A stretch of DNA of 40,583 nucleotides from a virus, in the IMG/VR virus record IMGVR_UViG_3300030108_001316, positions 1 to 40,583 of that record. One strand, written 5' to 3'. The first letter of the stretch is position 1. Each line of letters starts with the position of its first letter. Below the pieces are notes generated by a model, which searched no databases, was not told the DNA's origin, and saw only the letters and a list, made by a program, of their open reading frames with translations. Positions 1-40,583 of this stretch are shown piece by piece. The translations under genes were made by a program, and so were the position numbers.

Positions 1-100
1 AGTACACTCATGTAATCTAGAAATACTACGTCTGGCATCAAAGAATCTACCTCTACTTCTAGCTCTGGTATACCAAACGACGACGAGCACACAGCATAAA
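1..100. repeat. Terminal direct repeat, left copy (circular joint)
   Basis: Positions 1-100 match 40484-40583 base for base except at 99 (a) versus 40582 (g). The helicase reading frame continues through the joint, so this looks like the overlap of a circular or circularly permuted assembly rather than a duplicated gene piece. The differing base falls in the third position of a phenylalanine codon (residue 211) and is silent. A physical 100-bp terminal repeat is possible but less likely, because the ends lie inside a gene. Confidence 0.9.
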
Positions 101-731
101 AGTCCGGAAACTCATGTGCCGTAGCGATACGTTCTTTCAGCATACCCTCAGAAAAATCTTGTACTGATACAAATAAAACTTTGAGTCCATCTCGTATTGC
201 TTGACGCACTAGTGACAACAGTATGGTAGTCTTACCTCTACCACTAAACGCACACAATACGGCTAACTCTTCTCTACTTACTCCGTAATAAAATAAACTA
301 AGTAAATCATTAGTAGTATCCGACACAAATTCACTTATAGGTTTAGCTACTGCTTGTGTTGTTATAGCTCTAACGTCTGATGCTACATTTATTCTTTCAA
401 GTTTCTTCTCTGGACGCACTCGTGATTTAAGTACGTCACCTACTTCTTTTAATTGTGTAAGTGTTTGTAAGTAATGGATAGACCTGTACCCTACAGCAGT
501 AGTCACTCGTTCTGACATACCTTTGAGATAATTAAACTCTGTTGAGTTAAGTTTACCCTTAACAAAATCAAGTAAGTCCGCCTTAGTTATATCAGTCTTA
601 CTCATCATCAACTCATCCAACACTATATCAAAGGGTGCGTCTAATTTAATTTTCTTTACTATTGGTTCTAACACTTGTCGTTTATCTTTCTTCAATAAGA
701 AAGTCATCAAGTTTAGATATGCGTTATCCAT
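1..731 (-). CDS. DnaB/T7-gp4-like replicative helicase, N-terminal part (gene crosses the joint)
   Basis: This part encodes residues 1-243 of a 348-residue RecA-fold helicase. The rest lies at 40168-40483 after circularisation. Residues 163-169 (SGRGKTT) form Walker A and residues 235-240 (VVFLDY) form Walker B with D239. Residues 1-130 are a helical region without the zinc finger or TOPRIM of T7 gp4; the primase is a separate gene at 38890-39669. The start at 731 overlaps the stop of the upstream gene as TAATG, and a GGAG-type ribosome site lies just upstream. As a hexameric 5'-3' helicase it would unwind phage DNA at the fork with the polymerase encoded in the same leftward operon. The family call is firm; the exact subfamily is not. 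Confidence 0.9.
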   Translation of the reverse strand, partial: MDNAYLNLMTFLLKKDKRQVLEPIVKKIKLDAPFDIVLDELMMSKTDITKADLLDFVKGKLNSTEFNYLKGMSERVTTAVGYRSIHYLQTLTQLKEVGDVLKSRVRPEKKLERINVASDVRAITTQAVAKPISEFVSDTTNDLLSLFYYGVSREELAVLCAFSGRGKTTILLSLVRQAIRDGLKVLFVSVQDFSEGMLKERIATAHEFPDFYAVCSSSFGIPELEVEVDSLMPDVVFLDYMSV

Positions 732-934
732 TACTCTTCTCCTTCTTTTCCGTATAGTAGTTCATCTCTGTACTGTAACAACTCTTCAACATTACGCTTT
801 ACATTGTTAATGTTAAGACCGTGCTGTTCCATAGCAATAGCAGAGTTTATAATAGCTAAGATGGTTATTCCTTCTTGCTTTTCTTTCTCTAACTGTTCTC
901 TGCGTTCAGAGTTTTTGTTATCATAATACGCCAT
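731..934 (-). CDS. Small acidic coiled-coil-like protein, unknown function
   Basis: This 67-residue protein starts at the ATG at 934, preceded by a strong AGGAGG site seven to eight bases upstream. An ATG nine bases further upstream is in frame but badly placed. It has a charged N-terminal helix rich in Glu, Lys and Arg, a short apolar stretch (ITILAIINSAIAM) and an acidic end. Its stop overlaps the helicase start by one base, so translation is probably coupled and the protein may act with the helicase. I recognise no family. Confidence 0.7.
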   Translation of the reverse strand: MAYYDNKNSERREQLEKEKQEGITILAIINSAIAMEQHGLNINNVKRNVEELLQYRDELLYGKEGEE

Positions 935-991
935 ACTAATCACCTCCTAATATAAATATAATTATAATCAATAGTAATATTATTTCTCCCA

Positions 992-1255
992 CTAGAATTC
1001 ACTTGTCCACTGTGTTACTTCTAGCAACAAGTATTCCCTTAAATTTTTAACGTGAGAGAAAAATGCAACTGGGTCACGTTGCCACCAGTTCCAATAATCT
1101 TCTCTTGTTTCTTCCGAAACGGGAGTGTCAGACCTATCGGCACTATCATATGACAACTCGCAATAAGAATTAAACTTTTCTTTTGATAGTCTTTTTCTTA
1201 CTCCGTGCAATGCTAGCAATACCAGTTCCGTCCCTTGCTTGTTTAGTTTCTGCAA
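992..1255 (-). CDS. Unknown small phage protein
   Basis: This 87-residue protein has no ATG start. A perfect AAGGAGG at 1262-1268 lies six bases before the TTG at 1255, which I take as the start; a TTG at 1261 abuts the ribosome site and is too close. The C-terminal half is rich in Trp and acidic residues (YWNWWQRDP, VTQWTSEF). It overlaps the 3' end of the upstream gene (1170-1385) by 86 bases in another frame, which is long even for this compact genome. One of the two could be wrong, but both have good ribosome sites. Confidence 0.55.
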   Translation of the reverse strand: MQKLNKQGTELVLLALHGVRKRLSKEKFNSYCELSYDSADRSDTPVSEETREDYWNWWQRDPVAFFSHVKNLREYLLLEVTQWTSEF

Positions 1256-1385
1256 CTTCAACCTCCTTTACTTTCATGGAATCAAAAAAACTTTTACTTG
1301 CTTTACTATCCCATTCACTTTGTTCGGGTGGGTAGTACATCAACTTGTAGAATGACGCACTCATTCCGTTTATTTTTTTACCCAT
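1170..1385 (-). CDS. Unknown small basic phage protein
   Basis: This 71-residue protein starts at the ATG at 1385, inside the TAATG overlap with the upstream gene, behind an AAGGAG site. It begins MGKKINGMSASFYKLMYYPP and ends in a basic tail (SKKKTIKRKV). The last 86 bases are shared with the next leftward gene in a second frame, so the extreme C-terminus is less certain. No family recognised. Confidence 0.6.
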   Translation of the reverse strand: MGKKINGMSASFYKLMYYPPEQSEWDSKASKSFFDSMKVKEVEVAETKQARDGTGIASIARSKKKTIKRKV

Positions 1386-1570
1386 TACTTTCTCCTTTCT
1401 TTTTCTCGTTTGTTCATAGCTTTTAGTACAGCTTCTTTCACTGCTTGTAATGTACTAGCATCAAGCACCTCACCACCAAAAGAATAATAATCTTTTTCTA
1501 TACCATTCTCTATTGTGTTAGCCGTAAATCTAATAGACATAGACCAGTCTGTTGCTGGTTTATTCTCCAT
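1385..1570 (-). CDS. Unknown small phage protein
   Basis: This 61-residue protein starts at the ATG at 1570 behind GAGGAGGTG, and its start lies within the last codons of the upstream gene. The predicted sequence has a beta-type N-terminal half (SMSIRFTANTIENG) and a basic amphipathic C-terminal helix ending in KREKERRK. Its end overlaps the next start by one base, typical of coupled translation. Function unknown. Confidence 0.65.
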   Translation of the reverse strand: MENKPATDWSMSIRFTANTIENGIEKDYYSFGGEVLDASTLQAVKEAVLKAMNKREKERRK

Positions 1571-1757
1571 CTTTCACCTCCTCACAGATATCCCACTGGA
1601 ATCCGTTGTACTCTACTTCAACATCTTTATGGGCGTTCCAAGTTACTTCTGATACTTGTCTAGAAAGCATACTCTTTGCCTCCTCCATGTTATCAGCTTC
1701 ATAAAACCCAACGTATTCTATAACTTCACTAGCTCTTATTACGAATTTTTTACTCAT
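1560..1757 (-). CDS. DpnD/PcfM-like small protein
   Basis: This 65-residue protein starts at the ATG at 1757 behind AAGGAGG. Its arrangement (beta strand, 'YEADNMEEAKSM' helix, then a beta strand around 'YNGFQWDICEE') resembles the small DpnD/PcfM-type domain, in which an 'A-x-x-x-x-E-A' helix follows two strands. The protein at 2093-2272 shows the same plan (VEASDEDEAYQIA, then NGFEVDEI), so the two are probably paralogues. The role of this family in phages is not established, and the assignment rests on pattern alone. Confidence 0.65.
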   Translation of the reverse strand: MSKKFVIRASEVIEYVGFYEADNMEEAKSMLSRQVSEVTWNAHKDVEVEYNGFQWDICEEVKDGE

Positions 1758-1957
1758 AGTTCCTCCTTGTCATCAATATCGTACTCACGCCAAGAGTCAT
1801 CATCATCCAAAACTTGGTCAGGAATCTTACTATACTCTTGTGTATACCAATCCTCTTCTGCTTGAATCATGGCATCCTTGAAGTCCAATGTACTAGACTT
1901 CTCCATAAGTTCTTCGGCTCTATGTTCTATCCAAGCCTCTCTAACTATATCGCTCAT
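1754..1957 (-). CDS. Unknown acidic small protein
   Basis: This 67-residue protein starts at the ATG at 1957, placed correctly behind AAGGAGGTG. A longer in-frame reading to 2005 lacks a ribosome site and would overlap the small membrane gene upstream. The protein is mostly helical with an acidic C-terminus containing four consecutive Asp. It overlaps the next gene by ATGA-type coupling. No family recognised. Confidence 0.65.
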   Translation of the reverse strand: MSDIVREAWIEHRAEELMEKSSTLDFKDAMIQAEEDWYTQEYSKIPDQVLDDDDSWREYDIDDKEEL

Positions 1958-1979
1958 ATGGTTGCACCTCCTTACTTTT

Positions 1980-2090
1980 TTAATATAACAGATTCGCCAG
2001 AGCATTGCAAATCAGTAACAAAATTAGTGGATAAAATATAAGACCCAAACCAAATTTGTTTCGCTTTACCCATTCTTTAATCTTACTCAT
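1980..2090 (-). CDS. Very small single-span membrane protein
   Basis: This 36-residue reading frame starts at the ATG at 2090, with GAGG from the end of the upstream gene serving as ribosome site. It reads as a basic N-terminus (MSKIKEWVKRNK) followed by an apolar span (GLGLIFYPLILLLICNALA). The basic-in rule suggests the N-terminus is cytoplasmic. It fills an otherwise unexplained gap in a gene-dense block. Small membrane proteins of this sort in early regions are often host-takeover factors, but nothing here proves that. Confidence 0.55.
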   Translation of the reverse strand: MSKIKEWVKRNKFGLGLIFYPLILLLICNALANLLY

Positions 2091-2092
2091 CA

Positions 2093-2272
2093 CTAGTCCT
2101 CCTGTATTTCGTCTACTTCAAAACCATTAGTCGACACTTCAGGTCCTGTTTCATCGTAGGTTAACTCAGATGCTATCTGATAAGCTTCATCTTCATCACT
2201 AGCTTCGACAGTGGTTTCGTAATAGTGAATATTACTGAGATATACTTTATATGTTTTTGTATTTTTGTCCAT
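2093..2272 (-). CDS. DpnD/PcfM-like small protein, second copy
   Basis: This 59-residue protein starts at the ATG at 2272 behind a perfect AAGGAGG. It reads MDKNTKTYKVYLSNIHYYE, then a 'VEASDEDEAYQIA' helix, then 'STNGFEVDEIQED'. The strand-strand-helix plan matches the DpnD/PcfM type and the likely paralogue at 1560-1757. The ribosome site directly follows the 15-bp palindrome at 2285-2299, so a hairpin in the message would sit immediately upstream of the ribosome site and could influence its translation. Confidence 0.65.
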   Translation of the reverse strand: MDKNTKTYKVYLSNIHYYETTVEASDEDEAYQIASELTYDETGPEVSTNGFEVDEIQED

Positions 2273-2284
2273 GTTTACCTCCTT

Positions 2285-2299
2285 GCGGGAAGTTCCCGC
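2285..2299. repeat. Palindrome copy 1 (GCGGG-N5-CCCGC)
   Basis: Perfect 7-bp arms around a single central base. It lies between the stop codon of the gene at 2300 and the ribosome site of the next gene at 2272. One of six copies of the motif. Confidence 0.85.
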
Positions 2300-2536
2300 T
2301 TATTTGTTTAATAATTGTTTGTATTCGGGATAGTACCGACTTATTTCTTCTTCTAGTATCTTTGACTTGATGTCATCTCTGAGTTCGTAATCGGTATCTC
2401 TCTCTTCTTCAGTTTTGTACCATTTACAATACATAACGTCATCATTCCATAAATACTGAAGACCATAGATGTAACCATCATTATCATCAGTTGGTTTGTG
2501 GTCAAACCAATACACTTTTTCTTTACTTACCATCAT
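2300..2536 (-). CDS. Unknown acidic phage protein
   Basis: This 78-residue protein starts at tandem ATGs (2536 and 2533) behind GAGGAGG within the end of the preceding gene. It is rich in aromatic and acidic residues (YWFDHKPTDDNDGYIYG; YLWNDDVMYCKWY) with a helical C-terminal half ending SRYYPEYKQLLNK. Its stop codon abuts palindrome copy 1. No family recognised. Confidence 0.65.
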   Translation of the reverse strand: MMVSKEKVYWFDHKPTDDNDGYIYGLQYLWNDDVMYCKWYKTEEERDTDYELRDDIKSKILEEEISRYYPEYKQLLNK

Positions 2537-2837
2537 CTTCCTCCTCTCTGTAGGTTTGCAAACCCCTTGTGGGGTGTGGTATTACACCGATATCTCGTAA
2601 CCATACATGTACTGCATGACTGGGTATCGGGTCTAGTTTTCTATTTTTCATCAACAGACATATGCATGAGTGCCACCTGACATGACACTCTGCATACTCT
2701 GGATAACAGCGTTCTAAGTATTCGTACAAGTCTGTACCAAAATTAAAACTATATGGGTTTGTTAATGGTGTTGTACCTCTGATAAGAAAAGAAGTTTCTT
2801 CTTCTTCTAGTATCAATTCTGTAGTTTCTTCGTCCAT
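2523..2837 (-). CDS. Unknown phage protein
   Basis: This 104-residue protein starts at the ATG at 2837 behind AGGAGG. It has acidic ends (a Glu-rich run near residues 3-14 and EEEDDGK at the end) and a central region with three cysteines and several histidines (RCYPEYAECHVRWHSCICLLM). The spacing does not match a zinc finger I know. It overlaps the next leftward gene by 14 bases. Confidence 0.65.
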   Translation of the reverse strand: MDEETTELILEEEETSFLIRGTTPLTNPYSFNFGTDLYEYLERCYPEYAECHVRWHSCICLLMKNRKLDPIPSHAVHVWLRDIGVIPHPTRGLQTYREEEDDGK

Positions 2838-2846
2838 AGTATCCTC

Positions 2847-3116
2847 CTATACTGGTGGTAATTGTTCTAGTTCGTTTGCATCTTTACGTAATAATGCACG
2901 CTTAATACATACATTGTCAACATAAAAACGATACTCTCTGTCGCCATTGTCGTGCTTGCGGTGTGTTACCACATGCTTAACAAAGTGATGAGAGTTACTC
3001 GCACTCGTGCCTACCTTTACAAGGACATCACCGGTTTCTTTTACGCCGTATGATTTGTTACCTTGTTGATAGGCACAAGAGTTGATGATATTCCATATTG
3101 GATAACTTCTACTCAT
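2847..3116 (-). CDS. Unknown phage protein
   Basis: This 89-residue protein starts at the ATG at 3116 behind AAGGAGG. It appears mostly beta, with many charged and His residues (SNSHHFVKHVVTHRKHDNGDREYRFYVDN). A fold that reads 'input sequence, then strand-rich core with the motif REYRFYVDN' recurs in my memory of marine phage hypothetical proteins, but no function is attached. It is separated by a few bases from its neighbours in the leftward operon. Confidence 0.65.
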   Translation of the reverse strand: MSRSYPIWNIINSCAYQQGNKSYGVKETGDVLVKVGTSASNSHHFVKHVVTHRKHDNGDREYRFYVDNVCIKRALLRKDANELEQLPPV

Positions 3117-3131
3117 GTGCCTGTCCTCCTT

Positions 3132-3353
3132 CTATCCATTGTTTTGATAGTATTCAATGACTGCTGGATATTTCTCTGCCAACTCGCCATATCTTTTTAT
3201 GATGGTAAAGTGCTCATCACGAGTTAAGCCAGCTCGTTCTCGTGCCTCTTGACTCATCATGTTATCGCCACCTTCGTACTGCACAGCAACAAATCTGTCA
3301 AACAGAATATTGTCAATAGCGTTCAGTCCTAGGTCCTGTACACGTCTACTCAT
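3132..3353 (-). CDS. Unknown small phage protein
   Basis: This 73-residue protein starts at the ATG at 3353 behind GGAGGG. It is helical, with no cysteine; the segment SQEARERAGLTRDEHFTIIKRYGELAEKY looks like two amphipathic helices separated by a turn. A DNA-binding role cannot be excluded, but I see no clear helix-turn-helix. Confidence 0.6.
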   Translation of the reverse strand: MSRRVQDLGLNAIDNILFDRFVAVQYEGGDNMMSQEARERAGLTRDEHFTIIKRYGELAEKYPAVIEYYQNNG

Positions 3354-3366
3354 GTTAGTTCCCTCC

Positions 3367-3540
3367 TTATTTTAGTTGTTTTTTTATTAACTTGATGTCT
3401 GTTCTGAGTGACTCAAACTTTTCATCTAGGTTCATGCGTTTGTGATGTGTGGTGCTTACGATATGTATATAATTATACAATTCATGAAGCATGTCGGCAC
3501 ACTTCTCTAGTAACTCAGCATCTTTCTTATCTGGTTGCAT
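3367..3540 (-). CDS. Small helical protein, unknown
   Basis: This 57-residue reading frame starts at the ATG at 3540 behind AAGGAGGTG and ends at a TAA that overlaps the ribosome site of the next gene. The sequence MQPDKKDAELLEKCADMLHE... continues as one or two long helices with a basic end (KLIKKQLK). A coiled coil is likely. It fills the gap between 3353 and 3556 exactly and has a strong ribosome site, hence the call. Confidence 0.6.
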   Translation of the reverse strand: MQPDKKDAELLEKCADMLHELYNYIHIVSTTHHKRMNLDEKFESLRTDIKLIKKQLK

Positions 3541-3555
3541 TACTCACCTCCTTAT

Positions 3556-3975
3556 TTATAACTCAGCATCAAAAGCACAGCGACCGCATTGTATAATACA
3601 ATCACGAATCTCTTTACCTAAGTCGTGTCTAGCATACAATACTAGAGCCTTGTCTACTTCTTCTGCTGGTATATTGGTTTGTTCTACTATCATCTCGTCA
3701 TTGTAACCATTGTTCTCTTTGAAAAACTTGTCTAACTCAGCTTTGTAAGAGCCTAGTTGGTCAGCTATGTCATTGAGTTTAGTTATAACACCAGACAGAT
3801 GTTCTTCTCCAAAGTAATACTCTAAGCCATCGTAATACTCGGCTTCTTCATACAATTTTTTGCCATCACTCTGCAAAAAGTATACACCTCGGACTCCGAA
3901 ATGATTTGCATCATTACTATTCTGTACTGCAAACCAGAACTTGCCATTGATATCACCATTATAGTATCTACCCAT
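3556..3975 (-). CDS. Conserved phage protein of the 'GRYYNGDINGKFWFAVQ' type
   Basis: This 139-residue protein starts at the ATG at 3975 behind AGGAGGTGAG. The opening residues and later 'EYYFGEEHLSGV' and 'FFKENNGYNDEM' form a pattern I recall in hypothetical proteins of several marine phages and some bacteria. The middle is helical and charged. C-terminal CIIQCGRCAF contains three cysteines (C-x3-C-x2-C), possibly a metal site, with too few ligands for certainty. Function unknown. It is the first gene after the structured intergenic element at 4086-4147. Confidence 0.7.
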   Translation of the reverse strand: MGRYYNGDINGKFWFAVQNSNDANHFGVRGVYFLQSDGKKLYEEAEYYDGLEYYFGEEHLSGVITKLNDIADQLGSYKAELDKFFKENNGYNDEMIVEQTNIPAEEVDKALVLYARHDLGKEIRDCIIQCGRCAFDAEL

Positions 3976-4085
3976 AGGAACTCACCTCCTGTTTAGTATA
4001 GTGGTGATTTTTGTGAGGAATAAAACCACCAAAACCTAGAATTCATTTTGTTGTGGGCTTGAACTCCGAACTTACCCATTTAGTA

Positions 4086-4147
4086 TGTGTAGCTCATCGT
4101 GAACAGGTCACTTTAATCTCACGCCTTAATCCTGTCTAAGCTACACA
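4086..4147 (-). ncRNA. Candidate structured RNA with possible pseudoknot
   Basis: This lies in the 193-base gap between two leftward genes. A perfect 9-bp outer stem pairs 4086-4094 with 4139-4147. Inside, 4098-4102 can pair with 4119-4123, and 4103-4107 with 4131-4135; these two 5-bp helices cross, so they form either a pseudoknot or two exclusive states. A third local hairpin (4099-4102 with 4108-4111) competes with both. It is given on the minus strand because flanking transcription is leftward. I could not fit a tRNA or any riboswitch I know. It could be a cis-regulator of the gene at 3975 or a free small RNA. Confidence 0.45.
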
Positions 4148-4153
4148 GGTATT

Positions 4154-4168
4154 GCGGGACATTCCCGC
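4154..4168. repeat. Palindrome copy 2 (GCGGG-N5-CCCGC)
   Basis: Arms of 6 bp around CAT. It abuts the stop codon of the gene at 4169, the same placement as copy 1, and is followed leftward by the structured element. Confidence 0.85.
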
Positions 4169-4444
4169 TTACTCTGGTTGACCAACGACTGCCAACCACT
4201 CGCCATCTCGTTCTACTGCCATCACATGACTGGCATAGATAGAACCCATCTCATCAAAGAAACCTACTTCAGTACCCTTGGTATCAACTAAGACAGTTTT
4301 CTTTAGTCCTTTACCCTGCTTAGGTGATTCCATTAGATAAGAAGTTATAGGTTGTTCGACACCAACTTCTCTTAGCTGAGTAGTCTTTAGCTTGTCGCCT
4401 TTGACTAACTCACCATAGGAGATTGTATCGTAGAATTCACTCAT
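4169..4444 (-). CDS. Unknown phage protein
   Basis: This 91-residue protein starts at the ATG at 4444 behind GGAGGTGAG. It is predicted to be mainly beta (KKTVLVDTKGTEVGFFDEMGSIYASHVMAVERDGEWLAVVG), a small barrel-like composition. It is the first gene after the terminator and AT-rich spacer, flanked by palindrome copy 3 upstream and copy 2 immediately downstream. No family recognised. Confidence 0.65.
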   Translation of the reverse strand: MSEFYDTISYGELVKGDKLKTTQLREVGVEQPITSYLMESPKQGKGLKKTVLVDTKGTEVGFFDEMGSIYASHVMAVERDGEWLAVVGQPE

Positions 4445-4468
4445 GGTATCTCACCTCCATTTGTATTT

Positions 4469-4483
4469 GCGGGAGAATCCCGC
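4469..4483. repeat. Palindrome copy 3 (GCGGG-N5-CCCGC)
   Basis: Arms extend to 8 bp (TTGCGGGA and TCCCGCAA) around GAA. It lies in the presumed leader of the gene at 4444. Confidence 0.85.
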
Positions 4484-4484
4484 A

Positions 4485-4621
4485 ACTAGTTACTAGTTAA
4501 TACTTACTAATATAATTAAATACTAATAACTAGTATCTACTAGTAACTAATATATACATATAAGTATACACTAATATACTAGTATGTCAAGTGACCAGTT
4601 GCTACTCATGTAAACACTAGT
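4485..4621. repeat. ACTAGT hexamer cluster in AT-rich spacer; candidate origin or protein-binding array
   Basis: The non-coding stretch 4445-4755 holds six ACTAGT sites starting at 4485, 4492, 4529, 4539, 4578 and 4616, in a background almost free of G and C. Two close pairs (starts 7 and 10 bases apart) look iteron-like. The site at 4578 is part of ATACTAGTAT (4576-4585), which also occurs at the rightward promoter (5751-5760). An AT-rich tract with repeated binding sites between two operon segments is a plausible replication origin or regulator array. No gene fits here. Confidence 0.45.
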
Positions 4622-4675
4622 ACCCTCTGCAAAATATTAATAATAACAAAAGTTAAGATTTTATAGTTTTAATTT

Positions 4676-4690
4676 GCGGGTTTTTCCCGC
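4676..4690. repeat. Palindrome copy 4 (GCGGG-N5-CCCGC)
   Basis: The centre is TTTTT, with arms extended to 8 bp (TTTGCGGG and CCCGCAAA). It lies just downstream of the leftward terminator. The central base pair of other copies (A/T) is not kept. Confidence 0.8.
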
Positions 4691-4700
4691 AAAATTAGAC

Positions 4701-4725
4701 AAAAAAAAACCCCCTTGCGGGGGTT
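4701..4725 (-). terminator. Rho-independent terminator of the first leftward gene
   Basis: On the minus strand a 7-bp stem (4719-4725 with 4708-4714, AACCCCC/GGGGGTT) with a four-base loop is followed by a run of U from 4709 down to 4701. It lies 31 bases beyond the stop codon of the gene at 4756. It would separate the first leftward gene from the rest of the operon, fully or partly. Confidence 0.85.
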
Positions 4726-4755
4726 GTGAATAAGTTAGATTTTGTTTTTGATTTT

Positions 4756-5319
4756 TTAGTTTTTGCCGGCTATGGCTGTTTTAGTTGCTGGGATATGTTG
4801 AATAGCTATTTCATAACTTTCGATTTTATCCCTAAGAAAATTCAGTCTATCTTCTGTAGGTCTGAATTTATCTTTGGTTAAGTCTGAGAAAAGTAAACCA
4901 ATAAGGCTTAATTTTTCATCATTAGACAAAACCTTTTTAGCTTTGGGCTTTGCTGGGCTAGAATCTTTAGCTTTCCAGCCTGACTTTTTAGCCTCTTCGG
5001 TAAGTCCTAGATTTTGAATAGACTTTGCCGAAAGTGCCATTCCCTTTTTATTTAACTTACCATTGCTATCTAGCTTAGTAGATGAACGATAAGCTCTTGA
5101 TACTGTATCGTAATATCTTTCTGATACATTCCAAGATTTAACAAGGTCCAAAGTTGCTGGATTCCAATCCCTAGTCTTTTGAGATAGATTATATTTTTTA
5201 TCTCCTAGGAATTTTGAATCCTGAACCATTAAACCTCTTAGGTTCTTAAAGTTAGATTGGAAAAGGTCGTCGCCTTTGACAAGACCTTTAATTACTGTTT
5301 TGTAATCGTTTATTTTCAT
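4756..5319 (-). CDS. First leftward gene, unknown lysine-rich protein
   Basis: This 187-residue protein starts at the ATG at 5319, spaced correctly from TAGGAG; an in-frame ATG at 5343 is too far upstream. It is basic and helical (TVIKGLVKGDDLFQSNFKNLRG), with a Pro/Lys linker near residues 120-130 (KAKDSSPAKPKAKKV) between an N-terminal region and a C-terminal helical region (KLSLIGLLFSDLTKDKF; RLNFLRDKIESYEIA). It stands alone between a promoter (5348-5377) and a strong terminator, so it is probably the earliest or the most abundantly made leftward product. A DNA-binding or host-takeover role would fit, but no family is recognised. Confidence 0.75.
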   Translation of the reverse strand: MKINDYKTVIKGLVKGDDLFQSNFKNLRGLMVQDSKFLGDKKYNLSQKTRDWNPATLDLVKSWNVSERYYDTVSRAYRSSTKLDSNGKLNKKGMALSAKSIQNLGLTEEAKKSGWKAKDSSPAKPKAKKVLSNDEKLSLIGLLFSDLTKDKFRPTEDRLNFLRDKIESYEIAIQHIPATKTAIAGKN

Positions 5320-5347
5320 GTTCTCTCCTACTAACTTATTCACTCTA

Positions 5348-5377
5348 TTATTATGAATGATATATCAATAATATCAA
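5348..5377 (-). promoter_or_regulatory. Leftward sigma-70-type promoter
   Basis: On the minus strand, TTGATA at 5377-5372 is followed after 18 bases by TAATAA at 5353-5348; CATAAT at 5355-5350 is an alternative -10 with a 16-base spacer. It lies 29 bases or more before the start at 5319. It would drive the first leftward gene and, by read-through, the replication operon. Confidence 0.6.
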
Positions 5378-5401
5378 GTACCAAAACGAAATTAATTATT
5401 T

Positions 5402-5416
5402 GCGGGATATTCCCGC
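5402..5416. repeat. Palindrome copy 5 (GCGGG-N5-CCCGC)
   Basis: Centre TAT with 7-bp arms (TGCGGGA and TCCCGCA). It is the only copy upstream of the leftward promoter, about 25 bases before its -35, where an operator could sit. Confidence 0.85.
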
Positions 5417-5488
5417 ATAATTATTTCTATAATGAATATATAAACCTTGTCTGCCGTTTTTGTGTAAATTTTTTTTGCCTTTTGTAGA

Positions 5489-5521
5489 CCCCCCCTAGGT
5501 TGCCACAACCGCCCACACCCC
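5489..5521 (-). other. G-rich tract, possible G-quadruplex
   Basis: The plus strand has a run of seven C (5489-5495), then CC and GCCC and CCCC groups to 5521, inside an otherwise AT-rich divergent region (5320-5776) with no supported gene. The minus strand therefore has four or more G-runs (GGGG, GGG, GG, GG, G7) within 33 bases. Only some tracts reach three G, so a regular quadruplex is possible but not assured. Confidence 0.3.
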
Positions 5522-5658
5522 TAATAAAAGTACATGGGTTGATTTCCCAACTCTCCTCATAAAAACTGCAAGTATTTATTGTTATTATAAATATGTAATA
5601 GTTACGGGCACTTACAACGCCGCCCAATGCTCACCCAATTGTAGTTATTAGTTACCAA

Positions 5659-5681
5659 AGAATACTGGTATAAGGTATTCT
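5659..5681. repeat. Inverted repeat AGAATAC-N9-GTATTCT
   Basis: Perfect 7-bp arms around TGGTATAAG, upstream of the rightward promoter in the divergent region. It may be an operator or a leader hairpin. Confidence 0.4.
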
Positions 5682-5683
5682 AA

Positions 5684-5698
5684 AGCACATATAGTGCT
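5684..5698. repeat. Inverted repeat AGCAC-ATATA-GTGCT
   Basis: A perfect 15-bp palindrome with central ATATA, 26 bases before the rightward -35. Its size and symmetry suit a dimeric regulator. The neighbouring repeat at 5659-5681 is of a different sequence. Confidence 0.4.
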
Positions 5699-5724
5699 GT
5701 ATTTACCTAGATAATAAATAAAAC

Positions 5725-5755
5725 TTGACAAATGGCTTTCTGGGCTATTTATACT
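5725..5755 (+). promoter_or_regulatory. Rightward sigma-70-type promoter
   Basis: A perfect TTGACA at 5725-5730 and TATACT at 5750-5755 with a 19-base spacer (TTTATA at 5748 gives 17). It lies 21 bases before the ATG at 5777, with AAGGGG between. It would drive the packaging and virion operon using host RNA polymerase. Confidence 0.65.
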
Positions 5756-5762
5756 AGTATAA
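5749..5762. promoter_or_regulatory. 14-bp palindrome on the rightward -10, candidate operator
   Basis: TTATACTAGTATAA is perfectly self-complementary and covers the -10 and the likely start of transcription. Its core ATACTAGTAT recurs at 4576-4585, suggesting a shared binding protein. Confidence 0.45.
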
Positions 5763-5776
5763 GGGGTTTACTATTA

Positions 5777-6010
5777 ATGACAGAAATGCAATATCTAGAG
5801 CTAAAGGATTATTGTTTGCTAAACGGAGCAAAGTATGGTATAACTAAGATTGACTGCGAGGATATTTTACATGATGCGTGTCTTTACATACTTGAAGAGA
5901 ATGTTATGCCAAACGACTATAAGTGGTGTGTATCAAAATATATTGGTAAATACCGTGAGAGACGTAACAGAGAAAGCAAAAGGGAGGCACAAATAAGTTA
6001 TGAACAATAA
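5777..6010 (+). CDS. Small protein resembling sigma factor region 2
   Basis: This 77-residue protein starts at the ATG at 5777 behind AAGGGG. A longer reading from 5732 would put the start inside the promoter. Residues 25-62 (CEDILHDACLYILEE, then YKWCVSKYIGKYRERRNRESK) follow the order seen in region 2 of ECF sigma factors: an acidic 'ED(I/L)xxDxxLxIxE' helix and then a basic 'RR-R' helix. No region 4 is present. It is the first gene of the rightward unit, overlapping the small terminase by 11 bases. It could guide host RNA polymerase to late genes or simply be a small DNA-binding protein. The similarity is by eye only. Confidence 0.65.
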   Translation: MTEMQYLELKDYCLLNGAKYGITKIDCEDILHDACLYILEENVMPNDYKWCVSKYIGKYRERRNRESKREAQISYEQ

Positions 6011-6485
6011 ATTAAACCAGTTATTTCCTGAAGAAGTAGATTATAACAAGAAAATGTGGAAATTCCTTGAAAGTTGTTACTCAAATGGCTGGGTTTTACG
6101 AGCTACGGGCAGAGAACTGAAGATTGACCACAAAACAGTCAAGAATATACTAGATTCCTGTAAAAATTCTGAAACATATAAGATATTTATGTCAAAAGTA
6201 GAGGATACTGTTAAATCTTTTGCAGATGGCGACTTTAGTTCTACTATATTCCAAAGATATGAGACAGCATTACAAGAATTAGATGCAAAAATTAAACAAG
6301 CGACCAGTCAAAACGACGATAGGTTAGTGATTCAGTATTATAAATTAAAATTAACTGTACTCAAAGACCAGTTACGTGCTAGTTTAACGTCTACTGGACA
6401 AGAACAAACACAAAATTATATAAATAAAGCAATAGAATCTCTACAAGACGAGGCGTGGGAAGAATATGGAGAAAAAATCCAATAA
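6000..6485 (+). CDS. Terminase small subunit
   Basis: This 161-residue protein starts at the ATG at 6000 behind GGGAGGC. Residues 34-53 (RATGRELKIDHKTVKNIL) form a helix-turn-helix, followed by a long helical region (residues 70-140) suited to oligomerisation. Size, domain order and position ahead of the large terminase are typical of small terminases, which bind phage DNA at the packaging site and hand it to the large subunit. It overlaps the sigma-like gene upstream and the small gene downstream. The role is inferred from architecture and context. Confidence 0.7.
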   Translation: MNNKLNQLFPEEVDYNKKMWKFLESCYSNGWVLRATGRELKIDHKTVKNILDSCKNSETYKIFMSKVEDTVKSFADGDFSSTIFQRYETALQELDAKIKQATSQNDDRLVIQYYKLKLTVLKDQLRASLTSTGQEQTQNYINKAIESLQDEAWEEYGEKIQ

Positions 6486-6639
6486 ATTAAACGTACATAA
6501 GGACGCAGAATCAAAACATCTTATGCGAGAAGGTAGATATTTACCAGCATGGGTAGAAAGTAACAAGGTAGTAAAGAAAAAGGAGACATTGCATGGCAAA
6601 AACACCAGCGTGGCAAAGAAAAGAGGGAAAAAATCCTAA
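6466..6639 (+). CDS. Small basic protein overlapping terminase and DUF6321 genes
   Basis: This 57-residue reading frame starts at the ATG at 6466, inside the end of the small terminase gene behind GGGAAG, and runs 47 bases into the next gene. It reads MEKKSNKLNVHKDAESKH... with LPAWVESNKVVKKKET and a basic tail. The double overlap makes it less sure, but it accounts for the gap 6486-6592 and has typical basic composition. No function known. Confidence 0.45.
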   Translation: MEKKSNKLNVHKDAESKHLMREGRYLPAWVESNKVVKKKETLHGKNTSVAKKRGKKS

Positions 6640-6895
6640 AGGTGGATTAAATGCTAAGGGTAGAGCTAGTGCTAGAGCAGAAGGTTCTAACCTAAAAGCA
6701 CCAGTAAAATCTGGTACAAACCCTAGACGTGTTAGCTTTGCTGCTAGATTTGGTGGTATGGCAGGTGCACTCAAAGATTCTAAGGGTAGACCAACGAGAT
6801 TAAAACTTGCTTTGAAAGCATGGGGATTTGGAAGTAAAGAAGCAGCTAGAGCTTTTGCAGCAAGACATAAAAAGAAAAAATCTAATAAAGCATAA
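6593..6895 (+). CDS. DUF6321-type basic protein
   Basis: This 100-residue protein starts at the ATG at 6593 behind AAGGAG. The opening MAKTPAWQRKEGKNPKGGLN and 'VKSGTNPRRVSFAARFGGM' match the pattern I know as DUF6321, frequent in marine phages and some bacteria. It is strongly basic, Gly/Ala/Lys rich, ending in HKKKKSNKA. The charge suggests nucleic-acid binding, perhaps in the virion or with packaged DNA, but its activity is not established. Confidence 0.8.
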   Translation: MAKTPAWQRKEGKNPKGGLNAKGRASARAEGSNLKAPVKSGTNPRRVSFAARFGGMAGALKDSKGRPTRLKLALKAWGFGSKEAARAFAARHKKKKSNKA

Positions 6896-6909
6896 CGGAG
6901 GATATAATT

Positions 6910-7047
6910 ATGCCAATGGGTAAAGGAACATACGGAAGTAAAAAAGGGAGACCAAAGAAGAAGAATGGTATGCTAACAGCAAAACAAAAAACATTGCCAC
7001 CAGCATTAAAAAATAAAATTAAAAAATCAAAGAAGAGGATGGGATAG
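6910..7047 (+). CDS. Very small basic protein
   Basis: This 45-residue protein starts at the ATG at 6910 behind CGGAGG. It reads MPMGKGTYGSKKGRPKKKNG then a Lys-rich tail ending KSKKRMG. 'MPMGKGTYGSKxGRPxKK' is a pattern common in marine phage late regions. Strong positive charge and an AT-hook-like GRP suggest DNA contact. Its stop overlaps the next start (TAGATG). Confidence 0.7.
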   Translation: MPMGKGTYGSKKGRPKKKNGMLTAKQKTLPPALKNKIKKSKKRMG

Positions 7048-7248
7048 ATGCCTTGGTGGTTGCTAAAAATAGTTCCATCTATATCTAAATTTTTATTTGG
7101 CTGGTGGAGTAAACGTGGTCAGGATAAAAAAGATATAGAATTAAAGTCTGCCAAACATGAAGTTTGGGTAAAGACAATGGAGTTACAAGCAAAAAAAGAT
7201 GCAGTTAAAAAAATTGATAATGCTAACGATTATCTCGATAAGCCTTAG
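7048..7248 (+). CDS. Candidate i-spanin (Rz-like)
   Basis: This 66-residue protein starts at the ATG at 7048. Residues 2-19 (PWWLLKIVPSISKFLFGWW) are apolar and could anchor in the inner membrane; the remainder (KKDIELKSAKHEVWVKTME...) is a charged helix. A lipoprotein gene starts within it in another frame, and the pair lies between the small and large terminase genes, just where T7 keeps its Rz/Rz1 genes (18.5/18.7). The protein is short for an i-spanin, so confidence is moderate; a holin-like role is the alternative. Confidence 0.5.
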   Translation: MPWWLLKIVPSISKFLFGWWSKRGQDKKDIELKSAKHEVWVKTMELQAKKDAVKKIDNANDYLDKP

Positions 7249-7420
7249 TGGCTGTTCGATATTGAGTAGCAAAGTAAAATTTGTAAAGCCTGAGTGTCCA
7301 CAAGCACCCGACTGTAGTAATGCAGAAAATAAAGTAGAGTGCTGGGCATATCAGAAACAAAGTTATAAAGCATGTATTAATATGCATGATAAAGCATGGG
7401 ATAAGTTAAATAGTTATTAA
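7199..7420 (+). CDS. Lipoprotein, candidate o-spanin (Rz1-like)
   Basis: This 73-residue protein has a typical lipoprotein signal: MQLKKLIMLTIISISLSGCS, with the lipobox LSGC and the modified Cys at residue 19. The mature part is about 55 residues and contains Cys and Pro (KPECPQAPDCSNAENKVECW). It starts 50 bases inside the preceding gene in a different frame, an arrangement characteristic of o-spanins, which link to the inner-membrane i-spanin and disrupt the outer membrane at lysis. An internal ATG at 7220 (residue 8) would still keep the lipobox. Ribosome sites for both are weak. Confidence 0.65.
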   Translation: MQLKKLIMLTIISISLSGCSILSSKVKFVKPECPQAPDCSNAENKVECWAYQKQSYKACINMHDKAWDKLNSY

Positions 7421-7433
7421 CATTCCATAAGGC

Positions 7434-7694
7434 ATGGATAAAAAGCCTCTCATAGTTCATGAGTTACAAGAACAGGGAGGTAGGTATGAAAAATATCAGA
7501 GCTGCCCAATTGAGAGTATATCAAAGGGCACAAAGGAAAAAACGAAATTTATGTACATTCATCAAATTAAGTTATTGCTAGATAGGTTGTGGCGAAGGCA
7601 AGGAGACTTGCAGCCAAACAACCTGTTTAGTAGAATTAACATATTACACATAATAATACAAACGTTATTGTTTGGAGTTATAACAATTATATGA
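7434..7694 (+). CDS. Doubtful small protein before the large terminase
   Basis: This 86-residue reading frame (MDKKPLIVHELQEQGG... ending in the apolar LHIIIQTLLFGVITII) has no good ribosome site, but its stop overlaps the large terminase start as ATGA. A competing frame starts at the ATG at 7487 behind a very strong GGAGGTAGGT; it encodes 31 residues (MKNIRAAQLRVYQRAQRKKR...) and ends at a TAG. If that TAG were read through, the frame would continue 23 codons through a cysteine-rich stretch. I cannot decide which is translated. Confidence 0.35.
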   Translation: MDKKPLIVHELQEQGGRYEKYQSCPIESISKGTKEKTKFMYIHQIKLLLDRLWRRQGDLQPNNLFSRINILHIIIQTLLFGVITII

Positions 7695-9205
7695 TAAGAG
7701 ACTGGTGGTATAAGGACAAAAAAATGTTAGCTTTGTGGCACAAAGTACATAACATGACAGAGGAAGAGTTTGCAAAATTTGATAAAAATATTAAAGCAGA
7801 GTTGTTATACTGGTATGGCAACCTTTTCTTCTTTCGTCCATACCCTGCACAAAAACCCATACTTGACGATAATAACTTTAGTGTGTACGTACACGGTAAT
7901 AATTCTAGCGGTAAGTCATATTGTAGTGCTGCTGTTACAGCTTACAATGTAATAGGATGGCATCCACAGTATGAAATACACAAGCCAAAATATGGCAATA
8001 GGATTATATGGGCATTTAGTCCCTCTTTTGATATTCAAAGGACGTCTAGTCAGGTTCACCTTTTTTCTACTGATACGCCTAATGATATAGGATTACTACC
8101 GTCAATTGAAAGTATAGAGAAACGTGGTGGCAAAGTAGCTTGGGGTAAAAACAGATGTTTAGACTTCGTAAAATTTTGGGATGGTACAATCTTAGAATTT
8201 AAGTCAGCTGAAATGAAAACGCAAAACCTACAAGCATCTGGTATTGATTTCTGCTGGTTTGACGAATGTCCACCACAAAACATGCATGATGAAATATTAG
8301 CTAGACTATTAAGAAAGTCTGGCAAAATGATTATGAGTTTTATTGTAGAAGACGCAACAAGCAATTATATACCACAAGACATATACAAACGACAAGAAGA
8401 CGACAAAGATACAAGTTTTCATTTTATAGATGTATACGATAATTTATCTCTAGAAAAAGAAGAGATAGAAAGATACAAAAAAAGATTTACAGAAACTGCA
8501 ATGCATTGGAGATTTAGTGAAGGCGGTAAGTTTCAACTGCAACCTAAAGGTCCAATAGTGTATCCAGACTTTAACGAAATGCACGTAGTAGATAATCTTA
8601 CAGAACAATATGACCCACTACGTACAGCATGGAGAGCCTGGGACTTAGGATATTCAAGACCTGCTTGTGTAATTTTTCAAGTAGACAAAGTAGGGCGTAA
8701 GAATATACTGATGGCAGTATTAGGTAAAAATATACAGTTAACAGATTTTATAGACCAAGTAACTGTACAACAAACAGAAACATTTCCAAAGTTATTAAAT
8801 ACAATGGATTTGTTACCACACGACGCAAATAGAAAGTATGACGTATCTCCTAACACGAGTGCAATGATATTTGAAAACAAAGGATTGCAAACAGATGTAG
8901 TGTATGTAAAGAGGGATACTAGTGTAGTGTTAGCTAATGAAGAATTAAAAATATTAGCAGAAGGTGTACCTAGAATACAAATAGATTCTAAACACGCACA
9001 ACTTCTTTGTGAAACATTATCAAATTATACAAGAGACGACAATGGTATACCGAAACGAGATAAATACTACGAACACATATCTGATGCATTTAAGTTGGGT
9101 TTGTATTACATATCTAAACGATTAGTTGATACAGATGATATTCCAATGAATGAGCCCGAATATTTTGATATGAAGTTTGGAGAAAGAGGCAGGACATTAA
9201 ATTGA
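7691..9205 (+). CDS. Terminase large subunit
   Basis: This 504-residue packaging motor has an N-terminal ATPase and C-terminal RNase H-like nuclease. Walker A is residues 69-76 (GNNSSGKS), and Walker B with catalytic acid is residues 186-192 (DFCWFDE). The nuclease begins AWRAWDLGYSRP with D318; a further acidic motif is PHDANRK near residue 390, and the closing HISDAFKLG motif lies near residue 470. It cuts concatemeric DNA and drives it into the procapsid through the portal, with the small subunit at 6000. The start at 7691 is set by GGAG and ATGA coupling. The length is normal for the family. Confidence 0.95.
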   Translation: MIRDWWYKDKKMLALWHKVHNMTEEEFAKFDKNIKAELLYWYGNLFFFRPYPAQKPILDDNNFSVYVHGNNSSGKSYCSAAVTAYNVIGWHPQYEIHKPKYGNRIIWAFSPSFDIQRTSSQVHLFSTDTPNDIGLLPSIESIEKRGGKVAWGKNRCLDFVKFWDGTILEFKSAEMKTQNLQASGIDFCWFDECPPQNMHDEILARLLRKSGKMIMSFIVEDATSNYIPQDIYKRQEDDKDTSFHFIDVYDNLSLEKEEIERYKKRFTETAMHWRFSEGGKFQLQPKGPIVYPDFNEMHVVDNLTEQYDPLRTAWRAWDLGYSRPACVIFQVDKVGRKNILMAVLGKNIQLTDFIDQVTVQQTETFPKLLNTMDLLPHDANRKYDVSPNTSAMIFENKGLQTDVVYVKRDTSVVLANEELKILAEGVPRIQIDSKHAQLLCETLSNYTRDDNGIPKRDKYYEHISDAFKLGLYYISKRLVDTDDIPMNEPEYFDMKFGERGRTLN

Positions 9206-10947
9206 GTGTAAAACCAGAAATAATATTAAGTTTTTTCAACTACATAAAAAATCAAGCAGAACCAGTGTTTACACAAAACTCACAAGAGTGGCGTGAGAAC
9301 ATGCGTTTTTATATGGATGAATATAACTTTGACAATAAACTAGATTGGCAAACAAAGATTAAAGACCCAGTAGTTGATAACTTAGTTGTTAGATTATCTA
9401 ACTTCTTTGTACGTATCTTAATGTCAACTGATAATAAATATTTTACAATAGAACATCCTAACAAAGGATACCAAGGTGCATTAAATAAATTACTACAACA
9501 AGTTTTATCAAACAATAAGTTCCCATTAATATTTGGAGATGCACTAAAATTTTCTTTGTTAACAAGTCCATATTATACAAAAATTAGATATACATATGAC
9601 GAACAAACTTTTCCAAGAGTAAATGAAGAAAGCGGAGAAATAGAAGAACAAACCGAGATTATGGGTAGAACTTCTGTAAATGCTATTAATCCATTTAACA
9701 TTATGCTAGACCCTAATGGTGATAATTATATTATAGAGATGAAGACCGTTAGTTTAGCTGACTATGAAAGATTAGCTAGAGTTAATGGTTGGACCAATAC
9801 AAACAAAGTAATGCGAAGCATGATGTATAATGGAGACCAAGAAGAAAATCATTTATCACAAGTTAAATTATGTTATGTATATGCAAAATATATTTCAGAC
9901 AAACGTGGAGCTGTGTTAGACCGTAACGTACATTTTATTATAGCAGGTAGTGACACAGTTGTTTATTATGGTAAAAATAATTTACCAAATGGTAGATTCC
10001 CATATATATGTGGATTCCCAATGAAAGTTTTACAAGGACGTTATGGTAGAGGTTATATATCAAAATTAAGAAGTCTACTATCGTCTTACGTAGAAAGTAT
10101 GAATTTATTATTAGATGCATTTCGTATGTCTACATTAGGAGTATACGAATTAGTTTCTACAAATGTAGAGAGTGGTAAAGCTCATTTGTTTGGCTCTATT
10201 ACTCCAGGACGTTTGTATCCAGTAACTGCACCTAATACAATAAACCAAGTGTACAATCAAAACTTAAATCCTAATGCAACAAATTTATTATTTGTTATAG
10301 ATAGATTAATACAAAATAGGTCATTTCAAAACGAGTTTTTTCAAGGACAACCAACAAGTAAAGGAAGACCTACAGCACAAGAAATAAGTCAGAAGTCACA
10401 AGAAACTGCTAGCTTCTTTACTGATATTGCTAGTGAAATAGAACGTAGTATTATCGAACCCTCCTTGGAAATGATATTGCATACGGAGCTAATTTACATA
10501 GATGATATATCACATGAGCCTATGTACACACAAGATGAAGACAATCCAATAAAGCAATTGCTTGGGTTATCTTTCAATGAACGCATGGATATTATTAGAG
10601 AAGCTAGAATTACAGTCAGAGGTATATCTGGCAAAGTTCTTAAAATGACAAACTTTAACAAACTTATGCAAATTGTAAATGTAATTGGTAATATGCCGCA
10701 AGTTGCAGCAGCTATTGACCCAATTAAATTTGTAGAAAGAATCTTTGAGTCATTCGATGAATTACCTGAAGATATCCTAAACATGGATATGTTGAGACAA
10801 CAACAAGAACAAACAACTAACCCAATGCAACAACAACAAAACCCAATGGCAAATCCAACACAAGCCAATGGTCAACCAGAAATGTCACCCGAAGAAATGA
10901 TGGAGGTATTAAACAATGTCAGAAGAAACACCACAGAACAACAGTGA
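9202..10947 (+). CDS. Portal protein (head-tail connector)
   Basis: This 581-residue protein starts at a TTG at 9202 that overlaps the terminase stop (TTGA), with GGCAGG upstream; the next ATG (9301) would lose conserved-looking N-terminal sequence. It follows the large terminase and precedes scaffold and capsid, the standard position. The long helical stretch around residues 385-430 (GRPTAQEISQKSQETASFFTDIASEIERSI) resembles the portal stem/crown helices of podoviruses. The C-terminus is Gln/Asn/Met rich (QQQEQTTNPMQQQQNP). Twelve copies would form the DNA channel. Confidence 0.85.
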   Translation: MSVKPEIILSFFNYIKNQAEPVFTQNSQEWRENMRFYMDEYNFDNKLDWQTKIKDPVVDNLVVRLSNFFVRILMSTDNKYFTIEHPNKGYQGALNKLLQQVLSNNKFPLIFGDALKFSLLTSPYYTKIRYTYDEQTFPRVNEESGEIEEQTEIMGRTSVNAINPFNIMLDPNGDNYIIEMKTVSLADYERLARVNGWTNTNKVMRSMMYNGDQEENHLSQVKLCYVYAKYISDKRGAVLDRNVHFIIAGSDTVVYYGKNNLPNGRFPYICGFPMKVLQGRYGRGYISKLRSLLSSYVESMNLLLDAFRMSTLGVYELVSTNVESGKAHLFGSITPGRLYPVTAPNTINQVYNQNLNPNATNLLFVIDRLIQNRSFQNEFFQGQPTSKGRPTAQEISQKSQETASFFTDIASEIERSIIEPSLEMILHTELIYIDDISHEPMYTQDEDNPIKQLLGLSFNERMDIIREARITVRGISGKVLKMTNFNKLMQIVNVIGNMPQVAAAIDPIKFVERIFESFDELPEDILNMDMLRQQQEQTTNPMQQQQNPMANPTQANGQPEMSPEEMMEVLNNVRRNTTEQQ

Positions 10948-11443
10948 TGATGTAAGAGTAAATATTTCTGCTAAAGACGCAGCAGCGAGATTAACTCCAC
11001 CGGGTGTTGACATGTCTAAGATGTCACCGGAAGAACAGATGCAACTAACATCTAATATGGTACAAGCATCTACATTGCATGAAAAATATGTATCAACTAT
11101 GACACCAGAAGAGATAGAAGTATTTGATGCATTATTACTTGCAACACCGCAAGATGCACCGGTAAAAGAAAGATTTTCTAACGCATTAGACAAGTTTAAC
11201 AAGGTACGAAATAAACCAGAAGAAAAACAAGAAGAAGAAGTAAAAGAAGAAGGAGCAAAGACAGAAGCTACTAAAGTTGCACCGAAAGGTGAGATGGATG
11301 TAGCTGGTAGTCCTTCTCCTACACCTGATGGAAATTTATTGTCACCTGAAAACGACGCTCCTCTAGGAGACGACAACGATTATTTTAAGTTTCTAGAAAA
11401 GCGTTATAGACAGCAGACAACTATCAGAAGAAAACAACAATAA
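10916..11443 (+). CDS. Scaffolding protein
   Basis: This 175-residue protein starts at the ATG at 10916 behind GGAGG, overlapping the portal end by 32 bases. It is acidic and of low complexity (a Glu/Lys run near residues 100-120), with a basic C-terminal end (EKRYRQQTTIRRKQQ). Acidic helical body plus basic capsid-binding tail, between portal and capsid genes, is the usual form of podovirus scaffolds that shape the procapsid and then leave. Confidence 0.8.
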   Translation: MSEETPQNNSDDVRVNISAKDAAARLTPPGVDMSKMSPEEQMQLTSNMVQASTLHEKYVSTMTPEEIEVFDALLLATPQDAPVKERFSNALDKFNKVRNKPEEKQEEEVKEEGAKTEATKVAPKGEMDVAGSPSPTPDGNLLSPENDAPLGDDNDYFKFLEKRYRQQTTIRRKQQ

Positions 11444-11465
11444 TTAATAAAGGAGGTTATTGATT

Positions 11466-12410
11466 ATGCCACAAGGAGCTATAAGCTACTTAAACGAAGA
11501 GGCTAGACTTGCTAAAATCAAAATTGATTCAGATATCAGATTTCAAGCTGGTAACATGATGCAGTTTAGAACGCTGTCTAAGCCGATTCAATCGTATGGT
11601 AAAAACAAAGGTTCACAAGTTGAAATCGAAAAGTATCAAAAACTGGGTACTGCAACTGGTACAATTTCTGAACTACAGTCATTACCTATGCAAAAACCAA
11701 ATGTTGGTTTTGTGGTTGCTACAGTCAATGAATATGGTAACGGTGTATCTTACACTAGAAAAGCACAAACACTTGCGGAATACTCTGTTGATGAAACACT
11801 CAAGAAAATATTAAGTATGAACGTTGCTGAATCTATGGATAAGATTGCTGGTACTGAATTTCAGAACGCTGACGTATTCTACACACCAACATCATCAAGT
11901 GCAGGAACATTAGATAAAGATGGAACTGTAAGTACAGGTGCAGGCGCAAGTATTACATCTGCACACATAAGAGACCTTATCAGAAATCTTAAAACTGATA
12001 ATGTACCAAAATATGATGGGAACAACTACTTAGGTGTGTTCTCACCATTTGCAATGGCAAAACTATTTGAAGATACTGCAAGCGGAAGCATTGTAGACTT
12101 ACACAAATATGACCAACCAGAATCGTTAATTAACGGTGAAATTGGTCAATACTTTGGAATGAGAATGGTAGAAGAAAACAATGTTCTTTCTAACACAATC
12201 GGTGGGTCATCACACAATGGTGAAGCAATTATCTTAGGATTCGAGCCAGTAGTAGAGGTGCTTGCACAAGCAGAATCTACAATGATTGAATCTTGGGACT
12301 TTGGTAGATTCACAGGTGTTGCCTGGAACGCACTGACAGGGTTCAAAAAAGTTTGGACTAATTCAACTGACGGTGAGTATCATTTAGTTAGGATTCATTC
12401 TAACGACTAG
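11466..12410 (+). CDS. Major capsid protein, N4-gp56 type
   Basis: This 314-residue protein starts at the ATG at 11466, nine bases after AAGGAGG; a TTG at 11460 is in frame but less likely. The pattern 'GSQVEIEKYQKLGTATGT', 'VNEYGNGVSYTRKAQTLAEYS' and 'ESMDKIAGTEF' agrees with the N4-gp56 family of HK97-fold capsid proteins. The C-terminal half contains 'GFEPVVEVLAQAES' and 'GRFTGVAWNALTGFKKVW'. It forms the head shell, and the strong ribosome site suits an abundant product. Confidence 0.9.
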   Translation: MPQGAISYLNEEARLAKIKIDSDIRFQAGNMMQFRTLSKPIQSYGKNKGSQVEIEKYQKLGTATGTISELQSLPMQKPNVGFVVATVNEYGNGVSYTRKAQTLAEYSVDETLKKILSMNVAESMDKIAGTEFQNADVFYTPTSSSAGTLDKDGTVSTGAGASITSAHIRDLIRNLKTDNVPKYDGNNYLGVFSPFAMAKLFEDTASGSIVDLHKYDQPESLINGEIGQYFGMRMVEENNVLSNTIGGSSHNGEAIILGFEPVVEVLAQAESTMIESWDFGRFTGVAWNALTGFKKVWTNSTDGEYHLVRIHSND

Positions 12411-12423
12411 GAGGTAAAATAAC

Positions 12424-12831
12424 ATGGCTTTTAATAGTAAAGTACAATTTGCTATGATTCCGGTATCAGCTGACCTTGATGGAACAGCTGGTGATGACTT
12501 TACCTTCAAGGTGAATCATCCTATGGTTATCCATAGATTTGAATTTATAGTACAAACTGCAGTTGTAGCTACATCTACTGACCCAGTAGTATCATTAGAT
12601 TTTACTGACACAGTAGGCAGTGTATCTAGAGCTGAGAAAGTAACACTGACAATTCCAAACACTACAGCAGCTGGTGTAACAATAGAAGCGGATTTAACTC
12701 CGTTCTTTGTACAAGACACTGACATCTTACATTTTGAAAGAAAAGTACAAGGTGCTGGTGGCTCAACAGCTGGCGACGGGTTTTATCTTTTATATTATGA
12801 GTTAATTCCTGACGGTAACGGAGTTGCCTAA
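12424..12831 (+). CDS. Probable head decoration protein
   Basis: This 135-residue protein starts at the ATG at 12424 behind AGGAGGT, directly after the capsid gene. It appears all-beta with Thr/Val-rich strands (VVSLDFTDTVGSVSRAEKVTLTIP; DILHFERKVQGAGGS) and no cysteine or membrane segment. Position, strength of the ribosome site and composition suggest a capsid decoration or stabilising protein, but no family is recognised. Confidence 0.6.
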   Translation: MAFNSKVQFAMIPVSADLDGTAGDDFTFKVNHPMVIHRFEFIVQTAVVATSTDPVVSLDFTDTVGSVSRAEKVTLTIPNTTAAGVTIEADLTPFFVQDTDILHFERKVQGAGGSTAGDGFYLLYYELIPDGNGVA

Positions 12832-13308
12832 ATGTGGTACAGAGTACACTTAAACAGAGTGCACTTTAATCCATTGGACAAAGAGGGCAAGATTTGTAGA
12901 ACCTTGTCCTCTGGTCCTACATTTAATTGTATGACAGAATCAGATTTAGAATTAGAATTATTATATTTATTAGCTGAACCTAATTCTGAACTTATGCAAT
13001 TTGTTAAATCATGGACTGAACAAGATAATGCATGGTATCAATTAGTTTTTACAAAGTTATCTAATGCCAGTCGTGCAGGATTTACAGGAAACAAAAAAGT
13101 GTTTAGTTATATGGGCTATACATTATGTCAAAGAATAAAAGACCATATTATATTTGAAACTAAATATATGAACATAGGTACTCTTAGTTCTTATAATTTA
13201 GGAGCACAAAGAGACGTAAGAGAAGAAGTTAGAAATACAAATAACTATAAAATACCTGGTGGAGAAAAAGTTAAGAAAGACTGGGTAGAAGCAAATGGTG
13301 GTAAATAA
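12832..13308 (+). CDS. Unknown head-completion-region protein
   Basis: This 158-residue protein starts at the ATG at 12832, one codon-length after the previous stop. It is rich in aromatic residues (MWYRVHLNRVHFNPLD; WTEQDNAWYQLVFTKL) and helical at the end. Located between the capsid/decoration and adaptor genes, it is probably a head or neck component; its overlap (TAATG) with the adaptor gene suggests coordinated synthesis. No family recognised. Confidence 0.6.
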   Translation: MWYRVHLNRVHFNPLDKEGKICRTLSSGPTFNCMTESDLELELLYLLAEPNSELMQFVKSWTEQDNAWYQLVFTKLSNASRAGFTGNKKVFSYMGYTLCQRIKDHIIFETKYMNIGTLSSYNLGAQRDVREEVRNTNNYKIPGGEKVKKDWVEANGGK

Positions 13309-14072
13309 TGCGTAGTGAATTAAATTACGATAGAAGTAACATACGAACTAAAGTAAAGAGTATTATAGGTAGAAATTTTAGTGGTATTGATACTGTTATA
13401 AATGATTTAATTAATATAGCTGTAGAGCTATTTGGTAATACTATTCAATCAGTATATGATGAGTTTGTATATACACATACAATTTCTAGTAGTGAAGTAT
13501 CTGCAAAAACAGATGAGTACAATTTGCCAAATAGAACTAAAGTTATATTAGATGCATATTATATAGATGTATCTGGTAGTGAAGAAGTTTATTATCCATT
13601 ACATATTAGGTCACCAATTGATTTTAATGAATCATCAACACAACAATTAGGAACTACATATGGCAGAGCTAGTTTTGATTATGGAACAGATACAATTAAG
13701 TTTGGACCTGGCTATCAATCATCACGTAGTACACGAGCTGACATGACAGGCATACCACAATTAGCTTACAGAGTTAATAATGCTTTACATGTATATCCAA
13801 GACCAGGCAGCTCAGAACAAGATAATAAAATTAGACTCATGCTAGGATTATTCCCAGCAGATTTACAATCGGATAGCGATAAAAACAGTATTACAAAAAG
13901 TTATCCACAAGCATTAATAACATATACATCAGCATTATTTTGGGGATTACATTTGAATGATGCACAAAGAGCACAACAATATTTAACAACAGCACAGTTG
14001 TTATTATCAAGTTTTGCAAGACAAGACGAAATAAATAAATTAGTAAACGTAACATTAAAGTTACCTAATTAG
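13308..14072 (+). CDS. Head-tail adaptor / tail tubular A-like protein
   Basis: This 254-residue protein starts at the ATG at 13308 overlapping the previous stop. The N-terminus is helical (KSIIGRNFSGIDTVINDLINIAVELFG), followed by a strand-rich middle (PLHIRSPIDF; YRVNNALHVYPRPG) and a final helical bundle (LITYTSALFWGLHLNDAQRAQQYL). This helix-strand-helix arrangement matches gp4/gp11-like adaptors that ring the portal and connect it to the tail nozzle. The nozzle is at 17692. Confidence 0.75.
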   Translation: MRSELNYDRSNIRTKVKSIIGRNFSGIDTVINDLINIAVELFGNTIQSVYDEFVYTHTISSSEVSAKTDEYNLPNRTKVILDAYYIDVSGSEEVYYPLHIRSPIDFNESSTQQLGTTYGRASFDYGTDTIKFGPGYQSSRSTRADMTGIPQLAYRVNNALHVYPRPGSSEQDNKIRLMLGLFPADLQSDSDKNSITKSYPQALITYTSALFWGLHLNDAQRAQQYLTTAQLLLSSFARQDEINKLVNVTLKLPN

Positions 14073-14080
14073 GAGGACAC

Positions 14081-14482
14081 ATGGCAAACGCAATATATCC
14101 AAAAGCTAAAGAAGCATTTTTATCTGGTGCTATCAATATGACATCAGATACAATTAAGATTGCTTTAGTAGATACAGGAACATATACATATAGTGCATCA
14201 CATGAACACTACAGTGATTTATCAGGAGTGTTGGGTACACCAGTAGCATTAGGAAGTAAAACTGTAACATCAGGTGTGTTTGATGCAGCAGATGCTACAT
14301 TCACTACACCAACAGCAGGCACAAGTATTGAAGCATTAGTTATCTACAAAGACACGGGTACAGCATCTACAAGTGATTTGATTGCATACATCGATACAGG
14401 TACAGGGTTACCTTTCACATCAAACGGTGCAGACGTAGATATAGTCTTTGATTCAGGTTCAAACAAAATTTTTGCATTATGA
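14081..14482 (+). CDS. Structural protein, possibly head fibre
   Basis: This 133-residue protein starts at the ATG at 14081 behind AGGAGG. It belongs to a recurrent marine-phage pattern (YPKAKEAFLSGAINMTSDTIKIALVDTGTY, with 'ALVIYKDTGT' and 'FDSGSNKIFAL'), all-beta and Thr/Ser/Asp rich. In other phages such proteins are annotated as head or tail fibre or hypothetical structural proteins. Its stop overlaps the next start (ATGA). Confidence 0.65.
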   Translation: MANAIYPKAKEAFLSGAINMTSDTIKIALVDTGTYTYSASHEHYSDLSGVLGTPVALGSKTVTSGVFDAADATFTTPTAGTSIEALVIYKDTGTASTSDLIAYIDTGTGLPFTSNGADVDIVFDSGSNKIFAL

Positions 14483-14676
14483 GAAAGTTTAAGAAAGTAC
14501 CAAAGACAAAAGGCGGAGTACCTAAGAAGTATGTTGCAGGTACTAAAAATCCATCAGCTCGTGAACGTGAAATAAAAAACACAAGAGCTAAATACAAAGC
14601 AGGAAAATTAAGTGTTGCTGAGATGGATAGAATAAGTAAAGCAAGAGCAAAAGACAGGAGGAAGAAACGTGCCTAG
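14479..14676 (+). CDS. Basic DUF5872-like protein
   Basis: This 65-residue protein starts at the ATG at 14479 (ATGA overlap). It reads 'VPKTKGGVPKKYVAGTKNPSAREREI', like the small basic proteins labelled DUF5872 in phages, with a Lys/Arg-rich helical tail. Such proteins are recurrent in marine phage structural clusters; their role is unknown. The charge points to nucleic acid or capsid-interior contact. Confidence 0.65.
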   Translation: MRKFKKVPKTKGGVPKKYVAGTKNPSAREREIKNTRAKYKAGKLSVAEMDRISKARAKDRRKKRA

Positions 14677-14932
14677 TTATAAAGGAGTGCCTGGAGCAGG
14701 TAGATTTTCCAAAAGTACATTAGACAAAGTGTACAAACGTGGAATGGGAGCTTATTACAGTTCAGGTTCTAGAAATGTATCAGCTCATGCGTGGGCTATG
14801 GGTAGAGTAAAAAGTTTTGTATCAGGTAAAGGTGGTGCAAGAAAAGCCGACAAAGATTTGTTAGGTAAAAAGGGGGGAACTAAAGTTGCCAAAACTAACA
14901 AAAAGACAAGAAGCAGCACTAAAAAAGCATAG
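14669..14932 (+). CDS. DUF5824-type basic protein
   Basis: This 87-residue protein starts at the GTG at 14669 behind AGGAGG, overlapping the previous stop. The pattern 'LDKVYKRGMGAYYSSGSRNVSAHAWAMGRVKSFVSG' matches the DUF5824 family seen in many large and marine phages. A run of six G (14872-14877) after five A lies in its 3' third. A +1 shift there would enter the frame of the next gene. The C-terminus is Lys/Thr/Gly rich. Function unknown. Confidence 0.75.
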   Translation: MPSYKGVPGAGRFSKSTLDKVYKRGMGAYYSSGSRNVSAHAWAMGRVKSFVSGKGGARKADKDLLGKKGGTKVAKTNKKTRSSTKKA

Positions 14933-15035
14933 TGTACATCACACAAAATCAGTGCTAGCAAAAATGAGGAGACAGATGGAGCGAGGTATGAGTTTTACAC
15001 AAGCACACAAGAATGCTCCTAAGAAAAAGAAATGA
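14886..15035 (+). CDS. Small basic protein of the 'LTKRQ-HSVHHT' type
   Basis: This 49-residue protein starts at a TTG at 14886, 8 bases after the G6 run that can serve as its ribosome site; an ATG at 14964 would give only 23 residues. The sequence 'PKLTKRQEAALKKHSVHHT' and 'GMSFTQAHKNAPKKKK' is a pattern I know from small proteins of many marine phages, which supports the long form. It overlaps the DUF5824 gene by 47 bases and the next gene by ATGA. Function unknown. Confidence 0.7.
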   Translation: MPKLTKRQEAALKKHSVHHTKSVLAKMRRQMERGMSFTQAHKNAPKKKK

Positions 15036-15163
15036 GAAAAGGATTATATGCAAACATACATGCTAAGCGTAAGCGTGGTGAAAAAATGAGAAAGAAAGGT
15101 GCAAAAGGTGCACCAACAGCAGCACAGTTTGCTAGAGCAAAAAGAACAGCGAGGAAAAAATGA
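15032..15163 (+). CDS. Small basic protein of the 'GLYANIHAKRKR' type
   Basis: This 43-residue protein starts at the ATG at 15032 (ATGA overlap). 'GLYANIHAKRKRGEKMRKKGAKGAPTAAQF' matches a small family found in T4-like and short-tailed marine phages, usually 'KGLYxNIxAK-R...GE-MR-xGxxGAPT'. It is strongly basic. No established function. It ends in an ATGA overlap with the fibre gene. Confidence 0.75.
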   Translation: MRKGLYANIHAKRKRGEKMRKKGAKGAPTAAQFARAKRTARKK

Positions 15164-15948
15164 GTATAGCAGGAACACTACAAGACTCAGTAAACATTAG
15201 ATATGTATTTACAATTAGTGGTACACCTACAACTGTAAATGGTGCAGATGATAATAGTAGAACATTAGCATATACAGCAGGACAAGCAGATGTATATTTG
15301 AATGGTGTAAAGCAAGTAGTAGGTACAGATGTTACAGCTACTTCTGGTAGCAGTGTAGTTTTTGCTAGTGCACTTGCAGCAAATGATATAGTAGAAGTTG
15401 TAGCGTTTGATACATTTCAAGCAGCTAATGTAGACGCAGGAGCAGTAGCATCTGGCACATTGTCTAATGATAGACTACCTACTGGTTCTATATTACAAGT
15501 CTTGTCTACAACTAAAACAGATACATTTACAACAACTACTACTGAAACTTTTGTAGATATAACAGGTCTAAGTGTAACTATTACACCAAGGTCTACGGAT
15601 AGTAAAATACTTATTATAGCAGATACACAAATGAGTGGTAATGAATTGTTTTTTATACAATTAGTAAGAGGTAGTACAGCAATTAAAGTAGGAGATTCTG
15701 ATAGCTCAAATAGAGTAGAATGTTCCCAAGGTGGCGTATTTCAAGCATCTAATAATGACAAAGTTGCTCCTATGGTAATAAACTTTTTAGATTCACCTAG
15801 CACAACAAGTGCAACAACATATAAACTACAAGGTAGAATTTATGGAAGTTCTAAGACATTAGCAGTTAATAGAACATTTAATGATTCAGATTCTACTTTT
15901 AGTGGTAGAGGAGCAAGTACAATAACAGCAATGGAGGTTCAAGGATAA
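15160..15948 (+). CDS. Tail fibre / receptor-binding type protein
   Basis: This 262-residue protein starts at the ATG at 15160. Residues 1-95 carry a Thr/Val-rich beta module (LAYTAGQADVYLNGVKQVVG; FASALAANDIVEVVAFDTF) that is common at the base of marine phage tail fibres. After a linker (AGAVASGTLSNDRLPTG), residues 110-262 form a second module beginning ILQVLSTTKTDTF and ending STITAMEVQG. The latter is shared with the protein at 16245-16748. It is presumably a trimeric fibre or tip that contacts the host surface. Confidence 0.75.
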   Translation: MSIAGTLQDSVNIRYVFTISGTPTTVNGADDNSRTLAYTAGQADVYLNGVKQVVGTDVTATSGSSVVFASALAANDIVEVVAFDTFQAANVDAGAVASGTLSNDRLPTGSILQVLSTTKTDTFTTTTTETFVDITGLSVTITPRSTDSKILIIADTQMSGNELFFIQLVRGSTAIKVGDSDSSNRVECSQGGVFQASNNDKVAPMVINFLDSPSTTSATTYKLQGRIYGSSKTLAVNRTFNDSDSTFSGRGASTITAMEVQG

Positions 15949-16241
15949 TGGACATAATATCAGCAATTTTAGCTCTAGACCCAGATGCACGAGTAAGTGT
16001 AAATGCAGAAAGTCTTGACCAGATTACATGGCATGATGGTAATCCTAATAACATTACCAATGACCAGATAACTGCAAAACAAGCAGAGTTAAAAACAACT
16101 TATGATAATAATAAATATCAAAGAGATAGAAAATTAGAATATCCTAGCATTGAAGACCAATTAGATGACTTATATCACAATGGTATAGATGGGTGGAAAA
16201 CAACAATAAAAGCAGTAAAAGATAAATATCCAAAGGGGTAA
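15948..16241 (+). CDS. XkdW-like fibre-associated protein
   Basis: This 97-residue protein starts at the ATG at 15948 (TAATG overlap). The C-terminal half 'LEYPSIEDQLDDLYHNGIDGWKTTIKAVKDKYPK' is the hallmark of XkdW-like/tail-fibre-adjacent proteins of cyanophages and other marine phages. The N-terminal half is acidic and helical. It sits between two paralogous fibre genes and may aid fibre assembly. Confidence 0.7.
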   Translation: MDIISAILALDPDARVSVNAESLDQITWHDGNPNNITNDQITAKQAELKTTYDNNKYQRDRKLEYPSIEDQLDDLYHNGIDGWKTTIKAVKDKYPKG

Positions 16242-16244
16242 TAC

Positions 16245-16748
16245 ATGACTAGAGCAAGAGAGTTAGGGACATACGCAGGCAAAATATTACAAGTTCAATC
16301 AACTATTAAAACTGATACCTTTAGCACAACGTCTGGTTCAGTAACTGATATAACAGGCTTGAGTGTATCAATTACACCAGCATCAACTTCTAATAAAGTT
16401 CTTGTAATAGCTAGAGTAAACATTGGATTAGATAGAACAGCACCATATTTATACCCACTATTTTTGTATAGAGATTCTACATCTCTAGGTGCACATGATG
16501 CAGCTAGCAATAGGACAAGAGCACATTCTGGTGGACAATGGCCGTGTGCTGCAAACGACCCAACAGTAGATTACGTATTAGAATTTTTGGATAGCCCAAG
16601 TTCTACCAGTTCTCTTACATACAAAGTTGCTATGTTCTCAGAAAGTAGTGGTACAGCATATGTGAATAGAGGTAAAGAAAATGATGGAGATGCAGCTATA
16701 ACAGGTAGGTTTTCATCAGTTATTACAGTACAGGAGGTTGCAGGATAA
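16245..16748 (+). CDS. Second fibre-tip protein, paralogue of the 15160 gene module
   Basis: This 167-residue protein starts at the ATG at 16245. It corresponds to the C-terminal module of the preceding fibre: ILQVQSTIKTDTFSTT, 'DITGLSVSITPAST', 'EFLDSPSSTSSLTYK' and the end 'SSVITVQEVAG'. The first module and linker are missing. The middle differs strongly, as expected for a surface-exposed binding face. It is probably an alternative or additional receptor-binding tip. Confidence 0.7.
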   Translation: MTRARELGTYAGKILQVQSTIKTDTFSTTSGSVTDITGLSVSITPASTSNKVLVIARVNIGLDRTAPYLYPLFLYRDSTSLGAHDAASNRTRAHSGGQWPCAANDPTVDYVLEFLDSPSSTSSLTYKVAMFSESSGTAYVNRGKENDGDAAITGRFSSVITVQEVAG

Positions 16749-17068
16749 TGCCAGTAACAAGTATATTAAATGGAACAGTGACAACAGACGGAACGGAACA
16801 AACTGTAGGCTCTGCACAGACTGATGATAATTTTTATACAGGATATATAGATTTATCTAACAATGCAGCAGGAGATACTATAGTAATAAAAATAAAAGTA
16901 AGAGTAGATAGTAGTGATATTATATGTATACAAGATACATTCACTGGTGCACAAGCTGAACCACTATATCACTTCCCACCTTTACCAAGCACAGAAAATT
17001 TTTTAGTAACAATACAAAAAACAGCAGGAACAAATAGAGCATACAAATATAGGATATTTACAGCATAG
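16748..17068 (+). CDS. Small beta-rich structural protein
   Basis: This 106-residue protein starts at the ATG at 16748 overlapping the preceding TAA. It is all-beta and Thr/Asp rich (GTVTTDGTEQTVGSAQTDDNFYTGYIDL; DTIVIKIKVRVDSSD). A single-module virion component within the fibre cluster is likely. No specific family recognised. Confidence 0.6.
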   Translation: MPVTSILNGTVTTDGTEQTVGSAQTDDNFYTGYIDLSNNAAGDTIVIKIKVRVDSSDIICIQDTFTGAQAEPLYHFPPLPSTENFLVTIQKTAGTNRAYKYRIFTA

Positions 17069-17695
17069 ATGGCATTAGGACGTTTTTCAGGAAGATTAAA
17101 TCAATTTAGTGGTGGTGCTTCAGGAGCAGTTGCACTCCAGGTTGAACCTAGTTCAGTCACAACAACTAACGCCTTTGGTACACCAGTTGCTAAGTTACAA
17201 GTAAATGCTACAGCATTAGCATTGAGTAATGCGTTTGGTACAACTGTAGCTAAGTTAGAATTAACAGCTACTGGTTTTGCAGATGCAGATGCTTTTGGTA
17301 CAAGTGTTGCTAAGTTACAAGCTAGTAACACAGGTATATCTGATGCTGATGCGTTTGGTACACCTATAGGTAAATTACAAGTTAATGCAACAGGATTAGC
17401 TAGTGGTGTAGCTCTTGGTACAAGCACTTCTAAATTAGAAGCTAATGCTACCAGTGCTACAACAACAAATGCATTTGGAACACTAGGTGCTAAATTTAAT
17501 GTAGCAGTAACTGGTTTTGCAGAAACAGACGCTGTAGGTAATGCGTTAGTAGTATTCAAGGATTGGTCAGTAGTGACCGCACCTAGCAGTACAGACTTTA
17601 GTGAAGTAACAGCTGCAAGTAGTTTAGACTTTAGTCAGGTAACTGCAGCAAGTAGTAGTGATTTTACACAAGTGGAGAACGAAGGTAGTCTATGA
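17069..17695 (+). CDS. Repeat protein of the fibre cluster
   Basis: This 208-residue protein starts at the ATG at 17069. From residue 35 to about 174 it consists of seven 20-residue units, the best copies reading AFGTxVAKLQxNATG; units five to seven diverge. A second repeat of ten residues (VTAASSxDFSQ) forms residues 165-200. It ends with an acidic tail. Extended beta repeats of this sort usually form a fibrous rod or decorate the virion surface. Its position beside the nozzle gene favours a tail or fibre component. Confidence 0.65.
   Translation: MALGRFSGRLNQFSGGASGAVALQVEPSSVTTTNAFGTPVAKLQVNATALALSNAFGTTVAKLELTATGFADADAFGTSVAKLQASNTGISDADAFGTPIGKLQVNATGLASGVALGTSTSKLEANATSATTTNAFGTLGAKFNVAVTGFAETDAVGNALVVFKDWSVVTAPSSTDFSEVTAASSLDFSQVTAASSSDFTQVENEGSL
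17171..17590 (+). repeat. 60-bp coding tandem repeat, seven units
   Basis: The units encode the 20-residue repeats of the 17069 gene and start at 17171, 17231, 17291, 17351, 17411, 17471 and 17531. Third-codon positions differ freely between units, so the array is old or under protein-level selection, not a recent expansion. Confidence 0.75.
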
Positions 17696-19134
17696 GAAGA
17701 TTTATAAAAGATTTATCTGGTGGCTTAAATTTATCAAAACCACCTCATTTAATTACTGACAATCAATTATCTGTTGCAAACAATTGTGTGTATCGCAGCG
17801 GTAAATGGCAAAAACGTGATGGCTTTGCAAACTTAACTGCAACAACAGATACTGCAAAAGTATTAGAAATAACTGACCAAATAAGAAATGATGGCACAGT
17901 AAGAAGGTTTCATGCTACAACAAATAATATATATGAATGGAATGGTAGTAGTTATACAGCTAGATTAGCAGCTAGTAGCAATAGATTATCAACAGAAAAA
18001 TTATTCTTTGCTGAAGCTAATAATGAAATATATGTAACAGATAGTAAAAACAATATAGCTAAATCTAGTACAGCTGGATTTAGTAATGTGTCATGGGATA
18101 CAAGTAGCTCAGGTAGAAACTTAACTGCAGCTCATGTAGTATTAGCATTTAATTCTAGATTATTATTTTTTAATACAACAGATGGCACAGACGGCGAAGT
18201 ACCTAATAGAATATTATACACAGATGCGTCAGATTATGACCGTATATCTAATACAAATTTTCTTGATTTGAATTTTTCAGGCACACCTATCATTACAGCA
18301 AAAGTATTAGGACAAAATTTTATTACAGTATTTAAGTCTGATTCAATAGTAACACTACAAGACCAAGGTAGCCCATTAGTATTCGTGCCAAAAAATAGAC
18401 AACAAGTTGGTATTCTAGGACCAAAAGCTGTAACTAATATACCAAATGCACAAGTGTTTGTAAGTAACGATGGCATATATTTATTTAATGGTGCAGCTTT
18501 ACGAGCTATAGCTGATGAAACTATTGTTAGTGAATTATTTAGTACGTTAAATTATACATACAAAGATAATGTGTATTGTTGGACAGATTTTAAGAACAGA
18601 GAAGTAATCATACATTATCCTACTGGAAGTAACGAAGAACCCGACAGATGTTTTGTTTGGAACTACCAATTTAATGTATGGAGTCAATGGACGTTTAGTG
18701 CGTATGCAGGTTTTTATAGATATAGAACTGTAGCCATACCTGAAGTATATTTTGGTTCTGGCTCAGGAATAGTAAAACAAAGAGACACATCTGGCACAGA
18801 TGCTAGTTCAGCAATTACAACTACTTTAGCAACTAAAGCATACCATGGTAGTTATGGATTAAAAAGCCCATTAGCACAAGACCCTGATTCAGACTATGTA
18901 CAAATACAAAGAGTACAAACAGATGCTACACCAACAAGTACCACAATATCTGTAGGAGTTGCTGACTTAGGTACAGATACACCAACATATACAGATGAAA
19001 CAATTAGTGATACAGATGGTAAAGCACCAAAAGCAGACTTTTCTGTTTACGGAAGATATGTTACAATTAAAGCAACAAATTTTACGGAAGTGTCTGAATT
19101 TATTTGTGAGTTAGAAGATGGAGGCGATAGCTAA
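17692..19134 (+). CDS. Tail nozzle / tubular protein B-like
   Basis: This 480-residue protein starts at the ATG at 17692 (ATGA). The opening 'DLSGGLNLSKPPHLITDNQLSVANNCVYRSGKWQKRDGF' is characteristic of podovirus tail-needle/nozzle proteins, in which 'GG(L/I)N....P..I.dnQ...a.Nv....g....R.G' starts a beta-propeller-like body. Later 'GIYLFNGAALRAIADE' and 'FVWNYQFNVWSQW' fit the same family. It forms the tube through which DNA leaves, beneath the adaptor encoded at 13308. Confidence 0.85.
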   Translation: MRRFIKDLSGGLNLSKPPHLITDNQLSVANNCVYRSGKWQKRDGFANLTATTDTAKVLEITDQIRNDGTVRRFHATTNNIYEWNGSSYTARLAASSNRLSTEKLFFAEANNEIYVTDSKNNIAKSSTAGFSNVSWDTSSSGRNLTAAHVVLAFNSRLLFFNTTDGTDGEVPNRILYTDASDYDRISNTNFLDLNFSGTPIITAKVLGQNFITVFKSDSIVTLQDQGSPLVFVPKNRQQVGILGPKAVTNIPNAQVFVSNDGIYLFNGAALRAIADETIVSELFSTLNYTYKDNVYCWTDFKNREVIIHYPTGSNEEPDRCFVWNYQFNVWSQWTFSAYAGFYRYRTVAIPEVYFGSGSGIVKQRDTSGTDASSAITTTLATKAYHGSYGLKSPLAQDPDSDYVQIQRVQTDATPTSTTISVGVADLGTDTPTYTDETISDTDGKAPKADFSVYGRYVTIKATNFTEVSEFICELEDGGDS

Positions 19135-20420
19135 TGTCGGTCTACAGTAAGTTTGATGACATATCTTTACCAGTTCCTCCTGTAGTTGTAACAGGAGATA
19201 CGCTGCGTTATATAAGCAAAGATTTACCACAGTTTCTAGATTCACAATATTTAGCTTTATTAGATTTTATATCTGCTGTACAATCTGAATTTTTGATTAG
19301 CAATAATCAAATAGTAGATGTAAGTGCTGATAAAGTTGCAAACAATACACAATTCTTAAATACAGTATTTGTTGGAGCAGAAAGTAAAATAAAACTAGAC
19401 GGTCCAAATAATTTAATTACTGTTGATGATAACCAAGGCACACCAGTCACTAGAGTTAAAATTGGTAAGTTAGGCTCATCAGCAACTAATGAATATGGTA
19501 TCCAAGTAATAGACGCAGCCGGTACTGTAAAGTTTCAAACAGGCACAAGTACATTTCTAGATGGCGGTATAATATCAGCTGATACTATAACAGCAACACA
19601 GATTGATGCAAACACAATAACAGCTACCGAGATAGCAGCAGACACAATAACAGCTGACGAAATTGCAGGTACAACTATTACTGCAGCAGAGTTAGCAGCC
19701 GGTGCTGTTACTGCTGGTAAAATAGATGTAAGTACTTTATCAGCTATATCTGCAGACTTAGGAACAATAACTGCTGGCACAATAACAGGTGGTTTGATAC
19801 AGACTGCTACATCAGGTGCTAGAGTTGAATTAGCAACAACAGGTCTTAATGCATATAAATCAGATGGTACACAAACTGTAGATGTAAATACAGATGGTAC
19901 GTTTAGATTTGGTCCTAGTGGTGGTAATAACATTGCATGGGACAATAGTACAATAACTGTAACTGGAGATATTATAGCTACCGGTAACATAGAAGACGGT
20001 GCTATAACAGTGCCTACTGTAACTACAATTACATCAAGTGATGGCTCAGATGTAAATCTAGTTGTAGCAACAAAAGGCGGCAACGTAATAGGAACAATAG
20101 AAATTGTAGCTGTGGTAAGAGGTGGCGGTAGTGTAGGTCAAGGCACTGCTAATTTACAAGTAACAATAGATGGAAATACATTTAAGAATACGTGTAGTTT
20201 TTATGCTACATCAGGTGGAGGTGCTGTAGTTACAGGTCAGAATCAAGCTGGTAATACAGTAACAGGAACATTCTTAGACGGAGACCCTGCAGGTAGTATA
20301 GATAGTGCAGCTAATACAACATACACTGTGGCTGTAAGTGTACAAGATAATAACAGTGGCTTAACTGCTTCTGTACAAAGTTATACAGCTAAATTAGTAA
20401 CATTGGAGACATTTAAGTGA
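19134..20420 (+). CDS. Long tail fibre protein
   Basis: This 428-residue protein starts at the ATG at 19134. The N-terminal 60 residues are likely the virion-attachment part (LPQFLDSQYLALLDFISAVQSEF). Residues about 145-210 are roughly 10-residue repeats 'DTITATxIxA', typical of trimeric fibre shafts such as those in lambda J-like and podovirus fibres. Residues 210-290 form a beta region with 'GGLIQTATSGARVEL', and the C-terminal third is a Thr/Val-rich head. It lies after the nozzle gene. Confidence 0.75.
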   Translation: MSVYSKFDDISLPVPPVVVTGDTLRYISKDLPQFLDSQYLALLDFISAVQSEFLISNNQIVDVSADKVANNTQFLNTVFVGAESKIKLDGPNNLITVDDNQGTPVTRVKIGKLGSSATNEYGIQVIDAAGTVKFQTGTSTFLDGGIISADTITATQIDANTITATEIAADTITADEIAGTTITAAELAAGAVTAGKIDVSTLSAISADLGTITAGTITGGLIQTATSGARVELATTGLNAYKSDGTQTVDVNTDGTFRFGPSGGNNIAWDNSTITVTGDIIATGNIEDGAITVPTVTTITSSDGSDVNLVVATKGGNVIGTIEIVAVVRGGGSVGQGTANLQVTIDGNTFKNTCSFYATSGGGAVVTGQNQAGNTVTGTFLDGDPAGSIDSAANTTYTVAVSVQDNNSGLTASVQSYTAKLVTLETFK

Positions 20421-20587
20421 AGAAGTGTGAATGTAAAAGTAAAAAGAAATTAGAAGAAAAATTAGTAGAAATAGAACAACGTTTTGAACAGTCTAAGTCT
20501 GCAACTGCATACTTACAAGGACAAATAATGTTAATCAAAGAATTAATTAAATGTGTTTGTGAGGAGGACTGTGAATGTCCGAAGTAA
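20417..20587 (+). CDS. Cysteine-rich coiled-coil mini-protein
   Basis: This 56-residue protein starts at the GTG at 20417 behind GGAG, overlapping the fibre stop (GTGA), and ends 13 bases into the next gene. Both ends carry Cys-x-Cys pairs (KKCECK at the start; KCVCEEDCECPK at the end), separated by a helix of about 35 residues. The arrangement suggests a helical hairpin held by disulfides or a metal ion. No family is recognised. The frame has the strong GAGGAGG ribosome site of the next gene within its own 3' codons. Confidence 0.6.
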   Translation: MKKCECKSKKKLEEKLVEIEQRFEQSKSATAYLQGQIMLIKELIKCVCEEDCECPK

Positions 20588-20988
20588 TTTATGATTATCA
20601 AGAATACTATGTAGATAAATACATGGACGAAGTAAAGCCTGAACAAACTAGAGATATAATAACTAAAGATTTGATATGGCATATACTTACTGAAGGCGGT
20701 TGGGAATCAAAACCTATAGGACTTATGGGATATAATCTCAACACTAACGGTAAAGATGACAATATTTTATACATAGAATTTTTGTACATAGATAAAAAAT
20801 ATAGAAAACGTCCTCGTTTGTGGTTTTCTAAGATAGTTGAATTTTGTAGAAAATGGAATTACAACAATGTAGAAATACAAGCAAATCAAAAAACTAGTAA
20901 ATGGGTAGAACGTTTAGCAAAGAAAAAACCATCAGTATTAATTTACCAATTAAAAACTGATGAAGTAGGAGAACATTATGGGTGGTAG
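20575..20988 (+). CDS. GNAT-like protein in the virion operon
   Basis: This 137-residue protein starts at the ATG at 20575 behind GAGGAGG. The order of elements 'PIGLMGYNLN', 'ILYIEFLYIDKKYRKRPRLWFSKIVEFCRKWNYNNVEIQAN' and 'SKWVERLAKKKPSVLIYQL' follows the GNAT N-acetyltransferase fold: strand 4, the 'V.p.yRgkglg' region and a later strand. The acetyl-CoA loop is not standard (KKYRKRPRL rather than Q/R-x-x-G-x-G/A), so activity is doubtful. It may be a structural relative, as GNAT-fold proteins occur in other phage late operons. Confidence 0.55.
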   Translation: MSEVIYDYQEYYVDKYMDEVKPEQTRDIITKDLIWHILTEGGWESKPIGLMGYNLNTNGKDDNILYIEFLYIDKKYRKRPRLWFSKIVEFCRKWNYNNVEIQANQKTSKWVERLAKKKPSVLIYQLKTDEVGEHYGW

Positions 20989-22264
20989 TAGCAAACAAAA
21001 AACAGTAGATAAAAGTGTTAGTGGTCCAAGTGATATACAATCATTTTATGGTAATTTAAGTAAAATGTTTACAACACAAACTCCAGCGTCTATGAACATA
21101 GGAGGGTCTATATATAATCCGCAAACGCAACAGTTTACGCAATTACAAAAGCGTATACCAGAACGAGAAAAAATGGGACAAGGTTCTGTAGAAGGGTTTA
21201 TGGCAAATAAACAATTAGTGGACAGTGGAGGTATACAAAGATTAGCTGATGGCACATTATTTATACCTGAAGGTACACCAGCAGAAGATTTACCATTTAT
21301 ACAGACAGGATTAAGTGAAGGAAGAACAGATGCTGAATTAGGTATTACAAATTTTGGAGGAGAGTTATTACAAAAATATGGTTTTGATGAAATGGATTAT
21401 ACAAGTTTTTATGATGCGTATGACCAAGGTACATTAGACTCAACTACATCAGGCATTGTATCAAGAGCGTTAGAAATATCTAATAATCCAGAAGGTGCAA
21501 CTGAAGAACAAATTAGTCAAATATATGAAACAGCGGGTGCAAACTCTGCGTTTTCATTACCAGACCCACCATTATTAACAGATGTAGTAGCTCAAATTAC
21601 TGATAATTTACCACCAGCTCAAATTGATTTTATTAATTCATTGTTAGTAGATTCAACCCAAGAAAGTATAGACGCAAGGGTAGACGAATATGCTAACGCA
21701 TTGTTTGACCAATTACAAGACCAAGGCGAAGAATTTATACAAAGCACGATGGGAAATTTAGTTGCAGATTTAGGTGGAGCTAGTTCTGGTGCTGTATTAA
21801 ATGTAGTCAAAGAAGGACTTATTGAACTTACTAAAGATGCAAATGCAAAAGTTGCTGGAGCTAAATTACAATTTTTACAAACAGCAATACAAGCTAGAGA
21901 AACTGCATCAAGTATGATAAAAGAATTATTAAGCATAGGACAATCACAGCAAGCGTTATCTTTACAAAGAGATATGGCATTGTTAGAATCAGAAGTAACA
22001 ATACAAGCTTCAAAAATACAAGCTCATTTATCGTTACAGCAACAGTTAAACACATCTCTTTTTAATGTGTTAGGTTTAGCTCAAGATGAATATAGAACAA
22101 CACAGCAAGCTCGAATAAACAAACAAGCAGCTTTCTTAAACATGATAACAACTTTAGCCACAACAGGCATAGGAATAAATCAAACAGATAGAGTGCAAAC
22201 TTCTAAACAACCAGCTTTTTCAACTAGTTTAGATTTAGGTACGATTATAGCAGCTGCAATTTAG
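20978..22264 (+). CDS. Internal virion (ejection) protein A
   Basis: This 428-residue protein starts at the ATG at 20978 behind AGGAG. It begins with 'MGGSSKQKTVDKSVSGPSD' and a Gln-rich N-terminal part. The second half is helical with many Gln/Ala (residues 295-390). Position after the tail fibres and before two larger helical proteins corresponds to the internal core proteins that form the DNA-ejection channel in podoviruses (T7 gp14 position). Sequence-level family is not recognised. Confidence 0.6.
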   Translation: MGGSSKQKTVDKSVSGPSDIQSFYGNLSKMFTTQTPASMNIGGSIYNPQTQQFTQLQKRIPEREKMGQGSVEGFMANKQLVDSGGIQRLADGTLFIPEGTPAEDLPFIQTGLSEGRTDAELGITNFGGELLQKYGFDEMDYTSFYDAYDQGTLDSTTSGIVSRALEISNNPEGATEEQISQIYETAGANSAFSLPDPPLLTDVVAQITDNLPPAQIDFINSLLVDSTQESIDARVDEYANALFDQLQDQGEEFIQSTMGNLVADLGGASSGAVLNVVKEGLIELTKDANAKVAGAKLQFLQTAIQARETASSMIKELLSIGQSQQALSLQRDMALLESEVTIQASKIQAHLSLQQQLNTSLFNVLGLAQDEYRTTQQARINKQAAFLNMITTLATTGIGINQTDRVQTSKQPAFSTSLDLGTIIAAAI

Positions 22265-22273
22265 GAGAATAAT

Positions 22274-24238
22274 ATGGCAATAACAGTTAGAAAAGGTAAT
22301 TTTACTTTAGGATTCACAATACCAACAAGAGACCAAATAGAGCAATCAAGATTAAAACGTGCTGCTACCAAAAAATCAGACGTGCTTGATGACACCATAA
22401 AAAATATGTTTGGTCCTAATCCTTCAGGAACTCCTACGCAAGATTATATGAGTGCAGTTACCCCTGCAAATAAAAAACTTGGACAATATGCTTCAATTTT
22501 CCAATCTGCAATTGACAAAGATGTACAAGGTATAAATGATTTACAAAATATGCACAAAAAAATAAATACTGTGCCATACAGCAATATAACAGATAAATTA
22601 AGTAGCTTACAAAAACAATTACAAAACGGTGATATAACTGGTTCAGCGTTTGCAGTAGCAGTAGCTAACTTATATAAAAAAATGTACGACCCAAAATCAG
22701 GAGTTTTAACTGATGATAATGTGCTTAGACTAGGTGCATTAGATGAATCATTAAACAATGATATAAAAAGTTTTAACTCTTTTATTGGTAGTAAAGATAA
22801 TACGCTTAAACTAGGTGCAGACGGTACATTTACATCACAGCTAGACCCGCAGGCACAAGCTAAAACAGATTTTATGGCAAGAGCCGATGGCGTATTTGAT
22901 TTTAGTGACTTCGAAATTAAGAGTGTGCGAGGAAAAGAAGGACAAGGCAGAGGACAATTTGCTGGTTCAGGTAAAGAATCGTTAGCATTTATTGCTAAAG
23001 ATTTTGATTTGAGTTTAAGTAATGCATTTGAACCAGTGGTCCAAGAACTTGCATATGCAGCATTATTAGGCGAGATACAAAAAACAAATCCAGACGCAAT
23101 TGTAGGACATACTGATGGACTAAATGCATTAGGAATACAAAGCGACGATATTAACTTAGGTGTTAAAAACAGAGTTACAGTAATAGTTAGAGAAGCACTT
23201 AAAGCAACTGGTCAAGAATTTGAGGAAGGTGGTCCGCAAGAAAATGACATTGTAACACAAGTTTTAGGAGAAGTAACTAAAAAGGTAACAGCACTAAAAG
23301 AAGGTGATTTAACCGACGAAGATTTAGCAGCTTATTCTGATGCTGGTCTTAAAGCTGAGGACACATTTAATCAAATAGCTAAAAACATAGATACACAATT
23401 TATGACTAATGTGAAAAGTATTAGTGAGGTAGATGATTTATTAGTCTTCATGAAAGACCAATTAAATATAGAAGAACTAATAGAAAATTCAAATAAATTT
23501 GATGAAACTCAAAAACAATTGTTATTAAAAAAATTAGATACTATTTTGGTAGGAGCTTTTGTAAACAAAGGTGCACCTGGAGGCACTGACGAAGTTTTAT
23601 TAGGTAAAGGTCTAATAGTTATGACTAAGTTTCTAGAAGATTTAGGATTAGACGGTGTTGACCCTGCTGGTTTAGCTAGCACCTTAAAGATAACAAAAGA
23701 CAAACAGGATTTATGGACAAGAGCTTTGAAAAGAATTAGAACTGCTAAACAAGATGCGGTAAGAGTCTTAGAAGAAAATCCTGAGTTAAAAAAGAAATAT
23801 AATAGTTATTTTGACCCATTTGATGTTGCTGATAAATATACAAAAATTAACCTTAATTTATCCAAAGCATTAGCAGGCGAAACAGTTAATTTAGCAGACA
23901 ACGAAACTATAACGGAAAAAGAAAAAGAAGATTTATTAAGTGTGTTAGAAAAATTTAATGAAAGAAGTCCACAAGGAAAAACTGCAGTAGCAGAAGCCGG
24001 AACGCCAACAGGAGATAGTGAATTAGGATACACTGTTAACGATAATGAAATAAATGAGTTCAAAACTGCTGCTATTGAAACAATTATGAAATATAATATG
24101 TTAGAAGATATGCAAATGTTAAATAGATTTATTGCTAACTATACATTAGAAATAGACGAAAACATGTCTGTAGAACAACAAGATAAATTCAAAGACATGG
24201 TATTAAATACGATTAACACAGATAGTGCTGCCGTATAG
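22274..24238 (+). CDS. Internal virion (ejection) protein B
   Basis: This 654-residue protein starts at the ATG at 22274 behind AGGAG. It is predominantly helical and charged, with long Lys/Asp/Glu-rich stretches and no membrane span; 'NEFKTAAIETIMKYNMLEDMQMLNRFIANYTLE' closes the protein. Its position between 428- and 1828-residue proteins parallels T7 gp15, the middle component of the ejectosome. Identification is by context; no catalytic motif is apparent. Confidence 0.6.
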   Translation: MAITVRKGNFTLGFTIPTRDQIEQSRLKRAATKKSDVLDDTIKNMFGPNPSGTPTQDYMSAVTPANKKLGQYASIFQSAIDKDVQGINDLQNMHKKINTVPYSNITDKLSSLQKQLQNGDITGSAFAVAVANLYKKMYDPKSGVLTDDNVLRLGALDESLNNDIKSFNSFIGSKDNTLKLGADGTFTSQLDPQAQAKTDFMARADGVFDFSDFEIKSVRGKEGQGRGQFAGSGKESLAFIAKDFDLSLSNAFEPVVQELAYAALLGEIQKTNPDAIVGHTDGLNALGIQSDDINLGVKNRVTVIVREALKATGQEFEEGGPQENDIVTQVLGEVTKKVTALKEGDLTDEDLAAYSDAGLKAEDTFNQIAKNIDTQFMTNVKSISEVDDLLVFMKDQLNIEELIENSNKFDETQKQLLLKKLDTILVGAFVNKGAPGGTDEVLLGKGLIVMTKFLEDLGLDGVDPAGLASTLKITKDKQDLWTRALKRIRTAKQDAVRVLEENPELKKKYNSYFDPFDVADKYTKINLNLSKALAGETVNLADNETITEKEKEDLLSVLEKFNERSPQGKTAVAEAGTPTGDSELGYTVNDNEINEFKTAAIETIMKYNMLEDMQMLNRFIANYTLEIDENMSVEQQDKFKDMVLNTINTDSAAV

Positions 24239-24246
24239 GGGGATAT

Positions 24247-27200
24247 ATGTCGGATAAAATTAAAACTGCTGAACAAGTTTACAACGGGTTACTGCCTGTT
24301 GAACAGCCAGAAACTAAAATCAATGACAAACGTTTGTTAAGTGATAGTGTGGCTTATAGTTTAGCAAGCCAAGGGCGTTTGTTTGATGCATATGGTACAG
24401 TAGGCATACCAGCCGCAGGGTTATCTCAACCTGAATACGGAATAGGACTAAACTTTGGACGAGGATTATACGAATACACAATAGGTATATTACCGATGTT
24501 TGAAAGAAATGCTTTGTCATTTATAGAACCAGTTACTACAGGTGAAAAAGTAGCAAACATGTTTGGATTATTTGGTGGTACATTAGCATCCGTGCTTAGT
24601 GGTAATGCTCTTGTAGGTGCTGGAATTAAATCTGCTGGCGGAGCTATTGCTAATTTTGCTAAGATAGCTAAAGGAACAAAAAATGTAACTAGTGCAGGCA
24701 AGTTAGTTACAAAATTAGACGAGTATAGACAAAATCCTATACTAGCTCGATTAACTAATCAGATAGTAAAAGGTAATCCTACTGGAGCTGTAAGACCTAT
24801 AGCACACATTGGTCGAATGACTGGCGGTGAGTTAGCAAAAATAACTGGACAATTATCAAGTGAAACTGTAATTGGTGCTCATTTATTTGATATGAGTTAT
24901 GTAGAATCAGCTTTGTGGTCAATAGGTGGTCACGGATTAGTTAGAGGTATACAAGGTTTAATTAAAAATACTCCTCGTAATCCTAGAGTTCAAGGAGAGT
25001 TTGCTTCTCACAAATATCAATTACTAGAAGACATAGGTTTGTTAACTAAACAAGGTAGTGAATCAATTGATGAAGCTATAAACGCTACAGCTAAAACAGC
25101 ACGACAGTTAGTTGGACCATTTAGACCAGGCAGAGAATTGTTAGGTAAAGTGTTACAAGGAGACGATATCTCTGTACAACAATCTAGGCAATTAGACCCA
25201 AAAGTTTTTGGACAACAACCACAAGTAAAAGCAGTAACTACAGGTCTAGGTAAAAAATTTGCAGAAATAGAAAAATTAATTAAAAGTTTTATTGATGAAG
25301 CCGACAATGGATTAGCAGCTATAGTAGCCGGTAACTTAGGCAAGACTGTGCCAACAAAAGGACTTAGTAAAGCTAACATAAACAATTTATTAATTAAACC
25401 ATTGAGAGAAAATTACGAAGCATATGTTAGAACAATCAAACAATCTATAGACGATTTAGGAGATGCTAATGTTAATAGGAGTTCAGGATTGTTTAGTCCT
25501 AGAGATGCACAAATTCTTAGACCTACAGGCAGTAAAGTTATTGTTGATGCTAAAAACGTAACACGATATAAAGATTTAGTAACTAAAAGAGTTAACAGTA
25601 GTAGCTACGAACATTTAGACAGCATGGACAAAGATTTAGTTATAGGATTTTTTCATGAACAATTAGATTTTTTAGCCAGCTCAACAGCTAAGTTAAGAAA
25701 AACAACAGCTGTAACAGATAGTTTTGAAATAGGAAAAGTTAGAACACCCGTACCTAAATTTAATGTTAGTGGTATGCAAAACTTAGTAGATAATGTATTA
25801 GAATCTAGTAACATTTACAAAAATAAACTTAATTTATATTTACCACCAACTGCAACAGCTAAAGACGTATCAAATGCTACTAAAAAATTATTAAAGTTTA
25901 CAGAAAAAATGACTAAGAAATTTGATACAGACCGTGGCTTACTAAAGAAAACAAAAGAAGTTGAAGATTTAGTAACTAAATTAGATAAACTAGATGAGAT
26001 AGGAGCGTTAGGTCCAAACTCTTTAGTTACACAATTCGCAGATTCAATATCAAATTTACGTAATTTAATTTTAGCAAACAAGTTCTTAAATCATCATGGC
26101 AATTTAGCAATAGCTATGCGTGGAGTTATAGATGATTTACAACCACTTGTTACCAATCCAAAACAAGTTAATCCATTAACTAAACAAAAGATTGAACAAA
26201 TGAATGAGATAGTAGGTCAAACAATATTTGATGGGTTTGAATTAAATACTTTACAACGTACTGTAGCGGCAACTGCTAAAGACCATGCGGCTAACATAGC
26301 AAAACATGAACCAAAATTACGAGATATAACTGTTACGTATGTAAGAAATGATTTAGAAAATTTATTAAAAACTCCATCACAAGATAAACTTGTATTACAA
26401 GCACAACGAGAACTAACTGCTATACAAAATATACCGGCTAATGCACAAGCGTCAGCTAAAGACCAGTTAGCTAGAAAACTTACTGATGATTTATTACGAA
26501 ATGACCCTACATTTAGAAGAGCTTTATTAGGTAAAGATTACAGAAGTCATGAGTTACATCATGTAGCTGAATTAATTAATAGTCGTAACAATCCACACAA
26601 AGTAATTAAATTAATTAATCAAGCTGACATGTCATCAGCTAGAAATGCAAGTAATACCGCTGAACAAGCAGCTATAAATAAAATAAAACCTAAACCTTTA
26701 ACAAAAGGTAAAAACAAAAAAGAACAAACTAAAATAGAAGACGAACAGGCTTTACTAGAAGCAACTACCGCCAAAGAATTAGAAGCAACAACTGACTTAG
26801 GTACATCAGCTAGTTCATTACTACAAGGTATGAAACAGTTTTTTAATAAATTTAGGTCTAGTACACGAATGGTACAAGATACTGCTTATGGTGGTGCTAT
26901 TAAATTTATAAACAATGCAGAATCTAGTAGTAGATTATTTCAATTAGATTTAGTTAGAGGCGGATTGTTAGATAATACAATAAAACCAATGAGGGCAATA
27001 TATAAATCATTAAGTTCTCAAAATAAAACTGTAGCTAATAACGCAATTATTAGAATAGAACAAATAGCAGATGATGTTGCTAAGAAAAATCCTAATACAT
27101 CTTACGATGATTTGTTAGACTTGATTGAACCAGAAGTCAATAGAGTTATCTCTACGTTACCAGATGATGTACAAAATTTTGTAAAAGAACATAAAAAGTT

Positions 27201-29733
27201 TTACGATTATTTCTGGGATGATGTGTTAGTTCCAGCAGAAAAAGAAATAATAGATAGTATTAGAAGTGGACAACAAGTTAACGCTGCAGGTAACATTATC
27301 AAACTAACGGATGCAAATTTTGCTTTACCAAAACGTATACCTTACTACTATCCTCACATGAGAATAGGAGATTTGAAAGTAAGTTATATAGGTTCTAACA
27401 ACAACATGGTAACTATCGGTTATGTAAAAAGTGCAGACGAAGCAGAAAAACTTATTACAAAAGTGTTAGCCGGTAAAGATAGACCTAGGTCCTTGCGTGG
27501 GGTTGACGGCGATTTATCTTCAGGACGTATAAGTGTCTTAGAAGTAGATGGTGCATTAGGTACGGTAGACAATGAGTTGCCTGAGATAGGTGCAGCATTG
27601 TTTAATGAAGTTGGATTAAACTCTGTATCTGTATCAGAACTTAAAAAAGCTATTCGTGGTGGCAATAAAAAATTCTTTGCCAATAAATTTAGAGTTAACA
27701 ATAGCAACATTAAAAATCGTTCTGATAAATTACGTAACATAGATACAAATGTTATGGATGTAGCATTTACTTATGCTGTTAAACAACTAAGATATAAACA
27801 TTATGCTAAACTAGCTTTGGATGCTAATACAGAAATATCTAAATTAAGAAACTTTAGTAGTCCTGGCACAGCTGGTAAAGAATTAGCCGATTTCTTAGAA
27901 ACAAAAGCAGGCGAATTATTTGGTAGACCATATAAACTAGAACAAGAAATAGATAAAATTTTAGGTACTATAGAAAAAGCTATACGTGAAGTGCCTGGTG
28001 TAAATAGACTATTTAGTACAGCTAACTACCAGCCCGGTTCTCGTAGATTACGTACTTTAGTTTCAACTAGTTTAGCCTTATCACGTATTAGTACATTAGG
28101 TATTAATTTATTATCAGCAGCCGTACAAACTACCATGTTACCTTTATCAGTAATACCAGCGTTTGGTATACGTAACGCAGGTAAAGTTGCAAAAGCTATC
28201 TTTAATCATTTATCTAGACGTAACAATTCTGAACTAACAAAAGCATTAAATGAAATAGGTCCTTACATAGGTATAGCAGACGAAGGAAAAAGTATAGCTT
28301 CACTAGGTGCTAGAGATTTAACTGAAGGTATCACTGGGCTAAGTAAGAATACAATGCAAACTATTTTTAATCATATTGAAGATGCCTCTCTTTATTTATT
28401 TAACAAAGGAGATAGATTACCAAGACGTGTTGCGGCATCAATGGCTCATTCTACTGCAGACGATGTATATAATAATGTTGTTAAAAAACTAGCAGACAAA
28501 GGGCATACAATACAAAGTATTACTAAAGATGAAATTTATAATATATATAAACTACGAAATCAAGCAGGGTTAACTAACTTAAATACTGCTGAATATAGAA
28601 TGTTAGTGTTACTTAAAGATTATAAATCATTAACTAAGTTTAAGGACGGTGCTAAAAATCCAAGAGCAATGGTTGAAAGAGTTGTAACAGGAAAAGGTGA
28701 CCAATATAAATTTAAGATTACTGATGAAAATTTACGTAAAAACTTTATGATAGAAGTAGCTAATGATACTAACTTTATATACAGTACAATGGAAAATCCT
28801 CGACTATTAAATCATCCATTACTAAAACCAGCTACACAATTTAAGGTGTTTACAACTAAATACTTTGAGCGTCTATATGGAGCTGGAGCACGTAATAGAA
28901 AAGAATTTGCAGAGATGATTACTATTTTAGGACTCATGGCAGGACCATTAGCTATACCAGGAGCAAGAGAAATGCTAGCTATTGCTGATATCTTTACACA
29001 AGGCGATAGTGCAACTGCTAACGCACAAGATTTCATGTACAAAACATTTGGTAAGTTTGGATATGCTGGTGTGCCTGGAATGCTAGGTTATGATTTTTCA
29101 TCAAGAGCACAAGTTGGGACAGTACAGTCATTATTATTCCAAGGAGTATTTGACGACCCACAACCGTTTGGTATCTTTGCACAAGGAGCAATGGATTCAT
29201 TAGGTAGATTTGCTAAAGCATACAAAGGTGATGCTATTGATACAAGTTTTATACAACAGATATATCCAGTGTTACCACAAGCAATCAAGAATGTTGTCGA
29301 TGTAGTTGATTATGCTAAGTATGGTGAGCTATATAATTACAACACTCAAGTTGGTGGTATTAAAATGACTGGAGACGAAATAGATGCATTTAGTGGTAAG
29401 TTATTTCCAAAGGCGGGTAACTTTTTACGACTAGCTATTGGATTAAAAACTACAGAACAAGGACGTTTAGAACAAATACTTAGAAATGCTAGACAAAGAA
29501 ACTTAATACTAAGAGATGGAGAACGAGCAACCAAAGCACAGATATTACGTTTGTACAATGCAGGAGATACAGGGCAGGCATTTAGATTAGCTCAGGCGTT
29601 AGGATTAACTGAAGCTGAATACAAACGATTAATTAAATCACAAGGTCAATTTAAGAAACGAACAAGAAATCTTGACCCAACAATTAAAAGACAAATACAA
29701 GACTTAATAAGGGAAGTGGATACTAGATACTAA
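24247..29733 (+). CDS. Giant internal virion protein C (1828 residues)
   Basis: The largest gene in the window starts at the ATG at 24247 behind GGGGG. Apolar, Gly/Ala-rich segments appear at about residues 100-140 (MFGLFGGTLASVLSGNALVGAGIKSAGG), 1275-1320 (LGINLLSAAVQTTMLPLSVIPAFG) and 1560-1590 (MITILGLMAGPLAIPGAREM). The rest is helical and Lys/Asn rich. It corresponds in position to T7 gp16, which enters the cell to form a transmembrane conduit. The T7 protein has an N-terminal lytic transglycosylase; no such motif is visible here, nor a virion RNA polymerase motif. The motif SHELHHVAEL near residue 773 has His-Glu-x-x-His but lacks a zincin context. Confidence 0.7.
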   Translation: MSDKIKTAEQVYNGLLPVEQPETKINDKRLLSDSVAYSLASQGRLFDAYGTVGIPAAGLSQPEYGIGLNFGRGLYEYTIGILPMFERNALSFIEPVTTGEKVANMFGLFGGTLASVLSGNALVGAGIKSAGGAIANFAKIAKGTKNVTSAGKLVTKLDEYRQNPILARLTNQIVKGNPTGAVRPIAHIGRMTGGELAKITGQLSSETVIGAHLFDMSYVESALWSIGGHGLVRGIQGLIKNTPRNPRVQGEFASHKYQLLEDIGLLTKQGSESIDEAINATAKTARQLVGPFRPGRELLGKVLQGDDISVQQSRQLDPKVFGQQPQVKAVTTGLGKKFAEIEKLIKSFIDEADNGLAAIVAGNLGKTVPTKGLSKANINNLLIKPLRENYEAYVRTIKQSIDDLGDANVNRSSGLFSPRDAQILRPTGSKVIVDAKNVTRYKDLVTKRVNSSSYEHLDSMDKDLVIGFFHEQLDFLASSTAKLRKTTAVTDSFEIGKVRTPVPKFNVSGMQNLVDNVLESSNIYKNKLNLYLPPTATAKDVSNATKKLLKFTEKMTKKFDTDRGLLKKTKEVEDLVTKLDKLDEIGALGPNSLVTQFADSISNLRNLILANKFLNHHGNLAIAMRGVIDDLQPLVTNPKQVNPLTKQKIEQMNEIVGQTIFDGFELNTLQRTVAATAKDHAANIAKHEPKLRDITVTYVRNDLENLLKTPSQDKLVLQAQRELTAIQNIPANAQASAKDQLARKLTDDLLRNDPTFRRALLGKDYRSHELHHVAELINSRNNPHKVIKLINQADMSSARNASNTAEQAAINKIKPKPLTKGKNKKEQTKIEDEQALLEATTAKELEATTDLGTSASSLLQGMKQFFNKFRSSTRMVQDTAYGGAIKFINNAESSSRLFQLDLVRGGLLDNTIKPMRAIYKSLSSQNKTVANNAIIRIEQIADDVAKKNPNTSYDDLLDLIEPEVNRVISTLPDDVQNFVKEHKKFYDYFWDDVLVPAEKEIIDSIRSGQQVNAAGNIIKLTDANFALPKRIPYYYPHMRIGDLKVSYIGSNNNMVTIGYVKSADEAEKLITKVLAGKDRPRSLRGVDGDLSSGRISVLEVDGALGTVDNELPEIGAALFNEVGLNSVSVSELKKAIRGGNKKFFANKFRVNNSNIKNRSDKLRNIDTNVMDVAFTYAVKQLRYKHYAKLALDANTEISKLRNFSSPGTAGKELADFLETKAGELFGRPYKLEQEIDKILGTIEKAIREVPGVNRLFSTANYQPGSRRLRTLVSTSLALSRISTLGINLLSAAVQTTMLPLSVIPAFGIRNAGKVAKAIFNHLSRRNNSELTKALNEIGPYIGIADEGKSIASLGARDLTEGITGLSKNTMQTIFNHIEDASLYLFNKGDRLPRRVAASMAHSTADDVYNNVVKKLADKGHTIQSITKDEIYNIYKLRNQAGLTNLNTAEYRMLVLLKDYKSLTKFKDGAKNPRAMVERVVTGKGDQYKFKITDENLRKNFMIEVANDTNFIYSTMENPRLLNHPLLKPATQFKVFTTKYFERLYGAGARNRKEFAEMITILGLMAGPLAIPGAREMLAIADIFTQGDSATANAQDFMYKTFGKFGYAGVPGMLGYDFSSRAQVGTVQSLLFQGVFDDPQPFGIFAQGAMDSLGRFAKAYKGDAIDTSFIQQIYPVLPQAIKNVVDVVDYAKYGELYNYNTQVGGIKMTGDEIDAFSGKLFPKAGNFLRLAIGLKTTEQGRLEQILRNARQRNLILRDGERATKAQILRLYNAGDTGQAFRLAQALGLTEAEYKRLIKSQGQFKKRTRNLDPTIKRQIQDLIREVDTRY

Positions 29734-29743
29734 GGAGGATACA

Positions 29744-29938
29744 ATGGATAGCATAATGGACTATATACCGTGGGCGTTTTCAGGATTACTTACAATCGCT
29801 GGTTATTTATTCAAAGGTAAATATACACAACTAAAAAAAGTTATTGATACATTTACTGATATGATAGAAGATGATAAAGTAACACCAGAAGAATGGAAAA
29901 CATTCACAACAGAAGCTAAAAAACTTATTGGCAAATAA
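29744..29938 (+). CDS. Small membrane protein, holin candidate
   Basis: This 64-residue protein starts at the ATG at 29744 behind AAGGAGG. Residues 8-23 (IPWAFSGLLTIAGYLF) form a single span followed by a charged helical tail (DDKVTPEEWKTFTTEAKKLIGK). Size, single span and place before a zincin-like gene are compatible with a class III-type holin, or with a membrane anchor of the internal core. The sequence alone does not decide. Confidence 0.55.
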   Translation: MDSIMDYIPWAFSGLLTIAGYLFKGKYTQLKKVIDTFTDMIEDDKVTPEEWKTFTTEAKKLIGK

Positions 29939-29939
29939 C

Positions 29940-30296
29940 ATGGATGTAAAAGGCTGGATAAATTTAGGTGATGAATATAAACCTGTTGAACTGTTGGTAG
30001 TATCAAGAGATTTAATGGACCTTATTGCCAAAGAAAAAGGGGTATACACGCCGGATGATTACACAGAAGGTATGTGGGTTCATGATGAAAATGCTATTTA
30101 TTTAATTGACAAACCTATACATGCATCGCCTGAATTTATTTTATTACATGAAATCGTACATTGCATTGATGACTTAACAGATATGCATGAAGATGACGAA
30201 AACAGAGTAGATGCAAAAGCACAACTGTTACTTGCATTTATAAAATACAATCAAGATTTAATACAAACACTTATTAAGAAGGAGTTATACAACTAA
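29940..30296 (+). CDS. HExxH zincin-like protein
   Basis: This 118-residue protein is taken from the ATG at 29940; a TTG at 29928 adds four residues. Neither has a good ribosome site, so coupling to the preceding gene is likely. Residues 69-78 read LHEIVHCIDD, a zinc-binding HExxH helix (H70, E71, H74). A candidate third ligand is E84 or E87 in MHEDDENRVDAKAQ, as in the ImmA/IrrE-type peptidase fold. The first half is beta-rich and contains 'WVHDENAIYLID', matching the strand that precedes the active helix in that fold. It could cleave a host protein or cell-wall peptide. No signal peptide is seen. Confidence 0.65.
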   Translation: MDVKGWINLGDEYKPVELLVVSRDLMDLIAKEKGVYTPDDYTEGMWVHDENAIYLIDKPIHASPEFILLHEIVHCIDDLTDMHEDDENRVDAKAQLLLAFIKYNQDLIQTLIKKELYN

Positions 30297-31552
30297 TGGG
30301 TCACTTAAATTCATTTAGCATAGAACAAGATGGTAAACATTATCTATTAAAAGGTAGTGGATATAAAAATAATGATGCGGCTATTGATGCTTGGCGTAAA
30401 GGTAAAAATCCAGAGTTAGGAGTTTACGATTCACAAGACGCAGCAACCAACGCAAGCAAACAAATGTCAGAAGACAGCGACCATAACGAACCAACGTTAC
30501 GTCGAGAGCTTGGACCGTTGTCATATAATGTAAATAACATGTCTTATAATATGGACAGAGCATATGATTTTTATTTAGGACCAGACGGTGCTAAACTGCG
30601 TGAGTTTACAGAAAATTTTATAGGTGGTGCTGGTAAATTAAAACTTATTAAAGGATTAGGTAAACCTGGCAGTGCAGAAACATTATTACGTAGAGGTAAC
30701 CTATCTGATGTAAATAAAGTTTTAAGTAATTTTGTAGACGACATTAGTAATATACAAACAGCTAAAGCTCCGGGCACTGATGCAGCCTCAGCAAAACAAT
30801 TTTTTCGCAAAGCATTCGATATATTTAATACATATATGAACAAGTATGAAAAACAAATTCCTAGTACAGAGTTTACAAGAGTAATAACTAAAGAAGCAAA
30901 ACGATTAGAGATAAAACCAGGACCAGATAGAAAAATAGATTTGAAAGGTTTAATACCAGCTGGTATGGTTGACCCTTATTACGGCTCTAATGAAAGCATT
31001 TTTAACAATGATAAACTTGCATCAAGAGCTATAGCTAGAGATTTATATAACAAATCACAAAGTAATAAATATGTAACAACAGAAGCCTTGCTACGTAGTT
31101 ATGGAGACCCATCTAAACTAGGCAAGCAAATGGCAATCTACACAGGCATCGATGCATTTAAGAACAAGACTGGAATGAGCTCTACTTTACCTGTTCATAA
31201 TCCTACACAATTAGGTATTATGACTTCAGGATTAATTAATGCACTTACAGACTCTGAAACATATAACACAGTTTATAGAAGTTTATTTACAAACCCAATA
31301 CAAAACCATGACATAGGTTATTGGGGTAGTAAAAAATTAATAAATCAACCTACAGCGGACAAACTACCAGATGTCCCTACGACTGAATATCTACCAAAAG
31401 CAATGCAAGACATAGCAGAAGGGTATAAAGAACACGGCAACTTACTAAACGAAACAATTAAAAAAACATCGTTTGTTACAGACCAACTAAAACCAAAAGA
31501 AACACCCAACCCAGATGTTATAAAAAATTTAGTAAATACATTGAGGAGATAA
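30296..31552 (+). CDS. Large virion-associated protein, unknown
   Basis: This 418-residue protein starts at the ATG at 30296 behind AAGGAG. The N-terminus reads as a beta hairpin (LNSFSIEQDGKHYLLKGSG), followed by a helical body without membrane segments and a repeated pattern of short helices with Lys/Asn/Asp. 'MAIYTGIDAFKNKTGMSSTLP' and similar segments resemble no family I know. Position after the ejection proteins suggests another virion or ejection component. Confidence 0.55.
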   Translation: MGHLNSFSIEQDGKHYLLKGSGYKNNDAAIDAWRKGKNPELGVYDSQDAATNASKQMSEDSDHNEPTLRRELGPLSYNVNNMSYNMDRAYDFYLGPDGAKLREFTENFIGGAGKLKLIKGLGKPGSAETLLRRGNLSDVNKVLSNFVDDISNIQTAKAPGTDAASAKQFFRKAFDIFNTYMNKYEKQIPSTEFTRVITKEAKRLEIKPGPDRKIDLKGLIPAGMVDPYYGSNESIFNNDKLASRAIARDLYNKSQSNKYVTTEALLRSYGDPSKLGKQMAIYTGIDAFKNKTGMSSTLPVHNPTQLGIMTSGLINALTDSETYNTVYRSLFTNPIQNHDIGYWGSKKLINQPTADKLPDVPTTEYLPKAMQDIAEGYKEHGNLLNETIKKTSFVTDQLKPKETPNPDVIKNLVNTLRR

Positions 31553-32188
31553 ATGAAAAACACACTTATAATTATTATCGCAGTAATTTTTATAGGAGCT
31601 ATATCTTATGCTACAGATAATAGCACTAGTAACCAAACAAATACAAGTGGCTCAAACACTAGTATTAGTGGCGGGTATACCAGTACAACAACAAACAGTT
31701 ATTCCGGCGGACAAACCAACACTACAACTAACAGTACAAGTAACAACACAGAGAGTCAAGCAATACCAGTAAGTTCTGCCATAGCACCTAGTATGAGTAG
31801 TTACTCTCAAGACTTATGTGTAGTGGGAGTAAGTGGTGGTGTACAAGTAACCGGATTTGGTGTAGCTGGAGGTACATTTATAACTGACGAAAACTGCGAA
31901 AGAATGAAACTAAGTAAACTATTGTATGATTTTAATATGCGTGTAGCTAGTATAGCTATACTATGCCAAGATGATAGAGTTTTTTCTGCTATGGAAAACG
32001 CTGGCACACCTTGTCCATTTGAAGGTAAGATAGGTGCAGAGGCAGAAGCACAGTGGAAGAAGTATGATATAGAAAGACCAGACTATGACAAATATGTACA
32101 AAAATTAAAAAGAAGAGCAGCTATAGACAACAAAACAGAGTTTGTACCTATAGACACGGAGTATGATTTATATGGAGACGATGATTAA
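31553..32188 (+). CDS. Exported Ser/Thr/Asn-rich protein
   Basis: This 211-residue protein starts at the ATG at 31553 behind GAGGAG. Residues 1-21 (MKNTLIIIIAVIFIGAISYA) are a signal peptide with a likely cut after SYA. Residues 22-80 are of low complexity (TST, NTT, SGG). The C-terminal domain has 'GVAGGTFITDENCERMKLSKLLYDFNMRVASIAILCQDDRVFSAMENAGTPCPFEG' with cysteines at positions that could form disulfides. That pattern recurs in marine phage proteins of unknown role. It would work in the periplasm or on the virion surface. Its end overlaps the next gene by 26 bases. Confidence 0.65.
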   Translation: MKNTLIIIIAVIFIGAISYATDNSTSNQTNTSGSNTSISGGYTSTTTNSYSGGQTNTTTNSTSNNTESQAIPVSSAIAPSMSSYSQDLCVVGVSGGVQVTGFGVAGGTFITDENCERMKLSKLLYDFNMRVASIAILCQDDRVFSAMENAGTPCPFEGKIGAEAEAQWKKYDIERPDYDKYVQKLKRRAAIDNKTEFVPIDTEYDLYGDDD

Positions 32189-33536
32189 ATGTGGTTACTT
32201 ATTGTTAATTGCATTCTTGATAGCGTGGGCAGTAAGTGCAGAAGAACTTACGACAGGAAACCTATTACCCAATGGTACGAACAACTCAAGCAGTTATCAA
32301 AGCGTAGACAACACAATACCTAGTGTATCTACAAATGGTTTTAATGTAGTTGGTACTGTTAGAGATTGGGGACAAGAATTAGAAACTACTGGCACAGGTA
32401 GTATTAATTACACTGGTAACCTAACAGACCATGCTACACAGCAACAATTAAATAATGGTATTACACTTGACTCTACTACCATAGTGCAAAACTGTGAGTG
32501 GCAGGGGTCTGCTTGGCAGTGTGGTCAAGCTAGGCAAGGACGTGATACCTACACAACTACAGTTAAGATACTAGATGATGAAGGTAATACTCTGGCTATA
32601 ACAAATCAAACTAGAAACAATGATGCTGGGTATGGTGCAAATGCTTTTAAGTATGAAGATTCTGTTAGCTATACAGGCACAGGTAGTAACCAGTTCTATT
32701 GGGAATGGGAAGGAGTAGATGAAGGTAGCTTTGTAAATATGGGTGGACCTAATCTTCTTGGTGCAAAACTAACAATGACCTATGATGATACTGTCATAGA
32801 AGAAGAAACTATAGAATTGATAGAAGAAGTTATAGAACAATTTGAAGAATGGGAACAATCTTTTATAGAACCAGTGCCGATAGAAGAGTTTATTCCTATA
32901 CCTATTGCACTAGAAGAATTTGGTATAGTACAATTAGAAGAAGAAATAATATTTGAAGAAATAGTTACTACATTAGAAGAAGAGTTTGAAGAGGTAGAAA
33001 TACTACAAGCATTTGGTGGACCAGAGATTGTTGAAGAAGAACCAGAAGTTACAGAAGAAACTCCTACAGAAACTACTGCAATAACAGAAGAACCTATGGA
33101 AGAACAACCTGAGCAGTCTGAAACTACTACCGTAGCAACAGTGCAAGAAGAACCTACAAGTGAGCCTTCTAGTAACGAACAAGTAGCAGTAGATGTACAA
33201 GATATACAAGCACAAGTAGCAGTTAAAATAAAAGCTATAGATAAACAACTAGCTGTAACTAATATAATCGTAGCAGAAACTATGGAAAAACAACAGGTAG
33301 ATATATCTAGTTACTATAAACAATATACAGATAAGAGACAGTTGTACGAAGGTAACGTATACGAAGACTTACGTATGCTAGATGGTGGTGAGATATATCA
33401 AAATGATAACAGGTTTGCGGCGATTAGTTTAAATGACCCTGTACGTGACTATCAAGAACAACTACAAAAAGCTACATTAATTAGAATACAAAAAGAAAAA
33501 GAACTACAAGTTTTAAGGAGACAATATGCTAGATAA
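32172..33536 (+). CDS. Exported acidic beta-sandwich protein
   Basis: Three in-frame ATGs exist (32163, 32172, 32181). I prefer 32172, eleven bases after GGAG, giving 454 residues. A signal peptide (MIKCGYLLLIAFLIAWAVSA) precedes a beta-rich domain with two cysteines (NCEWQGSAWQCGQ) that reads 'TYTTTVKILDDEGN...' and ends near LTMTYDD. Residues about 215-340 are extremely Glu-rich (EEFEEVEILQ, EEPEVTEETPTET). The C-terminal 110 residues are helical and basic. It may be an envelope-interacting or secreted structural protein; no function is known. Confidence 0.6.
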   Translation: METMIKCGYLLLIAFLIAWAVSAEELTTGNLLPNGTNNSSSYQSVDNTIPSVSTNGFNVVGTVRDWGQELETTGTGSINYTGNLTDHATQQQLNNGITLDSTTIVQNCEWQGSAWQCGQARQGRDTYTTTVKILDDEGNTLAITNQTRNNDAGYGANAFKYEDSVSYTGTGSNQFYWEWEGVDEGSFVNMGGPNLLGAKLTMTYDDTVIEEETIELIEEVIEQFEEWEQSFIEPVPIEEFIPIPIALEEFGIVQLEEEIIFEEIVTTLEEEFEEVEILQAFGGPEIVEEEPEVTEETPTETTAITEEPMEEQPEQSETTTVATVQEEPTSEPSSNEQVAVDVQDIQAQVAVKIKAIDKQLAVTNIIVAETMEKQQVDISSYYKQYTDKRQLYEGNVYEDLRMLDGGEIYQNDNRFAAISLNDPVRDYQEQLQKATLIRIQKEKELQVLRRQYAR

Positions 33537-33762
33537 ATTACAAAAGTATGCAATGATAATTGGTGTTGTATCTGCTATAGGTGGCGGGTTCTACGCTTGG
33601 GGTGAGTTTAATACTAGACTAAATGCAGTATCACAAGCTGTAGGTAGTGACAACGTAGAAAAATTACAACAACAAGTTAATTTATTAGATAAAAAATTAG
33701 AAGTATTAGAAGCTAAATTAAATGAGTTTAGGTCTGGATTTAATAATCCACTAGGTAAATAA
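33526..33762 (+). CDS. Membrane-anchored coiled-coil protein
   Basis: This 78-residue protein starts at the ATG at 33526 behind AAGGAGAC, overlapping the preceding gene by 11 bases. Residues 8-25 (AMIIGVVSAIGGGFYAW) form one span; residues 42-70 (NVEKLQQQVNLLDKKLEVLEAKL) form a coiled coil. One N-terminal span followed by a coiled coil is the usual form of an i-spanin, but the lipoprotein partner is at 7199. It could instead be a holin or antiholin component. Confidence 0.6.
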   Translation: MLDKLQKYAMIIGVVSAIGGGFYAWGEFNTRLNAVSQAVGSDNVEKLQQQVNLLDKKLEVLEAKLNEFRSGFNNPLGK

Positions 33763-34013
33763 TGGAAACAGAATTAATAGCAATGTTATCACAAGCTCCG
33801 GCTCTAGTCGTTATTGTTTGGCTTGTTATGAAACAACAAAACGGTAATGGTACATCTGAAGTAGCTAGAACTATAGCTAGGTCATTAGAAAAACTAGCTG
33901 ATGCACAGCGTGAAGCTAATCTTATAGCTGAAAAACGTGCTAACGCTTTCGATAGATGGGTTGATATACAAAAAATGAATTGTGATTTTCAATCAAGAAA
34001 AACTAGAGACTGA
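33762..34013 (+). CDS. Small membrane protein, holin-like, last rightward gene
   Basis: This 83-residue protein starts at the ATG at 33762 overlapping the previous stop (TAATG). Residues 9-24 (SQAPALVVIVWLVMK) form one span, followed by a helical amphipathic tail with many Ala, Arg and Glu (EVARTIARSLEKLADAQREANLIAEKR). With the gene before it, it makes a pair of small membrane proteins at the end of the late operon, where lysis genes often sit. Holin is the main guess. Confidence 0.55.
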   Translation: METELIAMLSQAPALVVIVWLVMKQQNGNGTSEVARTIARSLEKLADAQREANLIAEKRANAFDRWVDIQKMNCDFQSRKTRD

Positions 34014-34066
34014 GACAAGGAAGTGAGATTGTGAATAAGTTAGACCCAGCCTCTAGCATGTTGGTA
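34014..34066. other. Convergent junction of the two transcription units
   Basis: Only 53 bases separate the stop of the rightward unit from the stop of the leftward unit. I find no stem with a U-run on either strand, so termination must use another signal or the messages overlap. Confidence 0.5.
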
Positions 34067-34576
34067 CTAATTGAGTATTTCGTCATACTCTGTTTCATAC
34101 TCCTGATATTTTTTGTTGTACATATCAGGGTATGCTGTTTGTATATATTTCTTCCAAGAAATAAGTGATAAATTAACAACAACCTCGTTGTTCTGTTCAC
34201 CTTCTTGGCTTAATTGATTGTATGTATTTTGTAATTGCAATTTACTCTCAATCCTTCTATATATAATACTACTTGCTAATAGGCTTTTTGTCAATTGCTC
34301 GCCTAAAATCTGACGTAGTAATGTTGCAATTAATGTCTGACAACGATAGAAAACATTTTCATGGTAACCATCAACAAACCATATCTTTGCATGACCAGCT
34401 GCAAGTAACGCAATTAAACTACCTATAGTTTTATCACGCACTCCAACAGTAGATAAATCAACATAAAACTTTATAAGTGATTGTTCTAATTCTGTACTAG
34501 TATCTAGAGTAAAGTAATCATCAATTAAAAAAACATCAGACAATCTAGCTAAAACTTTTTTGTATCTAATCTCCAT
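34067..34576 (-). CDS. Unknown protein, last leftward gene
   Basis: This 169-residue protein starts at the ATG at 34576 behind AAGGAG, overlapping the preceding gene by 11 bases. It is helical (LIALLAAGHAKIWF, TLIATLLRQILGEQLTKSLLAS) without a clear membrane span and with an acidic Tyr-rich tail (KKYQEYETEYDEI). It closes the replication/recombination operon. No family recognised. Confidence 0.6.
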   Translation of the reverse strand: MEIRYKKVLARLSDVFLIDDYFTLDTSTELEQSLIKFYVDLSTVGVRDKTIGSLIALLAAGHAKIWFVDGYHENVFYRCQTLIATLLRQILGEQLTKSLLASSIIYRRIESKLQLQNTYNQLSQEGEQNNEVVVNLSLISWKKYIQTAYPDMYNKKYQEYETEYDEILN

Positions 34577-35093
34577 ACGTTTCGTAACTCCTTTGTAATA
34601 AAGTATCTATAGTTGCCCAGTCATCGGTTGTCGTATACAAATAACATTTTGTTACAAATATCTTAGGTATTTTAATTCTTTGTAACACATAAATAATCCT
34701 ATCAGGTATTAAATTATAATACACTCTAGTCTTTTCTTTGTTTACACGTTCATAGTTTAGTATCTCAGGTAACTCATAAAATAAAATACTATCGTTTTTC
34801 TTTACATTTTTGTATGACATATGTATATAAGTTTCTTTGTTTACATACTCAGCACGCAACTCAGTTATATAACCTATCAACTCATTAGCGTCTAAGTCTT
34901 CTGGTAAAAATCTATCTAAATTTAATTCTTCCCAATTAGTAGATACCATTGATAACAGCTTAGATAATAAACTAATACGGCTATCCATAAATAAACTACC
35001 AGTTAATAAACCAGCACCAAACTTGTCTTTTAATAACAGACATATAACTCCTAAACGTTTTAGTGCTTCTAAGAAATACTGTTTGTCATCCAT
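34566..35093 (-). CDS. Unknown protein of the replication operon
   Basis: This 175-residue protein starts at the ATG at 35093, 25 bases inside the upstream gene, with a weak ribosome site. It is helical at the start (FLEALKRLGVICLLLKDKFGAGLLTGSLF) with a strand-rich end (KIFVTKCYLYTTTDDWATID). Nothing identifies its function. Together with the gene at 34067 it forms a pair of unknowns next to nucleases. Confidence 0.6.
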   Translation of the reverse strand: MDDKQYFLEALKRLGVICLLLKDKFGAGLLTGSLFMDSRISLLSKLLSMVSTNWEELNLDRFLPEDLDANELIGYITELRAEYVNKETYIHMSYKNVKKNDSILFYELPEILNYERVNKEKTRVYYNLIPDRIIYVLQRIKIPKIFVTKCYLYTTTDDWATIDTLLQRSYETYGD

Positions 35094-35434
35094 AAATCAA
35101 TCCATTCTAATATATCTGGTGTATACACCAATTCTTTTTTAGTTTTGTCTAGAGTAGCAAAGAATAAAAACATACCGTTTTCCTGTCTAGCCGCCGTAGT
35201 GCACCTCATTACTTCTGGTTTTGAAATAAAACCTTTTTTACATTGTATCCCAAACCAGGTGCGAACCCCGCTACGCTTGTTATACAAACCAAACACTATG
35301 TCAGCTTTACCTTTGCTACCTCTAGATTCAATCGAATAATATAGTAAGTCGTTCACATAATCTAACAAACCAGACACATCTTTTGTCACCCGTTTTTCAA
35401 ATCTATATCCTGCTTGATATCTTCTATTTACCAT
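35069..35434 (-). CDS. Hjc-like Holliday junction resolvase / PD-(D/E)XK nuclease
   Basis: This 121-residue protein starts at the ATG at 35434, overlapping the end of the Cas4-like gene. The order 'G-x-x-FEKRV' (E13), 'SIESRGSKGKADIVFG' (S40, D45) and 'WFGIQCKKG' (Q64, K66) matches the archaeal Hjc and RecB-type nuclease core, with Gln in place of the usual second-acid Glu. Size is typical. It would cut branched DNA during replication or before packaging, next to the exonuclease and polymerase genes. Confidence 0.75.
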   Translation of the reverse strand: MVNRRYQAGYRFEKRVTKDVSGLLDYVNDLLYYSIESRGSKGKADIVFGLYNKRSGVRTWFGIQCKKGFISKPEVMRCTTAARQENGMFLFFATLDKTKKELVYTPDILEWIDLWMTNSIS

Positions 35435-35435
35435 C

Positions 35436-36251
35436 TTAATCTACATTATTCATACACTTGCCTAAATGCGGACAAGTCTTACATATATATTGTGGAACAT
35501 CGGTAGGCATAGCTGGTACTTGCTTATTACGTATAGACCACTTCAGTCTATTAACTAAATCATCCATAAATGGAAACCAATGTTCGTAACTCTCTACTAC
35601 TTTACCCATCTTTGAATACAATGTATCTACAGATATAACACAAAATTTCATATCCATAGTGCTACGTCTTGTATACACTAGCATTGCATAAGGTACATTT
35701 AACCCATTCTGTTTTGCTATATACACCCATAGTAATAATTGTTTCAAATGATATTTCCAATAAGTAAATTCTTTCCATTTGTACACATCAGTTGATTTTA
35801 ATTCTATAGGTATATAATATTTACCACCATCTTTGTCTTCATATTCTTTTACAAAATCAGTGGTCGCAGCACAGTGAATGTCTTCATCGTTCATTAAGTC
35901 TACATGTATAGGAAACTTATTTTGTTCTTCACTATCAAGCCCATGAGTATGCCCTGGCATCAAGTTAATAATCTTCCCCATAATTTCTTCATTAATAAAA
36001 CCCATGTACATACGTCTTCTAGCTAACGGGTCTGATACAGGTGTACGCTCTGCTTGTTCATTAAATGAATAGTATGCTTGACGTATACATGTACCTAAAC
36101 TAGAGGCACGAACTTGTTTGTCACTACCTCTAGCTTTCCATTCTTCAAACCTTGCATCAAACTCTATATCCAAAATCTGCTCTGTGCAATCGTTAAGATT
36201 GTCAATAAAACTTTCTGGATTAGTTAGAATTTGCTTGGTTGTTTGACTCAT
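35436..36251 (-). CDS. Cas4/RecB-like exonuclease with an Fe-S cluster
   Basis: This 271-residue protein starts at the ATG at 36251 behind GAGGGTG. Nuclease residues are D132 (ATTDFV) and E150-x-K152 (IELKST). Four cysteines sit as in Cas4 and AddB: C55 (TCIRQAYY) far upstream, and C257-x2-C260-x5-C266 (CKTCPHLGKC) near the end, so a 4Fe-4S cluster is expected. Phage versions are thought to trim DNA ends for recombination or to degrade host DNA. There is no CRISPR array or Cas1/Cas2 in the window, so a spacer-acquisition role is not indicated here. Confidence 0.85.
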   Translation of the reverse strand: MSQTTKQILTNPESFIDNLNDCTEQILDIEFDARFEEWKARGSDKQVRASSLGTCIRQAYYSFNEQAERTPVSDPLARRRMYMGFINEEIMGKIINLMPGHTHGLDSEEQNKFPIHVDLMNDEDIHCAATTDFVKEYEDKDGGKYYIPIELKSTDVYKWKEFTYWKYHLKQLLLWVYIAKQNGLNVPYAMLVYTRRSTMDMKFCVISVDTLYSKMGKVVESYEHWFPFMDDLVNRLKWSIRNKQVPAMPTDVPQYICKTCPHLGKCMNNVD

Positions 36252-36559
36252 CAGTCACCCTCTCTTACCGGTATGTCTTCACCAGCTACATCAGTCTCTC
36301 TAATAGTAAAGTTGATTGCAGGTGGATTAGACCCTTTTGGTTTGTTATTCCAAAAAGCCATAACTTTGTATGCTCTACCATTTATCTGTATCTGGCATGA
36401 GTATCCCCAGTTAGTCTTCCAACCACCACCACATGGTATTAGTTTAGCTTTACCATCATTGTTTGATGACTGCTGTGCAGGAGCACTACCACCTGAATCA
36501 TTATTCAGACTTGCTCCTCGTGCTACACGCCCAGCTCTTGGTGTGTATGAATTTGGCAT
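36251..36559 (-). CDS. Small replication-operon protein, possible ssDNA binder
   Basis: This 102-residue protein starts at the ATG at 36559 behind GGAGG. The N-terminal third is disordered (Ser/Asn/Gly rich); the rest is beta-rich and basic (CGGGWKTNWGYSCQIQINGRAYKVMAFWNN). No other single-stranded-DNA-binding gene is seen in the operon, and this aromatic and basic small beta protein sits between polymerase and exonuclease, so it is the best candidate. It is not the standard OB-fold SSB by eye. Confidence 0.55.
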   Translation of the reverse strand: MPNSYTPRAGRVARGASLNNDSGGSAPAQQSSNNDGKAKLIPCGGGWKTNWGYSCQIQINGRAYKVMAFWNNKPKGSNPPAINFTIRETDVAGEDIPVREGD

Positions 36560-36568
36560 ATTGCCCTC

Positions 36569-38728
36569 CTATTGCCAGTTGACGCCATTCTCTTTGACAT
36601 CCAAAGGCAGTTGTATTTCAATACCTTTGTTTAATACATCGGGTATTGTTAAATCTAATTCGTTTATAATATCATAAACTTGTTTTTGTTCTGGTTTATA
36701 TATGTCTAACTCCATAGCATCATGAAACTCTAACCATATACGTGATATAAGTTTCTCCTCTCGAAGTCTATTAAATACATAAATAATTCTCATCTTATTT
36801 AAGTCAGCACTAAACGATTGAATAGGAAAATTTACTACTTGAGTAGGATTAAGTCTAGTACCAACACGACCATATGGAGAATAAATATAATTCAATTTCT
36901 TTGCCTTGTCAAGTAGCTTCTGCTGATACTCACGTATACCTAACTTGTCCATAGTATCAATAAAACTTCCTACTACCGTATCCGCCTTAGACATTTCGAC
37001 ACCTGCTTTAACTAATTGATTCTTTAATCCAAACTCTGATGAACCATATACAAATGCAAAGTTTAGAACTTTAGCATTTTTTCTACTTATACCTGCTAAC
37101 TTAGATACCAAGCTATGCATGTCAGTACCTTCATTGTATGAGTCAATTAAATATTTACTTTTACTTAGGTATGCTAAACAACGTAGCTCACTTTGACTAG
37201 CATCCACTGTTACTAAATTACCGTCTTGCCCAAACACACTAGCAAAAATGGGTCGTACATCAGGTGGAATATTTTGCATGTTAGGGTTGCTCGAACTCAT
37301 ACGACCCGTTATTGTATTTGCTAAGTGTAAATTACAGTGTATTAAATCTTTATCATCAGCCATGTCTGCTAACTTATCTAAGTATGTTGTAGTTAGTTTA
37401 CTAATTTTTCTATACTCAATTAACTTATCTACAACTTCATCATTCAATTTACTAAGTGCATCTATACCTGTGCTTTTAATTTTATGTTTACGTTTTTTAA
37501 GAAACTCTAATACTTGTAAAGGACTTGCGGGGTTGATTTTGTGTTTTGTTTCAAACTCACTTAACAACTTGTTCTCTTTTAATTTTAATGATGTTAATTG
37601 TTTTTTTAATTTTTGTTTGTCTATTTTAATACCACCATGTACCATGTAAGCCACTGGTAAAATCATATCCATATCAATGGCACGAGCATTTTCCATATGT
37701 TTCCACTCATTCTTAAAGTCTTGCTTAAATTTATTATACAAAGATAAGGTAGCCCACGCATCACCACCAGTATATTTTAATAGCTTGGGGGATGGTGCAC
37801 TGAAATCATCCACAGTTATATCTTTCCAATACTCTTCTAACAGTAGATAACGCTCCGCAAAGTATTTGAGACCACCTTGCCGTAGATTAAACACTAACTG
37901 TCGTTTTAATAACAGCGTGTCTATGAACTGACAACGAATACGTGCACCTAATTTATCAATAACTCGTCGGACATCTTCCGCTATGTTGTGCCCAACAACA
38001 GTCATAGATTCATCAACTAGTATATTCTCTATTGCCTTCTCAGTGTGACTATCTAATACAAAACCACCTGCTACCTTACCTGCCGCTAATCCTACTGAGT
38101 GGGCTATACCTGTATCAGGATTCCACTCAAAGTCTAACGCTATTAACTTTGTTTTAGCTGCATGCAACAATACCCTCGACAAATTTGTAGTTAAAGGTAT
38201 CGGTAAAAGCACTTTGTGTAACTCATGCCACACTCTGTTCAACACCTCCGTAACGGTTGCCTGATTATCAACAACTATTGACGGAGCATTATGTACCTGG
38301 ATATTTTGCGGGAAACTCCCGCAAGATTCCTGTATTGCTTTCTTTGCCGTGTCGCCCAATGTTATTACAACATCAGGTTTTATTTTACTAATATCATCTA
38401 TTAAATAAATATTGCATTGACGTATTGCTGCTATTTTTATAGTACCCTCTGCTTGTCGACACTTTACAGCATGAGTAACATATACATTAAATTCTTGTAG
38501 CCAATCTTTTGATAGTAATTCTAATGTGTTTAACAGTTTACTATTTTTCATAGAACCTGTATGGTCGTATAACTGTGATGGAGTGTCTACCACAAACAAT
38601 ACAGTCTTACTACCAGTTTGTACTTTTTTATATTTTAGTTTATAACTTTTACAATTCTCGAACAACCCACATTTCAAACAATTATCTGGATGGTTGGGGT
38701 GCTTCTGTTTGCGTTCCTTGTATGTCAT
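36569..38728 (-). CDS. Family A DNA polymerase with an N-terminal UDG-like domain
   Basis: This 719-residue protein starts at the ATG at 38728 behind AAGGAAG. Residues 1-165 resemble a family 4 uracil-DNA glycosylase: cysteines C17, C20, C90 and C105 match its Fe-S ligands, and 'KPDVVITLGDTA' its strand-loop. The expected catalytic motifs (GExPG and HPS) are replaced by VDTPS and NAPS. Residues 190-365 are the 3'-5' exonuclease: D199/E201, N248/D252 (GHNIAED) and Y319/D323. The polymerase follows with D509 (motif A), K553/F557/Y561 (motif B) and H669-D670 (motif C, HDA instead of HDE). A 15-bp palindrome lies in its coding sequence at 38308. Confidence 0.9.
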   Translation of the reverse strand: MTYKERKQKHPNHPDNCLKCGLFENCKSYKLKYKKVQTGSKTVLFVVDTPSQLYDHTGSMKNSKLLNTLELLSKDWLQEFNVYVTHAVKCRQAEGTIKIAAIRQCNIYLIDDISKIKPDVVITLGDTAKKAIQESCGSFPQNIQVHNAPSIVVDNQATVTEVLNRVWHELHKVLLPIPLTTNLSRVLLHAAKTKLIALDFEWNPDTGIAHSVGLAAGKVAGGFVLDSHTEKAIENILVDESMTVVGHNIAEDVRRVIDKLGARIRCQFIDTLLLKRQLVFNLRQGGLKYFAERYLLLEEYWKDITVDDFSAPSPKLLKYTGGDAWATLSLYNKFKQDFKNEWKHMENARAIDMDMILPVAYMVHGGIKIDKQKLKKQLTSLKLKENKLLSEFETKHKINPASPLQVLEFLKKRKHKIKSTGIDALSKLNDEVVDKLIEYRKISKLTTTYLDKLADMADDKDLIHCNLHLANTITGRMSSSNPNMQNIPPDVRPIFASVFGQDGNLVTVDASQSELRCLAYLSKSKYLIDSYNEGTDMHSLVSKLAGISRKNAKVLNFAFVYGSSEFGLKNQLVKAGVEMSKADTVVGSFIDTMDKLGIREYQQKLLDKAKKLNYIYSPYGRVGTRLNPTQVVNFPIQSFSADLNKMRIIYVFNRLREEKLISRIWLEFHDAMELDIYKPEQKQVYDIINELDLTIPDVLNKGIEIQLPLDVKENGVNWQ
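38308..38322. repeat. Palindrome copy 6, inside the polymerase gene
   Basis: GCGGG-AAACT-CCCGC with arms extending to TTGCGGGA and TCCCGCAA. It falls in codons for C136-G-S-F-P140 of the UDG-like domain and keeps the reading frame. Confidence 0.85.
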
Positions 38729-38900
38729 CTGTCACTTCCTTATGTAATTCTAACTCCTTAAATAACGCATCTAAATTACGTTGTAATATTCTCCTAACAA
38801 TGTGTTCTTCTAATTTATATTTAATAGAAGAACCTCGTTTATCATACTCCAAACCAGTCATAATCTGGGCTGTTACATCATCAATAAATTTAGATATCAT
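38682..38900 (-). CDS. Unknown small helical protein
   Basis: This 72-residue protein starts at the ATG at 38900 behind GGGAGGAG, within the last codons of the primase gene, and runs 47 bases into the polymerase gene in another frame. It is helical and charged (EEHIVRRILQRNLDALFKELELHKE). Position between primase and polymerase suggests a replication accessory role; no family is recognised. Confidence 0.6.
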   Translation of the reverse strand: MISKFIDDVTAQIMTGLEYDKRGSSIKYKLEEHIVRRILQRNLDALFKELELHKEVTDDIQGTQTEAPQPSR

Positions 38901-39669
38901 CTTTTAACTCCTCCCTTAGTTTGCATATTGTCCTATGTATAGTACCACGATTACATTCATAAGGTTTTACATCCGAATCTAATATAACACTGTTTATACC
39001 ATGAGCATTTAACTTATCATTAAGATAAGAAGCCACCACTATTGCATCAGGGTCAAAAAATATAATACACGACAATCCGTGTGATGCAAGTAACGGTATA
39101 AGAGAGCCTCGTGGATTAGTGCCTAATAAAGCAATAGCATCAAAACCTACTCTGTTCATAAACAAACCGTCAACAATAGATTCTACTAATATTATTGTCC
39201 TATCTGTATGTCCTATGTTCTCTGTTAGTGGTTCATGTTCATGTAGTGGACACCAAGAGTAATCTGGATACACACCATCAACTGGTATTGTTATGTACTT
39301 GTTCTTAGATTTACCAACAACTTTACGTTTTTGATGACCTGTTAATTTCATATCAACATCATAACACGGTAATACTACTACATCTCCTCTACCTTTTACA
39401 AGATAACTCATAGTTGCATACTCAGGTATTTGTCTATCCTCAAAAAACTTTTTTACACTATCACTTAAGTCATAACTGTATTTACTTACATCTAGTTTGG
39501 GCTGTGACTTGTCCCTAACATCAACACCATCAACTAACTCAGTCATCCACGGTTCTAACTTACCTGTCTTCTTACATCCAAAACAATGATATGAGTTTTC
39601 ATATATTGCTAACGACGGTGTCCTGTCTTCATGAAACGGACAATGAGCCATTGCTATTACTGTTCCCAT
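38890..39669 (-). CDS. DnaG-like primase (CHC2 zinc finger and TOPRIM)
   Basis: This 259-residue protein starts at the ATG at 39669 behind CGGAGG, overlapping the upstream nuclease by 41 bases. The zinc finger uses C10, H13, C29 and C32 (CPFHEDRTPSLAIYEN... CFGC). The TOPRIM domain has E163 (ILVESIVDG) and D206-x-D208 (FFDPDA) for metal-assisted primer synthesis. In T7 these domains are fused to the helicase; here the helicase is a separate gene at 40168/731 in the same operon. It lays down primers on the lagging strand. Confidence 0.9.
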   Translation of the reverse strand: MGTVIAMAHCPFHEDRTPSLAIYENSYHCFGCKKTGKLEPWMTELVDGVDVRDKSQPKLDVSKYSYDLSDSVKKFFEDRQIPEYATMSYLVKGRGDVVVLPCYDVDMKLTGHQKRKVVGKSKNKYITIPVDGVYPDYSWCPLHEHEPLTENIGHTDRTIILVESIVDGLFMNRVGFDAIALLGTNPRGSLIPLLASHGLSCIIFFDPDAIVVASYLNDKLNAHGINSVILDSDVKPYECNRGTIHRTICKLREELKDDI

Positions 39670-40159
39670 TTAGTGCCTCCGGTTGAAACTCCGTATGATG
39701 ATACCACATACGAGTACGTTTAGTTAATCTAGGTGGTGCAGATATACGTACATGAAACATAGTCTGCCCAGGCACAGCCATGTTTGGAGTAACAAATATA
39801 CCTTTGTCTAACTCAGGTATAAATGCATATACGCAATCAATATTGTTTTCAAAATATAATACTTTACAAGTTAAATCTTTGTTACTTTTATATTTGTAAG
39901 TATTACGTAATGGTACTTTAACTTTAGTGCCACCACTCGTAGGACATTTAATACAACTCACATATTTTACTTGAAAACGTAGTGTTGTATCTTTGCTGTA
40001 GGCAAATGCATCTACAACTGATATGGGTGAATCAGGGAAAGCTACGTCCCATCCTGGCACACGTAATATCTCTTTTGCAAAAGCATGTAGAGCCATCTGT
40101 CCTTTTGTATTTGTGATATTCATATTGTAACTATGTTGTGTCGATTCTCGAAACTCCAT
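39629..40159 (-). CDS. PD-(D/E)XK nuclease-like protein
   Basis: This 176-residue protein starts at the ATG at 40159 behind TAGGAG, directly after the helicase. The pattern 'PDSPISVVDAFAY' (D50), 'LRFQVKYVSCIKCPTSGGT' (Q63, K65) and the downstream strand-helix 'KVLYFENNIDCVYAFIPELDKGIFVTP' resembles restriction-type nucleases of the PD-(D/E)XK superfamily with a Gln in place of Glu. It could nick DNA at the fork, resolve intermediates or act as a homing-type nuclease. Activity is inferred only. Confidence 0.6.
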   Translation of the reverse strand: MEFRESTQHSYNMNITNTKGQMALHAFAKEILRVPGWDVAFPDSPISVVDAFAYSKDTTLRFQVKYVSCIKCPTSGGTKVKVPLRNTYKYKSNKDLTCKVLYFENNIDCVYAFIPELDKGIFVTPNMAVPGQTMFHVRISAPPRLTKRTRMWYHHTEFQPEALNGNSNSNGSLSVS

Positions 40160-40167
40160 ATGTTCTC

Positions 40168-40583
40168 CTAAAAAATAGATGTGTTTAGATTTGCAAAGTC
40201 AATATCAACTTTGAATACATCTACTGGTGCTGCTCTTCTTGATTTAATTGTAGTAACATTTCGCACCGTATCGTACATGTCACCACCTATACCAAGCACT
40301 AAGTCTGTGTGAGCTAGGAGTCCCGCCTTAGCCTCTAACAATTCTTTTTCACTTGGTAAGTTTACATCAGCATTTAACTGATGAGCTGTAATAATAGCTA
40401 TCTTCTTATTCTGAGCTACTCGTTTAAGATTCTCAGATATGTATTCCAACTGAAATCTTTTCTCTTTGCTCTGTGGTGCGTCTAGTACACTCATGTAATC
40501 TAGAAATACTACGTCTGGCATCAAAGAATCTACCTCTACTTCTAGCTCTGGTATACCAAACGACGACGAGCACACAGCATAGA
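40168..40583 (-). CDS. DnaB/T7-gp4-like helicase, C-terminal part (gene crosses the joint)
   Basis: This part encodes about residues 211-348; the N-terminal part is at 1-731. Walker B (VVFLDYMSVLD) appears again in the overlap. The C-terminal motif 'IAIITAHQLNADVN' is the H4-type sensor loop, and 'TIKSRRAAP' carries the arginines expected at the subunit interface. The frame is intact with no stop from 40583 to the stop at 40168, and joining the ends gives one uninterrupted gene of 1,047 bases. Confidence 0.9.
   Translation of the reverse strand, partial: YAVCSSSFGIPELEVEVDSLMPDVVFLDYMSVLDAPQSKEKRFQLEYISENLKRVAQNKKIAIITAHQLNADVNLPSEKELLEAKAGLLAHTDLVLGIGGDMYDTVRNVTTIKSRRAAPVDVFKVDIDFANLNTSIF
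40484..40583. repeat. Terminal direct repeat, right copy
   Basis: Identical to positions 1-100 except one silent difference (40582 g versus 99 a). Confidence 0.9.

Follow-up and report, generated by a model that had tools for sequence, protein, structure and literature searches.

Two adjacent, probably conserved structured RNA modules in an intergenic gap of an uncultured marine phage

An intergenic gap of an uncultured marine phage very probably carries two conserved structured RNA elements. Their folds are conserved with compensatory changes, they are oriented on the transcribed strand, they recur in other phages, and they form an insertion in the phage analyzed here. We also read from the sequences that they are single copy, move between contexts, and lie close to a promoter-like site in several phages. 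The stretch of DNA analyzed (hereafter the window, 40,583 nucleotides) is an IMG/VR-class record that encodes a DNA polymerase, a primase, and a large terminase, the last being no more than a distant relative of the terminases of cultured phages. A sequence-only reading had placed one candidate structured RNA at 4086-4147. Its parts are correct, but its coordinates take in just one of two adjacent structured modules, which we call A and B. The features are as follows.

4086-4147, minus strand: module A, a predicted closed pseudoknot RNA of 62 nt that recurs in contigs L184 (8614-8675, minus) and L185 (13085-13146, plus)
4138-4147, minus: 5' arm of the module A closing stem (nine Watson-Crick pairs and one G.U)
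4086-4095, minus: 3' arm of the closing stem, partner of 4138-4147
4131-4135, minus: 5' arm of module A helix S1, ACAGG, pairing with 4103-4107; invariant in the three phages
4103-4107, minus: 3' arm of S1, CCTGT, pairing with ACAGG
4119-4123, minus: 5' arm of module A helix S2, CGTGA, pairing with 4098-4102 and crossing S1; invariant in the three phages
4098-4102, minus: 3' arm of S2, TCACG, pairing with CGTGA
4003-4078, minus: module B, 76 nt, in which hairpin P3 follows an H-type pseudoknot formed by P1 and P2; directly downstream of module A
4074-4078, minus: 5' arm of P1, TGGGT, pairing with 4054-4058 (GCCCA)
4054-4058, minus: 3' arm of P1, GCCCA, pairing with TGGGT
4060-4066, minus: 5' arm of P2, GAGTTCA, pairing with 4039-4045 (TGAATTC) and crossing P1
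4039-4045, minus: 3' arm of P2, TGAATTC, pairing with GAGTTCA
4022-4030, minus: 5' arm of P3, GGTGGTTTT, with both-side changes and pairing in the alignment
4012-4021, minus: P3 loop, ATTCCTCACA (consensus CCCCUCACCUG), from the alignment of copies
4003-4011, minus: 3' arm of P3, AAAATCACC, from the alignment of copies
4003-4148, minus: insertion of A and B relative to close relatives (edges +/-2 nt); L004, L005, L006, and L060 have a gap of ~50 nt instead
4154-4168, minus: short hairpin GCGGGAATGTCCCGC that follows the upstream gene, whether or not A and B are there
3985-3990, minus: Shine-Dalgarno AGGAGG, 12 nt past P3, belonging to the 139-aa gene that starts at ATG 3975; kept in relatives without A and B
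4563-4590, minus: promoter-like TTGACA-16-TATACT upstream of the 91-aa gene preceding A and B; 11 of 12 consensus bases, a consensus match only

The two ends of the window (4-646 and 40167-40563) are adjacent in its relative L184 (4910-5872), where positions 40563 and 4 match side by side. The window record is therefore circularly permuted, and its leftward small genes and replication genes form one run. Searches of PHROGs and Pfam with flanking proteins found no function. Downstream of the best promoter-like site (TTGACA-16-TATACT) of this leftward operon, the first intercistronic gap is the one that contains modules A and B; all promoter calls are consensus matches, and some are no commoner than in shuffles. 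No intrinsic terminator (GC-rich stem plus T run) was found at either module in the window. Short GCGGG-loop-CCCGC hairpins are repeated in the gaps around the operon start (4154-4168, ~4469-4484, 4676-4693, and 5402-5416), and their stem letters change compensatingly in relatives (TCGGGATTCTCCCGA in L060). The AT-rich region 4485-4590, which overlaps the best promoter-like site, is rich in ACTAGT/TAGTTACTA repeats, includes an inverted repeat of 9-11 bp (4487-4549), and is a possible regulatory or origin region.

On the minus strand, which is the strand of the flanking genes, module A reads from 4147 to 4086 as TGTGTAGCT TAG ACAGG ATTAAGG CGTGA GATTAAAGTGA CCTGT TCACG ATG AGCTACACA. The 9-bp stem described earlier pairs TGTGTAGCT (4147-4139) with AGCTACACA (4094-4086), and a T.G pair can extend it to 10 bp. 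We likewise recovered both crossing 5-bp helices (ACAGG/CCTGT and CGTGA/TCACG) and the competing hairpin (GTGA/TCAC). The module had been called non-coding and unlike a tRNA; no gene call overlaps it, and ARAGORN found no tRNA or tmRNA cloverleaf there. When the 44-nt interior was dinucleotide-shuffled, 0.42% of the shuffles contained two crossing perfect 5-bp helices; for the 193-nt gap, 2% of shuffles gave a 9-bp stem closing a loop of 30-60 nt. The nested fold was better than chance on the minus strand (z = -2.3) and not on the plus strand (z = -1.0). A search for the architecture as such (a clamp of >=7 bp plus a pseudoknot) gave 51 distinct matches in 1.4 Mb of AT-rich DNA, module A included. 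Because this architecture also arises by chance in such DNA, conservation carries the case.

Homologues of module A were sought by scanning viral contigs with the 18-base pattern GGATTAAGGNNTGAGATTAA; apart from a near-identical contig of the window itself, the scan returned L184 (83.7 kb) and L185 (27.8 kb). All 42 of 42 interior bases are identical in the window, L184, and L185, and the closing stems of the three copies are UGUGUAGCUU/GAGCUACACA, UGUGUGGCUA/UAGUCACACA, and UAUGUAGCUU/AAGCUACACA. Pair 6 changes from A-U to G-C, pair 10 is U.G, A-U, or U-A, and pair 7 changes from G-C to G.U; the one break is an A.C at pair 2 in L185. Outside the stem ends, similarity falls to 10-12 of 40 bases upstream and 14-17 of 40 downstream, no better than chance. 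In the three sequences compared, such an abrupt end to the similarity is characteristic of a unit defined by its structure. The identical interior, compensated closing stem, and unrelated flanks in two other phage contigs bear out the earlier proposal of a structured RNA and show that the element, on the minus strand, is conserved. The covariation check suggested with that proposal favors the closing stem, where two pairs changed on both sides and one became G.U (three sequences, a small sample), and gives no information on S1 and S2. As these never vary among the three copies, covariation cannot test the predicted crossing helices, which are unproved.

Module A is single copy in each record, and only three copies are known. 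In L185 a promoter-like TTGACA-17-TATCTT stops 4 nt short of the module, and an ATG with GGGAGG lies 20 nt past it; in L184 an ATG with AGGAG lies 19 nt past the module. L184 has leftward-operon genes in common with the window, and module A lies upstream of those shared small genes.

Module B was found through a blast search of the gap, in which window positions 4013-4082, outside the interval described earlier, matched the cultured phage HTVC105P, and then through pattern scans. These scans collected 35 distinct copies from marine phage contigs and HTVC105P. In the copies the H-type pseudoknot leads into UAGGUUUUUG, after which comes a hairpin whose loop is CCCCUCACCUG; this P3 loop is almost invariant. 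L1 is mostly AAGUUCG or AGUUCG, and L3 is A-rich. A model of module B matched 34 of 42 records, once each, with a second weak match (E 0.03) in one record.

Covariation supports all three helices of module B. In a sequence-only alignment, 92% of the P2 and P3 cells were paired and 41 were changed on both sides, compared with 12.3 in shuffles (0 of 500 reached 41) and 1-9 in slid controls. Both-side changes affect three of seven pairs in P2 (90.6% of cells paired) and five of nine in P3 (93.8%), and unguided RNAalifold recovers both helices. P1 has been re-paired in at least eight sequence forms, including AGGGU/GCCCU, UGGU/GCCA, ACAGGU/GCCUGU, AUUGGU/GCCAAU, ACGAUU/AAUCGU, and GCAAGGU/ACCUUGU. 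With compensatory changes in each helix, module B stands as a new family. P3 of the window, GGUGGUUUU/AAAAUCACC, keeps the stem and differs on both sides at three pairs from the usual UGUGCAUUU/AAAUGCACA.

Other constraints on module B were considered and rejected. A small peptide (ATGAACTCTAGG..., MNSRFLCxSPHLK) was discarded because divergent subtypes lack its ATG, and because the P3 substitutions of the window preserve the stem at the cost of the peptide. An anti-Shine-Dalgarno role for the P3 loop was inconsistent across the copies, and a second pseudoknot, between AGGU (located between P2 and P3) and ACCU in the P3 loop, was not conserved.

The Rfam 15 covariance models gave nothing for either module at gathering thresholds, and at E<=5 only chance-level matches (for module A, a meaningless pntA). 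Among the cultured phages searched, module B occurred only in HTVC105P and module A in none. Both modules were absent from the 395 bacterial genomes searched in the class of L149 (a Sphingomonadales MAG), which is a weak negative. In a second bacterial class, just one genome of 198 had module B; this is a MAG, and its short contig contains the viral stretch also present in phage contig L113. L146 (PBPX01000001.1), from a GTDB genome labelled Actinomycetota (RS345), has the same module B and flanks as L113; it is probably a mis-binned phage contig and would otherwise hint at an actinobacterial host. The literature searched contained no paper on modules A or B. The one paper naming HTVC105P (PMC9437464) has a title on CtrA in phages, and a SAR11 infection transcriptome paper (PMC12753301) gave no matches for intergenic, non-coding, or small RNA. 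On the best reading, A and B would be undescribed families of an already known general kind, phage structured RNA.

Comparison with close relatives suggests how the modules arrived. In L004, L005, L006, and L060, which have the same two flanking genes, a GCGGGAATATCCCGC-type hairpin runs straight to ATACTAAAAAGGAGG, so that ~146 bp in the window correspond to 2 bp at this site. The ribosome-binding site and the downstream gene (ATG 3975) are the same with or without the modules. The best reading is that A and B entered the lineage of the window phage as one cassette of ~146 bp.

Other phages show related variation. HTVC105P, HTVC021P, and HTVC121P carry differing closed-stem sequences, some ending in a T run (L002 2476-2500, L132 1580-1740, and L133 1580-1750). 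In HTVC021P and HTVC121P, other closed-stem sequences occupy the place that module B has in HTVC105P, at the same intergenic site between early genes. Given these differing sequences at one site, the gaps appear to exchange non-coding cassettes. We also observed clamp modules of the form CTTGAGCCCTGATC...GATCTGGGGTCAAG, with up to four per contig (L113 6118-6599, L131 5323-5468, L136 1277/2711/3231, L137 3469/3895, L125 131, L126 1607, L135 208, L138 1415, L063 1469, L066 2595, L070 2517, and L082 2782). They share with module A a closing stem, here around a variable inside, and often lie directly 5' of module B, which is the place of A in the window; their interiors differ between most copies, and they show no sequence similarity to A. 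The clamp modules of L131 and L135 have one common interior with a compensatory CGCUAGCG/GGCUAGCC change.

Module B stands at the start, in the middle, and at the end of gene runs, and no copy among those examined is antisense to both neighbors. The distance from module B to the next start codon is commonly 15-60 nt, often with a good Shine-Dalgarno sequence in place, and 86-319 nt in several loci. The proteins encoded downstream fall into many, mostly unrelated groups, and at least 15 of the downstream genes are unrelated. For the two modules taken together, a promoter-proximal position, as expected of a put-like cis antiterminator, fits the window, L185 (module A), L113, and L145 and does not fit L129, where convergent genes follow module B.

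We tentatively propose, with slightly less than even confidence, that modules A and B act in cis at the level of the operon. Located close to the beginning of an early operon, they would bind a host component such as RNA polymerase, the initiating ribosome, or an RNase, act in this way on their own transcript, and set the expression of the operon and not of one particular gene. We suggest the operon and not the gene as the target because the downstream gene differs from phage to phage. Against this reading stand the convergent genes after module B in L129 and the strong terminators after it in L145 and L135, as a role of B on the downstream gene is not possible or not obvious in those loci. 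Antitermination as a general rule for module B is likewise weakened by L129.

Alternatively, module B, and perhaps A, could be a trans-acting small RNA or decoy, cut from operon transcripts or made in some phages from its own promoter and terminator. This is a possible, somewhat doubtful reading, and for module B it is almost as good as action in cis, since it explains the mostly unrelated neighbors, the single copy per phage, and the copies with their own terminators. In L145, module B follows a divergent gene and is itself followed by a terminator 8 nt later, and in L135 a 13-bp stem and a T run come directly after it. The presence of B in all parts of gene runs and its nearly constant P3 loop would also fit action in trans. 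Most copies lack such a terminator, however (2 of 32 have one within 260 nt under a strict rule), and many adjoin a ribosome-binding site. The earlier suggestion that module A is a small RNA is possible.

A riboswitch or protein-sensing leader that controls translation of the directly downstream gene is unlikely. Module B does resemble small translational riboswitches in placing an H-type pseudoknot, its third loop rich in A, right before a Shine-Dalgarno sequence, and related downstream genes recur behind different module B subtypes (L151/L183, L113/L141, and L156/L166). However, the range of unrelated genes behind module B forms no coherent set, and the conserved parts neither contain nor pair with the Shine-Dalgarno sequence consistently; it is because the neighbors differ that we consider a gene-specific switch less likely. 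The same holds for the earlier idea of a dedicated switch for the gene at 3975. In L184 and L185 module A precedes other genes, module B (4078 to 4003) lies between A and that gene, close relatives keep the gene and its ribosome-binding site with neither module, and the neighbors of B are mostly unrelated, which makes such a switch unlikely.

It is very improbable that the hairpins act as DNA, in a non-autonomous mobile element or a recombination site. The clean insertion of A and B and the movement of both modules between unrelated contexts would suit such an element, but the lack, among the copies examined, of any that is antisense to both neighbors, the single copy per record, and the lack of any visible target-site duplication or transposase speak against it, and pseudoknot covariation is a prediction of RNA. 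Chance pairing in an unconstrained gap, to which the clamp-plus-pseudoknot matches in AT-rich DNA lend some color, is the least credible reading, as it is refuted for module B by the covariation of its 35 copies and countered for module A by 42 identical bases and a compensated stem in three phages, whose diverged clamps argue against a very recent common acquisition by L184 and L185.

Pelagiphage-related phages are very abundant in the ocean, and to our knowledge descriptions of structured RNAs from marine phages are few. Module B adds a well-defined, covariation-supported case, and its cultured representative, Pelagibacter phage HTVC105P, makes a direct test of transcription and function possible. 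If module B does act independently of its neighbor gene, it would give phages a novel means of directing a streamlined host. More speculatively, the early-operon gaps of marine phages may contain interchangeable small RNA cassettes with pseudoknots (modules A and B together with the clamp modules), with at least one of them a new RNA-only device that acts on host RNA polymerase or the ribosome independently of the following gene.

Known systems offer partial parallels. Module B resembles riboswitches of the preQ1-I and SAM-II/SAM-V types in its short P1, conserved L1, and A-rich L3 and in its frequent position just before a Shine-Dalgarno sequence; by contrast, B matches no Rfam riboswitch model, has mostly unrelated downstream genes, and was found in phages only. 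A small phage-borne pseudoknot acting as an inhibitor, as in the ToxI-like RNAs of type III toxin-antitoxin systems, is conceivable for A and B, although ToxI is a tandem repeat whereas A and B are single copy per record and have no Rfam match. Self-cleaving ribozymes such as twister, pistol, and hatchet may be compared with module A in that a closing stem that varies encloses a pseudoknotted interior that is strongly conserved, but A matches none of them in Rfam at E<=5. HK022-type put RNA is a cis-acting antiterminator of a lambdoid phage. It is described as two stem-loops whereas A and B are pseudoknots, and module B also occurs before convergent genes; by analogy, what A and B may have in common with put RNA is a short structured RNA, promoter-proximal in phage early operons and independent of the gene that follows.
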